In this document: piece after piece, positions 1-64,000 of the stretch | Layout: every line of letters starts with the position of its first letter | Numbering within the stretch: the stretch's first letter is position 1 | DNA from: Parachitinimonas caeni | GTDB lineage: Bacteria; Pseudomonadota; Gammaproteobacteria; Burkholderiales; Chitinimonadaceae | Assembly: GCF_030129945.1 (NCBI RefSeq) | Contig: NZ_JARRAF010000016.1 | Location: 1-64,000, forward strand | Reading direction: 5' to 3' | Length of the DNA stretch: 64,000 bases | Position numbers and translations under genes: made by a program | The notes under the pieces: generated by a model | The model's input: the letters and a program-made list of their open reading frames with translations, nothing else | The model's database searches: none | What the model was told of the DNA's origin: nothing

Positions 1-43
1 GCCTTACAGCCTGTGCGCCCAGACGGGAAATCGCGTGGCTTAT

Positions 44-127
44 CACTAAGCGGCGCGCTTTTTGCCTTGCATCAGGCCCAAATCCGACGAAACGCGATCC
101 GGAAATAAAACGTCAACAGAGCCTAGG
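44..127 (+). repeat. 84-bp dispersed repeat, copy A
   Basis: This stretch is repeated at 3752-3835 in the same orientation with only three mismatches. It carries the conserved segment CGAAACGCGATCCGGAAA and ends in the family terminus GTCAACAGAGCCTAGG. The right end lies 16-18 bases before the stop codon of the leftward NlpC/P60 gene. It is one member of the palindromic repeat family found across the window. Confidence 0.85.
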
Positions 128-142
128 TGAGAAGCCGCGTGT

Positions 143-1006
143 TTAGCGGCGCTTTTTTCGCTTGACGGCTTTTTTGCCACTACCTTGATGCCGGCCGTAT
201 TTGGTTTTCTTGGATTTACTGGAACTCTTCGCCTCGGATTGACTGCTGCTGGATGACTTATCCTTCTCTTCGGCGGATGCTTGGGCAATCAACTGCTTGA
301 GAATTGGTGAACGTTCCGAGACGGTTTCCTGACTCACGCGGCGCGCCCCATTGAAGCGCTTGTGCCAGTAGGAGTCGGTCATCCGCACCACCTGGATTTT
401 GCCGCCGGAAGACGGGGAGTGAATGAAGCGATCGTCTCCCAGATAAATGCCGACATGCGAAAACTTACGGCCCAGTGTATTAAAAAACACCAGATCCCCT
501 GCTTTCAGATCTTCTTTTTCGATCTCATCCCCCAGCCGACTGATCGCAAAGGCATTGTGAGGGAGTGCGATATTCAGCGCCTGCTTGAAAACGTAGCGGA
601 TGAAGCCACTGCAATCGAGCCCGGTTTCGGGAGAATTGCCGCCATAGCGGTAGGTCACACCGATCAGGCCCATTGCCTGCAGCAAGATATCCTGCGCCAG
701 ATCCATCGACTCTTGCTTGGCCTTGCGGCTTTCAGCGAGCTCCGATTTTTCAGTGCGAGAGCGTTTGTCGACTTTCTCGGGTTTATCTGATTTTTCTGGC
801 TTTTCAGCCTTTTCTACACGTTCAACCTTCTCGGTTTTTGCTGCACGTTCGACCTTGTCGGGATCGACTGCAGGTTGGCTGGTGAAGGTGTCGGTATCCT
901 GTTTGTCTGCGAGTTTGAGAGTCTCGTCCGTATGGCCTAAAGGTGTAGCGATTGTCGCGACCAGACCTGCGGCAATCAAATGCCGGATAAATGTGTTTCG
1001 AATCAT
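143..1006 (-). CDS. NlpC/P60 (C40) peptidoglycan endopeptidase, secreted
   Basis: Predicted cell-wall hydrolase that cuts stem peptides of peptidoglycan in the periplasm. The 287-residue protein starts with a signal-like hydrophobic stretch (about residues 8-25), then a low-complexity Lys/Glu/Pro linker of charged pseudo-repeats (about 30-90), then the NlpC/P60 domain. The catalytic cysteine is in DCSGF, the histidine in SHVGIYLG and the third polar residue in FIHSPS. The C-terminus is very basic (KKAVKRKKRR), which suggests binding to an acidic polymer or the wall. The start at MIRNTF is preferred because it begins the signal sequence; an upstream extension of 30 residues in the open frame looks random. 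It is divergent from ubiB. Family call is firm; the exact bond cut is not known. Confidence 0.9.
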   Translation of the reverse strand: MIRNTFIRHLIAAGLVATIATPLGHTDETLKLADKQDTDTFTSQPAVDPDKVERAAKTEKVERVEKAEKPEKSDKPEKVDKRSRTEKSELAESRKAKQESMDLAQDILLQAMGLIGVTYRYGGNSPETGLDCSGFIRYVFKQALNIALPHNAFAISRLGDEIEKEDLKAGDLVFFNTLGRKFSHVGIYLGDDRFIHSPSSGGKIQVVRMTDSYWHKRFNGARRVSQETVSERSPILKQLIAQASAEEKDKSSSSSQSEAKSSSKSKKTKYGRHQGSGKKAVKRKKRR

Positions 1007-1116
1007 GCTATATCGGTTCGGGCGCCGCGGAAGGCCGCTAGGATAATGGCATCGAACCTTCGCGGCAACGCCGCCTGGGCAAGCGCGGCTTGGCACTAGC
1101 CGCTACAATCGGGCTT

Positions 1117-2796
1117 ATGCTGCGCGAAACCATCAATCTCATGCGCGACCTGCCGCGCATCCGCGAAATTATCGGAACGCTTGCTAGACACGGCTTCGGC
1201 GATTTGGTTCGTCGTATGCGACTCGAACGGACGTTCGAGCGTGCTGGCGAGATGTTGCATATTCCCCGCGACGAAAACAGTTCCCCGCTTGAACCGGCTG
1301 AACGGGCCCGCCGTGTGCTGGAAGAGCTGGGGCCGACCTTCATCAAACTCGGCCAGGTGCTGGCAACGCGGGTCGATGTCTTTCCGCCTGAGTGGATCAG
1401 CGAGTTTGAAAAGTTGCAGAGCGAAGTACCGCCGCTGCCTTTCGAACAACTGATTCCCGAGCTGGAAGCCGTGTGGGGCAGGGCGCCCGATACCATTTTC
1501 CGAGAGCTGGATCCGCATCCGATCGGGTCGGCGTCTATTGCGCAGGTGCATCGGGCACGTCTGGTTGATGGCACGCCCGTAATCCTGAAAATCCGCCGCC
1601 CGAATATCGTGGGCAAGATTGATGCGGATTTGCGCATCCTGCGCCATCTGGCCGGGGTGATCGAATTTGAGTTTCCCGAGTCGCGTCGTTACCAGCCGGT
1701 TCGTATCGTCGAGCAGTTTTCCCGTTCACTCAAACGGGAGCTGAATCTTGCGGCCGAGGCACACAATCACAGCCGCTTTGCCAAAAATTTCGCGAACTCC
1801 CCGTTCATTGTCATTCCCGAAGTGTATTGGGATTGGACCAACGAGATCGTCAATGTCCAGAGCTATGTTGCCGGTGTGCCCGGAAACGATCTGGTGGCAG
1901 TTGGCAAGGCGGGGCTGGACAGGCATCTGCTGGCGAAGCGCGGCGCCGATGCCGTCTTGAAGATGATTCTGATCGACGGATATTTTCATGCCGATCCACA
2001 CCCCGGTAATGTGATTTATCTGCCGGAAAACCGGATTGCCTTTATTGATTTCGGCATGGTTGGACGGCTGCCGCATCCGCGTCGTGACGAAATTGTCGAT
2101 CTGCTGGCGGCACTGGCCGGGCGTGACGAGCAGGGCATTCTGGCGGTATTGATCGAGTGGACCGGCGATGCCATGGTGGACGAGGGCAAGCTGGGCTCGG
2201 ATATTGCCGAGCTGATCTTCAACTACGAAAACCTGCCACTCAAAGATATCCGCTTTGGCAATCTACTGAACGACGTGATTGCCATCATGCGCGAGCATTC
2301 GATTACCTTGCCGGCTGATCTGACCCTGTTGTTCAAAGCGTTGATTACCCTCGAAGGTCTGGGCCGGCAGCTGGACCCCAATTTTCAGATGGTGCCCCAC
2401 CTGACGCCGTTTGTCCGTCAGGTCATCATCCATCGCTACATGCCGGCAACACTGGCGCGCAAGGGGCAGCGCAGCCTGATCGAGATCGCCAATATCGCAG
2501 GCGGGCTACCGCGTGATGTAGCACGGCTGCTGAAGGCAGCACGGCGGGGCAAATTGCCGATTGATCTGGATCTGAAACGGCTTGACCATTTTGGCCAGCA
2601 ACTCGACAAGAGCACCAACCGGCTCACCTTGGGGATTGTGACCGGTTGCCTGATCATCGGATCATCCATCGTCATGACTGTGCCGGCCGGCCCAAGACTG
2701 TTCGGGCTACCGGCATTTGGCCTATCCGGCTTCCTGATTGCCTTTTTCAACAGTATCTGGCTGATCTATTCGATCTGGCGTTCCGGCAAGGATTGA
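1117..2796 (+). CDS. ubiB: UbiB/ABC1-family atypical kinase, ubiquinone biosynthesis
   Basis: Inner-membrane atypical protein kinase/ATPase needed for ubiquinone synthesis. The 559-residue protein has the family KLGQ motif (about residues 77-80), an alanine/serine nucleotide loop (GSASIAQVH), an invariant lysine in VILKIRRP, the catalytic segment HADPHPGN and the metal-binding DFG in AFIDFGMVG. The last 50 residues form two hydrophobic helices that would anchor it in the membrane, as in other UbiB proteins. A TTG 27 bases upstream is in frame, but the ATG at 1117 gives the usual family N-terminus LRETINLMRDLPRI. The usual ubiE and ubiJ neighbours are absent; the next gene begins 3 bases after the stop. 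Confidence 0.92.
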   Translation: MLRETINLMRDLPRIREIIGTLARHGFGDLVRRMRLERTFERAGEMLHIPRDENSSPLEPAERARRVLEELGPTFIKLGQVLATRVDVFPPEWISEFEKLQSEVPPLPFEQLIPELEAVWGRAPDTIFRELDPHPIGSASIAQVHRARLVDGTPVILKIRRPNIVGKIDADLRILRHLAGVIEFEFPESRRYQPVRIVEQFSRSLKRELNLAAEAHNHSRFAKNFANSPFIVIPEVYWDWTNEIVNVQSYVAGVPGNDLVAVGKAGLDRHLLAKRGADAVLKMILIDGYFHADPHPGNVIYLPENRIAFIDFGMVGRLPHPRRDEIVDLLAALAGRDEQGILAVLIEWTGDAMVDEGKLGSDIAELIFNYENLPLKDIRFGNLLNDVIAIMREHSITLPADLTLLFKALITLEGLGRQLDPNFQMVPHLTPFVRQVIIHRYMPATLARKGQRSLIEIANIAGGLPRDVARLLKAARRGKLPIDLDLKRLDHFGQQLDKSTNRLTLGIVTGCLIIGSSIVMTVPAGPRLFGLPAFGLSGFLIAFFNSIWLIYSIWRSGKD

Positions 2797-2799
2797 TTC

Positions 2800-3679
2800 A
2801 TGACCCCCCCCTCCTTCTGTCAACACGACTTCCCGTTCCATCCTGATAACCGGGTGTTCGACCGGAATCGGTGAGTATGTGGCCCAGGCTCTGGCGCAAG
2901 AAGGCTGGCAGGTATTCGCCAGCGCAAGGCAGATGGCTGATGTGGAACGTCTGCGTGCGCAGGGCTTGAACGCGTTATGGCTGGATGTGGACTCGACCGA
3001 GTCGATCACCCAGGCCGTCGAGCAGGTACTGACTGCGACCCAGGGACGGCTGTATGCCTTGTTCAACAATGCGGGATTCGGTCAGCCGGGGGCTGTCGAA
3101 GATCTGCCGCGTGTTGCCTTGCGTGAGCAGTTCGAAACCAATCTGTTCGGTGCCATCGAGCTGACGAACCAGCTTTTGCCCGCCATGCGCCGTAATGGCA
3201 CAGGGCGGCTGTTGTTCAATAGCTCGGTACTGGGTTTTGCCGCCATGCCCTATCGTGGCGCCTATAACGCCAGCAAGTTTGCCATGGAGGGTATGGTCGA
3301 TACGCTACGGCTGGAATTGCGCGGTACCGGGATCTGGCCGGTGCTGATCGAGCCGGGGCCGATCACCTCTCGTTTCCGGGCGAATGCCGAAGCGCGTTTT
3401 CATCGACATATCAACGCTGAAGCCAGCGCCCATTACGATGTTTATGCCGCCATGCAGGCCCGGCTGGCCAAACCAGGCCCTGCCAGCCCCTTCACACTCG
3501 GGCCGGAAGCTGTGCAAGCCGTGGTGCGTAGAGCGCTGCTGGCTCACAAGCCGGCAGCGCGGTATCGGGTGACGACGCCGACACATCTGTTTGCTTGGGC
3601 AAAGCGCCTGCTGCCGACTGCACTGCTGGATTGGCTGTTGATTGCCGGAGCCGGCGAAGAGGCCCGCAAGCTGCGCTAG
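2800..3679 (+). CDS. Short-chain dehydrogenase/reductase with frameshift at an 8-C tract
   Basis: NAD(P)-dependent short-chain dehydrogenase; substrate not predictable. The body is intact: ITGCSTGIG cofactor motif, FNNAGFG, catalytic Ser in FNSSVLGF and YNASK. No start codon exists in that frame upstream of the Rossmann motif. A good start does exist at 2800, with AAGGA eight bases before it and 3 bases after the ubiB stop, but it is in another frame and hits a stop within about 25 codons. The two frames meet at a run of eight C (2804-2811). With seven C the protein would begin MTPPPSVNTTSRSILITGC and be in frame throughout. This is either a sequencing error, a slipped-strand phase variant, or a recent inactivation. 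A GTG at 2879 would give a protein lacking the cofactor motif. Confidence 0.75.
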
Positions 3680-3751
3680 GCTACTACTGGGCGGCCTGCT
3701 CCCTGCAGGTTGGCACCCGACCCGACCAAGCTAGCGACTGCAAACCTAGCC

Positions 3752-3835
3752 CACTAAACGGCGCGCTTTTTGCCTTGCATCAGGCCCAAATCCGACGAAA
3801 CGCGATCCGGAAATGAAATGTCAACAGAGCCTAGG
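3752..3835 (+). repeat. 84-bp dispersed repeat, copy B; supplies mscS stop codon
   Basis: Direct repeat of 44-127 with three mismatches. The terminal CCTAGG contains the stop codon (TAG on the minus strand) of the leftward MscS gene. Copies A and B bracket the NlpC/P60, ubiB and SDR genes as direct repeats. Confidence 0.88.
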
Positions 3836-4688
3836 TTTTGGCCGGATCTGGGCAGGTGAACGCCTTGATTGGTGACCGCATCAGAAATTCGCGCACGATT
3901 TTCTGCTCAACCTCATTGCGTTCATTCAGCTGGATCGGCAGCCGCAACTGCAGATGAATTTTGCCGGCTTCCGGAATCAGCACCGACACCCGTGGCTCGG
4001 GAGATGGGGTGTCGAACCAGCTGCGCTCTGTAAGGGCACGCAAATGCTGGCGCGCAGATTCCAGCCAGGGTTCGCAGATGGCGTTGGCGATTTCCAGCAA
4101 GATTGCCTCGGCACGTTGCCAGTCGGTATCTGCACAGAGCGGGATGGTGATGTTATGAACCGTGAATTCGCCCATGAACGATTCTTTGAACACAGGCTGA
4201 GTCAGTAACAGACTATTGGGAAAGATGACAGCGCGCCCGGTCATCAGCGGCGCGCCCTTGCCGGCAGGGGAGTATTCGATCAGCGTGGTCGAGAACCAGT
4301 TGATGTCGATCACCGTGCCGCGATAGCCGCCCACCTCAATCCGGTCGCCAATGGCGTAAGCATTGCCGCCCCCCCGATAGACCGACCCCGAAAAGCAGAG
4401 GATCAGTTCCTTGGTGGCCAGCACAATCGCTGCTGCCACGGCCAGCAGCGATACCATTGCCGAGCGCAATTCCGGCCCCCAGATCAGCAAGATACCCGAC
4501 AGGAACAGCAATAACAGGCCATTGCGCAAATCGACACGCCAGCGACGCCGAGTCTCCAGATTCAGTGCCTCGTTGGTGGAGATTGCCCTGACCGCCCAGT
4601 GGCGAACGCCGACAATCAGGAGTACCAGGCAGACAGTGGCGATCAGATCCAGGGCTAGCGAACGGCTTATCAGGGCAAAGTTGATCAT
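3831..4688 (-). CDS. Small MscS-family mechanosensitive channel
   Basis: Predicted inner-membrane channel that opens under membrane tension. The 285-residue protein has three hydrophobic segments (about 10-30, 55-75, 78-100) and then the MscS beta domain, recognisable by AYAIGDRIEVGGYRGTVIDINWFSTTL and the following VIFPNSLLL. The C-terminal alpha/beta domain ends in TCPDPAKT. The ATG at 4688 lies 9 bases after the ppsR stop, so the two are probably co-transcribed. The stop TAG is formed by the terminal bases of a dispersed repeat, so the original C-terminus may have been trimmed or kept exactly if the target was already a TAG. Confidence 0.85.
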   Translation of the reverse strand: MINFALISRSLALDLIATVCLVLLIVGVRHWAVRAISTNEALNLETRRRWRVDLRNGLLLLFLSGILLIWGPELRSAMVSLLAVAAAIVLATKELILCFSGSVYRGGGNAYAIGDRIEVGGYRGTVIDINWFSTTLIEYSPAGKGAPLMTGRAVIFPNSLLLTQPVFKESFMGEFTVHNITIPLCADTDWQRAEAILLEIANAICEPWLESARQHLRALTERSWFDTPSPEPRVSVLIPEAGKIHLQLRLPIQLNERNEVEQKIVREFLMRSPIKAFTCPDPAKT

Positions 4689-4697
4689 TGCGCGGGC

Positions 4698-5519
4698 TTA
4701 GTAGATGCGACGGGCGAGATTGGCTTTGTGCAAAATCGTACTCGCCAGTTCCTCTATCGACTTGCTGGTGGTGTTGAGGTAGGTCACCCCGGCATTGCGC
4801 ATTAACGCCTCTGCTTCCTGAATTTCAAATCGGCAGGTGTCCAGCGCCGCATAGCGGCTATCCGGCTTGCGTTCAGAGCGAATCTGCTGCAGACGCTCGG
4901 GGCTGATGGTGAGTCCGAATAGCTTGTGCTTGTAGGGATGCAGTAGTTTCGGAAGTGTCGGCTTGCCAAAGTCTTCCGGTGTCAGTGGATAGTTGGCGGC
5001 CTTGATACCGTACTGCAAGGCCAGATACAGGCAGGTTGGCGTTTTCCCCGAGCGCGATACACCAACCAGGATAATGTCGGCTTCGGCCAGATCCGGCTTC
5101 ATGCCGTCATCGTGCGACATGGCGTAATTGACCGCTTCAATCCGCTGGTTGTACTCCTGAAAATTCTGAATGCCATGCGAGCGGCCGACGGTGTGGGAAG
5201 ACTCCATAGCCAGCTCGGCTTCAAGTGGCGAGATGAATACCTCGAAGAAATCCAGGGTCAGCGCGCAGTCGATATGAATCAGATGGCGGATTGCCTCATT
5301 GACGATCGTGCTGAACACCAAGGGCCGGATCTGATCTTGCTCGGCGGTCTGGCGGATGCGCTCAGCGACCTGCGCGGCCTTCTCCGGGCTGTCGATGAAT
5401 GGCAGCGTCACCCGCTTGAATTCAATCCCTTCAAACTGGGTCAGGAGCGAATGACCCAGCATTTCGGCGGTAATGCCGGTGCGGTCAGAAATAAAAAACG
5501 CAGTGCGACGGTGCGGCAT
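4698..5519 (-). CDS. ppsR: PEP synthase regulatory protein (bifunctional kinase/pyrophosphorylase)
   Basis: Regulates PEP synthase by ADP-dependent phosphorylation of the catalytic-site threonine and phosphate-dependent dephosphorylation. The 273-residue protein carries the DUF299 features: N-terminal [20 protein letters not shown], the P-loop GVSRSGKT, and the following TPTCLYLA. The start MPHRRTAFF is supported by GAGGA nine bases upstream; a further upstream in-frame extension is not family-like. The gene is divergent from ppsA across about 300 bases, the classical arrangement of regulator and target in betaproteobacteria. Confidence 0.93.
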
Positions 5520-5823
5520 GGCAGCGATCCTCGACGGGCATGGAATGTGACGATCTTGCCACAAAGGCATACCTGGCCTCCAGCCACGGCAGATACGGCA
5601 TTTCCGCGACAATCCGAGCCTGATTGCGCATTGCCATGTTGTGCTTGCGCAACAAATGATCGGTTGGCATCACGAGTTTGCACCGCACAAAAAAATCACG
5701 ATATTTTGCTCAAATGTCCGTCACTTCACCGTTTGACGCAGGTTGCTTGCTGTCTTCGAGGGGCGAAACAAGCTAAAATCCAGTCAATTTCGTGTATCCC
5801 CGATCCATTACAGGAAACAGACA
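5520..5823. promoter_or_regulatory. Divergent ppsR/ppsA intergenic region
   Basis: These 304 bases must hold both promoters. TAAAAT at 5774-5779 is a possible -10 for ppsA, but no well-spaced -35 was found (TTGACG at 5733 is too far). AGGAAACAGACA directly before 5824 is the ppsA ribosome site. No other gene or strong palindrome was seen. Confidence 0.4.
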
Positions 5824-8208
5824 ATGGCCGAAAATTACGTCGTTTGGTTCGACCAGCTGCGCATGACCGACGTCGAAAGCGTGGGCGGAAAGAACGCCTC
5901 TTTGGGTGAGATGATCAGTCAGCTCGCCGGTGTGGGAGTCCGTGTGCCGGGTGGCTTTGCCACTACCGCTACCGCTTTCCGCGACTTTCTCTCCCATGCC
6001 GGTCTGGCTGATCGCATCCACGAGGCCCTGACCTCGCTGGATGTCGAAGACGTCAACGAGCTGGCCCGCGTCGGCGCCCAGATCCGTCAATGGGTCGTAG
6101 ATACGCCTTTCCCCCAGAGACTGGATCAGGACATCCGCAGCGCTTACGCCAAGATGATTGCGGACTCCGGAGCTGAAATCTCTGTCGCCGTGCGCTCGTC
6201 TGCCACGGCTGAAGATCTTCCCGATGCGTCGTTTGCCGGTCAGCAGGAGACCTACCTCAATATCAGCGGTATCGACAACGTGCTGGTTGCCATCAAGCAT
6301 GTTTTTGCTTCGCTGTATAACGACCGTGCGATTTCCTACCGTGTTCACAAAGGGTTTACCCACGCCGAGGTTGCCCTGTCTGCCGGTATCCAGCGCATGG
6401 TGCGTTCAGATTCCGGCGCTGCCGGTGTCATGTTTACTATCGATACCGAATCCGGCTTTCAGGACGTCGTGTTCGTCACTTCCTCCTACGGCCTGGGTGA
6501 GACGGTGGTGCAAGGCGCGGTCAATCCGGACGAGTTTTATGTCTACAAGCCGAATCTGAAGGCCAATCGCCCGGCCATTCTGCGGCGTTCACGGGGTTCC
6601 AAGCAGATCAAGATGGAATTCTCGCCCGAAGCGGTTGCCGGCAAGTCGGTGCGTACCGTGCCGGTGTCGGATGTGGATCGCAACCGTTTCTCGATCACCG
6701 ATGCCGAGGCCGAGGAGCTGGCGCGCTACGCCCTGATCATCGAAAAGCATTACGGGCGCCCGATGGATGTCGAGTGGGGGCGCGATGGGGTCGATGGCAA
6801 GCTGTATATCCTGCAAGCCCGTCCTGAGACCGTGAAGTCTCAGGAAGATCGCGTTGAAACCCTGCGTCGTTACCGTCTGAAGAACAAGTCCACGCTGGTG
6901 GCATCTGGTCGTGCCATTGGCCAGAAGATCGGCCAGGGCGTGGTCAGGCTGATCAAGAGTGCGGCTGAGATGGACCGTGTCAAACCAGGTGATGTGCTGG
7001 TGACGGATATGACCGACCCGGATTGGGAGCCCGTCATGAAGCGTGCTGCGGCGATTGTGACCAATCGCGGTGGCCGCACCTGTCACGCCGCCATCATCGC
7101 TCGTGAGCTGGGTATTCCCGCTGTGGTGGGTTGTGGCGATGCGACTCGCTCGCTCAAGGATGGCGACTATGTCACGGTCAGCTGTGCTGAAGGCGATACC
7201 GGCAATATCTATGAAGGCAAACTCGATATCGAAATCATCGACCTTGCCTTGGACAAGATGCCCGCTTCGCCTGTGAAGCTCATGATGAACGTGGGGAACC
7301 CTGAGCTGGCGTTTGATTTCTCTCACCTGCCGAACGAAGGGGTGGGGCTGGCCCGTCTGGAATTCATCATCAACCGCATGATCGGTGTTCATCCAAAAGC
7401 CTTGCTGGCTTACCCGAATCTGCCTTGGGATCTGAAACACCAGGTCGATGAGAAGATTGCCGGCTACCCTGGTGCCGTCGATTTTTATGTCGAGAAGCTG
7501 GTTGAGGGGATCGCCACCATCGGTGCCGCCTTCTATCCGAAGAAAGTCATCGTGCGGATGTCCGACTTCAAGTCGAACGAGTATTCGAACCTGATCGGCG
7601 GGCAGCAGTACGAGCCGCACGAAGAGAATCCGATGATCGGCTTCCGGGGTGCTTCGCGTTACATCGCCGAGTCGTTCCGCGATTGCTTCGAGCTGGAATG
7701 CCGTGCCCTGAAGAAAGTCCGCGATGAAATGGGGCTCACCAATGTTGAGGTGATGATCCCGTTTGTTCGGACCATCGACGAAGCGCGACGGGTGGTCGAG
7801 CTGCTCAAGGAAAATGGTCTGGAACGCGGCAAGAACGGCCTGCGTCTGATCATGATGTGTGAAATCCCGTCCAATGCGATTCTGGCCGAGCAGTTCCTGG
7901 AGTTCTTCGATGGATTCTCGATTGGCTCGAATGACATGACGCAGCTGACGCTGGCGTTGGATCGCGACTCCGGTGGCCCGATTGCTTCCTTGTTTGATGA
8001 GCGTAACGAGGCAGTGAAGGCGCTTCTGGCAATGGCGATCAAGGCTTGTCGTGCGCAAGGCAAATACATCGGTATCTGTGGCCAGGGGCCATCGGATCAC
8101 CCGGATTTCGCCAAGTGGCTGGTTGAGCAGGGCATCGAGACGGTGTCGCTGAATCCTGACACAGTCGTTGAAACCTGGCTGTATCTGGCGCGTGAACTCA
8201 ATCAGTAA
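5824..8208 (+). CDS. ppsA: Phosphoenolpyruvate synthase
   Basis: Converts pyruvate, ATP and water to PEP, AMP and phosphate, the entry to gluconeogenesis from pyruvate. The 794-residue length is normal for the family. Visible parts are the N-terminal ATP-grasp-like domain ([35 protein letters not shown]), the swivelling phospho-histidine domain with [19 protein letters not shown] (the histidine carries the phosphate), and the C-terminal PEP-binding barrel ([26 protein letters not shown]). The start is fixed by AGGAAACAG upstream. Regulation by the divergent PpsR is expected. A strong hairpin follows the stop. Confidence 0.96.
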
Positions 8209-8233
8209 TCAGTCTTCTCGCGTATTGTCACCG

Positions 8234-8270
8234 GCACAAAGGCAACCCTCGGGTTGCCTTTGTGCATTTT
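8234..8270 (+). terminator. Rho-independent terminator after ppsA
   Basis: A 15-base perfect stem (8234-8248 with 8251-8265) followed by ATTTTG. It sits between the converging ppsA and DotA-like genes and could stop transcription from both sides. Confidence 0.85.
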
Positions 8271-8314
8271 GTCCGGGTGCTCGAAACCTCCACTGAGCCG
8301 CACTGGGTGCCGAT

Positions 8315-11300
8315 TCAACGTCGGTCATGGTGGCGGTTACCACCTTGCCCTTCGATTTGGTGTTGATCCCGTGCAGGGGATGGCGGCGGCTCGCTTGGCT
8401 GACGCTCTTCCAGCGTAGAGGCAGGGGAAGGGGAGGGTGGTGTAGTCGGTTGCATTTCCAGATCGCGTGGGTTGGCCGGGGATGGAGGGCGCGATGGGGA
8501 CGGTGGCATGGTGTCTTCCGGCGCCCCAGATGCCGGTGCGCCCGCCACTTCCAGCGGAATGCCGGCTTCGTTGGGGCGACTGCTGCGACGGACACCGCTT
8601 TCGTCGGGGCCACGCCGTTGGTTGGGATCCCGTTTCTGGCTTGCCGGCCCCTGTTGGCCCTCGATCGGTGCATCGCTCCCTACCTGGCCGATGTGACGAT
8701 CTGATGATTCCCCTGTGGTGCGGGCAGGGTAGTGATCCGCCTGATCATGTACCGGATTGCTGTCTCCGGTTTCCAGTTCATTGTGACTGGCGCGAGGGCG
8801 TTGTTGCCCGGTCACCGTAGATGCCCCATCTTCGATATCGCTGCCGGCGCGGGCGGGTCGGTTGTCACTGGACGACGGATTGCTCGCTCCAGCAGAGGGA
8901 GTGTGGCTCCCTTCATATTGCCCCTCTATCCCCGCAGAACCCCCGCCACCCGCCGCAGATGGGGTGGGGGGACTGCCGCTGGCGGGTGCCATATCGGCTT
9001 GTGCATTGGCGCGTTGGTCGATAGTGCCTTGGCCGCCGACGCCTTCCAGATCTCCTTGCGGTGGCAAGCTATCCGATTCCGAGCGCCCCTTGGGGGGGCG
9101 ACCGGCGCCCGCGCCACTGGCAGCACCGCCCGCTGCGGCGCGCTGGCCACCCCCGGCGCGGTTGCTATTCATGGCGGACATCACGCCCTGAGCACGGTGG
9201 ACAACCCCTTGCGCACCAGATTGCATACGGCTGGAAGCCGCAGATTCGCCAAGATCCGGAATGCCGGCACCGATCCAGCGCAGGATGTGATCAGGCAGCG
9301 TTTGGGGCAGGGCGAACAGCATGTATAACACCGGCATCAGCAGCATGCCGTAAGCCAGTAGATAGAGCAGGATCGACAGAGGGCCGAACCAGCTGCCGGC
9401 GGTATTGGCTGCCATGATCTGAATGAAGACGCTGTTGATATACCCGACCACGGTATCAACCAGGACGATGGAGGTAAACAGGCCGAAGATCATCAACGAA
9501 GGGCGGCTGAACAAGGCGAAAATCATCAGATAACCTTGCTGCTGACCACCAATGAAGGAGCCCTGGCTGGGCGTCAGGTGCATCATCGCCCACAGCGGGG
9601 TGGCTGCCACCGCCTTGATTACCGCCACCAGCCAGCCAACCACACCGATGGTAAAGATGGCGTAGGGCAGCATGGGCAGGTAGATGGAAAAGTAGTATCC
9701 AACCAGCAGGCCCCATTCAGTCAGACGGTCGAGCATCGGGAAGGCTGCGCTGGATAACACCTGATATTGATTTCCTGCGGCTTGCGTACCCGGCATGCCG
9801 GCCTGTGTCATGGCATTGACGGTGGCGCCGCCTGCCTGGGTGGCGAGACTGAGCTTGGCCAGCATGGCGGCTTCGGAGTACTGCAGGACGACATCGCCCA
9901 CCAGCTTTAGCCGGTCCAGGACATTTTTTTCTCCAACCAGCGAGTGAATGAGCCAGCGCGTCATCGACTCCCCCATGGCGGACGAATACTGCTTGAGGGC
10001 GAATTCGACGTCTCCCGAGGCAATGACATCCCGCGCCAGAAAATCTGCGGCAGCGGGGATGACCTTCATGTCCAGGCCCAGTTTACCCTTATCCGACGAC
10101 AACTTGAGTTCAAGCTTGGCCTGGGGTGGCTTTTGCAGATATTCGTTGTTGGCTTGGCTGATGATGGCGTTAGTGATGGTTTCGTAGCTGGTTTCGACAA
10201 ATTGCCGGCTGGGATCAATCGGCAGCCGTTGGAAATTTGGGCGTGTTTGCGCCAGCTTCAGGCGGAATTCGCCCTGAATGGCGTTCTGGATGGCGGCCAG
10301 CTGCAGATTCCATCCGCCGGCGCGTGACCAGCCCTTGGCGGCCAGATCATCGGCCCAGCCATAGCCTTCGGGCATTCTGGACCGTGAACCTCCGCTGGAA
10401 GACGACGCAGACAGCTTTTTCGACCAATACTTTTGCAGCTCTGGAATGATGGGTGCCTTGACCTGCACCTGAAGTGGGCCGAGGTCCACCTCGGCCAACT
10501 GCCAGTCGCCCGACAGCGCTCGTTCGTAGCGCTGGGCAATGCAATTGAGTTCGGCCACGTCAACTCTGGTGGTGTTGCCCGGCTTGCTGGTTCCTCCAGA
10601 CGATGTTGTCGAAAGGCATTTCTCGGTACTGCCCCCACTGCCCCCTGGCCCGCTGGGGGCACTCTGGCCGACATAACCCGGCATGATGACCGGCAGATAC
10701 GCATCGAAGACATAGGCGCTATAGCTCTGTACGGAATCGAGCATAGTCTGGGTGGCATAAGATTGCTTGGCCCGGATCAGCTGACGAAACAGGAAGACCT
10801 GGCTATCCAGTTCGCTGCCTGGCAGATAAAAGCCGAGCGTATCTTCAAGCAGGGTTGAGACCGGATTGCTGGGGCCACTGGTGACCTTTCCTTTGTCCTT
10901 ATTGGGGGAGGAGAAAATCATCTTGCCGCAGATGGGCGTGCCCCCACTCAAAGAAGTGGGGATGCCTTGACTGATGCGGTCGTCGGCCCAACGGACGCTG
11001 GCCCAGTTGCCGAGCAGATCATTGGGATTGGTAATGTCGTTGTTGAGGCGCGCAACCGACGCGTTGTAACCGTAATTGATGGACCAACGGCAGATTTCTG
11101 ACCGAAACACCGCCATCACCGCATCGCGTGCGCCGATTGTTGGCAGATCCAGGCTGACAGGATCGTATTGATAGGTTTTGGCATAAGTATCCAACCCCGT
11201 CCGGTAGACATCGTTTGCCAAACCCACGCTCCAGATCACCACCTGCAATAGGCCGATCTGGATCAGCGAGAAGCCGGAGGCGGTCGGCAGCAGCATGGAG

Positions 11301-11581
11301 GCACCGAGCGCCATGCGCAGCGGGGTCCATACTGCTGACCAGCTGCGCCCCATGGCTTCGCCATCGTTGGCGGTGTTGGCCACCCCGATGATCAGCACAT
11401 AGGTGATGATCATCGAACCGACCAGTAGTAACCCGCTGTTGAATACGCCAAACATGGCCCCCAGTACGGTGACGGTGCCATCGCCGGCATTGCCGGCATT
11501 TTCGAGCAGCCTGTCGATAACCGTGCCGAAGATATCCCGCAACATTTGCAGGGAAGGATCATCTTTATCGGGGTTAAACAT
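8315..11581 (-). CDS. Orphan DotA/TraY-family membrane protein
   Basis: A 1088-residue protein resembling DotA of the Dot/Icm type IVB secretion system and TraY of IncI plasmids. In that family it is a large polytopic inner-membrane component of the transfer apparatus. Visible are an N-terminal hydrophobic segment with VANTANDGEAMGRSWSAVWTPLRMALG (about 68-95) characteristic of the family, a long periplasmic-type region (about 150-610), a cluster of four hydrophobic segments (about 625-770) and a tail of some 300 residues rich in Gly, Ser, Pro and acidic residues that is probably disordered. No other dot/icm, tra or pil gene is present within the window, so its partners are elsewhere or it works alone. 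It converges with ppsA; upstream lies the amylase gene on the same strand. Confidence 0.75.
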   Translation of the reverse strand: MFNPDKDDPSLQMLRDIFGTVIDRLLENAGNAGDGTVTVLGAMFGVFNSGLLLVGSMIITYVLIIGVANTANDGEAMGRSWSAVWTPLRMALGASMLLPTASGFSLIQIGLLQVVIWSVGLANDVYRTGLDTYAKTYQYDPVSLDLPTIGARDAVMAVFRSEICRWSINYGYNASVARLNNDITNPNDLLGNWASVRWADDRISQGIPTSLSGGTPICGKMIFSSPNKDKGKVTSGPSNPVSTLLEDTLGFYLPGSELDSQVFLFRQLIRAKQSYATQTMLDSVQSYSAYVFDAYLPVIMPGYVGQSAPSGPGGSGGSTEKCLSTTSSGGTSKPGNTTRVDVAELNCIAQRYERALSGDWQLAEVDLGPLQVQVKAPIIPELQKYWSKKLSASSSSGGSRSRMPEGYGWADDLAAKGWSRAGGWNLQLAAIQNAIQGEFRLKLAQTRPNFQRLPIDPSRQFVETSYETITNAIISQANNEYLQKPPQAKLELKLSSDKGKLGLDMKVIPAAADFLARDVIASGDVEFALKQYSSAMGESMTRWLIHSLVGEKNVLDRLKLVGDVVLQYSEAAMLAKLSLATQAGGATVNAMTQAGMPGTQAAGNQYQVLSSAAFPMLDRLTEWGLLVGYYFSIYLPMLPYAIFTIGVVGWLVAVIKAVAATPLWAMMHLTPSQGSFIGGQQQGYLMIFALFSRPSLMIFGLFTSIVLVDTVVGYINSVFIQIMAANTAGSWFGPLSILLYLLAYGMLLMPVLYMLFALPQTLPDHILRWIGAGIPDLGESAASSRMQSGAQGVVHRAQGVMSAMNSNRAGGGQRAAAGGAASGAGAGRPPKGRSESDSLPPQGDLEGVGGQGTIDQRANAQADMAPASGSPPTPSAAGGGGSAGIEGQYEGSHTPSAGASNPSSSDNRPARAGSDIEDGASTVTGQQRPRASHNELETGDSNPVHDQADHYPARTTGESSDRHIGQVGSDAPIEGQQGPASQKRDPNQRRGPDESGVRRSSRPNEAGIPLEVAGAPASGAPEDTMPPSPSRPPSPANPRDLEMQPTTPPSPSPASTLEERQPSEPPPSPARDQHQIEGQGGNRHHDRR

Positions 11582-11853
11582 AATGGACTCAACCCGGAAT
11601 TGGCAAAATGGCTGGTTTAATCGTAGTACATCATTGATTTTTCATGGTCAGGGCTATGGAAATAAAACAATTTAATAAACAATGAGGTGTGATGTTTTTA
11701 TTTTGTTGGTAAATCTGTTTTTTGTATAAAACAGCGAATGAACATTTGTTGGGGTTTGAATAAAACAATAGCCCGCATTTGCGGGCTATTTGAAATGGAG
11801 AGTTATGTGCAGGTTCGGTTGATATTTTTCTGGAAACAAAACCTCTATAGAAC
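11582..11853. other. AT-rich intergenic region upstream of the DotA-like gene
   Basis: The stretch holds the amylase terminator and a degenerate dispersed repeat. About 11640-11760 is markedly AT-rich compared with the flanking genes and probably holds the DotA-like gene promoter, though no clear -35/-10 pair was identified. Confidence 0.4.
11767..11791 (-). terminator. Terminator after the amylase gene
   Basis: Inverted repeat ATAGCCCGC / GCGGGCTAT with a four-base loop, followed on the minus strand by TTGTTTTATT. It lies about 65 bases past the amylase stop. Confidence 0.8.
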
Positions 11854-11857
11854 CTAA
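11831..11857 (+). repeat. Degenerate dispersed repeat; supplies amylase stop codon
   Basis: TGGAAACAAAACCTCTATAG followed by AACCTAA matches the CCGGAAACAAAACGTCAACA plus GAACCTAA end of the family with several changes. Its CTA (11854-11856) is the stop codon of the leftward alpha-amylase gene. Confidence 0.65.
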
Positions 11858-13461
11858 TTCAGCCGGGCCCCCACATGCAGGGCGATGGCGGACTGAGCGG
11901 GGATCGTCATGGTCAGCCGGCCATCCGAGTTGACGGGAATGGCGTTGGTGCAGACGCCATTGCCGGCAATCGTCAGGGCATCGCAGTAAACGCCGCCAGG
12001 CAGGCTGGTTTCAAAGGTGCGCGAAACGGGTGTGGATTCACGGTTGATGGCGACAAACCCCTTGTTGCCGCGACCAAATGCAATGGCGTTGCTGCCGTTA
12101 TCCCACCAGTTGCTGATGGAGGTACCGGCGACCATTTTGCGGAAAGCCAGCATGCGGGCCACGGCGGTGACGCGATGCTCACAAACCCAGCGGCCTTTGC
12201 TGATGGCACCATCCACTTTGGCAGGGCAGTCCGGCGTGTTGTCATTGACGTAGACCGGACGAGTAACCCCTCCCGCACTGGCTGGTGGACCAGCATCGGT
12301 GCCTGCCTTGCTGCCGCGATCAAAACTGTAGCCCGACATGATCGACGGGTAACCATAAGGCTGCGCCAGCATGTAGATGGTGGCGAGGTGGTAGAGCGCG
12401 TCGTCGGCGTAATACAGACCGTCACTGCGCTGAGTGTCATGGTTATCCACAAAGACGACGGCTTTATCGGAAGGCATCAGCCCCCAGCTTTTCTCATTGA
12501 AACGTGCAGGATTGAGGTCTGCCAGCTTTTCTCCTTTGGTATTGAGAAATTTGCTGCCGATACCACGGAATTTGAATTCGGTGATGTCAGAGGCGCCAGA
12601 AGAGTCATAGGCCACACCGTAATAGTCGCTGGCTTTAACCGCTTCCCCGCCATTGTCGATGACTTCCAGAAAGTAATAGGGTAGGGGCCGGCCGGCGGCA
12701 CTGAGTGTGCTGTTGACCTTGCGCAGGATGTCATTGAGTTCGGCCGCGTTGATATGTTTGGCTGCATCAATCCTGAAGCCGGCTACACCCAGCCGAGCCA
12801 GCTCAACCAGATAGTTGCTGATCTGTTGCTGGACATTGGAGCCCCCAGTGTCCAGGTCAGCCAGCCCCAGCAGCTCGCAATCCTGCACGTTGGCAGCGCT
12901 CTTGTAGTCGCTGACGCTGCAGGCGGTGTGAAAGTCGCTACGCGCGTAGAGCGACGGGTAATCGTACTTGCTGTAGGGGGTGCCGTGACTACCCGTGCCA
13001 GTGCCGGCAGTCATGTGGTTGATGACGGCATCAACATAGATGCCAACCCCTGCCGCCTTGCAACGGCTGACCATATCGACGAATTCGGCCCGGGTGCCAC
13101 TGCGGCTCTGGTCCAGACGGTAAGACACGGGCTGATAGCGTTGCCACCAGGGGTAGCTTGCGCCACTGCTGGCTGCTGCAATGACCGCGTGTTCATTGGG
13201 TGGCGATACCTGCACGGCTTTGAAGCCCCTTGGCCCCAGATAGTTTTCACACTCGCGCGCGACATCGGTCCAGCGCCATTCAAACAGATGGACAAAGGCA
13301 TCGCCTGCCGCGCCGGCATTACTGGCGCGATAGGTGGCGGGCACGGTTCTGCGTGAAGGCTCGGGCTTGGTACCACCCCCTGTCGAGCCGGAGTCAGAAC
13401 CTCCACTACAGGCAGTGAGGACAAGCGCGGATGAGACGAGCAGACAAAGCGGGCGTCGCAT
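11854..13461 (-). CDS. Secreted alpha-amylase (GH13), lipoprotein
   Basis: Hydrolyses alpha-1,4 links in starch. The 535-residue precursor has a lipobox (LVLTAC) at about residues 14-19, then a Gly/Ser/Pro linker, so it is probably anchored to the membrane or cell surface. The GH13 signature regions are all present: DAVINH, GFRIDAAKH with the nucleophile aspartate, FLEVID with the acid/base glutamate, and FVDNHDTQR. The spacing and motifs resemble the animal-type, chloride-dependent subfamily. The start has AGGAGA seven bases upstream. Gene is monocistronic: hairpins lie on both sides. The TAG stop belongs to a dispersed repeat. Confidence 0.92.
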   Translation of the reverse strand: MRRPLCLLVSSALVLTACSGGSDSGSTGGGTKPEPSRRTVPATYRASNAGAAGDAFVHLFEWRWTDVARECENYLGPRGFKAVQVSPPNEHAVIAAASSGASYPWWQRYQPVSYRLDQSRSGTRAEFVDMVSRCKAAGVGIYVDAVINHMTAGTGTGSHGTPYSKYDYPSLYARSDFHTACSVSDYKSAANVQDCELLGLADLDTGGSNVQQQISNYLVELARLGVAGFRIDAAKHINAAELNDILRKVNSTLSAAGRPLPYYFLEVIDNGGEAVKASDYYGVAYDSSGASDITEFKFRGIGSKFLNTKGEKLADLNPARFNEKSWGLMPSDKAVVFVDNHDTQRSDGLYYADDALYHLATIYMLAQPYGYPSIMSGYSFDRGSKAGTDAGPPASAGGVTRPVYVNDNTPDCPAKVDGAISKGRWVCEHRVTAVARMLAFRKMVAGTSISNWWDNGSNAIAFGRGNKGFVAINRESTPVSRTFETSLPGGVYCDALTIAGNGVCTNAIPVNSDGRLTMTIPAQSAIALHVGARLN

Positions 13462-13540
13462 GGGATCTCCTTGCAGGCAAATCCAGCGAGTGTGCTTTCA
13501 GACGAAATCGGAGTCAAATTACCGGGCCTACAACCTGAAG

Positions 13541-13578
13541 CCCGGCGCGACCGGAAACAAAACGTCAACAGAGCCTAG
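13541..13578 (+). repeat. Dispersed repeat end between amylase and the lux-like cluster
   Basis: GGCGCGACCGGAAACAAAA followed by CGTCAACAGAGCCTAG. The first part is shared with the copy at 52101-52130. The element lies between the amylase start and the terminator of the next leftward operon. Confidence 0.85.
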
Positions 13579-13580
13579 AC

Positions 13581-13619
13581 AAACGGCCCTGATTGCCGGG
13601 TAAGCAATCAGGGCCGTTT
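13581..13619 (-). terminator. Terminator of the lux-like cluster
   Basis: A perfect 16-base stem (13581-13596 with 13604-13619) with a seven-base loop; AAA/TTT at the base of the stem. It lies 48 bases beyond the GNAT stop and closes the leftward operon. Confidence 0.8.
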
Positions 13620-13666
13620 GGGGCTGACAGGGGGCAATGGCGTGTATCGCGCCCTGAGCAGTGGGT

Positions 13667-14599
13667 TCAGGCTGCTGAGCTTTGAGCGATGTCCTGAGTT
13701 CCTTCATATAGCGCACGGGCGATTGGGCAGTGAAACTCCAGATCGCGCATGGCGTATCCGCGTTGCAACAGCCAGTACCACTGGCCATCTGGCGCAGGGG
13801 CAAGACCAGTGTCGGCGTAGCCCGCGCGATGCAGGGCTGCCAGCAGCGGCGGGAGCGCGGCGTCGAAGCGGATACGCAGATGAATCAGGCGATTGCGGGG
13901 CAGGCGGGTGATTTCTTCAACGCTTTCCGCGCTGGCATGCTCCAGCGTGACATCCACCCGCTTGCCGTGTGCCGAGATCAGCATCGGGCGATCCAGCTGG
14001 CGATCACCGCTTGAAAGCGGGCTGCTGCCAAAGCGCTCAACCAGAGGCTTGATCCAGCTCGCGGTCTCGCGACCCGTATGGCATTGCGGAATCGGCCGAT
14101 CCTGCAGGGGCATCACGCCAATCACGACACTTTCGCGACCATCGTTACCAAACGGTGATGCGACGTAGTCCAGCAGCAGACCCGTGGTCTGAAAGCCAAG
14201 TGTGCGCGCAAGCCGCTGCGTTTGCGAATGGCTCGATACCATCTTGATGGTCAAGGTGGCCAGCCCTTGCTGCCGTGCATACAGGCACAAATGCTCACCA
14301 AGGCGGGTGGCAATGCCCATGCCGCGTGTCGAGGGATGGGCCACGATCATGGCAAGCTCGGCGCTATCCGGGCCGGCAGGGTCTTGCCACAGAATGGCGT
14401 GACCGACGATGCGGCCTTCCAGCGTCGCGACAGCGGTGCGCCAGAGCTGTTCAATATTGTGATGACGGATCATCGAGGGCAGATAAACGTCCGGATAGAC
14501 GTAGTGCTCACCATAAACGGCCGAGAACAATGCGCTGACGCCTTCGGCATCGCCTTCCTGAAAGTCGCGGATTACGACAGGTGCTGCTGCGGGCTTCAT
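13667..14599 (-). CDS. GNAT N-acetyltransferase with C-terminal extension
   Basis: Last gene of the lux-like operon. The N-terminal half (about residues 8-165) is a GNAT domain: IRDFQEGDAEGVSALFSAVYG, then the acetyl-CoA loop in VAHPSTRGMGIATRLGEHL and LARTLGFQTTG. The remaining 140 residues match no family I recognise and may be a second, degenerate acyltransferase-like domain. The ATG overlaps the stop of the preceding PaaK-like gene (ATGA), so translation is probably coupled and the product acts with it. The longer open frame starting at 14698 lies inside the upstream gene and is rejected. Substrate is unknown; N- or O-acylation of the cluster's product is a reasonable guess. Confidence 0.8.
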   Translation of the reverse strand: MKPAAAPVVIRDFQEGDAEGVSALFSAVYGEHYVYPDVYLPSMIRHHNIEQLWRTAVATLEGRIVGHAILWQDPAGPDSAELAMIVAHPSTRGMGIATRLGEHLCLYARQQGLATLTIKMVSSHSQTQRLARTLGFQTTGLLLDYVASPFGNDGRESVVIGVMPLQDRPIPQCHTGRETASWIKPLVERFGSSPLSSGDRQLDRPMLISAHGKRVDVTLEHASAESVEEITRLPRNRLIHLRIRFDAALPPLLAALHRAGYADTGLAPAPDGQWYWLLQRGYAMRDLEFHCPIARALYEGTQDIAQSSAA

Positions 14600-15957
14600 G
14601 CGGCACCTCCGGGTTGTGCGCGGTAATCGCGGCGGTCGATAACGCGCTGCAGCTTGCCAGTGCGGGCTTGTAGAACCAAGGCCGCCTGACTGCACCATTC
14701 CACCGCCAGAACGGTCTGACCATCAGCCATTTGCTGGGCGAGGCCAGGATCTTTCGCCTCCAGGGTGTCGATCAGCTGCTGGGCCTGTGCTGCAGTACCT
14801 TCATGGGCAATGCGCAGGCATACCTGATCCTTGCCATCGCGGTGATCAATGACCAGTTGCCAGTGGCACTTGCCAACAAGCTGCTGAATCAGCTCTGACA
14901 GCTCATCGGGGAACAGCGAGGCGGCACCGACACGCAGGCGGTGGCCAAGGCTGCTACGCCCCAGCAACACAAATTTGCGCTCAGAACTGCCTTCCGGTTC
15001 GACCCAGGCGGCCAGATCGCCTACCGGGTAGCGGATCAGGGGCATCAGGGCGCGGGTCAGGTTGGTGATGACCAGCATGCCGCTGCGGCCGGTTTCGCGA
15101 ATGACTTCGCCGCTGGCTTCGTCAATGATCTCAACGATGGTTTCGGGCTCGAAGCACCGATGTTCGCCGAGCTGGCAGTCGGGCGTGGCAGCACCGATCA
15201 GGCCGGCATCAACGCTGGCGCAGCCAATCGAGGCAATGCGGGCGTTGGGGAGTACGCGATGCAGCAAATCCAGCTGTTCGGCAAACAGGCTTTCTCCGCC
15301 ATAGAGCAAGGCCGTGACGCAGGGCAGCTGGATGTCCTGGCTGGCCAGGTCGGCCGCATAGCGCAGCAGCTGGGCGGGCACACCAACCAATACGTTGATG
15401 TGATGGCTGAGAATCTGCTCGGTCAATGTTTTGGGGTCTGCTGCCCCGGTGAACGGGTACTCACACACCGGTGTATCCATGTGGGCGAGCGAGCCATGAA
15501 TGAACAGGAAGCTCGCGTAAAGGTCGCCTGCAAAAAACAGATTGGCGATGCGATCTCCTGTATTGAGCTGACGGGACATGCCGCGACCAAACGTGCGCAC
15601 GAAAGTCCGCCATTCCTCGCGGGTGTAGACCGACATTTTTCCGCTGCCGGTCGTACCGCCAGTCTTGAAGACATGGGCGTCGGCGATAGGGCCGGTCAAG
15701 GCCGGCCAGTCGTGCAGGCCACCATTGTTTGCCCAGTACTGGACGGGATCGACCAGAGGCAGGTCGTTGATCTGCCAGCCTGTTGTCGGCACATCGCGAT
15801 AAAGTTGCGCGTAGTAAGGCGAGTGATGGCGCGCAAAAGCCACCAGGTGTTCTAGCTTCAACATGATTTTCTGTGACTCCCCACCGCTGGCAGGATCCCG
15901 GTCGGATCGTGTGCGGCGTGAATAGTCTTCTTTGGTTTTCAAATAATCGGTTTTCAT
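14596..15957 (-). CDS. PaaK-like adenylate-forming ligase
   Basis: Adenylate-forming enzyme of the phenylacetate-CoA ligase superfamily, 453 residues. The AMP-binding signature is FKTGGTTGSGKMSVYTREEW; later motifs are LLYGGESLF, IASIGCASVDAGLIG and the hinge region RSGMLVITNLTRALMPLIRYPVGD. It should activate a carboxylic acid as acyl-AMP; whether the acceptor is CoA, a protein or an amine cannot be told. The start at 15957 has GGAAGAAG upstream. It follows the LuxC-PaaK fusion by 118 bases that contain a stem-loop, and overlaps the GNAT by four bases. It is clearly different in sequence from the PaaK domain fused to LuxC. Confidence 0.82.
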   Translation of the reverse strand: MKTDYLKTKEDYSRRTRSDRDPASGGESQKIMLKLEHLVAFARHHSPYYAQLYRDVPTTGWQINDLPLVDPVQYWANNGGLHDWPALTGPIADAHVFKTGGTTGSGKMSVYTREEWRTFVRTFGRGMSRQLNTGDRIANLFFAGDLYASFLFIHGSLAHMDTPVCEYPFTGAADPKTLTEQILSHHINVLVGVPAQLLRYAADLASQDIQLPCVTALLYGGESLFAEQLDLLHRVLPNARIASIGCASVDAGLIGAATPDCQLGEHRCFEPETIVEIIDEASGEVIRETGRSGMLVITNLTRALMPLIRYPVGDLAAWVEPEGSSERKFVLLGRSSLGHRLRVGAASLFPDELSELIQQLVGKCHWQLVIDHRDGKDQVCLRIAHEGTAAQAQQLIDTLEAKDPGLAQQMADGQTVLAVEWCSQAALVLQARTGKLQRVIDRRDYRAQPGGAA

Positions 15958-16022
15958 TGGGCTTCTTCCCACTCTTCTGCCTAGGGGGTAACCGGGGCAG
16001 CGGTGGCGAAGTCGGGTTGCCT

Positions 16023-16054
16023 GGTCAGCCACAATGGGTAACTGTGGGCTGACC
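16023..16054 (-). other. Intercistronic stem-loop in the lux-like operon
   Basis: GGTCAGCC and GGCTGACC arms extended by ACA/TGT with one bulge, in the gap between the LuxC-PaaK and PaaK-like genes. No T-run follows on the minus strand, so it is more likely an mRNA stability or processing element than a terminator. Confidence 0.5.
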
Positions 16055-16075
16055 GTAGTTCACTCAATTTACTTT

Positions 16076-18487
16076 TCAGCGACGGCGGTCCATCACCAGC
16101 GGGGTCTTGCCGCTATGGGTGTGCCGCTCGAATTCGGCTACCGGGCGGCTGGAGACTTCCAGCTCCAGTAACTCGGTATCGAGGCCGAGTTTCAACTCCG
16201 GATCGGTGCTGACTCGGGCGCGTACCGCTTCGGCATCGCCATCAGCCAGCAGGCGGATGCATTCGCGGCCGGCTGAACCATATTCGAGGATCAGCTGGAT
16301 CGGGACTTCGGCCAGGGCGGCCAGCTTCTGCGGCTGAACAAACATGGTGCCGATACGGATCAGCGCGCCATGACGGCCCTGCAGCTCGAAGCGTGGGCTT
16401 TGGGCGCCGCAGGCGCATTCGCCATCAACCCAGCGCCCCAGATCGCCGATTTCGTAGCGGACGACTTTCTGGCCTTCACGGGCCCGGGAGGTAAACAGCA
16501 GGCGGCCGGACTCTCCTGGCGCCACGGGCTGGTCGGTCTCGGTATCGACGATTTCCAGCCACTGGGTATCTGTCAGCAGATGGAAGACGCCATCCGGGCT
16601 GGCATGGCAGGCATGGCCAAGTGGGCCGGCATCGACCGAGCCATAAATCGCCGAGCGGATGGTGGTGACGCCAAAGCTGGCAATGAACTCGCGCTGGCTG
16701 GCACCGAGGTGCTCGCCACCAAGCATCAGTTTTTTGATGCCGCCATAGGCACGCAATGTCTTTTCTTCGCGTACGAACAGCTGATAAATCGTGCTGGGCA
16801 TGCCGATCAGGGTGTTGACCTTCTGGCTGACGATCACGCTGGCGATTTCGCTGTAATCATCATCATTCGGACCACCCATCGGGTAGTGGGTAACTCCCAG
16901 CTTGTCGAGCAGGGTGAAGAAGCTGAGCAGGCCACCGTACAGATTGCCCGCGTACAACAGGTTCAGCACACGGTCGCTGGCGGGTTCGATACCGGCCGCG
17001 AACAGGCCATCGGCAGCGGCCTGCATCTGACGGTGGTAGTCGCCATAGCTGAAGCCTGCGAGCTTGGGCACGCCGCTGCTGCCGCCACTGCGGAAGAACA
17101 GCTGGGCACCATCGCGCATCGAATCATTCAGGAAGGCGGCTTTGTCCATGACGGGCTGACCGACGATGCTGGCAGGTGCCACGGGGGGCAGATCCAGCGT
17201 GGCTTGCCGTGGCAGCATGTCGGCGGCCAGCGTAACCGAGACGCGACGTGCCAGGCGGCTCAGGGCATACACGCCATCGTGTGGCTCGCCGCTGTAACCC
17301 TCGTGCATGGCCTGCATGGGGGCCAGACGGCCTACGCCCGCAGCAATCAGGGCATGGCTGAGGCCCGCCATGTCGGCAGCATTGGCCACCAGGCCGCAGC
17401 TCTGCAGGCGGGTGCGCCACGGGCGCAGGGTGTCTACCAGACGGGCTCGGGGCAGAGGCCGCAACAGCACGCTGCGGAACAGTGGCGATGGCTCGATGGC
17501 GGCTTCGTGCTTCCAGATGATGCGCCAGCCTTCGCCAGTCCAGATCCGGCTTGGCACTGCACCAAACACCTGGTCCAGACGCGTAAAGGCCAGACGGCTG
17601 GTGATGTCGGCGGCTTCCTGTTCGCTGGGTGTCAGCGCGGGCCACTGACTGGTGCGGCGGGCCATGGCTTCGGCCAGTTGTTCACCAATTGCCTGCAGGG
17701 TGGCTTGATCATCGCTATCTACAAAGACGACTTGTGGGCTGGAACAGGCTTGCTGGTCGAAACGGCAGACTTCATCGGCTACGGCGTCCAGTGCGGCGCT
17801 GTCGATGGCATTCGGAACCAGATAGGCAAAGCTGATCTTGTGTCCCCAGTCGATCCAGCGGCAGCCAGCGGGCAATTGCTTGCGAATGGCTTCCAGGGCG
17901 CTATCGCCACCCCAGGCCGAGACGCCATCGGCGTGAACCATCAGCTGTGGCAATTCGCTGGTCTTGGCGGGGGTGACGGCAATGAAGTCGGCCAGTTGAC
18001 CACTGGTGTCGCAGCTGAGGAAAGCCTGCAGCAGGCGTGCATTGATGCCGGCATCGCTGGAGCTGGGGCGTAGCCAGTTGACGTTGCCCAGCAGCAGACT
18101 TTCCAGAATGGCAAAGAAGGGTAGCAGGGGGGCATTGGCCGGCGTGACATGCACCACCAGGCCCAGCGGGCGCCATGCCTCGAAATGGGAGGCGCGGTAA
18201 TCAATGCGGCGCAACGAGAAAGGCTGCTCACCCAGTTCGCGCTTGAGTTTGGTTTTCAGGCTGGCGGGGGTGCAGAAGGCGGCAATTTCGTTACGTGCGG
18301 CGGCATCGACTTCGCTGCCGAGATCGAATTCACCGGCAGTCAGTCTGGCGGCAAAGCGTTCGGCAGTCGCCAGAACGGTTTCGATGTCGCAAGGTTGACC
18401 CAGTGCAATGGGAAGCCGTGCAGTCAGGCTGTTCAGGGCCTGATCAAGGCTGAGGGTTGGGCTGAGTTGGCCGTTGATGAGGTACAT
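16076..18487 (-). CDS. LuxC acyl-CoA reductase fused to a PaaK-like adenylation domain
   Basis: An 803-residue two-domain protein. Residues 1 to about 420 resemble LuxC, the reductase that takes acyl groups through a cysteine thioester to the aldehyde with NADPH; the expected active cysteine is in FDQQACSSPQ (about Cys248), with GLVVHVTPANAP and LRPSSSDAG also LuxC-like. Residues about 440-803 form a PaaK-like adenylate-forming domain with FFRSGGSSGVPKLAGF, MLGGEHLG, RSAIYGSVDAGPLG and a CACG cysteine pair. LuxC proteins are normally about 480 residues without this part. The fusion would couple acid activation and reduction in one chain. It starts 3 bases after the LuxE-like stop. Substrate unknown; no luxAB is present. 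Confidence 0.85.
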   Translation of the reverse strand: MYLINGQLSPTLSLDQALNSLTARLPIALGQPCDIETVLATAERFAARLTAGEFDLGSEVDAAARNEIAAFCTPASLKTKLKRELGEQPFSLRRIDYRASHFEAWRPLGLVVHVTPANAPLLPFFAILESLLLGNVNWLRPSSSDAGINARLLQAFLSCDTSGQLADFIAVTPAKTSELPQLMVHADGVSAWGGDSALEAIRKQLPAGCRWIDWGHKISFAYLVPNAIDSAALDAVADEVCRFDQQACSSPQVVFVDSDDQATLQAIGEQLAEAMARRTSQWPALTPSEQEAADITSRLAFTRLDQVFGAVPSRIWTGEGWRIIWKHEAAIEPSPLFRSVLLRPLPRARLVDTLRPWRTRLQSCGLVANAADMAGLSHALIAAGVGRLAPMQAMHEGYSGEPHDGVYALSRLARRVSVTLAADMLPRQATLDLPPVAPASIVGQPVMDKAAFLNDSMRDGAQLFFRSGGSSGVPKLAGFSYGDYHRQMQAAADGLFAAGIEPASDRVLNLLYAGNLYGGLLSFFTLLDKLGVTHYPMGGPNDDDYSEIASVIVSQKVNTLIGMPSTIYQLFVREEKTLRAYGGIKKLMLGGEHLGASQREFIASFGVTTIRSAIYGSVDAGPLGHACHASPDGVFHLLTDTQWLEIVDTETDQPVAPGESGRLLFTSRAREGQKVVRYEIGDLGRWVDGECACGAQSPRFELQGRHGALIRIGTMFVQPQKLAALAEVPIQLILEYGSAGRECIRLLADGDAEAVRARVSTDPELKLGLDTELLELEVSSRPVAEFERHTHSGKTPLVMDRRR

Positions 18488-18490
18488 GGA

Positions 18491-19621
18491 TCAGGACTCC
18501 CGAATCAGTTCAGAGGCGGCAAGGGCGCAGCTGCGGGCCTTGCTGGTGCTGGCACGTCCCAGCAGTTCAAACCAGTCTGTGGCAATACCGCAGCCACATT
18601 CATCGGCGCGGTGCAAGACGGCGAGGTCACTCATGACCACGCTATGGGCCGGGCTGGAGGTGATGTAAGGCGACACAAATTGGATGAAACCGCGCTGGCC
18701 GTAGTCCTGCACGGCAAACGTTGCGGTATCGCGGACATAGGCACGGGCATAAACCGGTACGTGAAAGCGGTGATTCGAGCACTCGACGTAAGGCACGCAA
18801 TGCTCAACCGAGCCGTAACCATCGCGGCAGCGAATGTCGGGAATACCCAACTGTTCGCCAAGACGGGCATAGAGCTTGGCCTTGGGGATTTCCTGGTCGG
18901 CGTGGGTCTTCCAGCCTCCGCCAAAGAACACCAGTGAGTCGGGATGCAGCTTCAAGGGCGGCAGCCCCATCTCGCGCATGCGCTCCAGCACAAACCACAT
19001 GAAGGCAGGGAAGCCCAGAATGCGCACGGGGGCGCCATCTTCAGCAAACTCCTGCAGGGCGCGGATTACACCAAACGGATCAAACTCATTGCCCTTGCCG
19101 GTGTGGCGCAGGGCATAGACGGCGCGCTTGACCGGCGCGTACTTGCACAGGAACTGGTCGGTATAGGCCGTACCCAGTGTGATGGTGCCGGCGGGCTCGT
19201 AGCTCAACAGCAGATAGTTGCAAGGGGTGTCGGGTGTTTCCCAGCCATAGTGGCGGAAGATATGGTCAACCATGCCTTGGGCTGCACCGATGCTGCGGTC
19301 GTCATAGCGCATGCGGCTTTTCTGGCCGGTGGTGCCGGAGGAGGTCAGCTCCAGTGCTTCCTTGCCCGATTCGCTCAGCAGCAGGCGCTGTTTGAAGTAG
19401 TTGGCAAAAATGGGTGGCAATTGCGACCAGTCCGGATTGGCGCCGAGGGTGTTGATATCAAAGCCATTCGCCGCAAGCCATTCGGCATAGTGGGGGCTGT
19501 GCTCATTGTGGTAGGCCACGATCTCACGCATGGCGGTATCAAACAGCCGATCGGTGTCGGCACTGGCTTGGTAAGGGTGGTCGAGCGCGCAGAGGGCGTC
19601 GACGTGGGCGAGGTTCGCCAC
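18491..19621 (-). CDS. LuxE-like acyl-protein synthetase
   Basis: Activates a carboxylic acid as acyl-AMP and in LuxE moves it to its own cysteine before handing it to LuxC. The 376-residue length equals that of LuxE. Seen are the adenylation motif LTSSGTTGQKSRMRYDD, VFFGGGWKTH, RDGYGSVEHCVPYVEC, and a cysteine at residue 365 in RSCALAASEL; the acyl-carrying cysteine reported for Vibrio LuxE is Cys364. The start is GTG at 19621, chosen because AGGAGA lies eight bases upstream and it matches LuxE length. Immediately followed by the LuxC fusion, as luxE works with luxC in light-emitting bacteria. Confidence 0.85.
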   Translation of the reverse strand: MANLAHVDALCALDHPYQASADTDRLFDTAMREIVAYHNEHSPHYAEWLAANGFDINTLGANPDWSQLPPIFANYFKQRLLLSESGKEALELTSSGTTGQKSRMRYDDRSIGAAQGMVDHIFRHYGWETPDTPCNYLLLSYEPAGTITLGTAYTDQFLCKYAPVKRAVYALRHTGKGNEFDPFGVIRALQEFAEDGAPVRILGFPAFMWFVLERMREMGLPPLKLHPDSLVFFGGGWKTHADQEIPKAKLYARLGEQLGIPDIRCRDGYGSVEHCVPYVECSNHRFHVPVYARAYVRDTATFAVQDYGQRGFIQFVSPYITSSPAHSVVMSDLAVLHRADECGCGIATDWFELLGRASTSKARSCALAASELIRES

Positions 19622-19700
19622 GGCAATTCTCCTGGTTTGTATGAATTCGGTCTGGTGCAGTCGGGAACCAAATGGGGTTGGCTCCCGACGGCGTTGGGGG

Positions 19701-20954
19701 CTAGCTGGCTTGGTTGGCCAACGCCGGCTCAGGCGGCTTGACCAACACACGAGTGATCGGTAAGGCGGCGGCAAACGCAGGGATGCTTGCCGCGATGATG
19801 TAGGCGGTCAGACTGTTTCCGGCGCCCAGGCTGGCCAGCAGCGAACTGCCGAGGCCGAAAATGGCAACCGAGATCATGCCGAGCATGGCCGATACGGAAC
19901 CTTTGCCGCTTTCACTGGAGAACAGCGTGATGCGATAGAGGGTGGCATTGCAGATGCCCAGGCCGAAGGCGTAGAGCGACAAGCCGCTGATCAATGCAAT
20001 GACATGGCCGGTGGCCAGTGTGGCAGCCAATGCCAGCGCGAGGCCGCCTAATACCGGGATCAGAGCCAGACGCACCAGCTGTTCGATCTCAAATTTCTCG
20101 ATCAGGAAGTTGAGCGCAAAGTTGCCGGCGATCAGCGCGCCAAAGATGGGCAACTGCCACAGCGCGTATTCCGTCGTACTCATGCCAAGGTTGTGCATCA
20201 GTAACAGGGGGGACAAGGCAATCCAGGCCAGCAGCGGCAAGCCGGTCAGGCCCAAGGCGATGCTGCCGGACATGAAGCGGCCATTGCGCAGCAGGTCGAG
20301 ATAAGCACTGGCAATGCTGCCGATATGCAGGGGCTGTGGCTCCAGACGGCTACCATCCTTACGCGTGACTCCAATGGTTTCCGGCATCAGGCAGTACAGC
20401 CCCAGCCAGACCAGCACGCCGAGCAAGGCAATGGCCAGAAACAGGGTACGCCAGGACATGACGGACAGCAGGGCACTTCCTACCAGCGGCCCAAGCAGCG
20501 GCGAAAGCAGGGCGATATTGGAGAACATGGCCATCAGCTTTACCGCGTCTGATTCGGCAAAGCCCTCCTGCAGGGCGGGGTAGCTCACCACGACGACAAA
20601 ACCCAAGCCAATGCCCTGGATGAAGCGCAAGGCGGTGAACAGGCGAATGTCGGTCACCCAGGGGGTGGCCAGGCAAGCCAGCGCAAAGCCTACGCAACCG
20701 ATCAGCAACAGGGGGCGACGACCAAAGCGGTCAGACAGCGGGCCGATCAGCCATTGGAAGGCCACGCCACCTAATAAATAAGCATTGAGCGAGAGTGGAA
20801 CGTAACGGGTGTCTGCGCGCAGATCGTTGACGACGCTCAGCATGCCAGGCATGACGACATCGCTGCCAACATAGGTCAATAATTCGAACAGAGATAACAG
20901 CAGGCAAAACAGCAGTGCGCGCAAAGGCGAAATGGGTAGTAGCGAATTGGGCAT
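19701..20954 (-). CDS. MdfA-like MFS exporter
   Basis: Twelve-helix major facilitator, 417 residues, close in pattern to the multidrug exporter MdfA. The membrane-embedded acidic residue of helix 1 is kept (SLFELLTYVGSDVVMPGML, Glu24), as are GPLSDRFGRRP after helix 2, RFIQGIGLGFV and the PLLGPLVGSALL motif C-like stretch. It would export a drug-like or lipophilic compound across the inner membrane by proton exchange. First gene of the leftward lux-like operon, 79 bases before the LuxE-like gene, so it may export the product. The start at 20954 gives the usual short N-terminus; the ribosome site is weak. Confidence 0.87.
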   Translation of the reverse strand: MPNSLLPISPLRALLFCLLLSLFELLTYVGSDVVMPGMLSVVNDLRADTRYVPLSLNAYLLGGVAFQWLIGPLSDRFGRRPLLLIGCVGFALACLATPWVTDIRLFTALRFIQGIGLGFVVVVSYPALQEGFAESDAVKLMAMFSNIALLSPLLGPLVGSALLSVMSWRTLFLAIALLGVLVWLGLYCLMPETIGVTRKDGSRLEPQPLHIGSIASAYLDLLRNGRFMSGSIALGLTGLPLLAWIALSPLLLMHNLGMSTTEYALWQLPIFGALIAGNFALNFLIEKFEIEQLVRLALIPVLGGLALALAATLATGHVIALISGLSLYAFGLGICNATLYRITLFSSESGKGSVSAMLGMISVAIFGLGSSLLASLGAGNSLTAYIIAASIPAFAAALPITRVLVKPPEPALANQAS

Positions 20955-21377
20955 CAATTGTTCAGTTCGGTGGTCTGATAAATGTGGCCAACTGGGTAAG
21001 TTGGGCTTAATTGTGCTGTGCATCATAACTGAATTTGCGATTTTTTTGAAGAGAAATTTGTGTTTATATTCTTTGTGTTACATCATTTTGATGATAAATG
21101 ACCATTGGATTGCACAGCACTATTGAGCCAATATTTCAGAATTGTTTTGTCAATTGGATGTTTTCCCTAGCACGTAAAATTGAGGGGTAAATACCGACAA
21201 AAAAGGTGAACTATCTAAGTTGATGTCGCATTATCGATATATCCAAATGGACTATTTTGATAAGAGAGCGTTCTTAAGCGGCCTTGCCGGTGGGGTGTCT
21301 TGATGCTGTCAAGTCATGGCGGGGCGTCAAGAGCCTAGCTATAACAGAGTGAGAATGACGAACCTGGATGTGGCGTG
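20955..21377. promoter_or_regulatory. AT-rich divergent control region of the lux-like cluster
   Basis: These 423 bases separate the leftward exporter operon from the rightward binding-protein gene. About 21030-21250 is strongly AT-rich. CATCATTTTGATG at 21081-21093 is an inverted repeat and could be an operator. GCGTCAAGAGCCTAG at 21324-21338 is a decayed end of the dispersed repeat family. No gene is seen here. Confidence 0.45.
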
Positions 21378-22103
21378 ATGGGAAAAGGCTGGCTGGCTGG
21401 CTTGATAATGGTGATGGCGGGTACCGCGCAAGCCGAGTTGTTGCGGGTGGGTTTTGGTACCAACAAGCCGCCTTATATCTTTGAAGCGGAGAAGCGCGGT
21501 CTGGAAGTGGACATCATTGAGCAGGCGGCACTACGGGCCGGGTACGAGATCGAGCCCTTTTTCGCACCGCTGGAGCGCCTGCACCAGATGCTGGGCAGGG
21601 GGCAGCTGGATGCGATTGCCACTACGAATCAGATGAGTGGTATCCAGGCGCATTATTCAGCCCCCTACATCCAGTACCAGAACTTTGCTGTGGCACTGGC
21701 CTCGCGGCGGCTGGAGATACGCACTATCGCCGATCTTGGCAAATACTCGGTCAGCGCATTTCAGCGCGCACGATTTCTGCTCGGATCGGAGTTTCAGGCA
21801 ATGGCGAGCAGCAATCCCAACTATCGGGAGGAAGCTCAGCAGATTGTTCGCAATCGGCTGTTGTACGCCGGCCGCATCGACGTGATTGTTGGCGACCGTC
21901 GCATAATCGAATATTTCAATCGGGAAGTGGGTAATCTGGTCGATGTCAAACAACCGCTTACCTGGTTTGCCATCTTTCCGCCTACGCAATATCAATTGGG
22001 TTGCAAGCTGGCGACGCAATGTGAGCGCTTCAGCGATGGCTTGCAGGCTTTGCGCAGCAGTGGGGCGTACGAGCAGATCGAGAAGCGTTATGCCGCTTTC
22101 TGA
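21378..22103 (+). CDS. Periplasmic solute-binding protein (SBP_bac_3 type)
   Basis: A 241-residue secreted protein with a signal peptide ending in AQA (about residue 20) and the family-3 extracellular solute-binding fold: LRVGFGTNKPPYIFEAEKRGLEVDIIEQAAL, then GQLDAIATTNQ. Such proteins bind polar amino acids for ABC importers, but no permease or ATPase gene is nearby, and the arginine and aspartate that grip the amino-acid backbone are not clearly kept. It may be a sensor-like or orphan binding protein. ATG at 21378 is preferred over GTG three bases earlier. Confidence 0.75.
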   Translation: MGKGWLAGLIMVMAGTAQAELLRVGFGTNKPPYIFEAEKRGLEVDIIEQAALRAGYEIEPFFAPLERLHQMLGRGQLDAIATTNQMSGIQAHYSAPYIQYQNFAVALASRRLEIRTIADLGKYSVSAFQRARFLLGSEFQAMASSNPNYREEAQQIVRNRLLYAGRIDVIVGDRRIIEYFNREVGNLVDVKQPLTWFAIFPPTQYQLGCKLATQCERFSDGLQALRSSGAYEQIEKRYAAF

Positions 22104-22226
22104 TCTGTGGGCCTGATGTGGCGGAGATGGGGGGCGCCATGCGGTTGTTTGCTTGCACGGCGCGCCCGCAAGCCCGGCAGGTTGCCGGGCCGGTCTGGTG
22201 AATGGTGGCGGTAGCGCCACTCACTA

Positions 22227-23420
22227 TTAAAAGCTATCGGCGGGTACTCGAATCCAGCCTTCCATAAGAACCCGTGCGCTGCGGCTCATGATGGCCCGGC
22301 TGACGGTCCAGTCACCATTGATTTGCTTCGCCTCTGCGCCAACCCGCAACGTGCCGGACGGGTGGCCGAAACGTACGGCAGTGCGTTCGCCGCCGCCCGC
22401 CGCAATATTGACCAAAGTGCCGGGGATCGCGGCGGCTGTACCGATAGCCACCGCACAGGTTCCCATCATGGCGTGGTGTAGCTTGCCCATCGACAGTGCC
22501 CGTACCTGCAGATCAATGTCCTTGCCCGCCACGGTTTTGCCGCTCGATGCCTTGTAATCGGCAGCGGGGGCCACAAAGGCGATTTTCGGGGTGTGCTGGC
22601 GGGTGGCGGCTTCGTCCAGCGTCTTGATCAGCCCCATGCGCAAGGCGCCGTGGGCGCGGATGGTCTCGAAGCGCATCAGCGCGGCGGTATCGTTATTGAT
22701 GGCTTCCTGCAGCTCACTGCCGGTGTAGCCGATGTCGGCTGCATTGACGAAGATGGTGGGGATGCCGGCGTTGATCAGGGTGGCTTTGAAAGTGCCGACG
22801 CCTGGCACCTCAAGGTCATCCACCAGCCTGCCGGTCGGGAACATCGCGCCCCCGCCGTCGCATTCCCCCTCATCGGCCGGATCGAGGAATTCGAGCACGA
22901 TTTCAGCGGCCGGGAAGGTCACGCCATCCAGTTCGAACTCGCCGGTTTCCTGCACCTGGCCGTGGCTGACCGGCACGTGGGCGATGATGGTCTTGCCGAT
23001 ATTGGCTTGCCAGATGCGCACGGTGCAGACGCCGTTTTCCGGGATGCGTGCCGGGTCAACCAGTCCGGCATGCAAAGCAAAGGCGCCGGCTGCGGTGGAT
23101 AGGTTGCCGCAGTTGCCGCTCCAATCGACAAAGGCCTTGTCGATGGAAACCTGACCATACAAGTAGTCTACATCGTGATCAGGCCGCGAACTTTTCGACA
23201 GGATCACGCACTTGCTGGTGCTGGAGGTAGCACCACCCATGCCGTCGATATGTTTGCCATAGGGGTCGGGGCTGCCAATGACGCGCAGGAACAGCTGGTC
23301 ACGGGCGGGGCCGGGCTGTTGGCAGCTTTCCGGTAGATCCTGCAGGCGGAAGAACACACCTTTGCTGGTGCCGCCACGCATATAGGTGGCGGGGATCTTG
23401 ATCTGGGGGGGGAGTGTCAT
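22227..23420 (-). CDS. prpF: 2-methylaconitate isomerase PrpF
   Basis: Works after AcnD in the methylcitrate cycle by converting trans-2-methylaconitate to the cis form used by aconitase. The 397-residue protein has the typical opening IKIPATYMRGGTSKGVFF, DGMGGATSSTSKCVILS, DWSGNCGNLSTAAGAFALHAGL with the catalytic-type cysteine, and the C-terminal MGKLHHAMMGTCAVAIGTAAAIPGTLVN. AGGAAA lies upstream of the ATG. It is the last gene of the prp operon; a GIY-YIG gene separates it from acnD, its usual direct neighbour. Confidence 0.95.
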   Translation of the reverse strand: MTLPPQIKIPATYMRGGTSKGVFFRLQDLPESCQQPGPARDQLFLRVIGSPDPYGKHIDGMGGATSSTSKCVILSKSSRPDHDVDYLYGQVSIDKAFVDWSGNCGNLSTAAGAFALHAGLVDPARIPENGVCTVRIWQANIGKTIIAHVPVSHGQVQETGEFELDGVTFPAAEIVLEFLDPADEGECDGGGAMFPTGRLVDDLEVPGVGTFKATLINAGIPTIFVNAADIGYTGSELQEAINNDTAALMRFETIRAHGALRMGLIKTLDEAATRQHTPKIAFVAPAADYKASSGKTVAGKDIDLQVRALSMGKLHHAMMGTCAVAIGTAAAIPGTLVNIAAGGGERTAVRFGHPSGTLRVGAEAKQINGDWTVSRAIMSRSARVLMEGWIRVPADSF

Positions 23421-23486
23421 GGGTGCGCGTTTCCTATGTTCGGCTTGAGACCCTCTCTTCCCCGTATGGAGGAGGGGGCTTTTTAA

Positions 23487-23807
23487 TTAACGGTTGTAGC
23501 CAATGGCAGGATCTTTGGCGTTGAGCGCCTTGATGAATTCCTTTTCCTTTTTGTTCAGGTCTTTAACCATCACGTTTTCGGCTGAGTAGAGAATTTCCTT
23601 ACTCACGGTGTAGGGTATTTGACCGTTAAGGTACTCACCCATATCGGCGAGCATGTCTCGTTTTCCTGCTTTCGGTGAACCAAAGTACTTAAAGAAGTCC
23701 ATGTTGGCCGTAGCGGCGGTATCTCGACCCACATAAATTTTGCCGTTGGGAAAAGTGACCTTATACACACATCCCCAAGGGATGATGTTGGTGCCTTTCT
23801 GTGTCAT
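23487..23807 (-). CDS. Small GIY-YIG nuclease-like protein inserted in the prp operon
   Basis: A 106-residue protein with the GIY-YIG nuclease pattern: GCVYKVTFPNGKIYVGRDT at residues 12-30 corresponds to the GIY and YIG motifs, and EKEFIKALNAKDPAIGYN near the C-terminus resembles the end of the I-TevI catalytic domain, placing Glu88 where I-TevI has its metal-binding Glu75. The conserved arginine between them is not obvious. It lacks a DNA-binding domain. It lies between acnD and prpF on their strand and is lower in GC than both, which suggests it arrived by transfer. Whether it is active is unknown. Confidence 0.7.
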   Translation of the reverse strand: MTQKGTNIIPWGCVYKVTFPNGKIYVGRDTAATANMDFFKYFGSPKAGKRDMLADMGEYLNGQIPYTVSKEILYSAENVMVKDLNKKEKEFIKALNAKDPAIGYNR

Positions 23808-23887
23808 GGGCTCAACTCTCAAGTTGTCGAAATAGTGCTATCGCTGCTGCCTCTGCCGCCGATCGCTGGCGGCAGAGGCAAGGCTGG

Positions 23888-26491
23888 CTAGCTATTGGCC
23901 GCCGCCAGAAAATCCTGCGCAAACCGTTGCAGGACGCCGCCTGCTTCGTAGATCGACACTTCCTCGTCGCTGTCGAGACGGCAGGTGACGGTGGCTTGTA
24001 CCTGTTCGCCATTCCTGCGATGGATGATCAGTGTCAGATCGGCGCGGGGCTTGCGCTCGCCGATTACATCGAAGGTCTCGGTGCCGTCAATGCCCAACGT
24101 CAGGCGGTTGGTACCGGGTTTGAACTCCAGCGGCAACACGCCCATTCCAATCAGATTGGTGCGGTGAATGCGCTCGAAACCCTCGGCGACGATGGCTTCG
24201 ACACCTGCCAGCCGCACGCCTTTGGCCGCCCAGTCCCGCGAGCTGCCCTGGCCATAGTCGGCGCCGGCGATGATGATCAGCGGCTGCTTGCGTTCCATAT
24301 AGGTTTCAATGGCTTCCCACATGCGGGTGATCGTGCCTTCGGGTTCGATCCGGGCCAGTGAGCCTTTCTTGATCTGACCTTCGACCACCACCATCTCATT
24401 GAGCAGCGTCGGGTTGGCAAAGGTGGCGCGTTGCGCGGTCAGATGATCACCGCGATGGGTGGCGTAGGAATTGAAGTCCTCTTCCGGCAGGCCCATTTTG
24501 GCCAGATATTCGCCTGCAGCGCTGCTGGCGAGGATGGCGTTCGACGGCGATAGATGGTCGGTGGTGATGTTGTCACCCAGCACGGCCAGCGGCCGCATGC
24601 CACGCAACGTGCGTTCGCCAGCCAGTGCGCCTTCCCAGTAGGGGGGGCGACGGATATAGGTGCTCATCGGGCGCCAGTCATACAAGGGGCTGACGGCAGC
24701 TGCACTATCGGTGCGCACGGCAAACATCGGCTCGTACACCTTGCGGAACTGCTCGGGCTTGACCGCCTGTTTGACGACTGCATCGATTTCCGCATCGCTG
24801 GGCCAGAGGTCTTTCAGGCGGATTTCACGACCATCGACCACACCGAGCACGTCTTTTTCGATGTCGAAACGGACGGTGCCGGCAATGGCATACGCAACAA
24901 CCAGAGGCGGCGAAGCCAGGAACGCCTGCTTGGCATAGGGGTGAATGCGGCCATCGAAGTTGCGGTTGCCGCTCAGCACGGCGGTTGCATACAGGTCACG
25001 GTCGATGATTTCCTGCTGGATCTTGGGGTCGAGCGCACCCGACATGCCGTTGCAGGAGGTGCAGGCGTAAGCCACCACACCAAAACCCAACGCTTCCAGG
25101 TCACGCATCAATCCGGCTTCTTCCAGATAGAGGGTGACCGCTTTCGAGCCCGGTGCGAGCGACGACTTGACCCAAGGCTTGCGCGTAAGGCCCAGCTTGT
25201 TGGCATTGCGGGCCAGCAGGCCGGCTGCGATGACGTTGCGGGGGTTGCTGGTGTTGGTGCAGCTGGTGATGGCGGCGATGATGACAGCGCCATCCGGCAT
25301 CTGGCCCTCGGCTTCCTGCTGGCGGGCTTTCTCCAGATCAACCGCAATGCCCCGTGCTGCCAGATCGCTGGTCGGGAGGCGCTTGTGCGGGTTGGAAGGG
25401 CCAGCCATGTTGCGTACCACGGTTGCAAGATCGAACTTCAGCACCCGTTCGTATTCGGCGGTCTTGAGGCTGTCTGCCCATAAGCCGGCTTCTCTGGCGT
25501 AGGTTTCAACTAGCTGAACTTGTGCATCACTACGGCCCGTCAACCTCAGATAATGGATGGTCTGTTCGTCGATGAAGAACATGGCGGCCGTGGCCCCATA
25601 TTCGGGAGCCATGTTCGAAATGGTGGCGCGGTCACCCAGAGTCAGTGCCGAAGCGCCTTCGCCGTAGAACTCCAGATACGCCCCTACCACCTTTTCCTTG
25701 CGCAGGAATTCGGTCAGGGCGAGCACCACATCGGTCGCAGTAATGCCGGGGGCGGGTTTGCCGCTGAGTTCGACGCCGACGATGTCGGGTAGACGCATCC
25801 ACGACGCCCGGCCCAACATCACGTTTTCAGCTTCCAGCCCGCCGACGCCAATGGCGATGACGCCCAGCGCATCGACATGCGGCGTGTGGCTGTCGGTGCC
25901 GACACAAGTGTCGGGATAGGCCACACCGTTATCGGCATGGATGACCGGCGACATTTTCTCCAGATTGATCTGGTGCATGATGCCGTTGCCGGGCGGGATC
26001 ACATCGACGTTTTTGAAGGCCTGCTTGGTCCAGTCGATGAAGTGGAAGCGGTCTTCATTGCGCCGGTCTTCAATGGTCCGGTTCTTGGTGAAGGCGTCGG
26101 GGTCGAAGCCGCCGCATTCGACAGCCAGCGAGTGATCGACGATCAGCTGCACCGGCACCACGGGGTTGACTTTGGCCGGATCACCACCCTGGTCGGCAAT
26201 GGCATCGCGCAGGCCGGCCAGATCGACCAGGGCAGTCTGGCCAAGAATATCGTGGCAGACAACGCGGGCTGGAAACCAGGGAAAGTCGAGGTCGCGCTTG
26301 CGCTCGATCAGCTGTGAGAGATAGGCGGTCAATTTTTCCGGTTCAGCGCGGCGCACCAGGTTTTCGGCGTGGACGCGAGCGGTGTAGGGCAGTTTGGCCC
26401 AGGCACCTGGCTGGATGGCCTCGACGGCGGCGCGGGTGTCGAAATAGTCGAGCGAAGTGCCGGGCAGGGGTTTGCGGTAGGCGGAGTTCAT
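23888..26491 (-). CDS. acnD: Fe-S 2-methylisocitrate dehydratase AcnD
   Basis: Aconitase-family enzyme that dehydrates 2-methylcitrate to 2-methylaconitate in propionate breakdown; replaces PrpD. The 867-residue protein has the three aconitase cluster cysteines in SCTNTSNP and CTSCNGMSG, the substrate motifs VGTDSHTPHVDALGVIAIGVGG and the C-terminal swivel domain with GADYGQGSSRDWAAKG. The close linkage to prpF separates it from housekeeping AcnA. It follows prpC by 79 bases and no prpD is present. Confidence 0.95.
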   Translation of the reverse strand: MNSAYRKPLPGTSLDYFDTRAAVEAIQPGAWAKLPYTARVHAENLVRRAEPEKLTAYLSQLIERKRDLDFPWFPARVVCHDILGQTALVDLAGLRDAIADQGGDPAKVNPVVPVQLIVDHSLAVECGGFDPDAFTKNRTIEDRRNEDRFHFIDWTKQAFKNVDVIPPGNGIMHQINLEKMSPVIHADNGVAYPDTCVGTDSHTPHVDALGVIAIGVGGLEAENVMLGRASWMRLPDIVGVELSGKPAPGITATDVVLALTEFLRKEKVVGAYLEFYGEGASALTLGDRATISNMAPEYGATAAMFFIDEQTIHYLRLTGRSDAQVQLVETYAREAGLWADSLKTAEYERVLKFDLATVVRNMAGPSNPHKRLPTSDLAARGIAVDLEKARQQEAEGQMPDGAVIIAAITSCTNTSNPRNVIAAGLLARNANKLGLTRKPWVKSSLAPGSKAVTLYLEEAGLMRDLEALGFGVVAYACTSCNGMSGALDPKIQQEIIDRDLYATAVLSGNRNFDGRIHPYAKQAFLASPPLVVAYAIAGTVRFDIEKDVLGVVDGREIRLKDLWPSDAEIDAVVKQAVKPEQFRKVYEPMFAVRTDSAAAVSPLYDWRPMSTYIRRPPYWEGALAGERTLRGMRPLAVLGDNITTDHLSPSNAILASSAAGEYLAKMGLPEEDFNSYATHRGDHLTAQRATFANPTLLNEMVVVEGQIKKGSLARIEPEGTITRMWEAIETYMERKQPLIIIAGADYGQGSSRDWAAKGVRLAGVEAIVAEGFERIHRTNLIGMGVLPLEFKPGTNRLTLGIDGTETFDVIGERKPRADLTLIIHRRNGEQVQATVTCRLDSDEEVSIYEAGGVLQRFAQDFLAAANS

Positions 26492-26570
26492 GGCTGATTG
26501 ATTGATGGCTAGAACGGTTTGACGCTTCGCTGGCCGGGCCGGCGAAGCGTCATCAAGGGAGCGTCGGGGC

Positions 26571-27716
26571 TCAGCGCTTTTCGATGGGTACGAATTCGAG
26601 ATTTTCCGGCCCGGTGTAGTTGGCGCTTGGGCGGATGATCTTGCCGTCGATGCGTTGTTCGATCACATGCGCGGCCCAGCCCGAGGTGCGTGAGATCACG
26701 AACAGCGGGGTGAACATGGCGGTGGGTACGCCCATCATGTGATACGAGACAGCCGAGAACCAGTCGAGGTTGGGGAACATCTTTTTGATATCCCACATCA
26801 CGGTTTCTAGGCGCTCGGCGATGTTGAACATCTTCATGTCACCGGCTTGCTGGCTGAGTGAGCGGGCGACTTCCTTGATCACCTTGTTGCGGGGGTCGCC
26901 AATGGTGTACACCGGGTGGCCAAAGCCAATGACCACTTCCTTGCGCTCGACGCGGGCGCGGATGTCCGCTTCGGCTTCGTCGGGGGTTTCGTAGCGCTTC
27001 TGTACTTCGAAGGCCACCTCGTTGGCGCCACCATGCTTGGGGCCGCGCAGGGCACCAATTGCGCCGGTGATGGCGGAGTGCATGTCGGAGCCGGTGCCGG
27101 CGATGACGCGGGCGGTAAAGGTCGAGGCATTGAATTCATGCTCGGCGTACAAGACCAGCGAGGTGTGCATGGCCTTGACCCACTCTGCCGGAGGTTGCTT
27201 GCCGTGCAGCAGGTGCAGGAAGTGACCGCCGATGCTGTCGTCGTCCGTTTCAACCTCGATGCGACGTCCGTTATGGCTGAAGTGGTACCAGTAGAGCAGC
27301 ATCGAGCCCAGTGAGGCCATCAGGCGATCGGCAATGTCGCGCGCGCCGGGGGTGTTGTGGTCATCTTTTTCTGGCAGGGCGCAGCCCAGTGCGGAGACGG
27401 CACTCCGCATGACGTCCATGGGATGGGCGCCGGCAGGAATCGCTTCGAGCACGGCCTTGACGCTGGCCGGGATGCCGCGCAGTGATTTGAGCTTGGCCTT
27501 GTAGCCACGCAGTTCTGCCGCATTGGGCAGCTTGCCGTGGACCAGCAGGTGGGCGATTTCTTCGAATTCGCAGGCGTCGGCCACGTCGAGGATGTCATAA
27601 CCCCGGTAGTGCAGATCGTTGCCGGTACGGCCAACCGTGCAAAGCGCGGTATTGCCCGCAGCAACGCCCGACAGGGCAACGGATTTCTTTGGCTTGGGTA
27701 GGACAGTTTCAGTCAT
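26571..27716 (-). CDS. prpC: 2-methylcitrate synthase
   Basis: Condenses propionyl-CoA with oxaloacetate to 2-methylcitrate. The 381-residue citrate synthase fold shows [12 protein letters not shown], the active-site histidine regions [19 protein letters not shown] and [11 protein letters not shown], and [13 protein letters not shown]. Length and the lack of an N-terminal regulatory region fit the prpC branch rather than housekeeping GltA. Position inside the prp operon supports this. The gap of 172 bases to the upstream hypothetical gene holds no clear gene. Confidence 0.95.
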
Positions 27717-27888
27717 GGCGGACTTTCAGGATGAGTTAAAAGAAATACGTGATTGACACAGCTCGGAGAGATGAGCCGTGAAGATTCAATACCAGTAATA
27801 ATGCTGTGCTTTTCAGTTCAGCTGGAAGATCGGCCAAAATGGCGCGCCAGACGTTTAGATATTCGAGCATGACAGGCTGAGGCACCGT

Positions 27889-28419
27889 TTAATCGATGGA
27901 GAAATAGGCAAGCCCTTTGCCTTCATTCATGGCGACCGTTGCGAGCTCCTGCAGGGCAAATAAGCAAACGAATAAATCGAAAGGAGAATCGCCTTCGTCT
28001 GGTGTTTCAATTTCATGCGCCTGCCATGCGGCGAGAATGCCTTCAATTTCAGCGACCTCTGCAAAATATTCGTCAAATGCATCGCTATCCCAGCTGTCTG
28101 CGTCAGTCCACCCATCTGCTTTGCAAATAATGGCGAGCTCACTTTGTAGGGCAGGAAGCTCTTGTGCTTCATAGCCCCACATTCTGCCCCCGAGTTTTTG
28201 CAATAGAGGCAGCTGTAGCCTGCGGGACTCAGCGGCAATGATTCGGGTGACCCAGCTATTGCGCGACCACATGGTCAGCGCATTTGATTCATCGATGATG
28301 TCGCCGGCAACGGCTTCATCAATGGTAGCTTCATGGCCATCGCCACCGGGATAAGTTCGCAATATTTCAACCTGCGAGGGTAGGATCGGGCAAAAACCGA
28401 AAACGTGGTGATATGACAT
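27889..28419 (-). CDS. Hypothetical acidic protein within the prp operon
   Basis: A 176-residue soluble, acidic protein I do not recognise. It opens MSYHHVFGFCPILPSQVEIL and has acidic stretches in the second half (DADSWDSDAFDEYFAEVAEIEG). There is no signal peptide or membrane segment. A good ribosome site (GAGGAG) precedes the ATG, so it is probably expressed. It lies between the EVE gene and prpC, on the same strand. The compact acidic form and lone position recall immunity-type proteins, but nothing shows this directly. Confidence 0.6.
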   Translation of the reverse strand: MSYHHVFGFCPILPSQVEILRTYPGGDGHEATIDEAVAGDIIDESNALTMWSRNSWVTRIIAAESRRLQLPLLQKLGGRMWGYEAQELPALQSELAIICKADGWTDADSWDSDAFDEYFAEVAEIEGILAAWQAHEIETPDEGDSPFDLFVCLFALQELATVAMNEGKGLAYFSID

Positions 28420-28451
28420 CCGTGCAGCTCCTCGCTATGTGTAAGAAATAG

Positions 28452-28922
28452 TCAAAACAAAGACAGCGTTGTGCCGTGACCCGGTGGGGTGTCACGGCTG
28501 TCTGGAATTGAATCGAGCATAGCGCCGGCAATTAACTCGAAGTCCTCGCGGCTGATTTCGACCTGACCATAGCGGAAGGCATACCCCCAGCGCTGTTTGT
28601 CGCGGATAAAGGCCAGATCGTTGATCATCGGCCGGATAGGGGTGCTCTGGCAGGGTAGGTAATGTACGTCGCGACGGTAGGGCACAAAGTCATCGCTCAT
28701 CCTGAACAGGTAGGGCTCGCCTTCGGCAATCTGACCGATTGCCGTGAACTGCTGGCAGGTGCCGCTTTCGCCCATTGCATTGTTTGGCGAGTAATAAATC
28801 AGCCAGTCACCAGGCTGCATTTTTTTGAGCGGGCCATTTTTGCCATGGCAGAGCTGACAAAACCCGCCCGCAACCCCCCGCTGCACATGCTCCCACGACA
28901 CCACTCCTATCCAGTACCGCAT
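28452..28922 (-). CDS. EVE-domain protein
   Basis: A 156-residue EVE (PUA-like) domain protein: RYWIGVVSWEHVQRGVAGGFCQLCHGKNGPLKKMQPGDWLIYYSP is the typical beginning, and PIRPMINDLAFIRDKQRWGYAFRYGQVEIS the typical end. EVE domains read modified bases in DNA or RNA, and single-domain forms like this one have unknown targets. It starts two bases beyond the stop of the upstream GNAT gene and sits in the prp operon, where no functional link to propionate is known. Confidence 0.85.
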   Translation of the reverse strand: MRYWIGVVSWEHVQRGVAGGFCQLCHGKNGPLKKMQPGDWLIYYSPNNAMGESGTCQQFTAIGQIAEGEPYLFRMSDDFVPYRRDVHYLPCQSTPIRPMINDLAFIRDKQRWGYAFRYGQVEISREDFELIAGAMLDSIPDSRDTPPGHGTTLSLF

Positions 28923-28924
28923 GG

Positions 28925-29494
28925 TCAGCCACCGCTATGTGCCAGCCAGTCTGCGCGCGGCAAGCGATAGAGCACATGCCGCTGTATCGGATGCCCCGCT
29001 TCAACTCTCGGATGATCGAAATCGTCGGCAGGGTTGTGATGCATGCCAAGCCTCTCCATCACCCGGCGCGATGGCGTGTTGATGGTGGCGGTCAGCGCGA
29101 CGATTTCGTTCAGGACCAGTGTTTCAAATCCGTAACGCAGAACGGCCCGCGCCGCCTCGGTAGCGTAGCCTTGCCCCCAGAAGGCCGGGTCCAGGCCCCA
29201 GCCGATTTCCACGCAGGGGGTGAACGGCGCTTCGAACGAAGTCTGGATCAGCCCGGCATACCCCGCAAAACGGGCCAGACCGGGGATTTCAATCGGCCAG
29301 AAAGTCATGCTGCCGTGATGGCCATCGTCCCGCAGGCGACGTGCCACGCCGTCGCTTTGCTCCCGGCTCTGCACCGATGGGAAGTACCGGCGGAATACAG
29401 GATCGGCATTCAGGCGGGCGAAAGGTTCCAGGTCGGCATCGACCCAGTCCCTCAGAACGATGCGACCGGATTCGAGCCGGAACGGGGCAAACAT
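28925..29494 (-). CDS. GNAT acetyltransferase, RimJ/RimL type
   Basis: A 189-residue acetyltransferase of the RimJ/RimL group: RIVLRDWVDADLEPFARLNADPVFRRYFPS at the start, then CVEIGWGLDPAFWGQGYATEAARAVLRYGFE with the acetyl-CoA binding loop and TINTPSRRVMERLGM near the end. Members modify protein N-termini or small amines; the target here is unknown. It begins five bases after the prpB stop and ends two bases before the EVE gene, so it is very probably co-transcribed with prpB. Confidence 0.88.
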   Translation of the reverse strand: MFAPFRLESGRIVLRDWVDADLEPFARLNADPVFRRYFPSVQSREQSDGVARRLRDDGHHGSMTFWPIEIPGLARFAGYAGLIQTSFEAPFTPCVEIGWGLDPAFWGQGYATEAARAVLRYGFETLVLNEIVALTATINTPSRRVMERLGMHHNPADDFDHPRVEAGHPIQRHVLYRLPRADWLAHSGG

Positions 29495-29499
29495 GCGGT

Positions 29500-30387
29500 T
29501 CAGCCCTGGTCTTGCTGGGCGAACAGGGCGTCCAGCTTCTGCTCGAATTCGTGGTAGCCCAGGTGGTCGTACAGCTCCATACGGGTCTGCATGGTGTCGA
29601 GTACGTTCTTCTGGGTGCCTTCGGCGGCGATGTGGCCGTAGATATTCAGTGCTGCCTTGCTCATGGCGCGGAAGGCCGACAGCGGGTACAGCATCATGCT
29701 GACACCGGCAGAGCCCAGCTCGTCGCGGGTAAACAACGGCGTCTTGCCGAATTCAGTGATATTGGCCAGCACCGGTACCTTCACGGCATCGACGAAGGCT
29801 TTATACATATCGAGGCTTTCCATCGCCTCGGGGAAGATCATGTCAGCACCGGCTTCTACGCAAGCACAGGCACGGTCGATAGCGGCCTGCAGACCTTCAA
29901 CGGCCAGGGCATCGGTACGGGCCATGATCACGAACTCGGGGTCGGTCTTGGCATCGACAGCCGCTTTCACCCGGTCAACCATCTCCTCCTTGCTGACGAT
30001 GGCCTTGCCGGGGCGGTGGCCGCAGCGCTTGGCCATTACCTGATCTTCAATATGCACGGCGGCAGCGCCGGCACGGATCATCTCGCGCACGGTACGGGCG
30101 ATATTGAATGCGCCGCCCCAGCCGGTGTCGATATCCACCAGCACGGGCAGCTGGGTGCGGTCGGTGATGCGACGAACATCAATCAATACGTCTTCAAGCG
30201 TGGTGATGCCCAGATCGGGGATGCCACAGGAGCTGGCAGCAACGCCCCCGCCTGACACATACAGTGCCTTGTGGCCCGAATGTTCGGCCAGCAGGGCGGC
30301 ATAGGCATTGATGGCGCCAACAATCTGCAGGGGCTTTTCAGCGGCAACAGCTGCGCGGAAACGGGCGCCAGCGGAACGTGAACTCAT
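29500..30387 (-). CDS. prpB: 2-methylisocitrate lyase
   Basis: Splits 2-methylisocitrate to pyruvate and succinate, the last step of the methylcitrate cycle. The 295-residue protein is of normal length; [12 protein letters not shown] carries the active-site cysteine of the isocitrate lyase family, with [26 protein letters not shown] and FPEAMES as metal and substrate segments. First gene of the leftward prp operon and divergent from prpR, with a sigma-54 type promoter 50-70 bases upstream. Confidence 0.96.
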
Positions 30388-30438
30388 GCGGGACTCCTTG
30401 AAACGTAAAAATAATGACTGCTATGAGGCAGTAGTCTT

Positions 30439-30455
30439 AGCAAAAACCTTGCCAG
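30439..30455 (-). promoter_or_regulatory. Sigma-54 (-24/-12) promoter of prpB
   Basis: On the minus strand the sequence reads CTGGCAAGGTTTTTGCT, matching the consensus YTGGCACGNNNNTTGCW at nearly every fixed position, including the GG and GC doublets with correct spacing. Start of transcription would fall near 30428, about 40 bases before prpB. The divergent gene encodes a sigma-54 activator. Confidence 0.8.
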
Positions 30456-30530
30456 TACTATGGTCTTGTGGCTTCTTCCGGTAAATCATCAGCTTAGTCT
30501 TTGGGGGCTTGACGTGCAGTGCGGAGTATA

Positions 30531-30567
30531 TGTTTCATTATTGAAGTTCAGTGTTTCAAAGGTGAAA
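30531..30567. promoter_or_regulatory. Putative PrpR binding sites (two tandem palindromes)
   Basis: Two similar imperfect palindromes, TGTTTCATTATTGAAG (30531-30546) and TGTTTCAAAGGTGAAA (30552-30567), share TGTTTCA and are spaced 21 bases apart, two DNA turns. They lie about 80-120 bases upstream of the sigma-54 promoter, a normal place for an enhancer, and end next to the prpR start. Confidence 0.6.
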
Positions 30568-30571
30568 TGAA

Positions 30572-32467
30572 ATGCCTGGCAACAAGCCCCAGATTGCAAT
30601 TGTGGCCTCGCGTGGGCTGGTTGATCTGATTCGCAGTCAGCTGCCTGCGTACAACGATCTTGCCGCGTGGCGCTTGATCGACCAGCCCTACGATATTGCC
30701 CAGACCAGCCTGGCGGAGCTGCAACGCGCAGGACAGGTTGACGCTGTCGTCGCTGCGGGGGCGGGGGCGGATCGTATCCGTAGTGCCTTGAGTCTGCCGG
30801 TGTCGGCGATCCGGGTGGGCGGTGACGACATTGTGCAGGCACTGGCGCGGGCCAGCCGTGTCGGCGTCAAGGTCGCCATTGTCACGCGGCGCCGGCTGGC
30901 CGAGGAGTTCGACGAAATCGTGCCGGTGCTCAATCTCGATCTCTCGCGCCACCTGTATGAAGACGATGCCTCTGCCCGCGTCTTGCTCGCCAATCTGGCA
31001 ATTCAGTCTCGGCCAGCCGTGGTGGGCTCCAGCGAGATTGTCTATCTGGCCGGGCTGTACAACCTCACGGGGGTCTTGATCTACTCGGCGCGGGCGGTGC
31101 GTGCCGCGCTCGAAGGGGCGCTGGAACTGGCCAGGGTGGCAAGGCTGGAAGAGGCCAAGCGCGAACGCCTGGACCGGATCCTGGAAAGTCTGGTCGAGGG
31201 AGTGGTGGCGGTGGATGCTGATGAGCGCATCCAGACCATCAACCCGGCCATGGCTCGTCTGATCGGGCTCGGTGAAGACTGGGCCAATGGACGCCGGCTG
31301 ACTGAAATTGCGCCGGAACTCAGTCTGCGCGGGGTGTTGCAAACCGGCGAGGCCCGACGCGACGAGATTGTCGGCGTAGCAGGCAAGACCCTGGTGACGC
31401 AACGTTTGCCGCTGTTGCAGGCGGATGAAACGGTAGGTGCGGTGCTGACCTTTCAGGATGCCACGGCGATTGAGCGCGCTGACCGGAAGCTGCGAGCAGA
31501 GGCCCGCAAGAGTCAGTTTCAGGCCCGCTACCGGCTGCACGATGTACTGGGCGAGTCGCCCAGCATCGCGGCGGCGCGAGAGCTGGCATCGCTGTATGCG
31601 CAGTCCGATTCCGCCGTGCTGATCGGTGGCGAATCTGGCACTGGCAAGGAACTGTTCGCCCAGGGCATTCACCTGGCATCGCGGCGGGCGCAGGGGCCGT
31701 TTGTAGCGCTCAACTGCGCCGCGTTTCCCGAGAGCCTGCTCGAATCAGAACTGTTTGGTTATGAAGAAGGGGCGTTTACCGGTTCGCGTCGCGGTGGCAA
31801 GCCGGGCCTGATCGAACTTGCGCATCAGGGCACCTTGTTTCTGGATGAAATCGGCGATATGCCCTTGCCCCTGCAGACCCGCTTGCTGCGTGTTTTGCAG
31901 GAGCGCCAGGTGTTACGGCTGGGGGGGGCGGAACCGACGCCGGTGGATGTGCGGGTGGTGGCAGCCACCCACGCCGATCTGAAAGCCAGGGTGGTGGAAG
32001 GGGGTTTCCGTGCGGATTTGTATTACCGGTTGAATATTCTCAACCTGACCTTGCCACGGCTGGCCGAGCGCGGTGCCGATGTTGGCCTGCTGGCATTGGC
32101 GGCGGTTCGGGATGCCCTGCGCCGTCTGGGCTCCGGCCTGGATCCGCAGCAGCTATTGCAACCCTTTCTGCGGGCGGCGCAGGGCTATGGCTGGCCTGGC
32201 AATGTGCGGGAATTGCAGAATCTTGGCGAACGGCTGGCGGTATTTTTGCATGTGGCCGGGCGGCTGGATGAAGCGGATGTCCGGCGGCTGGCCCCCGAAC
32301 TCAGCGAAGCCGCGCCCGCGCCAGATCTACCTTCCACCCGCCGTCAGCAGGAGCTGCAGCACATCCGCAAGATCCTGGCCGCCTGTGGCGGCGACCAGAC
32401 CGAGGCGGCACGCCAGCTCGGCATCAGCCGGACAACCTTGTGGCGCCGCCTGAAGGCCGGCGAATAG
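30572..32467 (+). CDS. prpR: Propionate catabolism regulator PrpR (sigma-54 activator)
   Basis: Activates the divergent prp operon with sigma-54, in response to 2-methylcitrate in known cases. The 631-residue protein has the PrpR N-terminal sensing domain (about 1-190), a PAS-like region (about 200-300), the AAA+ domain with Walker A GESGTGKE, the GAFTGSRRGG loop (the serine variant is normal for PrpR), Walker B GTLFLDEIGDM, and a Fis-type helix-turn-helix at the end (TEAARQLGISRTTLWRRLK). Start ATG at 30572 directly follows the second palindrome, so it may also control its own expression. Confidence 0.95.
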   Translation: MPGNKPQIAIVASRGLVDLIRSQLPAYNDLAAWRLIDQPYDIAQTSLAELQRAGQVDAVVAAGAGADRIRSALSLPVSAIRVGGDDIVQALARASRVGVKVAIVTRRRLAEEFDEIVPVLNLDLSRHLYEDDASARVLLANLAIQSRPAVVGSSEIVYLAGLYNLTGVLIYSARAVRAALEGALELARVARLEEAKRERLDRILESLVEGVVAVDADERIQTINPAMARLIGLGEDWANGRRLTEIAPELSLRGVLQTGEARRDEIVGVAGKTLVTQRLPLLQADETVGAVLTFQDATAIERADRKLRAEARKSQFQARYRLHDVLGESPSIAAARELASLYAQSDSAVLIGGESGTGKELFAQGIHLASRRAQGPFVALNCAAFPESLLESELFGYEEGAFTGSRRGGKPGLIELAHQGTLFLDEIGDMPLPLQTRLLRVLQERQVLRLGGAEPTPVDVRVVAATHADLKARVVEGGFRADLYYRLNILNLTLPRLAERGADVGLLALAAVRDALRRLGSGLDPQQLLQPFLRAAQGYGWPGNVRELQNLGERLAVFLHVAGRLDEADVRRLAPELSEAAPAPDLPSTRRQQELQHIRKILAACGGDQTEAARQLGISRTTLWRRLKAGE

Positions 32468-32476
32468 CCGGGCCTG

Positions 32477-32622
32477 GGTTCTGTTGACGTAAGGTTTACA
32501 GCCGCGCCGGGCCGAGTTTTGGGGCGAGGCGAGGCAGGGTAAGCGCGGTTTAGCGAGCTAGGCTCTGTTGACGTTTTATTTCCGGCGAAACGCGATCTGA
32601 AAACCTTACGTCAACAGAACCT
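32477..32622 (+). repeat. MITE-like element with perfect 21-base inverted ends
   Basis: The left end begins GGTTCTGTTGACGTAAGG and its exact 21-base reverse complement ends the element at 32621. Inside, from 32559, a second family end TAGGCTCTGTTGACGTTTT is nested, with TTCCGGCGAAACGCGATC as in the 84-bp copies. No coding sequence is present. The right end supplies the stop codon (CTA, 32621-32623) of the vWA gene. Confidence 0.85.
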
Positions 32623-33787
32623 AACTCTGCCCACTTCGACTGGTCACGAATCCCTGCTTCGCTGCCCATAGATTGATGTCCTGCTGCTGAATTGCATTGG
32701 CCATCAGCTCGGCAAAACGGTCGGGGGTGCAGGCGAAAGTCGGGATATTCAACGCGGCGAAGTGCGCTGCGTTGCGATGATCAAAACCCGGTGTGCCATC
32801 GTCGGCCAATGCCAGCAGGCAGATGACGTTGACCCCCGCTGCCTTGAGTGTCGCTGCCCGCTTGAGCATTTGCTCATTGTTGCCGCCTTCGTACAGATCG
32901 GTGATGAGGACCAGGATGGTCTTGTCAGGCCGGTCGATGATCTGCTGGCAATAACCCAGAGCCAGATTGATATCCGTGCCACCCCCCAGCTGCACCCCGA
33001 ACAGCAGGTCTACCGGGTCTTCGGCTTCATCGGTCAGATCGACCACGGCCGTATCGAAAACCACCATCCGTGTCTTGACAGCGCGCAGGCTGGCCAAGAC
33101 CGCAGCAAATACCCCGGCATACACCACCGAAGCCGCCATCGAACCACTTTGATCGACGCATAGCACGATGTCGCGCAGGGCAGAGCGCTTGCGTCCGTAG
33201 CCGACCAGTTTCTCGGCCACTACGGTTTTCTTCTCGGGCAGATAGCGGCTCAGATTGGCCTGAATTGTCTTGTGCCAGTCGATTTCATTCAGGCGGGGGC
33301 GCAGATTGCGTTCGGCCTTGTTCAGCGCACCATTGACCGCCTGACGCATCGGTTCGTGCAAGCGCCTCTCCAATTCTTCGACGACACGCCTGACGACCAT
33401 GCGTGCGGTTTCGCGGGTCTTGGCCGGCATGACCTTGCCCAGGGCAACCAGACTGGCTACCAGATGCACATCCGGCTCGATGGCTTCCAGCAACTCGGGT
33501 TCGAGCAGCATTTTTTGCAGGTTGAGGCGGTGGATTGCGTCCTGCTGCAGGACCTGTACAACCGGCGTTGGGAAAAACTCGCGAATATCACCCAGCCAGC
33601 GTGCGACATTCGGGCAGGATGGACCAAGATTGCCGCTGCGTTCTGCATCGTAGAGGGCCGCCAGCGCCGCATCGGCCCGCTGCAGATCAGGGCTCAACGG
33701 GGCACCACAAGTTTCGGCAGCCGCATCGCCGAGTATCAGGCGCCAGCGTTGCAGACGGTCGGTTTCGAAAGCGCTTGGTTGCGTCAT
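32621..33787 (-). CDS. von Willebrand A domain protein of the SWIM/MoxR operon
   Basis: A 388-residue cytoplasmic protein. The N-terminal half is helical and family-specific; the C-terminal half is a vWA domain with the metal-binding DQSGSMA (MIDAS), GGGTDINLA and LITDLYEGG. vWA proteins partner MoxR AAA+ ATPases as adaptors that present targets. Last gene of the five-gene operon, starting two bases after the DUF5682 stop. ATG at 33787 is preferred to the TTG two codons earlier. The stop codon is part of a MITE-like repeat. Confidence 0.88.
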   Translation of the reverse strand: MTQPSAFETDRLQRWRLILGDAAAETCGAPLSPDLQRADAALAALYDAERSGNLGPSCPNVARWLGDIREFFPTPVVQVLQQDAIHRLNLQKMLLEPELLEAIEPDVHLVASLVALGKVMPAKTRETARMVVRRVVEELERRLHEPMRQAVNGALNKAERNLRPRLNEIDWHKTIQANLSRYLPEKKTVVAEKLVGYGRKRSALRDIVLCVDQSGSMAASVVYAGVFAAVLASLRAVKTRMVVFDTAVVDLTDEAEDPVDLLFGVQLGGGTDINLALGYCQQIIDRPDKTILVLITDLYEGGNNEQMLKRAATLKAAGVNVICLLALADDGTPGFDHRNAAHFAALNIPTFACTPDRFAELMANAIQQQDINLWAAKQGFVTSRSGQS

Positions 33788-33789
33788 AT

Positions 33790-36075
33790 TCAAGGTCCAA
33801 TCAGAGCAAGCAGTGTCGGCACGACCTGCGCGGCGCGTACATGGTCGAGCGCATCATCGGCAGGTGTCGCGGCCTGGGTTTGGCCCAGATGACGCACTTT
33901 GTCGCCCATCTGGCGTCGTTCCGGCCGGGTGAAGCCACTGAAGGCCCGCCGTAGCAGGGGCAGCCGTTCGCGGAAGGTGTCGTGATCGAGCTGGCCCAGC
34001 CAGTGGTCGATGGTGTGCCAGAGGGTGTCATGATGCAGGAGCAGCAGGCCACTGCCACGCAAGAGACCTGTCAGCCAGCCTGCCGACTCCGCTGGCGGAT
34101 TGCCGGGCGCCAGGGCCAGACTGGCTTGTCGTGCCAGCGCTTCTGCGTCGATCTGCTGTCGGTCGAACAGCAGACGCAGGGCAAAGCCGCGCACAGCGGG
34201 TGCGGTCGTATCCAGCGCTGCCAGTCGGCGCAGACTGTCAAACCAATCCTCACGCAGGTCGGTGTGGTCCAGCGTATCAAGTGCGGTTTGGACCGAATCG
34301 ATATGCTGGATCAGTGCTTCTGCGGCAGCTTCATCGATGCTGCTGGCCGCAGGCAGAATGCCGACGGTGATGCGTTCGACCAGCGCCATGATGATCGGCA
34401 GCACATTGTCGGCCTGCGTGCCCCGTACATCGCCATAGCGGGCAACGTTGACCAGCGGCGGCAGGGCTTCCATCAGATGCGAGAGGTCGGCAGCCAAGGC
34501 TGCTTGTGTTTGTACGCACCCCAATAACACGGTGATGGCAACGGGCAGCTGGGCGAGTACGGCGTCGTCGAGCATCGCCGTCAGGCCCGGCAAGTCAGCG
34601 CCGTTGCGTGCCTGTTCGCACAAGGCGTGGCTGGCAGCGGCCTCGATGGTGTTGCCGTAGCGGCTGGCGGCAATCAGGCGTACCACCAATTCCGGGTCCC
34701 ATTTCAGTGTCCATGACTCGCGGAAGGTGCCTGTGCGGTTGCTGTCATGCCGGCGCTGCCCCCACTCCACCTGGATGATCTGCAAGCGGTGCAGCAGGCG
34801 ACTGCGGGCACGTCCACTGTCTTCCCGCAGATCAAGTTCCAGCAGCTTGCTCTCGGTGCTGGGCTTGAGGCGCAAGCGCTTTTGCTGGGCTTCCAGGTCT
34901 CTTTGCAGTGGGGCAGCGGCGGTATGGGCGGGTACGGCGCCAATTCGATAGCCGATCTCCAGCTGCTGGCGGATCAGGTCCATCGGCGATGTCTGGCCGT
35001 GGCAAAGCACTGACAGCATGGCCTCGCGGTTTTCCGCCAGACCGGGCAGGGCGGCGCCCCGCAAGGCGGCCAGCGACTCCGCCAGCCGAACGGCCTCGAT
35101 CACGCTGGCGGAGGAGGCATCCAGCCCTGCTTCGCGCAATAGACGGGCGGCTTGCGTCATCCAGCGCAGGCTGGCCTGATCCGGGCTTTGCCAGAGGTGG
35201 CGATACCAGCCCGGCGAGGTGACGCCAGCGCCATAACCACTCTCAAAGGCCAGCCGGTCGTCGCTCCACGGTACCCAGGTGGCTGAAACCCTGGTTTTGG
35301 GCAGACCTTTGAGCAATGCGGTGTCGTCTTTGGCGGGGGGCATCTGCTGCAATGCCGGTACATGCCAAGCCCCGCAGATGACAGCAATGGTTTGGTGACC
35401 GGCCTTTTGCGCCTCCCGAATCTTGCTGCGCATATGGGCTTCACGCCGCGCCTCGCGCAGGCCTGGCTCGGGCGCGTGCTCGCGCAGGGCAGTCATGGCC
35501 TCGGCAATGGCTGCGAACAGCTCGCGGGCATCGCGCCTTTGCTCAACTTCGATTTCCCACCAGGTTTCATGGTCATCGTAACCGGCAGCCCGCGACAGTT
35601 CGCCGATCGGGTCCATGCGCCAGCGCTGCAGCGTATCGGCGGCGACATCCGGGCCGGCATCGGCGGCCGGGGTGACGGCATCTGCGGCGGGAGCATCCAG
35701 CTCCGGTGTGTGGTCGCCGTCTGAGGAGGCTTCACGGGTGGCGTCTGCGGCCATCTGCTCGGCGAAGCCATGCGTTGGCGGCAAATCCATAAACCAGAGT
35801 GGAATCTGACGAGCCGTCGCGTGGCGAATGGCACGCCATTCCGGCGAAAACTCGGCAAAGGGATAAAACACCCCATGCTGGGGCGCATCGTTGGGGTAGA
35901 CCAGCAGCGCCACCGGCGGCTGCATGGCGGGGTCTGCCGCCAGGGCGATGACGTCATCCGCTTCTGGCGGGCCTTCGAGCAGGATGATGTCGGGAGCCAG
36001 GGCCGCCAGTGCGGCTTCAAGGGCCCGTGCGCAGCCGGGGCCGTGGTGACGGATGCCAAAGATATGGGTTGTCAT
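33790..36075 (-). CDS. DUF5682 protein, TraB/ChaN-like fold
   Basis: A 761-residue protein of the DUF5682 family, function unknown. The start IFGIRHHGPGCARALEAAL followed by APDIILLEGPPEAD, and later VICGAWHVPAL, match the pattern of the TraB/TIKI/ChaN/EreA group, in which a histidine near the start, a glutamate after the second strand and a GxxH motif form a metal-dependent hydrolase site. An Ala/Asp-rich insertion (about 113-145) looks disordered, and the last 400 residues are mainly helical repeats. It is the largest member of the operon and the likely effector or scaffold. Fold similarity is my inference from motifs. Confidence 0.8.
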   Translation of the reverse strand: MTTHIFGIRHHGPGCARALEAALAALAPDIILLEGPPEADDVIALAADPAMQPPVALLVYPNDAPQHGVFYPFAEFSPEWRAIRHATARQIPLWFMDLPPTHGFAEQMAADATREASSDGDHTPELDAPAADAVTPAADAGPDVAADTLQRWRMDPIGELSRAAGYDDHETWWEIEVEQRRDARELFAAIAEAMTALREHAPEPGLREARREAHMRSKIREAQKAGHQTIAVICGAWHVPALQQMPPAKDDTALLKGLPKTRVSATWVPWSDDRLAFESGYGAGVTSPGWYRHLWQSPDQASLRWMTQAARLLREAGLDASSASVIEAVRLAESLAALRGAALPGLAENREAMLSVLCHGQTSPMDLIRQQLEIGYRIGAVPAHTAAAPLQRDLEAQQKRLRLKPSTESKLLELDLREDSGRARSRLLHRLQIIQVEWGQRRHDSNRTGTFRESWTLKWDPELVVRLIAASRYGNTIEAAASHALCEQARNGADLPGLTAMLDDAVLAQLPVAITVLLGCVQTQAALAADLSHLMEALPPLVNVARYGDVRGTQADNVLPIIMALVERITVGILPAASSIDEAAAEALIQHIDSVQTALDTLDHTDLREDWFDSLRRLAALDTTAPAVRGFALRLLFDRQQIDAEALARQASLALAPGNPPAESAGWLTGLLRGSGLLLLHHDTLWHTIDHWLGQLDHDTFRERLPLLRRAFSGFTRPERRQMGDKVRHLGQTQAATPADDALDHVRAAQVVPTLLALIGP

Positions 36076-36126
36076 GACGTTTACCTGACGACGGCAGCGA
36101 GGGGATTCTGTTTGTGCATGCCTGCC

Positions 36127-37218
36127 TCACACGACATCCATGCAGGCGCGGTACAGGTCCTTCCAGCCGTCACGCTCCTTGGCGACGGTTTTCAGATATT
36201 CCAGCCACACCAGCTTGTCTTGAACCGGGTCTTTGATCACCGCGCCGGTCAGACCTGCTGCCAGATCGGCGGCACGCAGCACGCCGTCGCTGTAGTAGCC
36301 GGCAATGGCCATGCCGTGGCCGAGCACCGAGATCGCCTCTGCTGTGGACAGGGTGCCGCTGGGGCTCTTGAGTTTGGTCTTGCCGTCTTCGGTCAGGCCA
36401 TTACGCAATTCACGGAACACCGCCACCACGCGCCGGACTTCTTCCAGCGCAGGCTTTTCGGCAGGCAGCTCCAGCGCCCGACCCAGCTCATTGACACGGC
36501 GGCTGACAATGGCCACTTCCTCGTCGAAAGTGTCGGGCGTGGGCAGAATCACCGTATTAAAGCGTCGCATCAGGGCTGATGACATTTCGTTCACGCCCTT
36601 GTCACGGTTATTGGCGGTGGCAATCACGTTGAAGCCGCGTTGGGCCTGTACTTCGATTCCCAGCTCGGGGATCGGCAAGGTCTTTTCTGATAGTAAAGTG
36701 ATCAAGGTGTCTTGCACCTCGCTGGGCACCCGGGTCATCTCTTCGAGCCGGGCCAGCTTGCCATCACGCATGGCTTTGAGCATCGGGCTGGCAACCAGTG
36801 CGTTTTCAGAGGGGCCTTCAGCCAGTAATCGGGCGTAGTTCCAGCCATAGCGCAGGGCCGATTCATCAGTGCCTGCGGTACCCTGGATCAGCAAGGTCGA
36901 ATCGCCGCTGATGCCGGCGGCCAGGTGTTCCGATACCCAGCTCTTCGCGGTGCCGGGAACACCGTACAGCAGCAGGGCGCGGTCGGTGGCCAGCGTGGCC
37001 ACCGCGATCTCGATCAGACGTGCGCTGCCGATATATTTGGGGCTGACTTCATAGCCGTTGTCGAGCTGGCCGCCGAGCAGGTAGGTCTTGACTGCCCAGG
37101 GTGACAGTTTCCAGTTGGCTGGGCGGGGCTTTTTGTCCTGGCGGGCCAGTTCGGCCAGCTCTTCGGCATATTGTTGTTCGGCATGCTGACGCAGGACGGC
37201 GTTCAGGGTTTGGCTCAC
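36127..37218 (-). CDS. MoxR-type AAA+ ATPase
   Basis: A 363-residue AAA+ ATPase. Walker A is GVPGTAKS, the Walker B region is KLARLEEMTR, sensor 1 is NVIATANNRDKG, and the arginine finger region is SALMRRFN. MoxR ATPases remodel target proteins with a vWA partner, here two genes downstream. The start overlaps the DUF5691 stop by four bases, implying translational coupling. A 51-base gap follows before DUF5682, the only real gap in the operon. Confidence 0.92.
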   Translation of the reverse strand: MSQTLNAVLRQHAEQQYAEELAELARQDKKPRPANWKLSPWAVKTYLLGGQLDNGYEVSPKYIGSARLIEIAVATLATDRALLLYGVPGTAKSWVSEHLAAGISGDSTLLIQGTAGTDESALRYGWNYARLLAEGPSENALVASPMLKAMRDGKLARLEEMTRVPSEVQDTLITLLSEKTLPIPELGIEVQAQRGFNVIATANNRDKGVNEMSSALMRRFNTVILPTPDTFDEEVAIVSRRVNELGRALELPAEKPALEEVRRVVAVFRELRNGLTEDGKTKLKSPSGTLSTAEAISVLGHGMAIAGYYSDGVLRAADLAAGLTGAVIKDPVQDKLVWLEYLKTVAKERDGWKDLYRACMDVV

Positions 37219-38717
37219 AGCGGTATCTCCTTGATCAGGGTTTGGCGGGCAGCAGCCAGCGCCAGAGTCGTTTCGGCACGCCGGTTGGCGTAATGCAGAT
37301 TCCAGTCGTTCTGAAGGCCGGGCGCCTGAATATGGCTTCGTACGGCAAGGGTGAAGGGTTCGAGCCAGTGGTCGGGGCCGCGTAGCACGGCAAGCTCAAG
37401 CAGCGATTGCAGATCGTGCCGCTGGTCTGGTCGTAATTCGCTGCCGGTGGGGAGTTGGGTCAGGGCGGCACACAGTACATCGCTCCAGCTTGCGGTCAGC
37501 GAGGCGAGGCCCCGTTCCGCTTCCTGCCAAAGCCCGGCCTGCAAGGCTGCCAGCACGGCGGTTCCACTCTGACTGGCGGACAGCACCGCCCAGAGTGCGC
37601 TGCTGCGTGGATACAGCACCCCGCGCCCGGCGTGGTGGGCGGCAACCAGGGCTGCGGCCCACTCGCTGTCTGCAAAGCGGCAGGCTGCGTCGGCCAAGCC
37701 CAGATACAGGCTGTCTGCCCAATCGCTTTGTGGCAGCAAGGCCAGCAATTCGCCAGCGCTGGCACCCGTTTGCTGTGACCAGCAGGCTGGAGCTACCAGT
37801 GCAACGATCTGTTGCAGCCACCAGGCACGAGGGCCGGTGCCGTGAGGCGGTGTCGCCAGAATGCCTTCGCGTTCCCATTCCTTGAGGAGTTCGGTTGGCG
37901 GGTTGGCCGCTACCTGTCGGCCTGCCGAACTGACGGGCCACTGCAGGCATTGGCTGGCGCGCTGCTGCCATAAGCCGGACAGGGCCGAGCCGGGTATCTG
38001 CACCAGCAAGTCAACCACCAGCTGCCGTACGTTCTGGCTGCGGTCGTCCAGCAGCGATTGCAGTAGTGGCTCATCAGCCGCCGACAGGCCGTCTTTCAGG
38101 ACCTCCAGAAAATGGCAGCGCTGTTCGGCTTTCTCCTGAGGCAGGGCGGCTTGCAGCCACTGCCGGGCCTGGTCGGCATTGCGCTGGCGTAGCAGGGCCA
38201 GTGCCTGCCGACGTTCGGCGGGCCGGCCTTCCTGCCACAACGTTTCGAGCTGGGTGTCGTCCAGAGCACGGGGCGTGGCATCCGGCGCGGACCAGTCCGG
38301 GTGCTGAGATGCCAGCCACTGACCGCGCTGGCCCGCCACGCCAAACCAAAGCTGACGCCGTTCGGCGGTTGCCAGCGCCAGTGGCAATAGCCGTGCCGGC
38401 AGCCGATAACCGGCTTGCAACAAGCGGGCGGCAGCCCAAGGCGCCAGTGCGGTATGCGTGCCAGCGATGATGTCTGCAAGCGGGCTGTTAGCGCTGGCGG
38501 GGGCTTCCGGCAGCGTGTCGGCAGGCGCCAGACCGCCGGCGGCGAGCGGCGTTGCCAAGCCGCCTGCCTGTCGGTAGACGGCCAGTGAACCGGCCTGCAG
38601 CAACAGCCGCCGCTCGCGGCTGTAATCCAGTAACTGTGGCTCAAGCGCAGCAAGGCCAGCCGCATCGTTGGCGAGATTGGCTGTGCCAACCAGAGCCAGT
38701 CGGGTGGTGTCATGCAT
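37215..38717 (-). CDS. DUF5691 helical-repeat protein
   Basis: A 500-residue protein of the DUF5691 family that always travels with SWIM and MoxR genes. It is rich in Ala, Leu, Gln and Trp and looks like stacked alpha-helical (HEAT-like) repeats; there are no catalytic motifs, signal peptide or membrane segments. A stretch such as DDRSQNVRQLVVDLLVQIPG is HEAT-like. Overlaps both neighbours (8 bases with SWIM, 4 with MoxR). Likely a scaffold or recognition subunit; this is inference. Confidence 0.8.
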   Translation of the reverse strand: MHDTTRLALVGTANLANDAAGLAALEPQLLDYSRERRLLLQAGSLAVYRQAGGLATPLAAGGLAPADTLPEAPASANSPLADIIAGTHTALAPWAAARLLQAGYRLPARLLPLALATAERRQLWFGVAGQRGQWLASQHPDWSAPDATPRALDDTQLETLWQEGRPAERRQALALLRQRNADQARQWLQAALPQEKAEQRCHFLEVLKDGLSAADEPLLQSLLDDRSQNVRQLVVDLLVQIPGSALSGLWQQRASQCLQWPVSSAGRQVAANPPTELLKEWEREGILATPPHGTGPRAWWLQQIVALVAPACWSQQTGASAGELLALLPQSDWADSLYLGLADAACRFADSEWAAALVAAHHAGRGVLYPRSSALWAVLSASQSGTAVLAALQAGLWQEAERGLASLTASWSDVLCAALTQLPTGSELRPDQRHDLQSLLELAVLRGPDHWLEPFTLAVRSHIQAPGLQNDWNLHYANRRAETTLALAAARQTLIKEIPL

Positions 38718-40047
38718 GGCGGCGCTCCGTCAGCGGTTCGTAGACCTGATTGATATAGGCACCAAGCGGGCGCAGGTAACGGCCGTCCCATTCAACGGCA
38801 ATGTCGTGGCTGCTGCCACCGGTCAGCGCGAGCCATAGCCAGTAGTCACCGCCGATGAGGGGCAGGCTGTCCCCCTGTGCATCGCGCAGGAACCATTGCG
38901 ATTCATGCCGCACCGGGCTGGCCTCGGCGATGGTGCCGGCCAGCCTGTCCTGCCACGGATTGATCGCCAAAGCCTGGGCATAACGGTTGAGCAGGGCAGA
39001 AATGGGTTCCGCCTGCCAACTTTGCTGGGGCGGCGGCAACGGGGCTGCGCTGCCTTTGATCATGGCCCGGTGTGAACCGGCTCCTGGCCAGAACACCAGC
39101 TCGGCATCCAGTGCCGTGCCGGCCGGCAGCACCGTGCCGAAGGACTGACCCAGTCCGGCCGCAAACTGCAATTGCATGGCAAAGCGCCGGGTCTGCAGGC
39201 CATAGAGCCAGGTACGCTGAGTGCGCACCTTGTCGCTTTCCTCAATCCACTGGCCGATTACCTGCCACTGATCGCGTATCACCTCGCCGTTGGCGAGCAC
39301 TTCCTCTTCCTTCAGATTAAAGCCGATGTGCTGCCGCAAACTGGCTTGCAATGGCCCTGGCAGGCTATCGAGGCGCTCAAAGCCATGTAACGCCAGCGCA
39401 ATCTTGCCGATTTCTCCTGACAGTCGCTCCGGCCAGTCGGCCCCGGTGCCCGGTAAATCGGCGAGGCTGCGCAGGCGATTGGCAAGGCCGGGTGCCTGCG
39501 CATCAATCAATCTGGCAGCCTGCTGCTCCCAAATGGCTGGCCCTTCGGCCGGGAGGCGTGCCAGACCATTTCGCACCAGGTCCTCCAGCCAGACCTGCAG
39601 GGCGGTCAACCCGTCGCGTACCCGGTTATCACGCTTCTCCAGCCGCTTCTGCTGAGCAACGGGGTCCACTTCGGCTTCGGCCCGCGCCTGGGCTTTGGCT
39701 TCCTTTTTTGCTGCGGCGTCAGAGCGCTTGTCCAGCCACTCGCTGACCCAGTCCGGCTCACTGGCGTCTGCCACCAGCGCCGGTTGACTGGCCGTGAGCA
39801 GCAGCAAACCCAGGGCATGCTTGCAAGGAAACTTGAAGCTAGGGCAAGAACACTTGCTGGCGAAATCGGCGAGATCCAGCCGCACCTGATAAGGATTCTT
39901 GCCACTGCCTTGGCATTCGCCCCACAAAGCGCGCCCGCTGCGGCCCAGAGTCGGCCAGTTTTTGGCTTGTGCCAGCTTCTTGCCGTTGGCGGCCGAGCCA
40001 CTATCCGGCGCCAGGGCCAGCACCTGTTGTTCGGTGAGTTGCATCAT
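38710..40047 (-). CDS. SWIM zinc-finger protein, first gene of the MoxR/vWA operon
   Basis: A 445-residue protein whose SWIM motif is CSCPSFKFPCKH at about residues 64-75 (CxC, then CxH), a zinc-binding module that contacts DNA or proteins. The following charged segment (AAAKKEAKAQARAEAEVDP) is a likely coiled coil; the C-terminal half has no recognised domain. The start is placed at ATG 40047, giving LTEQQVLALAPDSGSAANGKKLA, the common opening of this family; the open frame extends 35 codons upstream without family character. It would recognise the target or nucleic acid for the downstream ATPase complex. Confidence 0.85.
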   Translation of the reverse strand: MMQLTEQQVLALAPDSGSAANGKKLAQAKNWPTLGRSGRALWGECQGSGKNPYQVRLDLADFASKCSCPSFKFPCKHALGLLLLTASQPALVADASEPDWVSEWLDKRSDAAAKKEAKAQARAEAEVDPVAQQKRLEKRDNRVRDGLTALQVWLEDLVRNGLARLPAEGPAIWEQQAARLIDAQAPGLANRLRSLADLPGTGADWPERLSGEIGKIALALHGFERLDSLPGPLQASLRQHIGFNLKEEEVLANGEVIRDQWQVIGQWIEESDKVRTQRTWLYGLQTRRFAMQLQFAAGLGQSFGTVLPAGTALDAELVFWPGAGSHRAMIKGSAAPLPPPQQSWQAEPISALLNRYAQALAINPWQDRLAGTIAEASPVRHESQWFLRDAQGDSLPLIGGDYWLWLALTGGSSHDIAVEWDGRYLRPLGAYINQVYEPLTERRHA

Positions 40048-40466
40048 CGATGCGCAGGAAAGGTTGAAAACGCCCACGCTACCATAGAACGTTCGTTCTG
40101 CCGATGCGTGCAAACTGGCGCCCGGCGCCACTTTGCTATGCTTGTCCGGCAATTTTCTTTTGGCTCAAAAACTTGGCTGCAGCGTGAATTTTTGCATTTG
40201 TCATGCCGTGCCTGGATGTGAACGGCGAGCGATCTTCCGCTGATTGCGGACAACCCTGATCGGGAAGGTCCGCATCGACAAAACGGCAACTGTTGATTCC
40301 GCCAATGTCCATGCAGCCCGATTCCAGGTCTACTGATGCTTATCGGCACATACCCATTGCGCGCCCGGCCCCACTACCCGCACGAAGCCAAGCTATAACT
40401 CATTGAATGGGGTGTCGCAAGGTGGCCCCGCTTGTTTTCGTCATGAAATCGGGTGCGGAGGGAATC
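40048..40466. promoter_or_regulatory. Divergent control region of the SWIM/MoxR operon
   Basis: No gene is seen in these 419 bases. AGAACGTTCGTTCT at 40086-40099 is a perfect 6-2-6 inverted repeat about 40 bases upstream of the SWIM start, well placed for an operator. Confidence 0.5.
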
Positions 40467-40994
40467 ATGTTCAAGCGTTTGCTGATGGTGTTGGGTTTGG
40501 TGTTGCCGATATGGGCGCGGGCGGAAGATTTTGCTGCTCCGCCGGGGTGGCGCGTTCCGAATATCAAAGACTATTCCCACGACTGGGCGGAAATCAAAAG
40601 CCGGCTTCCCACCCCCTATAAATTGGCCGGAGATTTTAATGGCGACAAAATCCAAGATCAGATCTGGATTTTGTTCAAGGCGGGCCAAAAGCATAGTGAT
40701 AAGGATTGGGGGTTATTTGCACGTATATCCCGCCCTGATGGCAATTACGACGTTCAAAAGCTCGAATCCTATAAGAATTGGGTCGAAGCACAAACCATGG
40801 CATTAGAAAGCGCTGAGCCTGGCGTTTATAAAACGGCCTGTGGCGAAGGTTATTGGAAGTGCGCTAAAGGTGAGCCGAAATCGGTAAAACTGCAAGGTGA
40901 AGGTTTTTTCCTGGTGGCAATAGATAAAGCATCGACGCTTTATTACTGGGATGCAAAGCGGAAGAAATTCAATAAAGTGGCAGAGTCTGATTAA
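40467..40994 (+). CDS. Hypothetical secreted protein with FG-GAP/EF-like calcium motif
   Basis: A 175-residue protein with a signal peptide (LLMVLGLVLPIWARA, cleavage near residue 19). After it, YKLAGDFNGDKIQDQIWIL carries a DxNxDxxxD calcium-loop pattern like FG-GAP or dockerin-type loops, then GLFARISRPDGNYDV. The C-terminal part is lysine-rich. CGGAGG precedes the ATG. Probably periplasmic; no function can be assigned. It precedes a binding-protein gene by 47 bases. Confidence 0.7.
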   Translation: MFKRLLMVLGLVLPIWARAEDFAAPPGWRVPNIKDYSHDWAEIKSRLPTPYKLAGDFNGDKIQDQIWILFKAGQKHSDKDWGLFARISRPDGNYDVQKLESYKNWVEAQTMALESAEPGVYKTACGEGYWKCAKGEPKSVKLQGEGFFLVAIDKASTLYYWDAKRKKFNKVAESD

Positions 40995-41041
40995 TGTCCC
41001 CAATGCGGCACATTATTCGCAATACATGAAGCGGAGAGTGT

Positions 41042-41839
41042 ATGAACAGGAAAATTATGGCGGCCTTGCTGGCTGCGCTGGTGGCAATGCCGGCCATGGC
41101 GGATGATTTTGACAAGCTGAAAGCCAAGGGAGAGTTGGTCATTGGTGTGCGGGATAGCTCACCCCCTTTTGGCTTTTTCGATAAGGCCAAAGGGACGGTT
41201 TCGGGCTATGACATTGATTTTGCGCTATGGATTGCCAATAAACTCGCCTTGAAACCGGTATTCAAAACCGTCGATCCGGCAGACCGCATCAAGGTGCTGA
41301 AAGAAGGAAAAGTAGATATCGTCGTGGCCTCTCTGGCCAAAACCGCAGAGCGGGAAAAGGAAGTGGATTTCAGTTTTGGTTATTACGTTTCCACCCAGAA
41401 ACTGGTCGCCAAAAAAGGCAAATTCACCGATTTATTGCAGCTCGATAAAATGTCGGTTTGCGCACCTTCCGGTACGACCAATGCCAAATATCTGCAGGAT
41501 ATTTCGCAGAGTGTAAAAATTGTGGCACCACCCGATTATGCCGAGGCTTTCTCGGCATTGGTCGCGGGTAAATGTGATGCAGTATCCGGTCCGGAGGCAA
41601 CCTTGCTCGGGAATCTCGCCAAATTACCGAACCGGAATGAGTACGAAGTGCCCGATGTGCCGATTGCCTCCGAAGCGATCGGGGTCGGTGTGCGCAAGGG
41701 GGAAAAGCGCCTGCTCAAAGCCGTGAACGATGCGCTGAGCGAAGCGGAAACCAGTGGCGAAGCCACCAAGATCTTCAACCGCTGGTTTGGCGAATCGGCA
41801 GCCGTCAAGCTGCAGCGGACGTTCAAGATCAATCGCTAA
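41042..41839 (+). CDS. Amino-acid ABC transporter periplasmic binding protein
   Basis: A 265-residue family-3 solute-binding protein. Signal peptide MNRKIMAALLAALVAMPAMA, then GELVIGVRDSSPPFGFFDKAKGTVSGYDIDFALWIANKL, GKVDIVVASLAKTAEREKEVDFSFGYY with the ligand-binding threonine/arginine pair, and CAPSGTTNAKYLQ. This is the pattern of glutamate/aspartate or cystine binders. No permease or ATPase genes are adjacent, so the rest of the transporter is elsewhere. Confidence 0.88.
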   Translation: MNRKIMAALLAALVAMPAMADDFDKLKAKGELVIGVRDSSPPFGFFDKAKGTVSGYDIDFALWIANKLALKPVFKTVDPADRIKVLKEGKVDIVVASLAKTAEREKEVDFSFGYYVSTQKLVAKKGKFTDLLQLDKMSVCAPSGTTNAKYLQDISQSVKIVAPPDYAEAFSALVAGKCDAVSGPEATLLGNLAKLPNRNEYEVPDVPIASEAIGVGVRKGEKRLLKAVNDALSEAETSGEATKIFNRWFGESAAVKLQRTFKINR

Positions 41840-41917
41840 TGCACAGGACGGGTGTGCGTAATCACATCCTTCCTGGCGATATCCCCTGTGATAGGCGGGC
41901 CACTGAAAGCTGCGCGC

Positions 41918-42262
41918 CTAGCCGTGGTGCTGGCGGCTATCGGCAGGCGCTTCATCGCGCTCGTGCATGCTGTAGTCTCGCAATATCGTTGCCACCCGTA
42001 AGCGATAGTCGGCAAACACGCCATTCCGGCCGGCGACTTGGCTTGCGCGATGCGTTGCCTGATTTCGCCAGGCTTTCACGGCCGCCTCATCCCGCCAGTA
42101 CGATAGCGACAACAACTTGTTTGCGTGCTGCATGCTGGTGAATCGTTCAACTGAAATGAACCCGTCCATCTGCTCCAGCTGCGTGCGAAGCGTGGCGGCG
42201 TAGGCCAGATACGCGGATTGTTGCTCCTCGGGAACCTCTACCTCAAATATCACGGCAATCAT
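41918..42262 (-). CDS. ABM-family monooxygenase-like protein
   Basis: A 114-residue antibiotic-biosynthesis-monooxygenase (ABM) fold protein: [40 protein letters not shown] then [30 protein letters not shown]. Such small dimeric barrels oxidise aromatic compounds or act as heme or quinol handlers without cofactors. The ATG overlaps the stop of the upstream NIPSNAP gene by four bases. The pair is divergent from an ArsR regulator. Confidence 0.85.
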
Positions 42263-42597
42263 GGTGTTTCCGTTGTGGGTTGGCGGCAAAAGGTACTGTC
42301 GAGAGTTTCGCAAAAGCTACGCTCTTCGCGCAGGATAAACCGAAGCTCCTGAGCCATTGCAAAATTGGACATGCCTTCCGCATCTTGTTTCAACCGGGCG
42401 CGATACGCTTCATAGGCCGCCAGACTTTCAAAGGCGATCAGGCCCCAAGCGATATCGTTGCTGCCTTCATGTGGCAGGAAGTAACCCAGCAGGTGGCCGC
42501 CGCAGCGGGGAATGATACGACCCCAGTTTTCGGCGTACTGTCTGAAAGCCGCTCTCTGGAAGGGATCAATTTGATAACGAATGAAACAGGTAATCAT
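42259..42597 (-). CDS. NIPSNAP-family protein
   Basis: A 112-residue NIPSNAP/ABM-like ferredoxin-fold protein: [74 protein letters not shown] lies six bases before the ATG. It is first in a two-gene unit with the ABM protein and both probably act on one small aromatic or lipid compound. The longer open frame running to 42798 would cross the regulator gene and is rejected. Confidence 0.85.
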
Positions 42598-42648
42598 GGG
42601 TGCCTCCTGAATGAGATGTCCGCCAAGATAACGGCTTGTCAGATCTAG

Positions 42649-42672
42649 ATGGTTCGGCCAAGATCGAACCAT
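42649..42672. promoter_or_regulatory. Operator palindrome at the ArsR start
   Basis: Perfect 8-base inverted repeat ATGGTTCG and CGAACCAT separated by eight bases. The right arm contains the first two bases of the regulator's start codon. It sits in the 73-base gap between the divergent units and probably controls both. Confidence 0.65.
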
Positions 42673-43357
42673 GAAAGACGGACCGAATATCGTAGTTATT
42701 GCAGCCTTGATTGGTGACCACAGTCGGGCTGACATCCTCACCGCGCTAATGGCTGACCGCGCCATGACTGCAACCGAGCTGGCCAATCTCGCCAACATCA
42801 GTAAAGCGACAGCGAGTGGACATCTGGCAAAACTGCTAGAGGCAGGTTTGTTGACAGTAGAGGCGCAAGGCCGCCATCGGTACTACCGGTTGGCGGATGA
42901 GGATATCGCCCAGTTACTCGAATCTTTGATGGGAGTGGCATTTCGAACGGGCGCAGTGCGCCTGCGTTCCAGCCCGAGAGAACCTGCCCTTCGCTATGCC
43001 CGGGTTTGCTATGACCATCTGGCAGGGGAGGTAGGGGTGCGTGTTTACGATAGTCTGAAGCGGTCAGATGCCTTGATTGCCGCAGAGGATGGTCTGGTAC
43101 TAAGCGAGTGTGGCAGCAAGCGGTTTCTACAGTTAGGAATAGACCTTGATAAGTTGCGATGTCGCCATCGTAGTTTTTGCCGCCCCTGTCTGGATTGGAG
43201 CGAGCGACGACATCATCTGGCCGGTGGTCTAGGTGCCGCCCTGTTGGCGCGTGTATTGGAACTCGGCTGGGCAAAAAGGGATAAGGACTCGCGCATCATC
43301 CGCTTTCATCCACAAGGGCATCATGCACTGGAGCAATGGCTGTCAGCGGGAACCTGA
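42671..43357 (+). CDS. ArsR-type transcriptional regulator
   Basis: A 228-residue regulator: winged helix-turn-helix at about residues 10-85 ([58 protein letters not shown]) and a longer C-terminal domain with a Cys/His-rich patch, [19 protein letters not shown], which could bind a metal or sense oxidation. The same architecture occurs in ArsR-like regulators of small monooxygenases. It is divergent from the NIPSNAP/ABM pair, and an operator palindrome overlaps its start codon. Confidence 0.88.
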
Positions 43358-43701
43358 CACTGCCGACGTTCAAGATCAAGCGTTGAATCTGACCCAGCCT
43401 CTGCGACCAGGGCCGGACAAGTCGAAGAGGGGCCGAAGAGGGGCCGAAGCACCCCTGCCAGAGCCGTTGCGGGCGGGGTTTTGCACGGGTTATGGGTTTT
43501 GATTCAGCCCTGCCGGGTTGGCCTTGGCGGTTTGGTGCGCATTTTTGCGGTTTGTTGGCATTTAATGCCAATGCTGCGCTGCTTTTCCGGTAATTTCGCA
43601 ATCACATTGCGCGGTCGGTTTCGTATCCTCTCGCCATTAAGACCAAATAAGCGCGCCTGTTGGCGCGTCGCTTCCCCAAAAACCGGATAGAGGATTACAG
43701 C
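43358..43701. other. Intergenic region between arsR-type gene and hpd
   Basis: About 340 bases without a gene. GAAGAGGGGCC is repeated in tandem 2.4 times at 43424-43449. The last part should hold the hpd promoter; AGAGGA before 43702 is its ribosome site. Confidence 0.4.
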
Positions 43702-44787
43702 ATGGCCGATCTTTTCGACAACCCCATGGGACTGATGGGTTTTGAATTCGTTGAATTCGCTTCTCCGAAGCCTAATGTGCTCGAACCCCTGTTCGAGAAG
43801 ATGGGTTTTACGCTGGTAGCACGCCATCGCTCTAAAGATGTGCTGCTGTATCGCCAGGGCGATATCAACTTTATTGTCAACCGCGAGCCGAAGAGCCACG
43901 CTGCCTATTTTGCGGCTGAGCATGGCCCTAGCGCCTGCGGTATGGCTTTCCGCGTCAAGGATTCGCACCATGCCTATCACCGTGCGCTGGAGCTGGGCGC
44001 CCAACCCGTTGAGATCCCGACGGGCCCCATGGAACTGAAGCTGCCGGCGATCAAGGGTATTGGCGGTGCGCCACTGTATCTGATCGACCGGTTCGAAGAT
44101 GGTAAGTCAATCTACGATATCGACTTCGAGTTCATCGAAGGCGTAGACCGTCACCCCAAGGGCTACGGCTTCAAGATCGTCGATCACCTGACCCACAACG
44201 TTTATCGCGGCCGGATGAAGTTCTGGGCGGATTTTTATGAGCATCTGTTCAATTTCCGCGAGATCCGCTACTTCGATATCAAGGGTGAGTACACCGGCCT
44301 GACATCAAAGGCCATGACCGCACCGGATGGCATGATCCGCATTCCGCTGAATGAAGAAGCCTCCAAAGGCACCGGCCAGATTGAGGAATATCTGATGCAG
44401 TTCAACGGCGAGGGCATCCAGCATATCGCCCTGCTGAGCGACAACATTTTTGCCAGCATCGACATGTTGCGTGAAGCCGGTGTGCCCTTGATGACCGCAC
44501 CGCGCGATACCTATTACGAAATGCTGGAAGAACGCCTGCCGGGACATGGCGAGAAAGTGTCGGAACTGCAGATGCGCGGCATTTTGCTTGATGGCACAAC
44601 CGAGGGCGGCAATAAGCGTCTGTTGCTGCAAATTTTCTCGGAAACCATGCTTGGCCCGGTCTTCTTTGAGTTTATCCAGCGCAAGGGGGATGAAGGCTTT
44701 GGCGAAGGTAACTTCAAGGCGCTATTCGAGTCGCTGGAACGTGACCAGATTCGCCGTGGTGTGATCAAGGCGGAGGCCCAGGTATGA
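43702..44787 (+). CDS. hpd: 4-hydroxyphenylpyruvate dioxygenase
   Basis: Iron enzyme that converts 4-hydroxyphenylpyruvate to homogentisate in tyrosine breakdown. The 361-residue protein has two VOC-type halves: N-terminal [18 protein letters not shown], then the iron-binding [19 protein letters not shown] and C-terminal [35 protein letters not shown], where two histidines and one glutamate hold the iron. Start supported by AGAGGA. Overlaps the following VOC gene by four bases. Confidence 0.95.
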
Positions 44788-45332
44788 AGATTGATCGCAT
44801 CCACCACGTTGCGTACCGCTGTAAAGATGCCAAGGAAACCGTGCTCTGGTATCAGAAGATGCTGAACATGGATTTTGTGCTGGCGATTGCCGAGGATCTG
44901 GTGCCTTCCACCAAAGAGCCGGACCCGTATATGCACATCTTCCTCGATGCCGGTAATGGCAATGTGCTGGCCTTCTTTGAACTGCCGACCAAGCCGGAAA
45001 TGGGGCGTGACCCTAATACGCCGGTGTGGGTGCAGCACATTGCTTTCAGGGTGAAGGATCGCGCTGAGCTGCTCGAATACAAGGCGCATCTGGAAGCGAA
45101 TGGCGTGGAGGTGCTGGGTGTGACCGATCACGGCGCCTTTCACTCAATCTACTTCTTCGACCCGAATGGTCATCGCCTGGAGCTGGCTTGTCCGGACCCA
45201 GATGAGGCCAATATGCTCAAACGTATGGATGAAGTGAAGTGGGACATGCTGGAGGAGTGGTCGCAGACCAAGCGTGCACCCAAGCATGCTGCCTTCTTCC
45301 ATAAACGAGAGTTTGAGGAACAGCAGGCATGA
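44784..45332 (+). CDS. VOC-family protein between hpd and phhA
   Basis: A 182-residue vicinal-oxygen-chelate protein: [89 protein letters not shown]. The histidines and glutamates at the ends of the beta units would bind a metal. ATGA overlaps at both ends tie it to hpd and phhA, so it almost certainly serves phenylalanine/tyrosine metabolism, perhaps as an isomerase, hydrolase or dioxygenase acting on an intermediate. Exact reaction unknown. Confidence 0.85.
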
Positions 45333-46219
45333 GCCAGACCGCAATACCGCCCGCCGAGAAGGTAAAGCATGGCATGGCCGATCCGGACTTGGCAGCGCCG
45401 AGCCCGGACTGGACCATTGATCAGGGCTGGGAGAACTACACCGCCGAGGAGCATGGCGTTTGGAAGACGCTCTACGAGCGCCAGATCAAGCTGCTTGAAA
45501 ACCGCGCCTGTGACGAATTCGTTGCCGGTATGCACGCCTTGCCGATGGGGCCGGACGAAATCCCCAACTTCAAGAAGTTATCAGAAGTGCTGATGAAGAA
45601 AACCGGCTGGCAGGTCGTGGCGGTGCCGGGCCTGGTGCCTGACGATGTATTCTTTGAGCACCTGGCCAACCGGCGTTTTCCATCCGGCAACTTTATCCGC
45701 AAGCCGCACGAGCTGGACTATCTGGAAGAGCCGGATGTATTCCATGATGTGTTCGGCCATGTGCCGATGTTGATGAACCCGGTATTTGCCGACTATATCC
45801 AGGCTTATGGCGTGGGTGGCTTGAAGGCGCAGAAGCTGGGCATGCTCAAGCAACTAGCCCGGGTTTACTGGTATACCGTCGAGTTTGGCCTGGTTCGGCA
45901 GCGCAACGGCCTGCGTATCTATGGTGCTGGCATCGCGTCGAGCTACACCGAGAGCCTCTTCTGCACCGACGATCCATCGCCGAATCGTATCCGCTTCGAG
46001 TTGGAGCGGGTGATGCGCACCAATTACCGCATCGACGATTTTCAGGAAGTCTATTTCGTGCTGGATAACCTCGAAGCGTTGCTGGAGCTTGATCGTATCG
46101 ATTTTGCACCGATCTATGAGCGCATCAAGGCGCAGCCAGAACTGCAACCTTGGGACGTCGCGCCAGAAGACGAAGTGCTGCACCGTGGCACGGGTGTCTA
46201 CCACGACGCCAAACGCTGA
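45329..46219 (+). CDS. phhA: Phenylalanine 4-hydroxylase
   Basis: Pterin- and iron-dependent hydroxylase making tyrosine from phenylalanine. The 296-residue catalytic-domain-only form is typical for bacteria. The iron ligands are His139 and His144 in VFHDVFGHVP and Glu185 in YWYTVEFGL, each one residue from the numbering of the Chromobacterium violaceum enzyme. Third gene of the hpd-VOC-phhA operon with a four-base overlap. The pterin dehydratase phhB is not in the window. Confidence 0.96.
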   Translation: MSQTAIPPAEKVKHGMADPDLAAPSPDWTIDQGWENYTAEEHGVWKTLYERQIKLLENRACDEFVAGMHALPMGPDEIPNFKKLSEVLMKKTGWQVVAVPGLVPDDVFFEHLANRRFPSGNFIRKPHELDYLEEPDVFHDVFGHVPMLMNPVFADYIQAYGVGGLKAQKLGMLKQLARVYWYTVEFGLVRQRNGLRIYGAGIASSYTESLFCTDDPSPNRIRFELERVMRTNYRIDDFQEVYFVLDNLEALLELDRIDFAPIYERIKAQPELQPWDVAPEDEVLHRGTGVYHDAKR

Positions 46220-46223
46220 TGGA

Positions 46224-46255
46224 AACCCTTCCGCTGCCAAGGGGGTGGAAGGGTT
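46224..46255 (+). terminator. Hairpin between phhA and the FAH gene
   Basis: AACCCTTCC and GGAAGGGTT arms with a 14-base loop, followed by CAATTTAATC. A weak terminator or attenuator; it may reduce readthrough into the FAH gene. Confidence 0.5.
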
Positions 46256-46300
46256 CAATTTAATCAAGACGGGCTGCCAGCCTCTCGGAAAACTAGATAC

Positions 46301-47281
46301 ATGAAACTTGCCTCTCTCAAGCATGGCCGCGATGGCCGCCTGGTCGTGGTCAGCCGCGACCTCAAGCACTGCGTCGAAGTCTCTGATATTGCCAGGACGA
46401 TGCAAGCCGCTTTGGACGACTGGGCGCAGATCGAGCCCAGATTACGCGAGGCCTCTGACCGTCTGAATGCCGGCCAGGAAAGTCGCGCCCAGGCTTTCGA
46501 CCCTGCGCAGTGCGCAGCGCCGTTGCCACGCGCTTATCAGTGGGTGGATGGCTCGGCCTACCTCAACCACGTTGAACTGGTGCGCAAGGCGCGCAATGCC
46601 GAAATGCCACCTTCTTTCTACACCGACCCGCTGATGTATCAGGGCGGTTCGGACGATCTGCTGGGCCCCCGTGATGCGATCACGATTCGGGATGAAGCCT
46701 GGGGAACCGATCTGGAAGCGGAAGTTGCTGTCATTACCGATGACGTGGCCATCGGTACCCAGTCGGCCGATGCCCAGAAGCACATCAAGTTGGTGATGCT
46801 GGTAAATGACGTCAGTTTGCGCGGACTGATCCCGAATGAGCTGGCCAAAGGCTTTGGCTTTGTCTTGTCAAAGCCTGCCAGTGCCTTCTCGCCGGTAGCG
46901 GTGACGCCTGATGAGCTGGAAGGCCATTGGCGCGAAGGCAAGCTGCACTTGCCGCTGCGCACCTGGATTAACGGCAAGTGGTTTGGCGAACCCAACGCCG
47001 GGGAGGAAATGACGTTCAGCCACGCCGATCTGATTGCCCATCTGGCAAACACCCGCAAGCTGGGTGCAGGTTCCATTGTCGGTTCTGGCACGATTTCCAA
47101 CAAGGATCGTTCCCGAGGATTTTGCTGTATCGCTGAAGTACGAATGATCGAAACCATTGAGCAGGGCAAGCCGGTGACCCCTTTCCTCAAGCATGGGGAC
47201 TCCGTGAAGATCGAAATGCTCGACGATAAAGGCCAGTCAATTTTTGGCAGCATCGAGCAAACCGTACAGCTCGTGTCCTGA
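46301..47281 (+). CDS. Fumarylacetoacetate hydrolase family protein
   Basis: A 326-residue FAH-fold hydrolase. It has the metal-site region DLEAEVAVITDDV, LVNDVSLRGLIPNELAKGFGFVLSKP, and GSGTISNKDRSRGFCCIAE near the end. With hpd and phhA next to it, cleavage of fumarylacetoacetate (last step of tyrosine breakdown) is the likely role, although homogentisate dioxygenase and maleylacetoacetate isomerase genes are not in the window. It follows phhA by 81 bases and is closed by a strong terminator. Confidence 0.88.
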   Translation: MKLASLKHGRDGRLVVVSRDLKHCVEVSDIARTMQAALDDWAQIEPRLREASDRLNAGQESRAQAFDPAQCAAPLPRAYQWVDGSAYLNHVELVRKARNAEMPPSFYTDPLMYQGGSDDLLGPRDAITIRDEAWGTDLEAEVAVITDDVAIGTQSADAQKHIKLVMLVNDVSLRGLIPNELAKGFGFVLSKPASAFSPVAVTPDELEGHWREGKLHLPLRTWINGKWFGEPNAGEEMTFSHADLIAHLANTRKLGAGSIVGSGTISNKDRSRGFCCIAEVRMIETIEQGKPVTPFLKHGDSVKIEMLDDKGQSIFGSIEQTVQLVS

Positions 47282-47343
47282 TAGGGTTTATGGCCCGAGG
47301 GGCCGCGTCCCTTTCTTGAATCGTATAGGTCGCTTGTTGCATC

Positions 47344-47394
47344 AGGCGGCCGCTTTAGCAGGCTTGGCTTGCTGAAGCGGCCGCCTTTGTATTT
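47344..47394 (+). terminator. Terminator after the tyrosine-breakdown operon
   Basis: AGGCGGCCGCTT (47344-47355) pairs with AAGCGGCCGCCT (47375-47386), with further pairing inside the loop, and is followed by TTGTATTTT. Confidence 0.88.
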
Positions 47395-47460
47395 TCCAGC
47401 GTATTTGTTCCATATTGGCTCGACATCCTCGTCTGATCACCTTCGCGATGGGGGGTCGGC

Positions 47461-47484
47461 AAACCTGACGTCAACGGAACCTAA
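47461..47484 (+). repeat. Dispersed repeat end upstream of the secreted hydrolase
   Basis: AAACCTGACGTCAACGGAAC followed by CTAA. It matches, in reverse complement, the end at 49278-49302 including the internal AGGTTTGC, so the two copies are of one subtype and flank the hydrolase gene facing outward. Confidence 0.75.
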
Positions 47485-47561
47485 TCGGAACATTCGCAGT
47501 GGGGCGGTGTCCCACCTGCTGCCTGTATTTCCCCGTCAACGATTCGTTCGATTCTCTCGCC

Positions 47562-49280
47562 ATGGTCAAACCACTGTTTTCTTCTGCCTTCTCTCGCGGG
47601 ATGCTGATGCTCGGCTTGTTGCCTGGGCTGGCTATTGCGGCAGCAAATCATCAGCAAGTGGTGCCAACGCCCGCTACAGCGGGGCCATACCCGGTGGCTT
47701 GCAGCAATCTGGCGCATGATGCGGGGGCCATCAATCGTCTGGGGGCATCGCTGGACCAGTTGTGGAATGGTAAGGATGGTCAGCCGACCTATTTGTCGCA
47801 GGTGCTGGCTCGGCCTGACGATGCCGTGCAGTTCAAGTTGCGCATACCGGATGACGGCAGTTTGTATCCCCGCTTTGCCAATCAGGAACTGCCGATTGTC
47901 TCGCTGGTGTGTTATCCAACCATTGCCGATAATCCGCGCCCCAGCTATCGCTTGCCTGATGGTCAGGAAATTCCCCATATGGATGGTGCGGGGGAACTGC
48001 CCCTGCTGGCCGAAGGCGGCGAGCGTCTGCCGCTGATCGTTTACAGTCATGGGCTGGGGGGAAGCCCGCTCAATGAGCATGCATTGGGGAGCATCTTCCG
48101 GTTCGCCAGCTACGGCTACATCGTGCTCAACCCGTTTCATGGCGACAAGCGGATCAAGGAAGTCAAGATCGAGAATTTCAGCGACGTGGCGGATATGTTG
48201 CTGAATTTCAACCAATATGTGGAGTTGCAGGCCCTGCGGCCGCTGACCTTGCGTGCCGCCATTACAGACTTGCTGCAACGGCCAGGATACCGCGAGCGTA
48301 TTCATCCTGACCGTATTGGCGGTTTCGGCGGCAGCCTGGGCGGGGAAGCTCTGATGCTGGCGATGGGGGCTGAGTTGACTCGCAACATCAAGCTGGATTC
48401 GCGCCCGGTGGAGCAAGATCCCCGAATCCGGGCCGCTGCCGCATTTGTGCCCTATTCGGGTCAGACCTTTCTGCCGGCATTCGGACGCGGCCAGCAAGGT
48501 GCCCGTTTTGTGACGCGACCATTCATGGCCATTTCGGGCAGCTCTGATCCGGTGGCTCCGGTGGATATGACTACAGATGCCTTGCGGAAAGTGCAGGGTA
48601 GTCGCTACCTGATTACCCTGCAGGACGTGCCCCACCGTTATCTGCCAGAGTACGCCAACGACATTTATGGCTGGGTGATCCCGTTTTTCGACGCTTATCT
48701 GAAGGAAGATCTGGCTGCGCTGACGCGGTTGACGCGCATGGCCAGCGTTGATGGCGGGTTGCAGGATCAGATTGTGATGGACCGCACCTTGCCCACACCG
48801 CTTTCAGCCAACCAGGTAGTGCTATCGGAATTCGTGAATAGCCGCACCGGTCATTTTCTAAGCGCTGTGGATATACCAGAGGTCGAGCTGCTGATGGCAC
48901 ATGCCAGCCAGGGATGGACGGCCACCGGTCAGCGCTTCAAAGCCTGGCAAAGCGGCGGACCTGCCAGCATCTGCCGTTTTTACCGCGCCGGTGGCGGGGT
49001 GCTCGATGGGGCGGATAGTTTGTATTACACGCCGGACCAGGCCCTGTGCGACTGGGGGCGAACCTTGCCGGACTGGCTGTATCTGGGACGGCCGATTCAG
49101 CTGGCACAGCCCGGTGCTCAGGGTGAATGCCCGTTGGCAACGCTGGGGGTGAGCCGGGCTTATAACCGCGCGGCGCACGGGACGATCAACTACCGCTTTG
49201 TCACCAGCCAGTCTGAACTACGCCAGTTGCAAAATGAGGGCTGGCAGATCGAGGCAACCGATCTGTGCGCACCCCTCTAG
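47562..49280 (+). CDS. Secreted alpha/beta hydrolase with C-terminal DUF5648 domain
   Basis: A 572-residue exported hydrolase, probably lipase or esterase-like. Signal peptide of about 28 residues ending AIAAA. The alpha/beta hydrolase part shows the oxyanion region LIVYSHGLGGSP (about 159-170), the nucleophile elbow GGFGGSLGGE (Ser258) and a late histidine in VPHRYLPEY. Residues about 434-572 resemble DUF5648 (EFVNSRTGHFLSAVDIPEV, GWTATGQRFKAW, CRFYRAGGG), a module found at the end of secreted hydrolases and possibly a binding domain. The stop TAG at 49278-49280 is the first codon-sized part of a dispersed repeat. Substrate not known. Confidence 0.82.
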   Translation: MVKPLFSSAFSRGMLMLGLLPGLAIAAANHQQVVPTPATAGPYPVACSNLAHDAGAINRLGASLDQLWNGKDGQPTYLSQVLARPDDAVQFKLRIPDDGSLYPRFANQELPIVSLVCYPTIADNPRPSYRLPDGQEIPHMDGAGELPLLAEGGERLPLIVYSHGLGGSPLNEHALGSIFRFASYGYIVLNPFHGDKRIKEVKIENFSDVADMLLNFNQYVELQALRPLTLRAAITDLLQRPGYRERIHPDRIGGFGGSLGGEALMLAMGAELTRNIKLDSRPVEQDPRIRAAAAFVPYSGQTFLPAFGRGQQGARFVTRPFMAISGSSDPVAPVDMTTDALRKVQGSRYLITLQDVPHRYLPEYANDIYGWVIPFFDAYLKEDLAALTRLTRMASVDGGLQDQIVMDRTLPTPLSANQVVLSEFVNSRTGHFLSAVDIPEVELLMAHASQGWTATGQRFKAWQSGGPASICRFYRAGGGVLDGADSLYYTPDQALCDWGRTLPDWLYLGRPIQLAQPGAQGECPLATLGVSRAYNRAAHGTINYRFVTSQSELRQLQNEGWQIEATDLCAPL

Positions 49281-49302
49281 GCTCTGTTGACCTGAGGTTT
49301 GC
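49278..49302 (-). repeat. Dispersed repeat end; supplies the hydrolase stop codon
   Basis: TAGGCTCTGTTGACCTGAGG then TTTGC, read on the plus strand. The leading TAG is the hydrolase stop. With the inverted end at 51090-51107 it brackets the M64 protease gene. Confidence 0.82.
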
Positions 49303-49505
49303 AGAGACAGGCTTGGCGGTGACTTGGCAGGCTAAATCGCCTGCTTTGATAGTCGGCCTTGATGACTATCAATCAATTCGAAAAATTTGCACGGATTTTT
49401 GTCAGGCAAACGAAATTCCATACAATCGCATTGATCTTCAATTGGCCATGATGGATGGCAGGCTCGGCATGGGCCGAGCCGTCTGTCGGATCAGGAGGTC
49501 ATACG

Positions 49506-51089
49506 ATGAAGCGGGTCTTTTCGATTGCCTTGGCCGGGACGCTGGCCACTTCCCTTCCCGTTTTTGCTGACAGCCTGCTGCTGCGCATGGAGCAAAGTAC
49601 CGTTGCGGGCAGCAAGGATTTCACTTTGTTGGGCGCACAGTCCGGCTCGTTTCGCCACCAGCCGGGGTTGACCACGGCCGGGCAGGATTATTTGCTGCTG
49701 GTTGGTCGCGATGCCCAGGGGCATACCCTGTTCGAGCTGCCAGTAGATAATCCTGGCCGGTTGCATGCAGAAGGCTTCAGTCTGCAGTCCGGGCAGATCG
49801 AATTTGTCCGCGATATTCTCCGCCCCAGAGCTTATTTCGAAGTGAGTGTGCCGAATCCGGCAGGACTCGACAGCGTGGTGGTTGTCCCCAGGCACGCCAA
49901 TGGCAACGGTTTTGCCGAGGGTGGGCGGGTTTTCGACAGGCAAACACTGGATGCCGCCTTGCAGCGCAAACATATCAGCGAGGGTAGCTTCGCCGCGACG
50001 GCAACCGATCTGCACGTGAGTGGCCCGGCTGCACAGCGGATGGATATCGTGTTGATCGGAGATGGCTATACCGGTGCCGAGATGACCAAGTGGGCTGCAG
50101 ATGCCCAGCGCGTGACAGATGGCCTGTTGGCCGACCCCCTGTTTGCTGCGCACAAGAATCAGATGAACATCCGCCGGGTGGATGTCGTCAGCGCCGAGTC
50201 GGGTGTGGATGAGCCCGACAAGAATATCTACAAGAACACCGCACTGGGGGTGCAGATCAGCTGCTATGGGCTTGATCGGCTGGTTTGTGCCGACGAGGAC
50301 TTGGTATACGGCGCAATCAGCCCGGTCTTGGCTGCAGATGCGCGGGATGTGATTGTGGTGATTGCCAATTCGACCCGTTATGGGGGGGCTGGCGGCAATA
50401 TCGCCACCATGACCATGCACCCCTCTGCAACCGAGCTGGCCTTGCATGAAATTGGCCATACTGCATTCAAATTGGCTGATGAATATGACTATGGCACCTG
50501 TGATACCAGCCAGGAACCCGCACAAGCCAATGTAACGATGCAGACCAATCGTGCCAGCATCAAGTGGGGCAGTCTGATTGATGCGTCAACGCCCGTGCCG
50601 ACGCCAACCGGTACCTACGCCAATGGCACGGTCGGACTGTTTGCCGGTGGCCAATACTGCAAGACTGGCAAATACCGGCCAACTGAAAATTCCCGCATGC
50701 GGGCGTTGGGACAGCCCTGGCATGCCGTTAACGAACGCCGGGCGGCAGCCGTGTTCGATGCTTACTCGGGCGGCGGCAGCAACAATGGCCCCGTCACAGT
50801 CAATGGCAGTCTGAGCGTCGGCCAGAGCGTGAATATTCCGAATGGCACCAGTTATCGCAGCAATAGCGGCGGGCAGTTCACCCTGCAGCTGACGGGGCCT
50901 GCCTCGGCAGACTTCAACCTTTATCTGTATCGGTGGAATGGTTCAGCTTGGGCGCTCGTTGCGCAGGCAACCGGCCCTGGTGCCAATGAGACCCTGCAGT
51001 ACAACGGCAGCCCCGGCTATTACTACGCGAAGATCAGGGCCAGTTCGGGAAGCGGTGCCTATACCTTGAAGTACACATTCCCCAAGTGA
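49506..51089 (+). CDS. Secreted M64 (IgA peptidase-type) metalloprotease with PPC domain
   Basis: A 527-residue zinc protease. Signal peptide of 21 residues (ending VFA). The M64 catalytic motif is HEIGHTAFKLADEYDYG (about 314-330), with two histidines and a downstream acidic residue for zinc. N-terminal part matches the M64 accessory region (DIVLIGDGYTGAEM). The C-terminal 100 residues form a bacterial pre-peptidase C-terminal domain (SLSVGQSVNIPNGTSYRSNS, FNLYLYRWNGSAW, GYYYAKIRASSGSGAYTL), usually removed after secretion. AGGAGG precedes the start. Actual IgA cleavage is not implied. Confidence 0.9.
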   Translation: MKRVFSIALAGTLATSLPVFADSLLLRMEQSTVAGSKDFTLLGAQSGSFRHQPGLTTAGQDYLLLVGRDAQGHTLFELPVDNPGRLHAEGFSLQSGQIEFVRDILRPRAYFEVSVPNPAGLDSVVVVPRHANGNGFAEGGRVFDRQTLDAALQRKHISEGSFAATATDLHVSGPAAQRMDIVLIGDGYTGAEMTKWAADAQRVTDGLLADPLFAAHKNQMNIRRVDVVSAESGVDEPDKNIYKNTALGVQISCYGLDRLVCADEDLVYGAISPVLAADARDVIVVIANSTRYGGAGGNIATMTMHPSATELALHEIGHTAFKLADEYDYGTCDTSQEPAQANVTMQTNRASIKWGSLIDASTPVPTPTGTYANGTVGLFAGGQYCKTGKYRPTENSRMRALGQPWHAVNERRAAAVFDAYSGGGSNNGPVTVNGSLSVGQSVNIPNGTSYRSNSGGQFTLQLTGPASADFNLYLYRWNGSAWALVAQATGPGANETLQYNGSPGYYYAKIRASSGSGAYTLKYTFPK

Positions 51090-51107
51090 GCGTCAACAGA
51101 ACCTAGT
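51090..51107 (+). repeat. Dispersed repeat end; supplies the araC-type stop codon
   Basis: GCGTCAACAGAACCTAGT. It begins right at the M64 stop and its CTA (51103-51105) is the stop codon of the leftward AraC gene, so two converging genes end inside one short repeat. Confidence 0.82.
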
Positions 51108-51909
51108 TTGGCCAGCGCGGTTCCCACGAGACCCAGGTCGGTTCGGACTGGGTCTGCAACCATTTGCGATAGTGCGAAGGGTTGACGCCGATCATCCGGC
51201 GAAACTGGCGGCTGAACTGGCTGTGGTCGTAAAACCCGCACTGCTGGGCAATATCGCTCAGTGTGTCGTCACCCCGGCGCAGCAAGGCACACGCCGAGCG
51301 GATACGGTTGCGCAGGATCAGCTCGGCGGGGCTGATGCCAAAAATCTTGCGCACGCGCAACGCAAATTGTTCAAGCCCCAGACCCGCCTGGCTTGCCAGA
51401 TCGGCAATCTGCAGCTTCTCATCAAAATGCATCGAGATCCGGTCTAGTACACCCGCCAGTTGATGGGTGATCAAGCCGTGTCGGGAGGCGTCGGGCAGGT
51501 CGTGTGACAGGCAAAGAATGCCCAGCATCTGGCCATCACGATCAAGCAAGGGGTACTTGCAGGTTTTACACCAGCCGGTTTCGCCGTGGTTGTATAGGAT
51601 GGGGTCAATCTGGTCGATGATGGGCAGTCTGCGTGCCAGCAGCCAGCGATCCTGCGCCACATAGCGCTGCGCCAATGCCTCTGGCCAGATCTGGGCGGCC
51701 GTCAGACCACGTATGTCATCTGGCCAGCGTGCCTTGACCCGCTGCAGAATCGATTGGTTGAACGCCACATAGCGACCTGCCGCATCTTTCACCACATAGG
51801 CAAATCCCGGCATGCCATCGAACAGCATGGCCGTCTGCGCTGCCACATGCAGCGCCTGTCTATCCGGGCTGACAGCGCTTTCAGATTCCTCGGCGGTGGC
51901 TTCCTTCAT
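51103..51909 (-). CDS. AraC-family regulator with PAS-like sensor
   Basis: A 268-residue regulator. Residues about 25-140 are PAS-like (MLFDGMPGFAYVVKDAAGRYVAFNQSILQRV, GWCKTCKYPLLDRDGQMLGILCLSHDL) and resemble the PAS_4/fold-4 sensors found in AraC proteins. Residues about 165-262 carry two helix-turn-helix units (LQIADLASQAGLGLEQFALRVRKIFG and DIAQQCGFYDHSQFSRQFRRMIGVNP). The start at 51909 has AGGATATC upstream; the open frame runs a further 93 codons, but that part is only translated dispersed repeat. Target genes unknown. Confidence 0.88.
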   Translation of the reverse strand: MKEATAEESESAVSPDRQALHVAAQTAMLFDGMPGFAYVVKDAAGRYVAFNQSILQRVKARWPDDIRGLTAAQIWPEALAQRYVAQDRWLLARRLPIIDQIDPILYNHGETGWCKTCKYPLLDRDGQMLGILCLSHDLPDASRHGLITHQLAGVLDRISMHFDEKLQIADLASQAGLGLEQFALRVRKIFGISPAELILRNRIRSACALLRRGDDTLSDIAQQCGFYDHSQFSRQFRRMIGVNPSHYRKWLQTQSEPTWVSWEPRWPN

Positions 51910-51971
51910 GGCTGATATCCTTTCCGATCCAGACCTCGGTGTAGCCCGTATGGCCCGGTGTTTTTGTTTTT

Positions 51972-52017
51972 GGCTCTGTTGACATTTTATTTCCGGAAAC
52001 AAAACGTCAACAGAGCC
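51972..52017. repeat. Complete palindromic dispersed element
   Basis: Arms GGCTCTGTTGAC (51972-51983) and GTCAACAGAGCC (52006-52017) are perfectly inverted; the centre TTCCGGAA is itself palindromic. At 46 bases this is the shortest whole copy and shows the basic structure of the family. Flanks are TTTT and TAAAA. Confidence 0.9.
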
Positions 52018-52061
52018 TAAAAGCCTGCCGGGTGACATGACTTCATTTGGCGCTGCAGATG

Positions 52062-52130
52062 TTTTGTTTCCGGCTATGCCAGGCCGAGTTGTGGGGTATG
52101 GCGCGACCGGAAACAAAATATCAACAGACC
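52062..52130. repeat. Partial dispersed element with inverted TTTTGTTTCCGG arms
   Basis: TTTTGTTTCCGG (52062-52073) is inverted at 52107-52118 and followed by TATCAACAGACC, a slightly changed family end. It shares GGCGCGACCGGAAACAAAA with the copy near 13541. Confidence 0.8.
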
Positions 52131-52253
52131 TTGGATAACGGAAATTGACGTATCGGTGTGCGAGTCTGGGCAGACAGTGCATGAGCACAAGCCGACAGTC
52201 TTCAGGATAGGGAGGGATGGTGCTGTTTGCCAGCGTGGCCGAAGGTCAGTGTG

Positions 52254-52814
52254 CTAGCCGGTGAAATCCCTTGCCAGCAAGCCAAACTGCAGCAGGTCGT
52301 GATAGCGGCCGTTCCAGTAGCCAGCTTCGCGCAACCGGCCTTCTTCGGCAAAGCCCAGGATGCCCAATAGTTTGATCGAGGCGATGTTTTCGGGGTGAAC
52401 CTGGGCTTGAATCCGGTTGAGCGCCATGTTGTGAAAGCCCCAGTCGAGGATTGCGATCAGTGCCTCACGCATATATCCCTTGCCTTGGGCGTTGCGTGCC
52501 AGCTCATAGCCCAGACTGCAGCAGCGCCAGCCTTTATCCCACTTGAACAAACCACAGCTACCCAGCAGCTGCCCCCTGACGACATCCTCGATTCCCCAGC
52601 GAGTGCCGGGGTTCGGCAGCTTGCGCCAGCCGGCAAATGTCTGCACCAGCTTTTGCGCTTGTGCCAGCTCGGTGAGCGGGTCGGTGCCAAACCATTGCAT
52701 GGTTTCCGTGTCGCCATGAATGGCAAGAAGCGTTTCGGCGTCGCTCTCAATCATCTCGCGCAAATGCAGGCGCGGGGTATGTAAGGTGGGGAAGGGGGAG
52801 TCAGCTTCTATCAT
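52254..52814 (-). CDS. GNAT acetyltransferase, RimJ/RimL type
   Basis: A 186-residue RimJ/RimL-group acetyltransferase: PRLHLREMIESDAETLLAIHGDTETMQWFG, then CCSLGYELARNAQGKGYMREALIAILDWGFHNMALNRIQAQVHPENIASIKLLGILGF, the normal acetyl-CoA binding and C-terminal pattern. The start at 52814 fits family length; the open frame continues upstream over a terminator and the RCC1 gene and is rejected there. Target unknown. Confidence 0.87.
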   Translation of the reverse strand: MIEADSPFPTLHTPRLHLREMIESDAETLLAIHGDTETMQWFGTDPLTELAQAQKLVQTFAGWRKLPNPGTRWGIEDVVRGQLLGSCGLFKWDKGWRCCSLGYELARNAQGKGYMREALIAILDWGFHNMALNRIQAQVHPENIASIKLLGILGFAEEGRLREAGYWNGRYHDLLQFGLLARDFTG

Positions 52815-52832
52815 GCATGGCAAATTGGTTAA

Positions 52833-52856
52833 CGCCAGCCCTCGGCAGGGCTGGCG
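52833..52856 (-). terminator. Terminator between RCC1 and GNAT genes
   Basis: CGCCAGCCCT and AGGGCTGGCG arms with a four-base loop. On the minus strand it follows the RCC1 gene by 17 bases. Confidence 0.75.
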
Positions 52857-52872
52857 ATTTGAAAACGAGAGC

Positions 52873-54300
52873 CTAGCGCAGCGTGTGCACAAACTGGTAT
52901 TTGCCGTTGAGCATATCCTGTTCAGTCTGACCATAGCCAACGGCAATGCGAGTGCCCCGAGGAACCTGGCTGACGTCCATATGTTCCAGCACGGAAATCT
53001 TGATGCTGTCGTATGAAGCGGGTTCGTCAAAGGCGATGGGGATAGGCTTGCGGAACGGCACCCACTGCTTGCCCTCACGCATCAGAATCCCGCCATCCGG
53101 CAGAAACGCTGCAATGTAGACCTTCACCGGCTGGTTGGTATCCTGTGACCATCGCGGCAGCAGGACTGATAGTGAAAAGTCCTTGGCATCTCCGCTTGGG
53201 CTGACGGCGGCTGTCTGGGGGATGGGAACGAGTACCGGGCTGGTTTCCATTTTGGGATTTTTGGAGGCTGTACCGAGCTCACCGCATTGGTTGCTTCCCC
53301 AGGCCCAGACACTACCATCTGACTTAACCGCAACGGACACCCCATTGCCGACACCTGCTGTGACGTAGCCATCACCCACTTTGACGGGGGTCAGCTGTGC
53401 ATCGGTATGTCCCAACCCCAGCTGACCTGCCGTATTGCTCCCCCAGGCCCAGAGTGAGCCGTCGGCTTTGAGTGCCAGTGTATGGGTGGCGCCGGGATAA
53501 ACCGCTTGATAACCACTACCAATCAGCGTCGGTGTGATGACTGCCTGCTTGTGCCCAAGACCCAGATAGCCTTCCGCGTTATTTCCAACAGCCCATAACT
53601 TGCCATTGGTATCAATCAGATAGCTGGTGGCGTCACCCGCTGCAACGGCGGCATAACGACCTGGAATGCTGCTGGGCAGAGAGGATGGGTTCGGCATGGT
53701 ACCCAACCCCAGCTCCCCTTTTTCATTGCTGCCCCAGGCCCAGGCGCTGCCGTCCTGTTTGAGTGCGAGCACGTGGTTGGCCCCTCGGGAAACCTGTGTA
53801 TAGCCGCTACCACTGGCTTGAGCGATGCCGCTGCTGGAGGTGGTGGTGCCATTACCTAGCTGGCCTGACTCGTTGTTGCCTTCACTCCATATCGTGCCGT
53901 CGGTGCGCACGCCGGCCCAATGACTGAATGCACCGGAAACGCTGCGATAGGTACCTTCGATGGGGGTGAACAGGTTCTCTGAACTTAGATAGAAATAGCC
54001 CAAGCTACCATCTTCGCGAATGGCATAAGTATTAGTAAACGAAGCGGCAGCGTTGGAAACCTTGTCTACCAGCCTCTCGGGCCCTGCGCCACTAACCCAT
54101 TGGCCGGTTGTGATAGCCGGGCAGCGGTGAAAGGTCGTTCCCCATTTCCAGAGTTGACCTTTCTCATCGACGTGTACGGAATGATAAAGACCAACTTGAA
54201 CTTGCGGACTGGCAGCCTGAGCAAGCGGGCCGCCCAGACTGAATCCGACAGCAAGCAGGGCGTGGAATAGGGGGGAAGGCAGAAATGGTTTTGTTGGCAT
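52873..54300 (-). CDS. Secreted RCC1-repeat (beta-propeller) protein
   Basis: A 475-residue exported protein. Signal peptide ends PLAQA (about residue 28). At least five RCC1-type blades follow, each with the pattern LALKxDGSxWAWGSNxxGELGLG. This gives a seven-bladed-type propeller, a binding platform with no enzyme motif. The last 110 residues (KVYIAAFLPDGGILMREGKQWVPF) form a separate domain like those of other secreted betaproteobacterial proteins. AGGATATCAA precedes the start. Partner unknown. Confidence 0.88.
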   Translation of the reverse strand: MPTKPFLPSPLFHALLAVGFSLGGPLAQAASPQVQVGLYHSVHVDEKGQLWKWGTTFHRCPAITTGQWVSGAGPERLVDKVSNAAASFTNTYAIREDGSLGYFYLSSENLFTPIEGTYRSVSGAFSHWAGVRTDGTIWSEGNNESGQLGNGTTTSSSGIAQASGSGYTQVSRGANHVLALKQDGSAWAWGSNEKGELGLGTMPNPSSLPSSIPGRYAAVAAGDATSYLIDTNGKLWAVGNNAEGYLGLGHKQAVITPTLIGSGYQAVYPGATHTLALKADGSLWAWGSNTAGQLGLGHTDAQLTPVKVGDGYVTAGVGNGVSVAVKSDGSVWAWGSNQCGELGTASKNPKMETSPVLVPIPQTAAVSPSGDAKDFSLSVLLPRWSQDTNQPVKVYIAAFLPDGGILMREGKQWVPFRKPIPIAFDEPASYDSIKISVLEHMDVSQVPRGTRIAVGYGQTEQDMLNGKYQFVHTLR

Positions 54301-54787
54301 TTGATATCCTTTAGAGGCATCCGGGTTTTATGGATGAGTCATTTGAAAGATCTGCTTATTTAAAAGAGATAGGTGGCTATTTAAAAATCTATATGCGAAG
54401 CATGTTTAAATGGAGGCAAGAAAATTTTGTCAGGGCTTGTGAAAGAAATGCAGTTGCATATTTTAACTGACTTGTATTGCAATACTCCAAGTATCTTCCG
54501 GGCCTGCTTTCAAGAAGTTGTCTGAAGTTTCGCCAATACAAGCAATTGGCGCCGTTCAACGGTAATAGTAACAAGAGATGGAGAGGGCTTAAGACGGCGA
54601 GCAAGTGACGTTGACTTCAAACTTCAGAAAAGATTTGGTTGTGCTATGGTGAGTCGGCTTGAATAGGTTGCAGTTCGATGTCGAGTTATATGGCTGGGCT
54701 TATACTTTTCTATTCCTAATTTATTCTCTGAAATGGATGATTGCGGTGCAGAGGGTTGTCTGATGAGTAAACTCTGATTTCAAATAG
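54301..54787. other. AT-rich gene-free region upstream of the RCC1 gene
   Basis: Nearly 490 bases with GC well below that of the neighbours and no supported gene. A 71-codon open frame at 54389-54604 lacks a ribosome site and family character. It should contain the RCC1 promoter. Confidence 0.4.
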
Positions 54788-54811
54788 AAAGACCCGGAAA
54801 TCCGGGTCTTT
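54788..54811 (-). terminator. Terminator after the old yellow enzyme gene
   Basis: AAAGACCCGGA and TCCGGGTCTTT arms; on the minus strand followed by CTATTTG. It lies 27 bases past the gene end. Confidence 0.85.
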
Positions 54812-54837
54812 GGATGCACACTTAATTACTGGCAGAT

Positions 54838-55923
54838 TCAGGCTGGCTCGCCTTGCAAGGTCGGGTAATCAATGTATCCCTGCGTGCCGCCACCGTAGAA
54901 GCTGGAGGGATCCCAGTCAGCCAGTGGTGCCTGGTGGCGGAAGCGATCTACCAGATCGGGGTTGGAAATGAAGGGTTTGCCGAAGGCCACCAGGCTGGCA
55001 TAGCCACGATCAATCGCAGCTTCGGCGGTTTCCCGGCTATAGCCACCGGCAACAATGTAGGTGCCCTGATACCGGGCGCGCAGGGCGGCAAAGTTGAATG
55101 CCTGGGTGGGGTCATCGGAGGGAGTGTCAATCACATGCAGATAGGCCAGCCCATAGCGATTCAGATTGGTGGCAACGTATTCAAACAGGGCTTGTGGGGC
55201 GCTATCGCGCATATCGTTAAAGCCAACCACCGGCGACAGGCGTACACCGACACGCTCGGCGCCCCATTCCGCAACGACGGCATCCAGCACTTCAAACAGG
55301 AAGCGCGCACGGTTTTCGACGGTGCCACCATATTGGTCATGCCGCTGATTGCTGCCATCCCTTAAGAACTGGTCGATCAGGTAGCCGTTGGCGGCATGAA
55401 CTTCGACCCCATCAAAGCCGGCCGCCAGCGCGTTGGCGGCGCCGTGACGATACTGCTCGACCACATCGGCAATTTCTGCGGTTTCCAGTGCGCGGGGCGT
55501 CACCAGCTCTTGCAGGCCATTCATGGTATAGACCTGGCCCTGAGCCCGGATGGCGGACGGCGCAACGGGCAACTGGCCATTGGGCTGAATGTCCGGATGG
55601 GAGATACGGCCGCCATGCCACAGTTGCAGAAAGATGCGGCCACCCGCGGCATGCACCGCATCGGCTACCTGTTTCCAGGCTGCAATCTGTTCGTTGCTAT
55701 GGATGCCCGGTGTGGCGATATAGGGCTGCCCCTCGGGGGTGACCTGAGTTGCTTCGGTAATGATCAGACCTGCGTTGGCGCGTTGGGCATAGTAGGTGGC
55801 CGTAAACGCCTGCGGCGCGTTGCCGGCACCGGCACGGCTGCGAGTCATCGGCGCCATGACGACACGATTAGCGAGGGTATAAGGGCCAAGTGGTGTCGGC
55901 GATAAAAGTTGCTGCATGGGCAT
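54838..55923 (-). CDS. Old yellow enzyme family alkene reductase
   Basis: FMN-dependent reductase that uses NAD(P)H to reduce activated double bonds or nitro esters; resembles NemA. The 361-residue barrel shows NRVVMAPMTRSRA, LQLWHGGRISH, the substrate-binding pair in EVHAANGYLIDQFLRDGSNQR and the phosphate-binding VAGGYSRETAE. AGGAG lies before the ATG. It is preceded by a TetR gene whose upstream region shares an 11-base motif with this one, so it is probably repressed by it and induced by reactive electrophiles. Confidence 0.93.
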   Translation of the reverse strand: MPMQQLLSPTPLGPYTLANRVVMAPMTRSRAGAGNAPQAFTATYYAQRANAGLIITEATQVTPEGQPYIATPGIHSNEQIAAWKQVADAVHAAGGRIFLQLWHGGRISHPDIQPNGQLPVAPSAIRAQGQVYTMNGLQELVTPRALETAEIADVVEQYRHGAANALAAGFDGVEVHAANGYLIDQFLRDGSNQRHDQYGGTVENRARFLFEVLDAVVAEWGAERVGVRLSPVVGFNDMRDSAPQALFEYVATNLNRYGLAYLHVIDTPSDDPTQAFNFAALRARYQGTYIVAGGYSRETAEAAIDRGYASLVAFGKPFISNPDLVDRFRHQAPLADWDPSSFYGGGTQGYIDYPTLQGEPA

Positions 55924-55943
55924 GGGAAACTCCTGTTGTTGGG

Positions 55944-55954
55944 TAGCTAACTAA
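55944..55954. promoter_or_regulatory. Candidate TetR operator before the old yellow enzyme gene
   Basis: TAGCTAACTAA, matching TAGATAACTAA at 56598-56608 in 10 of 11 bases and in the same orientation. It is 21 bases upstream of the reductase start. Confidence 0.5.
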
Positions 55955-56023
55955 AATCAATTGAAAGTCTGATACGGCAAAGTGCATCCTGGTGCGCCAA
56001 GCTTGCAGCGCCTTTTACAGAAC

Positions 56024-56584
56024 CTACAGGGCCTCAACCCATTGTCGAGACCAATGCAGATTGCGGCAGATAATGTCGCAGTCATTCAAGGCGTTTGCCA
56101 GCAGCGCAGAACCTTGCAATGAAGCGAGCAGGCGTTCGGTCAGGAATGAGGCATCGTCCCGACCCATTGCCCGGAATTGCGCTTCCAGCCAGTCAAACTT
56201 CAGGCGAAGTACCGCATCGGCTTTCTCTGCCGTTGCGGCCCCGGCTTTGGCCAACTCAAGACATAAGGTGCCAACCGGACAGCCGTGGCTCTTCAGGGAG
56301 TCCCGCTGCTCGTGAATGGTTGCCAGGTAGCGCAACAACCGGCCTTTGGGACTGGGCTCGGCCGCTTCGAGTTCTTCGACAAACTGCTGAAACTGGGCTT
56401 CGTGGTCGGCGGCAACGGCTTCGACCAACTCATCCTTGGTCTTGAAGTAGTAATAGACATTCCCCAAGGGCACACCCGAAGCCGCCGAAATATCGGCCAG
56501 CGTGGTCTGGGCGAAGCCTTGTGTATGGAAGAGGGTGCGGGCGGCATCCAGCAGGCGCTCGCGTTTATCACTACTTCGGGCCAT
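56024..56584 (-). CDS. TetR-family repressor of the adjacent reductase
   Basis: A 186-residue TetR regulator. The DNA-binding domain is at residues 8-55 (RERLLDAARTLFHTQGFAQTTLADISAASGVPLGNVYYYFKTKDELVEAV). The ligand domain has cysteines in SHGCPVGTLCLEL that might sense electrophiles, as the cysteine of NemR does. It lies 100 bases before the old yellow enzyme gene on the same strand. Shared operator motifs suggest that it controls both itself and the reductase. Confidence 0.9.
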   Translation of the reverse strand: MARSSDKRERLLDAARTLFHTQGFAQTTLADISAASGVPLGNVYYYFKTKDELVEAVAADHEAQFQQFVEELEAAEPSPKGRLLRYLATIHEQRDSLKSHGCPVGTLCLELAKAGAATAEKADAVLRLKFDWLEAQFRAMGRDDASFLTERLLASLQGSALLANALNDCDIICRNLHWSRQWVEAL

Positions 56585-56594
56585 GGTTTTATTA

Positions 56595-56608
56595 AGTTAG
56601 ATAACTAA
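56595..56608. promoter_or_regulatory. Candidate TetR operator before its own gene
   Basis: AGTTAGATAACTAA, containing the inverted AGTTA/TAACT and the 11-base motif shared with 55944-55954. It starts 10 bases upstream of the tetR start. Confidence 0.5.
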
Positions 56609-56639
56609 GTTGAACTATGCGCCTGGGTAAGGGGTTGGG

Positions 56640-57995
56640 TCAAGCACAAAGTGCATCCAGGCAGTCGCCAAAGGCCGCCAGCAGGCGAGAGACATCGTCC
56701 GGCCGGGTATGCGGGCTGACCAACAGCATATTGTGGAATGGCGTGATCAGGACACCGCGATTGAGTAGATAGAGGTGGATCAGCGCTTCGAGTGCATCAT
56801 TCATCGCCGCTCGGGCTTCTTGGCCGGTGCGGGGTTGTACGCTGCAGAACTGGAATTCGCACCGTGCGCCAATCCGGGTGACGCACCAGGGCAGGTCATG
56901 GCGGGTAATGTGTGCTTCCAGTCCTCGTGCCAGCGATTCGGCCTGCTGGCCCATGTGGGCGTAAGCTGCTGTCGTCATCAGGCTTTCAAGCGTAGTGCGG
57001 ATGGCACGCGTCGTCAGCAGGTTGGCGCTCAAGGTAGTACCTATCCCGGAGTGGCCGTCCGGGGCATGGTCTTTGGCGTTCTGCATGCGGCTGGCAACGC
57101 TCGCGCTGAAGCCGTAGACCGCACAGGGCAGGCCGCCGCCAATCGCCTTGCCGATCACCAGCATATCCGGCTGCAGGCGATGTTCACCGCAATAACCGGA
57201 CGGCCCGGTGCTGAGGGTATGGGTTTCATCCATGACCAGCAGGCTGCCATGCTGGCGGATCAGGGTGTTGGCCGCTTCCCAGAAGCCAGGTTGCGGCAGG
57301 ACCATGCCGACATTGGTCATGACCGGCTCTGCCAGCACGCAGGCAACCTCGCCACTGCGCAGCGCTGCCTCCAGCGCTGCGAGGTCGTTGAATTCGACGG
57401 CGACGGTATCGACTGGCCGGGCATGGGTTGTGCCGAGCAGGCTGGCGCGCCAGTGCGTCTGGCCTTGGTCGTAGTCAACCAGCGTGTCATCGACGGTGCC
57501 GTGATAGCAACCGTCGAATACCAGCACTTTGCGCCGCCCGGTAATGGCTCTGGCCCAGCGCAGGACAAAGCGGTTGGCATCACTGGCGCTCAGGGTGAAT
57601 TGCCAGAAAGGCAAATTGAAGCGGGCGCTCAGCAAGCGGCTGGCCTCGACGGCGTCTTCGGATGGCAGCATGGCGGTCATGCCAAGAGCGACCTGCGAGG
57701 CGAGTGCGTCGGCCAGCGCTGGCGGGGCATGGCCAAACATCGCACCAGTATCGCCAAGGCAGAAGTCAACGTAGCGGTGGCCATCGACGTCAGTCAGGTG
57801 TGCTCCTTGTGCCTGGTCGATAAACAGGGTGAAAGGTAGTGGCCAGTCACGCATCCAATGCAGCGGGACGCCGTACAGCATGTGCTCGCTGGCCTCAACC
57901 GACAAAGCCTGGGACTGGGGGCGGGCCAGTGCAAATTGCCGTTGCTCGATCTGAGTCAGATCCTGGATACGCTGGGGCGAGAGTATCGCGGGCAT
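56640..57995 (-). CDS. Class III PLP aminotransferase (HemL-like)
   Basis: A 451-residue aspartate-aminotransferase-superfamily enzyme. It resembles glutamate-1-semialdehyde aminomutase and the HemL-like transaminases: VDGHRYVDFCLGDTGAMFGH, FDGCYHGTVDDTL, LLVMDETHTLSTGPSGY and the PLP lysine in VIGKAIGGGLPCAVYG. Too divergent and too isolated to be the heme pathway enzyme with confidence. The start MPAILSP has AAAGGAAA upstream and fits family length. It follows the TatD gene by 34 bases on the same strand. Confidence 0.85.
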   Translation of the reverse strand: MPAILSPQRIQDLTQIEQRQFALARPQSQALSVEASEHMLYGVPLHWMRDWPLPFTLFIDQAQGAHLTDVDGHRYVDFCLGDTGAMFGHAPPALADALASQVALGMTAMLPSEDAVEASRLLSARFNLPFWQFTLSASDANRFVLRWARAITGRRKVLVFDGCYHGTVDDTLVDYDQGQTHWRASLLGTTHARPVDTVAVEFNDLAALEAALRSGEVACVLAEPVMTNVGMVLPQPGFWEAANTLIRQHGSLLVMDETHTLSTGPSGYCGEHRLQPDMLVIGKAIGGGLPCAVYGFSASVASRMQNAKDHAPDGHSGIGTTLSANLLTTRAIRTTLESLMTTAAYAHMGQQAESLARGLEAHITRHDLPWCVTRIGARCEFQFCSVQPRTGQEARAAMNDALEALIHLYLLNRGVLITPFHNMLLVSPHTRPDDVSRLLAAFGDCLDALCA

Positions 57996-58029
57996 CGGGA
58001 TTTCCTTTCTGAAAGCGCAGCGGATGAAC

Positions 58030-58830
58030 TCACTGCGGCAGGGATGCGGCCATCGGTTTCGTGATAGCCACGGGACCCAATACTTGGCGCGCATTCTCGC
58101 TGGTCTGGGCGGCAACGGTGGCGATGTCGATCTGGCGTAGCTCGGCGAGTACCGTGGCAATCCGGGGCAGGTAGGCCGGCTCGTTGCGCTGCTTGTAGGC
58201 CCATTCCGGAGAGATGTCAGGCGCGTCGGTTTCAAGCACGATGCTCTCCAGCGGCAGCTCAACGGCGTGACGGCGCAAATTCAAGGCTCGCTCGAAGGTC
58301 ATGGCGCCACCGAATCCCAGCTTGAAGCCGAGTTTGATAAAGGCATCGGCCTGCTGCCGGCTGCCGTTGAAGGCGTGGGCAATGCCGGCACGAGGCCGAT
58401 AGCGACGCAGCTCGCGCAGTACCTCATCCTGTGCGCGTCGCACATGCAGCAATACTGGCAAGTCGAATTCCAGTGCCAGCTTGAGCTGGGCACGAAAGAC
58501 CTCCAGCTGACGCTCTCGATCCAGCCCATCCACAAAGAAGTCCAGGCCGATTTCTCCAATCGCCACGGGCATTTCCTGTTCGACCCTGGCTCTGAGCGTT
58601 GTGAGTGCAGCAGTATCGTGCTGGTCGACGTAGATAGGATGCAGGCCCAGCGCAAGGGGACAGCCATAGGCACGCCGCATTGCCAAGGTCAAATCGAGCG
58701 TGCCAGCAGTGATGGCCGGAACCACCAGTGTCTGTACGCCGGCTGCCTGGGCGCGCGCTACCACGGCGTCGCGGTCGGCAGTGAACTCTGGCGCATCCAG
58801 ATGGCAGTGGGTGTCGATGAAAGACAACAT
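58030..58830 (-). CDS. TatD-family metal-dependent hydrolase
   Basis: A 266-residue amidohydrolase-type barrel with DNase/hydrolase activity in relatives. The metal motifs are IDTHCHLDAPEF at the start, GEIGLDFF, LLHVRRAQDE, and ETDAPD near the end. The start at 58830 gives the standard N-terminus MLSFIDTHCHL; the upstream open frame is rejected. Followed by the aminotransferase gene. Confidence 0.9.
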   Translation of the reverse strand: MLSFIDTHCHLDAPEFTADRDAVVARAQAAGVQTLVVPAITAGTLDLTLAMRRAYGCPLALGLHPIYVDQHDTAALTTLRARVEQEMPVAIGEIGLDFFVDGLDRERQLEVFRAQLKLALEFDLPVLLHVRRAQDEVLRELRRYRPRAGIAHAFNGSRQQADAFIKLGFKLGFGGAMTFERALNLRRHAVELPLESIVLETDAPDISPEWAYKQRNEPAYLPRIATVLAELRQIDIATVAAQTSENARQVLGPVAITKPMAASLPQ

Positions 58831-58934
58831 GAAATGTCTGTAAAACCTGAACCAAAACTCCAGTATAAATCGGGCAGGGACGGCCTGATGGGACGAACTA
58901 TACTTGGTAGATAGCCGAGCCAGAGGGCTGTGCC

Positions 58935-59444
58935 ATGCTGCAGGATCACTCACTCAAGACTATGAAGGTGGATGTCTTTGATCTGCTGCGCGACAAGGCA
59001 GCGCGGGAGAAGCTCGACATTGCCGAGGCCCTGGCGGATTTGGATAAGCAGGAAATGAACTACTTTGCCGGCGTGATCAAGGCCTATCAGCTACCGGCTG
59101 GCACGGTCCTGTTCCGTGAGGGGGATCCGGCCTCATATATGGGGGTGGTGCTGGACGGCCGGTTGACCGTTTCCAAGCGGAATGACGAAAACACCGGCAA
59201 GCCGGTTTACAGCATGTCGGTTGGCAAAATGTTTGGAGAGATGGCCATTCTGGACGGCGAGCCGCGCTCGGCCACAGTAACCGCCGCAACGGACTCGGTG
59301 ATTGCCATCCTGTCTCGCGACGCATTTCAGGCTTTGTGTCGGGACCGCCCTGGCATTGCCCTGAAGATCATGCTACGGCTTGGCCGCTTGCTGTCCCAGC
59401 GATTAAGGCGAGCGACTGGCTTGCTCGTAGACTACTTGCCTTGA
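58935..59444 (+). CDS. Cyclic-nucleotide-binding domain protein without DNA-binding domain
   Basis: A 169-residue protein that is almost only a Crp-type cNMP-binding domain (about residues 40-150): LPAGTVLFREGDPASYMGVVLDGRLTV and the phosphate-binding cassette FGEMAILDGEPRSATV, whose glutamate and arginine normally grip cAMP or cGMP. No helix-turn-helix follows, so it is not a transcription factor by itself and may act on a partner protein. Start at 58935 chosen over an internal ATG at 58962; either is possible. Confidence 0.85.
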   Translation: MLQDHSLKTMKVDVFDLLRDKAAREKLDIAEALADLDKQEMNYFAGVIKAYQLPAGTVLFREGDPASYMGVVLDGRLTVSKRNDENTGKPVYSMSVGKMFGEMAILDGEPRSATVTAATDSVIAILSRDAFQALCRDRPGIALKIMLRLGRLLSQRLRRATGLLVDYLP

Positions 59445-59525
59445 ACCCGGTGGATTGATGGATTGCATGGCGAGCGCTTGCTTTGTAATCTGCTGCTTTC
59501 GCAAAAATCAAACCGGAGACAACTG

Positions 59526-59984
59526 ATGCGTGCTTTACCTTTGGCAGCCACCCTTCTTGCAGGTCTGCTCTGTTCCTCGGCCTGGGCCGCCGAATCCCCA
59601 TCCCCGATCGGTAACTGGAAGACTATTGACGATAACACCGGCAAGCCTCGTGGCTTGGTGCAGATCTATGAAGAAGCGGGTGAGATCAAGGGCAAGATCC
59701 TTAAAAACTACCCCAAACCCGGTGAGCCCGATAACCCCGTCTGCGATAAGTGCAAGGGGGATCGCAAGGATAAGCCTGTGATCGGGATGGTGTTTCTGTG
59801 GGGGATGAAAAAGAATGGTGAGAGTTGGGCCGGCGGCGAGATCCTTGATCCGGATAATGGCAGTGTTTATAGCGCCAAGATGGAAGTGATCGAGGGCGGT
59901 AGCAAGCTGAAGGTCAGGGGTTTTCTAGGCTTCTCCCTGCTGGGCCGCAGTCAGATCTGGCTGCGCGATACCGAAGCGAAATAG
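59526..59984 (+). CDS. DUF2147 secreted protein
   Basis: A 152-residue exported protein of DUF2147, function unknown. Signal peptide MRALPLAATLLAGLLCSSAWA, then the family start SPIGNWKTIDDNTGKPRGLVQIYEE, a CDKC pair, GMVFLWGMKKNGESWAGGEILDPDNGSVYSAKMEV and GFLGFSLLGRSQIWLR. Probably a periplasmic beta-barrel-like lipocalin fold. GGAGA precedes the start. Confidence 0.92.
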   Translation: MRALPLAATLLAGLLCSSAWAAESPSPIGNWKTIDDNTGKPRGLVQIYEEAGEIKGKILKNYPKPGEPDNPVCDKCKGDRKDKPVIGMVFLWGMKKNGESWAGGEILDPDNGSVYSAKMEVIEGGSKLKVRGFLGFSLLGRSQIWLRDTEAK

Positions 59985-60029
59985 GGCAGTAAGCAGGCCT
60001 CTGTCAGCGCGCAATGTGTACTGACAAAC

Positions 60030-60060
60030 AAAAAGAGCGGACCTTGTGTCCGCTCTTTTT
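60030..60060. terminator. Bidirectional terminator
   Basis: AAAAAGAGCGGAC and GTCCGCTCTTTTT form a perfect 13-base stem with a five-base loop, with A- and T-runs on both sides, between the converging DUF2147 and chalcone-isomerase-like genes. Confidence 0.92.
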
Positions 60061-60078
60061 CAATGTGGCTGCTGTGGC

Positions 60079-60648
60079 TTATTTGCTGCCCAGCAAGCCG
60101 GCTTTCAGGTCATTGCTGACGGCATTCTTGCCAAGCCAGATTTTGAGCATGGCTTTCGCAAAGTCATCGCCACCGATAACGTCTTTGAGCTGGCCCTTCA
60201 GTGAAATCTGGGTGCCTTTGCCAGGCAGGAAATCCAGCGTCACCACATCCCCTTTGTTGACTTCCTTAACCGAAGAGAAAATGGCGTTCATTTCGCGGAT
60301 TTTCGGTTGCAGGGCTGCGAGTTCTGATTCGCTGGTGTTGTCCTTGAGGCCATCCATCAGGGAGTCATGCAGCTTTTCCGACTCGACATCGCGCAGCATG
60401 GATAGGACGATCCGGCGCGGGGTATTGGCGTTGATGATTGCGTCGGCATTGGCGTTCTTCTGGGGCAAGTACAGCGCGGCCACGTATACCTTGGCAATGC
60501 CGAACTTGGTCCGCAAGCCTGCGCCATTCAATACCAGCTCGGTGTTGGCTAACTTGGTAGCGTCTTCGAGTTTGACTCCCTGCAACTCCAAAGCTGCAGC
60601 GGAAAGGCTCGCCGTGGCGAGGCAGGCAGCAACAAGCAGTTTGCGCAC
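60079..60648 (-). CDS. Chalcone isomerase-like secreted protein
   Basis: A 189-residue exported protein of the bacterial chalcone-isomerase-like family, function unknown. Signal peptide ends SAAA (about residue 19). Typical features: LVLNGAGLRTKFGIAKVYVAALYLP, RIVLSMLRDVESEKL, GDVVTLDFLPGKGTQISLKG and FAKAMLKIWLGKNAVSNDLKAGLLG. The start is GTG at 60648, fixed by AAGGAG seven bases upstream. True chalcone isomerase activity is not expected; relatives bind fatty acids. Confidence 0.9.
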   Translation of the reverse strand: MRKLLVAACLATASLSAAALELQGVKLEDATKLANTELVLNGAGLRTKFGIAKVYVAALYLPQKNANADAIINANTPRRIVLSMLRDVESEKLHDSLMDGLKDNTSESELAALQPKIREMNAIFSSVKEVNKGDVVTLDFLPGKGTQISLKGQLKDVIGGDDFAKAMLKIWLGKNAVSNDLKAGLLGSK

Positions 60649-61013
60649 AATATTCTCCTTATCTGGCCATTTGAAACGTGGCAACGCCTATTGGGCTTGG
60701 GCGTTTTATGCAGCCCTGAAAACCGGATCCCGGTTTGTCAGGGGAGGCGAAACCACCACGCCGAGCGCTGACGGCGCCGAGCTATGATAGTCGAATGCAG
60801 TGAAATTGTTACAGCAATTGACGCAAAAAGCGGCCTTTTCATTGCACAACGAAGCGGATAGCGAATTTTCATCGCAGGTACGGTTTACGGCATAGATGCT
60901 TGTGCCAATCGCTTAAGCTTTGTTTATGCGGGGAAATTTTTTGCAGAGTAAAGGCCGGGTGTTTTGCGACGTGCCAAGAAAAAAGCCGGCGTCACAAACG
61001 CCGGCTTTTCTTG
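60649..61013. other. Intergenic region with the fadA terminator
   Basis: A gene-free stretch of 365 bases. It holds the promoter of the chalcone-isomerase-like gene, not identifiable precisely, and the terminator at 60981-61009. Confidence 0.4.
60981..61009 (-). terminator. Terminator after the thiolase gene
   Basis: AAAAGCCGGCGT and ACGCCGGCTTTT form a 12-base stem; followed on the minus strand by TCTTGG. It starts five bases past the thiolase stop. Confidence 0.88.
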
Positions 61014-62219
61014 TTACAGGGCCTGGATGATCCCGGCGGCACCCATACCGGTACCGATACACATGGTGACCATGCCGTACTTGCCGGCCATGCCACGGCG
61101 ACGCATGCCATGAACCACGGTAGCGGCGCGGATTGCGCCGGTTGCGCCCAATGGGTGGCCCAGAGCAATAGCGCCGCCCAGCGGATTGACGCGGCTGGTA
61201 TCAAGACCCAGGTCACGAATGACGGCCAAGGCTTGAGCAGCAAACGCTTCGTTCAGTTCCATCCAGCCGATATCGTCGAGTGTCAGTCCGGCCTGGCGCA
61301 AAGCGGCAGGGATGGCTTCCTTCGGGCCGATCCCCATGATGGCGGGCGGCACGCCCTTGACGGCGAAAGTGACATAACGCGCCAGCGGCGTCAGGCCATA
61401 CTGCTTCAGGGCCTTCTCAGAGACCAGAATGACGGCACCTGCGCCATCCGACATCTGCGAGCTGTTACCGGCAGTGACCGAACCTTTGGCCGCAAAAACA
61501 GTTTTCAGCTTGGCCAGACCTTCTGGTGTGGTATCACGGCGTGGGCCTTCATCGGTGTCGAGCAGCTTTTCGAGGATATCGACTTCACCGGTCGCCAGAT
61601 TCGGGGTGCGATATTGCACCTTGAGCGGGCTGATTTCGTCGCGGAATTCACCAGACTCGATTGCGGCAATGGCACGGCGATGGGACTCAACGGCAAAGGC
61701 GTCCTGATCTTCGCGGCTGACTTTCCATTGTTCGGCTACTTTTTCGGCGGTCAGGCCCATGCCATAGGCAATGCCGACGTTTTCATCCCTGGAGAAAATG
61801 TCGGGGTTGAGGGCAATCTTGTTACCCATCATCGGCACCATCGACATCGACTCTGCACCTGCAGCGATCATTACATCAGCCTCACCCATACGGATGCGGT
61901 CTGCAGCCATCTGTACGGCGTTTATGCCGGACGAGCAGTAGCGGTTGATGGTAATGCCACCAACAGTATTGGGCAGGCCAGCCAGCAGAACGCCGATACG
62001 GGCAAAGTTCAGCCCTTGTTCGCCTTCGGGGAAGGCACAGCCGACAACGGCATCTTCCACGCTGGCAGGGTCCAGCGATGGCACTTGGGCCATGGCAGAG
62101 CGGATGACATGTGCCAGCATGTCGTCTGGGCGCACATGCTTCATCATTCCGCGCGGGGCTTTGCCGACCGGGGTGCGCGTGGCGGCAACGATATACGCTT
62201 CTTGTACTTGCTTGGTCAT
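61014..62219 (-). CDS. fadA: Acetyl-CoA acyltransferase (thiolase), beta-oxidation
   Basis: Cleaves 3-ketoacyl-CoA with CoA in fatty acid breakdown. The 401-residue thiolase has the nucleophile cysteine in [41 protein letters not shown] with the catalytic histidine, and the acid/base cysteine in [11 protein letters not shown]. It follows the multifunctional 3-hydroxyacyl-CoA dehydrogenase/hydratase gene on the same strand, the usual fad pair. The 157-base gap contains a stem-loop. Confidence 0.93.
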
Positions 62220-62325
62220 TTCGGATTCTCCAAATCGGTACGCTCATCCCTCGTCTCGAGGGGTGGTCGGGGGTCGTTTCCCCGACCGGTCAGCCTTCCT
62301 GACGGCAGAAGGCCGGAGGTTCAAA

Positions 62326-62363
62326 CCGTTGCGGTCGGGCACGGTGGCCACCGACTGCAACGG
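62326..62363 (-). other. Stem-loop between fadB-like and fadA genes
   Basis: CCGTTGCGGTCGG and CCGACTGCAACGG arms (one mismatch) with a 12-base loop, 13 bases after the fadB-like stop. No T-run follows, so it may tune the ratio of the two proteins rather than end transcription. Confidence 0.5.
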
Positions 62364-62376
62364 ATGTCCTGCGTGT

Positions 62377-64000
62377 TTAGTTTCTCAGTGGCTTGTTGTA
62401 TTGCAGCATGTAGGCAATACGTTCCTGGGTCTTGGGGTTCTTCAGCAAGGTCAGGAAGTTGCGGCGCTCAATTTCGAGCAGCCACTGCTCGTCAACCAGC
62501 GTACCGGCTTCGACGTCACCACCGGTCATGACTTCAGCAATCAGGTCGGAGATGAAGTAGTCGTGCTCGCTGATGAAGCCACCTTCCTTCATATTGGTCA
62601 GCTGGCCACGGATCGAGGCACGACCGGTGCGGCCGGCTACGGCAAAGCCGGTAACGCGCAGCGGTGGGCGATAGCCGGACTCGGCCATTGCCAAGGCTTG
62701 TTGCTTGGCAACGTGCAGAAGTTCGTACTGGTTGAATACCACAAGGTCCGACTTGCGCAGATAGCCAATCTCCTGGCCTTCCATGGCGCTGGTGCCAACC
62801 TTGGCAGTCGCGATGGCCATGTAGTAGTCCTTGAGCGCGGCGAACAGGTCACCCTTCTGCTCTTGCGCGGCCCGCAGCGCAAATTCCTTGCAGCCACCAC
62901 CACCCGGCAACAGGCCGACACCCACTTCAACCAGGCCGATATAGGTTTCGAGATGGGAAACCACGCGATCACAGTGCATCAGGAACTCGCAACCCCCACC
63001 GAATGCGTAGCCCTGTGTGGCGGCTACAACCGGAATCTGGCTGTAGCGGATGCGCATCGAGGTGTCCTGGAAGGACTTGATCATCGACTCGATCGAGGCC
63101 CAGTCCTGCTGCATGAAGGCGGGCAGCATCGAGGACAGATCAGCACCTACCGACCACGGCTCTTCGGTATGCCACATCACCAGGCCCTTGTACTGGGCTT
63201 CTGCAAGGTCAATGGCCTTGTTGACGCCTTCGAGTACCGCTGGGCCGATTGAGTGAGCCTTGGACTTGAACGAAACAACCAGCAGCTCGTCGCCAGTGGT
63301 CCAGGCGCGTACACCATCGTTTTCGAATACGGTTTCGCCATAGACGGGCGCTGCTTCGCCAACCAGACGGGCAGGGAACAGCTGGCGCTTGTATATATCG
63401 AGCTGGGAACGGCCAACCAGCTTGTTGCCGCTGGCACTGTAAGAGCCTTCCGGTGCGTGAACGCCGGTACGGCCATCAAACACCCATGCCGGCAATTCGG
63501 CATTGACAATGCCCTTGCCCGCGGCGATGTCTTCCTTGACCCATTCCGCAATCTGCTGCCAGCCAGCGGCTTGCCAGGTTTCGAATGGGCCTTCCGACCA
63601 GCCAAAGCCCCAGCGGATTGCTAGATCCACATCGCGGGCGTTATCGGCAATATCCGACAGGTGGTAGGCAATGTAATGCCAGACATCACGGAAGCAGGCC
63701 CACAGGAACTGGGCTTCTGCATTCTTGGACTCGCGCAGCTTGGCAAAACGCTTGGCCGGGTCTTTGATCTTCATCAGCTCCTTGACCGCGTCATCGCCCT
63801 TCTTGTTGGCTTCAACGTAGTTGCCGGCGGCCGGATCAAGGACCAGTTTGGTCTTGCCTTCCTTCTTGTAGATACCGACCTTGGTCTTGGCGCCCAGCGC
63901 ACCGGCCTCAATCAGCTTGGTCAGCCACTCGGGTGACTTGAACAGCTCGGCATGCCAAGGATCGTTTGGCAGGGTGTCCTGCATGGTTTTGACCACATGA
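62377..64000 (-). CDS. 3-hydroxyacyl-CoA dehydrogenase/enoyl-CoA hydratase, 3' part
   Basis: Second and third steps of fatty acid beta-oxidation. Only the last 540 or so residues are in the window; the NAD-binding N-terminus (roughly 260 residues) lies beyond the right edge. Visible are the C-terminal dehydrogenase region (DIADNARDVDLAIRWGFGWSEGPFETW), and then an enoyl-CoA hydratase domain at the end: GLVMWHTEEPWSVGADLSSM, IPVVAATQGYAFGGGCEFLMHCDRVV and LVEVGVGLLPGGGG. This order, hydratase last, separates it from E. coli FadB and matches the betaproteobacterial fused type. Upstream of fadA. Confidence 0.9.
   Translation of the reverse strand, partial: HVVKTMQDTLPNDPWHAELFKSPEWLTKLIEAGALGAKTKVGIYKKEGKTKLVLDPAAGNYVEANKKGDDAVKELMKIKDPAKRFAKLRESKNAEAQFLWACFRDVWHYIAYHLSDIADNARDVDLAIRWGFGWSEGPFETWQAAGWQQIAEWVKEDIAAGKGIVNAELPAWVFDGRTGVHAPEGSYSASGNKLVGRSQLDIYKRQLFPARLVGEAAPVYGETVFENDGVRAWTTGDELLVVSFKSKAHSIGPAVLEGVNKAIDLAEAQYKGLVMWHTEEPWSVGADLSSMLPAFMQQDWASIESMIKSFQDTSMRIRYSQIPVVAATQGYAFGGGCEFLMHCDRVVSHLETYIGLVEVGVGLLPGGGGCKEFALRAAQEQKGDLFAALKDYYMAIATAKVGTSAMEGQEIGYLRKSDLVVFNQYELLHVAKQQALAMAESGYRPPLRVTGFAVAGRTGRASIRGQLTNMKEGGFISEHDYFISDLIAEVMTGGDVEAGTLVDEQWLLEIERRNFLTLLKNPKTQERIAYMLQYNKPLRN

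Follow-up and report, generated by a model that had tools for sequence, protein, structure and literature searches.

Among the closest described systems is the LuxC/LuxE fatty acid reductase of luminous bacteria, for which the structure of the complex has been solved (7xc6). EhpF and EhpG, which take part in the biosynthesis of D-alanylgriseoluteic acid in Pantoea, are an adenylating enzyme and a reductase proposed to convert a phenazine acid to its aldehyde, and EhpF is without the C-terminal domain. GriC and GriD, of the grixazone pathway, have parts which we take to be homologous to LuxC and to LuxE/PaaK. In Streptomyces griseus these two proteins constitute an aryl acid reductase that forms first the acyl-AMP and then the aldehyde (PMC10179220). 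Here an operon of Parachitinimonas caeni is described, located in the window (the whole stretch of 64,000 nucleotides that was analysed, from contig NZ_JARRAF010000016.1). On balance we lean towards reading it as a mobile, self-contained operon that would make an exported small molecule by way of a LuxE/LuxC-type carboxylic-acid reductase.

Gene content of the operon

Pfam and NCBIfam searches recovered all five of the leftward genes proposed from the sequence alone, each in the family named for it. They occupy positions 13667-20954 on the minus strand and encode an MFS exporter, a LuxE-like protein, a LuxC-PaaK fusion, a free PaaK-like enzyme and a GNAT. The features of the region are as follows.

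21375-22103, plus strand: divergent gene for a periplasmic solute-binding protein (neighbour comparison)
20955..21374, minus strand: probable operon promoter region (from the sequence)
19701..20954, minus strand: MdfA/CraA-type MFS exporter, 417 aa (NF011931 at E 4e-112, under the family cut-off; homologous MFS at 23 of the 35 loci)
18491..19621, minus strand: LuxE-like acyl-protein synthetase, 376 aa, GTG start (PF04443, 1.2e-24; 7xc6_E, E 6e-18)
16076..18487, minus strand: LuxC-PaaK fusion, 803 aa (PF05893, 1.6e-114, and PF00501, 1.4e-9)
14596..15957 (start about 15957), minus strand: free PaaK-like adenylating enzyme, 453 aa (PF00501, 2e-6; NCBIfam PaaK-type models; 2y4o)
13667..14599, minus strand: two-part GNAT, 310 aa (PF00583, 1.6e-11)

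The gene starts used (MFS 20954, LuxE GTG 19621, PaaK about 15957 and GNAT 14599) are supported by homologues, the longest MFS open reading frame reaching to 21026. The end of luxE and the start of the fusion gene are separated by 3 bases, and the free PaaK gene overlaps that of the GNAT by ATGA. The solute-binding protein gene is not kept with the unit when the neighbours at other loci are compared.

The absence of luxAB noted from the sequence alone was borne out, as neither gene was found within the operon, in the adjacent scanned ORFs or in the annotated neighbourhoods of the other loci. A remnant of a bioluminescence system was rejected on the lack of luxAB and luxD and the weak scores to luminescence models. 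An anti-phage defence system was also rejected, the five proteins having no match to PADLOC models at E 0.01.

Catalytic residues and adenylation domains

The LuxE-like protein has a P-loop-like SSGTTG at 94, GYGSVE at 268 and Cys365, which aligns with the LuxE cysteine of the solved LuxC-LuxE complex (7xc6_E, E 6e-18); across 32 aligned LuxE rows this cysteine is conserved, and little or no variation is seen in the terminal RSC(A), the SSGTxG loop or the (F/Y)GxVEH motif. The closest LuxE by plain identity (78%) is that of a copy from the host's own family (L050).

The fusion protein comprises a LuxC domain at residues 34-415 (PF05893), which passes the Pfam cut-off (E 1.6e-114), and a PaaK-type adenylation domain at about 430-803 (PF00501 over 460-666). 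Its AlphaFold model, built with 11 sequences, is poor (pLDDT 55). Cys248 of the LuxC part, in QQAC, aligns with the LuxC cysteine of 7xc6 (7xc6_A) and is retained across the 32 fusion rows of the alignment, in agreement with the earlier statement that the active cysteine is kept. With the homologue-supported starts, the numbering of both cysteines given in the sequence-only reading is right, and the alignments show no loss of the LuxC or adenylation active-site residues, the outcome which that reading had named as evidence against itself.

In the fused PaaK domain the P-loop lies at 467, YGSVD at 615, RYEIGD at 677 and an A10-type Lys at 793; this domain matches structure 4r1l, and its motifs (P-loop SGG(S/T)xG, YGS(V/T)D, RYxxGD and C-terminal GK) are preserved in the 32 fusion rows. 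The free PaaK retains the same motif set in the alignment (TGGTTG 99, SVDAG 248, RYPVGD 309 and GK 434) and matches 2y4o (E 4e-14); it falls just under the Pfam cut-off for PF00501 (E 2e-6) and is matched by NCBIfam PaaK-type models at 1e-13 to 1e-28. Against the phenylacetate-CoA ligase model TIGR02155, for which the cut-off is 646 bits, the fused domain scored 54 bits and the free enzyme 50 bits. In both, Asp replaces the usual catalytic Glu of the ANL (Y/F)GxTE motif, and given this substitution their activity could differ.

The fused and free PaaK domains form one clade each (support 100/99), and these are sister clades relative to 16 other PaaK-like proteins (98/92). This points to an ancient duplication of PaaK inside the unit, for which the evidence is good but not exhaustive, the outgroup having been drawn from matches to the fusion used as query. 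The earlier description of three different adenylation domains therefore needs qualifying: there are not three independent types, as the fused and free PaaK domains are sisters.

The GNAT consists of an N-terminal acetyl-CoA-binding half (RGMGIA at 92) and a C-terminal GNAT-like half; the N-terminal acetyl-CoA motif is present in the window and slightly changed in some Pseudomonas copies. Foldseek matches of its model (mean pLDDT 61) were to aminoglycoside, polyamine, phosphinothricin and RimI acetyltransferases, and the modelled N-terminal half resembles acetyltransferases acting on small amines.

The clear kinship of both the LuxC and the LuxE part to the 7xc6 fatty acid reductase would fit a set that makes or modifies fatty aldehydes or fatty acyl compounds, as LuxC/LuxE do in luminous bacteria, to serve in signalling or membranes. 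We regard this as unlikely, as both parts fall far under the equivalog cut-offs of the NCBIfam long-chain luminescence models (LuxC, NF052251, 74 bits against 750; LuxE, NF052244, 71 bits against 550), luxD and luxAB are missing, and the two extra PaaK-type domains and the small-amine GNAT point to other acids.

Conservation, boundaries and transfer of the unit

Neighbours of the LuxC-PaaK fusion were tabulated, as the sequence-only reading had suggested, at 35 loci from Pseudomonas, relatives within the host's order, Enterobacteriaceae-like genomes, and Salmonella and Streptomyces plasmids, and four enzymes recur. LuxE and the free PaaK adjoin the fusion at all 35 (with a frameshift split in L069), and the GNAT is found at 34, the exception (L051) ending at a contig edge; a frameshift interrupts the GNAT gene of Salmonella plasmid CP053580. 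Chance co-location of the five genes is excluded because the set is kept at these homologous loci.

The exporter had been taken as part of the set, which holds for most loci; it is however not invariant. An MFS homologous to that of the window is found at 23 loci, being broken in L069, and at the other 12 it is absent, decayed or swapped for an unrelated MFS. It is reduced to a remnant of 121 aa in the two Salmonella plasmids; the three Streptomyces copies use another MFS, for which the one copy compared showed no recognisable similarity to that of the window; and no MFS adjoins the unit at seven loci (L053, L084, L085 and L064-L067), the contig of L053 starting shortly upstream. Because the exporter can be swapped or missing, it is the four enzymes that make up the conserved core. 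Gene order is also different in Streptomyces (PaaK-MFS-GNAT-LuxE-fusion), and co-occurrence therefore survives reordering. At L083 serA and fau-zapA directly flank the five genes, the surrounding order being otherwise that usual in enterobacteria, which fixes the unit as exactly these five genes. No precursor-building or carrier-protein genes were found travelling with it among the 35 loci.

The boundaries of L083, which exclude additional genes, bear on whether the unit could modify a surface glycan or flagellin, with the LuxC/LuxE homologues giving acyl groups to sugars. LuxC/LuxE terms do occur in papers on flagellin-glycosylation loci (PMC7874193, PMC4875605), but no glycosyltransferase, nucleotide-sugar or flagellar gene accompanies the unit and it is also carried by Streptomyces, which makes such a role very improbable. 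That the MFS is nearest to the MdfA/CraA multidrug pumps and that PaaK relatives are mostly catabolic would fit an operon for catabolism or detoxification, one that activates and converts an incoming acid while the MFS gives drug-efflux protection. Downstream degradation genes are however present at no locus, an ATP-costly reduction to the aldehyde would be unusual as a first catabolic step, and just four enzymes are retained across phyla, so that we hold this to be quite unlikely.

Directly upstream of the core in four Pseudomonas loci (L064-L067) is a TonB-dependent receptor of ~1000 aa, adjoined in three of them by genes for a FecI-type sigma factor and FecR. These genes raise the question of a metallophore, in which case the enzymes would make a small chelator that the MFS exports and the TonB receptor takes back up. 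This is improbable, as the receptor is present at just 4 of 35 loci and not beside the window copy, it is separated from luxE by a gap of ~300 bp, and the upstream regions of the copies tested do not consistently contain a Fur box, that of the window operon having none. For want of such a box a Fur-regulated siderophore is not favoured.

The distribution of the unit is patchy. It was found in 41 of 199 sampled Pseudomonas genomes, and the related-locus search gave ten Pseudomonas species sharing an identical five-gene order. It is also present in 2/10 genomes of the host's own family, 2/5 of another family within the host's order, 5/149 of a family that gene order and genome sizes suggest to be Enterobacteriaceae-like and, counting the window's own genome, 2/398 of a phylum-wide sample. 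Among plasmid records, it is carried by two IncF plasmids of Salmonella and by three plasmids or megaplasmids of Streptomyces type, and a DNA search of 5,426 E. coli genomes found no copy.

The window copy groups with those of the Salmonella plasmid and the TonB-linked Pseudomonas in the fusion tree (95/99) and the free PaaK tree (98/99); the LuxE tree gives the same grouping at lower support (84/88). The copy from the host's own family, L050, falls elsewhere in the fusion and free PaaK trees. As the three gene trees agree with one another yet contradict species relationships, the phylogenies indicate that the unit has been horizontally transferred as a whole. All five genes are under purifying selection (pairwise dN/dS 0.07-0.31, lowest for LuxE and highest for the GNAT). 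The earlier proposal of a pathway to an exported metabolite stands in good part, being well supported by conservation across phyla, transfer as a unit, an exporter at most loci and purifying selection.

Proposed pathway and comparison with known systems

For the biosynthetic reading favoured here, we infer the reactions, substrate class, order of steps and export from knowledge of the families. The LuxE-like enzyme would adenylate a carboxylic acid from primary metabolism and hold the acyl group as a thioester on Cys365, from where the LuxC part would take it over on Cys248 and reduce it with NAD(P)H to the aldehyde. The fused PaaK domain and the free PaaK may activate a further acid as an acyl-adenylate or CoA thioester, for coupling or a second reduction; this acid would probably be aromatic or amino-aromatic, as is usual among PaaK relatives. 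The GNAT could then acylate an amine on an intermediate or on the product, which would leave through the exchangeable MFS pump.

Because the LuxC and LuxE cysteines are intact, the acid-to-aldehyde step is likely; of the aldehyde-forming reductase in the sequence-only reading, the intact cysteines are thus upheld and the aldehyde step itself remains a deduction from sequence. The proposed substrate class is a guess, as no precursor gene accompanies the unit. Since neither carrier-protein nor precursor-building genes do so, the substrate should be one common to proteobacteria and actinomycetes. On paper the four enzymes are enough to activate an acid, pass it to LuxC, reduce it and perform an N-acylation. 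With somewhat less confidence than in the operon's general role, and tentatively, we propose that it represents a class of four-enzyme, carrier-free pathway in proteobacteria and actinomycetes whose exported product would be new, either a metabolite derived from an aldehyde or a metallophore. In this pathway LuxC has an adenylation domain of its own through permanent fusion, and a LuxE-type protein would act as second acyl donor.

The core is carried by about a fifth of the sampled Pseudomonas, as well as by Streptomyces and Salmonella plasmids, and it includes no NRPS/PKS gene, so that there is nothing for cluster-mining programs to key on. As the boundaries of the unit are known, it can be placed in one plasmid and its product read directly, and it would show whether secondary metabolism outside bioluminescence has made wide use of LuxC/LuxE chemistry.

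The set is not described in the open-access papers searched. A paper on Chromobacterium and one on Pseudomonas P482 were considered as possible descriptions and rejected, the genes concerned being others. The earlier claim that such a set has no described product agrees with the open-access literature searched; the set is not without precedent however, as GriC/GriD and EhpF/EhpG, which went uncited there, show.

The operon resembles the 7xc6 system in having a LuxE-like synthetase and a LuxC-like reductase with aligned acyl-carrying cysteines; it differs in lacking luxD and luxAB, in the fusion of LuxC to PaaK, in its additional free PaaK, GNAT and exporter, and in scoring far below the long-chain family cut-offs. 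Its likeness to GriC/GriD, drawn from descriptions of that pair, is that of a two-protein acid reductase within a natural-product pathway. In grixazone biosynthesis GriH/GriI supply 3,4-AHBA as precursor and there is an oxidase as well, whereas the operon has none of these; no GriH/GriI-type genes are present inside the L083 unit or annotated around the NBC_00158 copy. Among PDB structures EhpF matched the fused PaaK domain weakly (E 0.004); with EhpG it belongs to a phenazine cluster, unlike the operon. From both pairs the operon is set apart by the fusion, the second PaaK, the GNAT and the lack of precursor genes. With PaaK and PaaK-like ligases (4r1l, 2y4o, AjiA1 and BagE/FevW) both of its PaaK domains have the adenylation fold and motifs in common; they are distinguished from these by scores of 50-54 against 646 bits, by the Asp in the A5-like motif and, for one of the two, by its fusion to LuxC.

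Copies on Salmonella plasmids and in Pseudomonas

Near-identical copies of the unit are carried by two Salmonella plasmids (L043, CP054717; L044, CP053580), where they adjoin an IS911-like element. As the exporter has been reduced by decay to 121 aa in these copies, and the GNAT is frameshifted in one of the two, the unit may be undergoing degradation in these plasmids. In each of the four Pseudomonas genomes L064-L067 a TonB-dependent receptor of ~1000 aa is located upstream of the core, which lacks the MFS exporter, and FecI/FecR-type genes are present at three of these loci.

Genes outside the unit

window 8315-11581, minus strand: DotA/TraY family protein (TIGR04346, 341 bits)
window 23487-23822, minus strand: 111-aa protein without a Pfam match, N-terminal start YKVTFPNGKIYVGRD
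L084:1758-4688, minus strand: 976-aa protein, matched weakly by the model of the SpvA family, at 84 bits versus a cut-off of 503

The DotA/TraY family gene is found near the LuxC-PaaK operon, and its product is a component of a possible type IVB secretion or conjugation system. The start of the 111-aa protein looks like a GIY-YIG nuclease motif. The gene for the 976-aa protein lies close to the unit, and the genome carrying both is Enterobacteriaceae-like.

Other LuxC/LuxE-type pairs on plasmids

A LuxE/LuxC pair distinct from the unit is present on Streptomyces europaeiscabiei plasmid NZ_CP109155 (L087:7538-10116), where the adjoining genes encode YcaO, DUF692 and MBL-fold proteins together with an MFS transporter; this set is possibly a peptide natural-product cluster that includes an acid-to-aldehyde step. 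LuxC-like matches were detected in 13 Pantoea plasmid records, and Pantoea dispersa plasmid NZ_CP082347 (L086:7445-10792) encodes an AMP ligase and LuxC-like reductase pair, without luciferase, followed by an SDR oxidoreductase.
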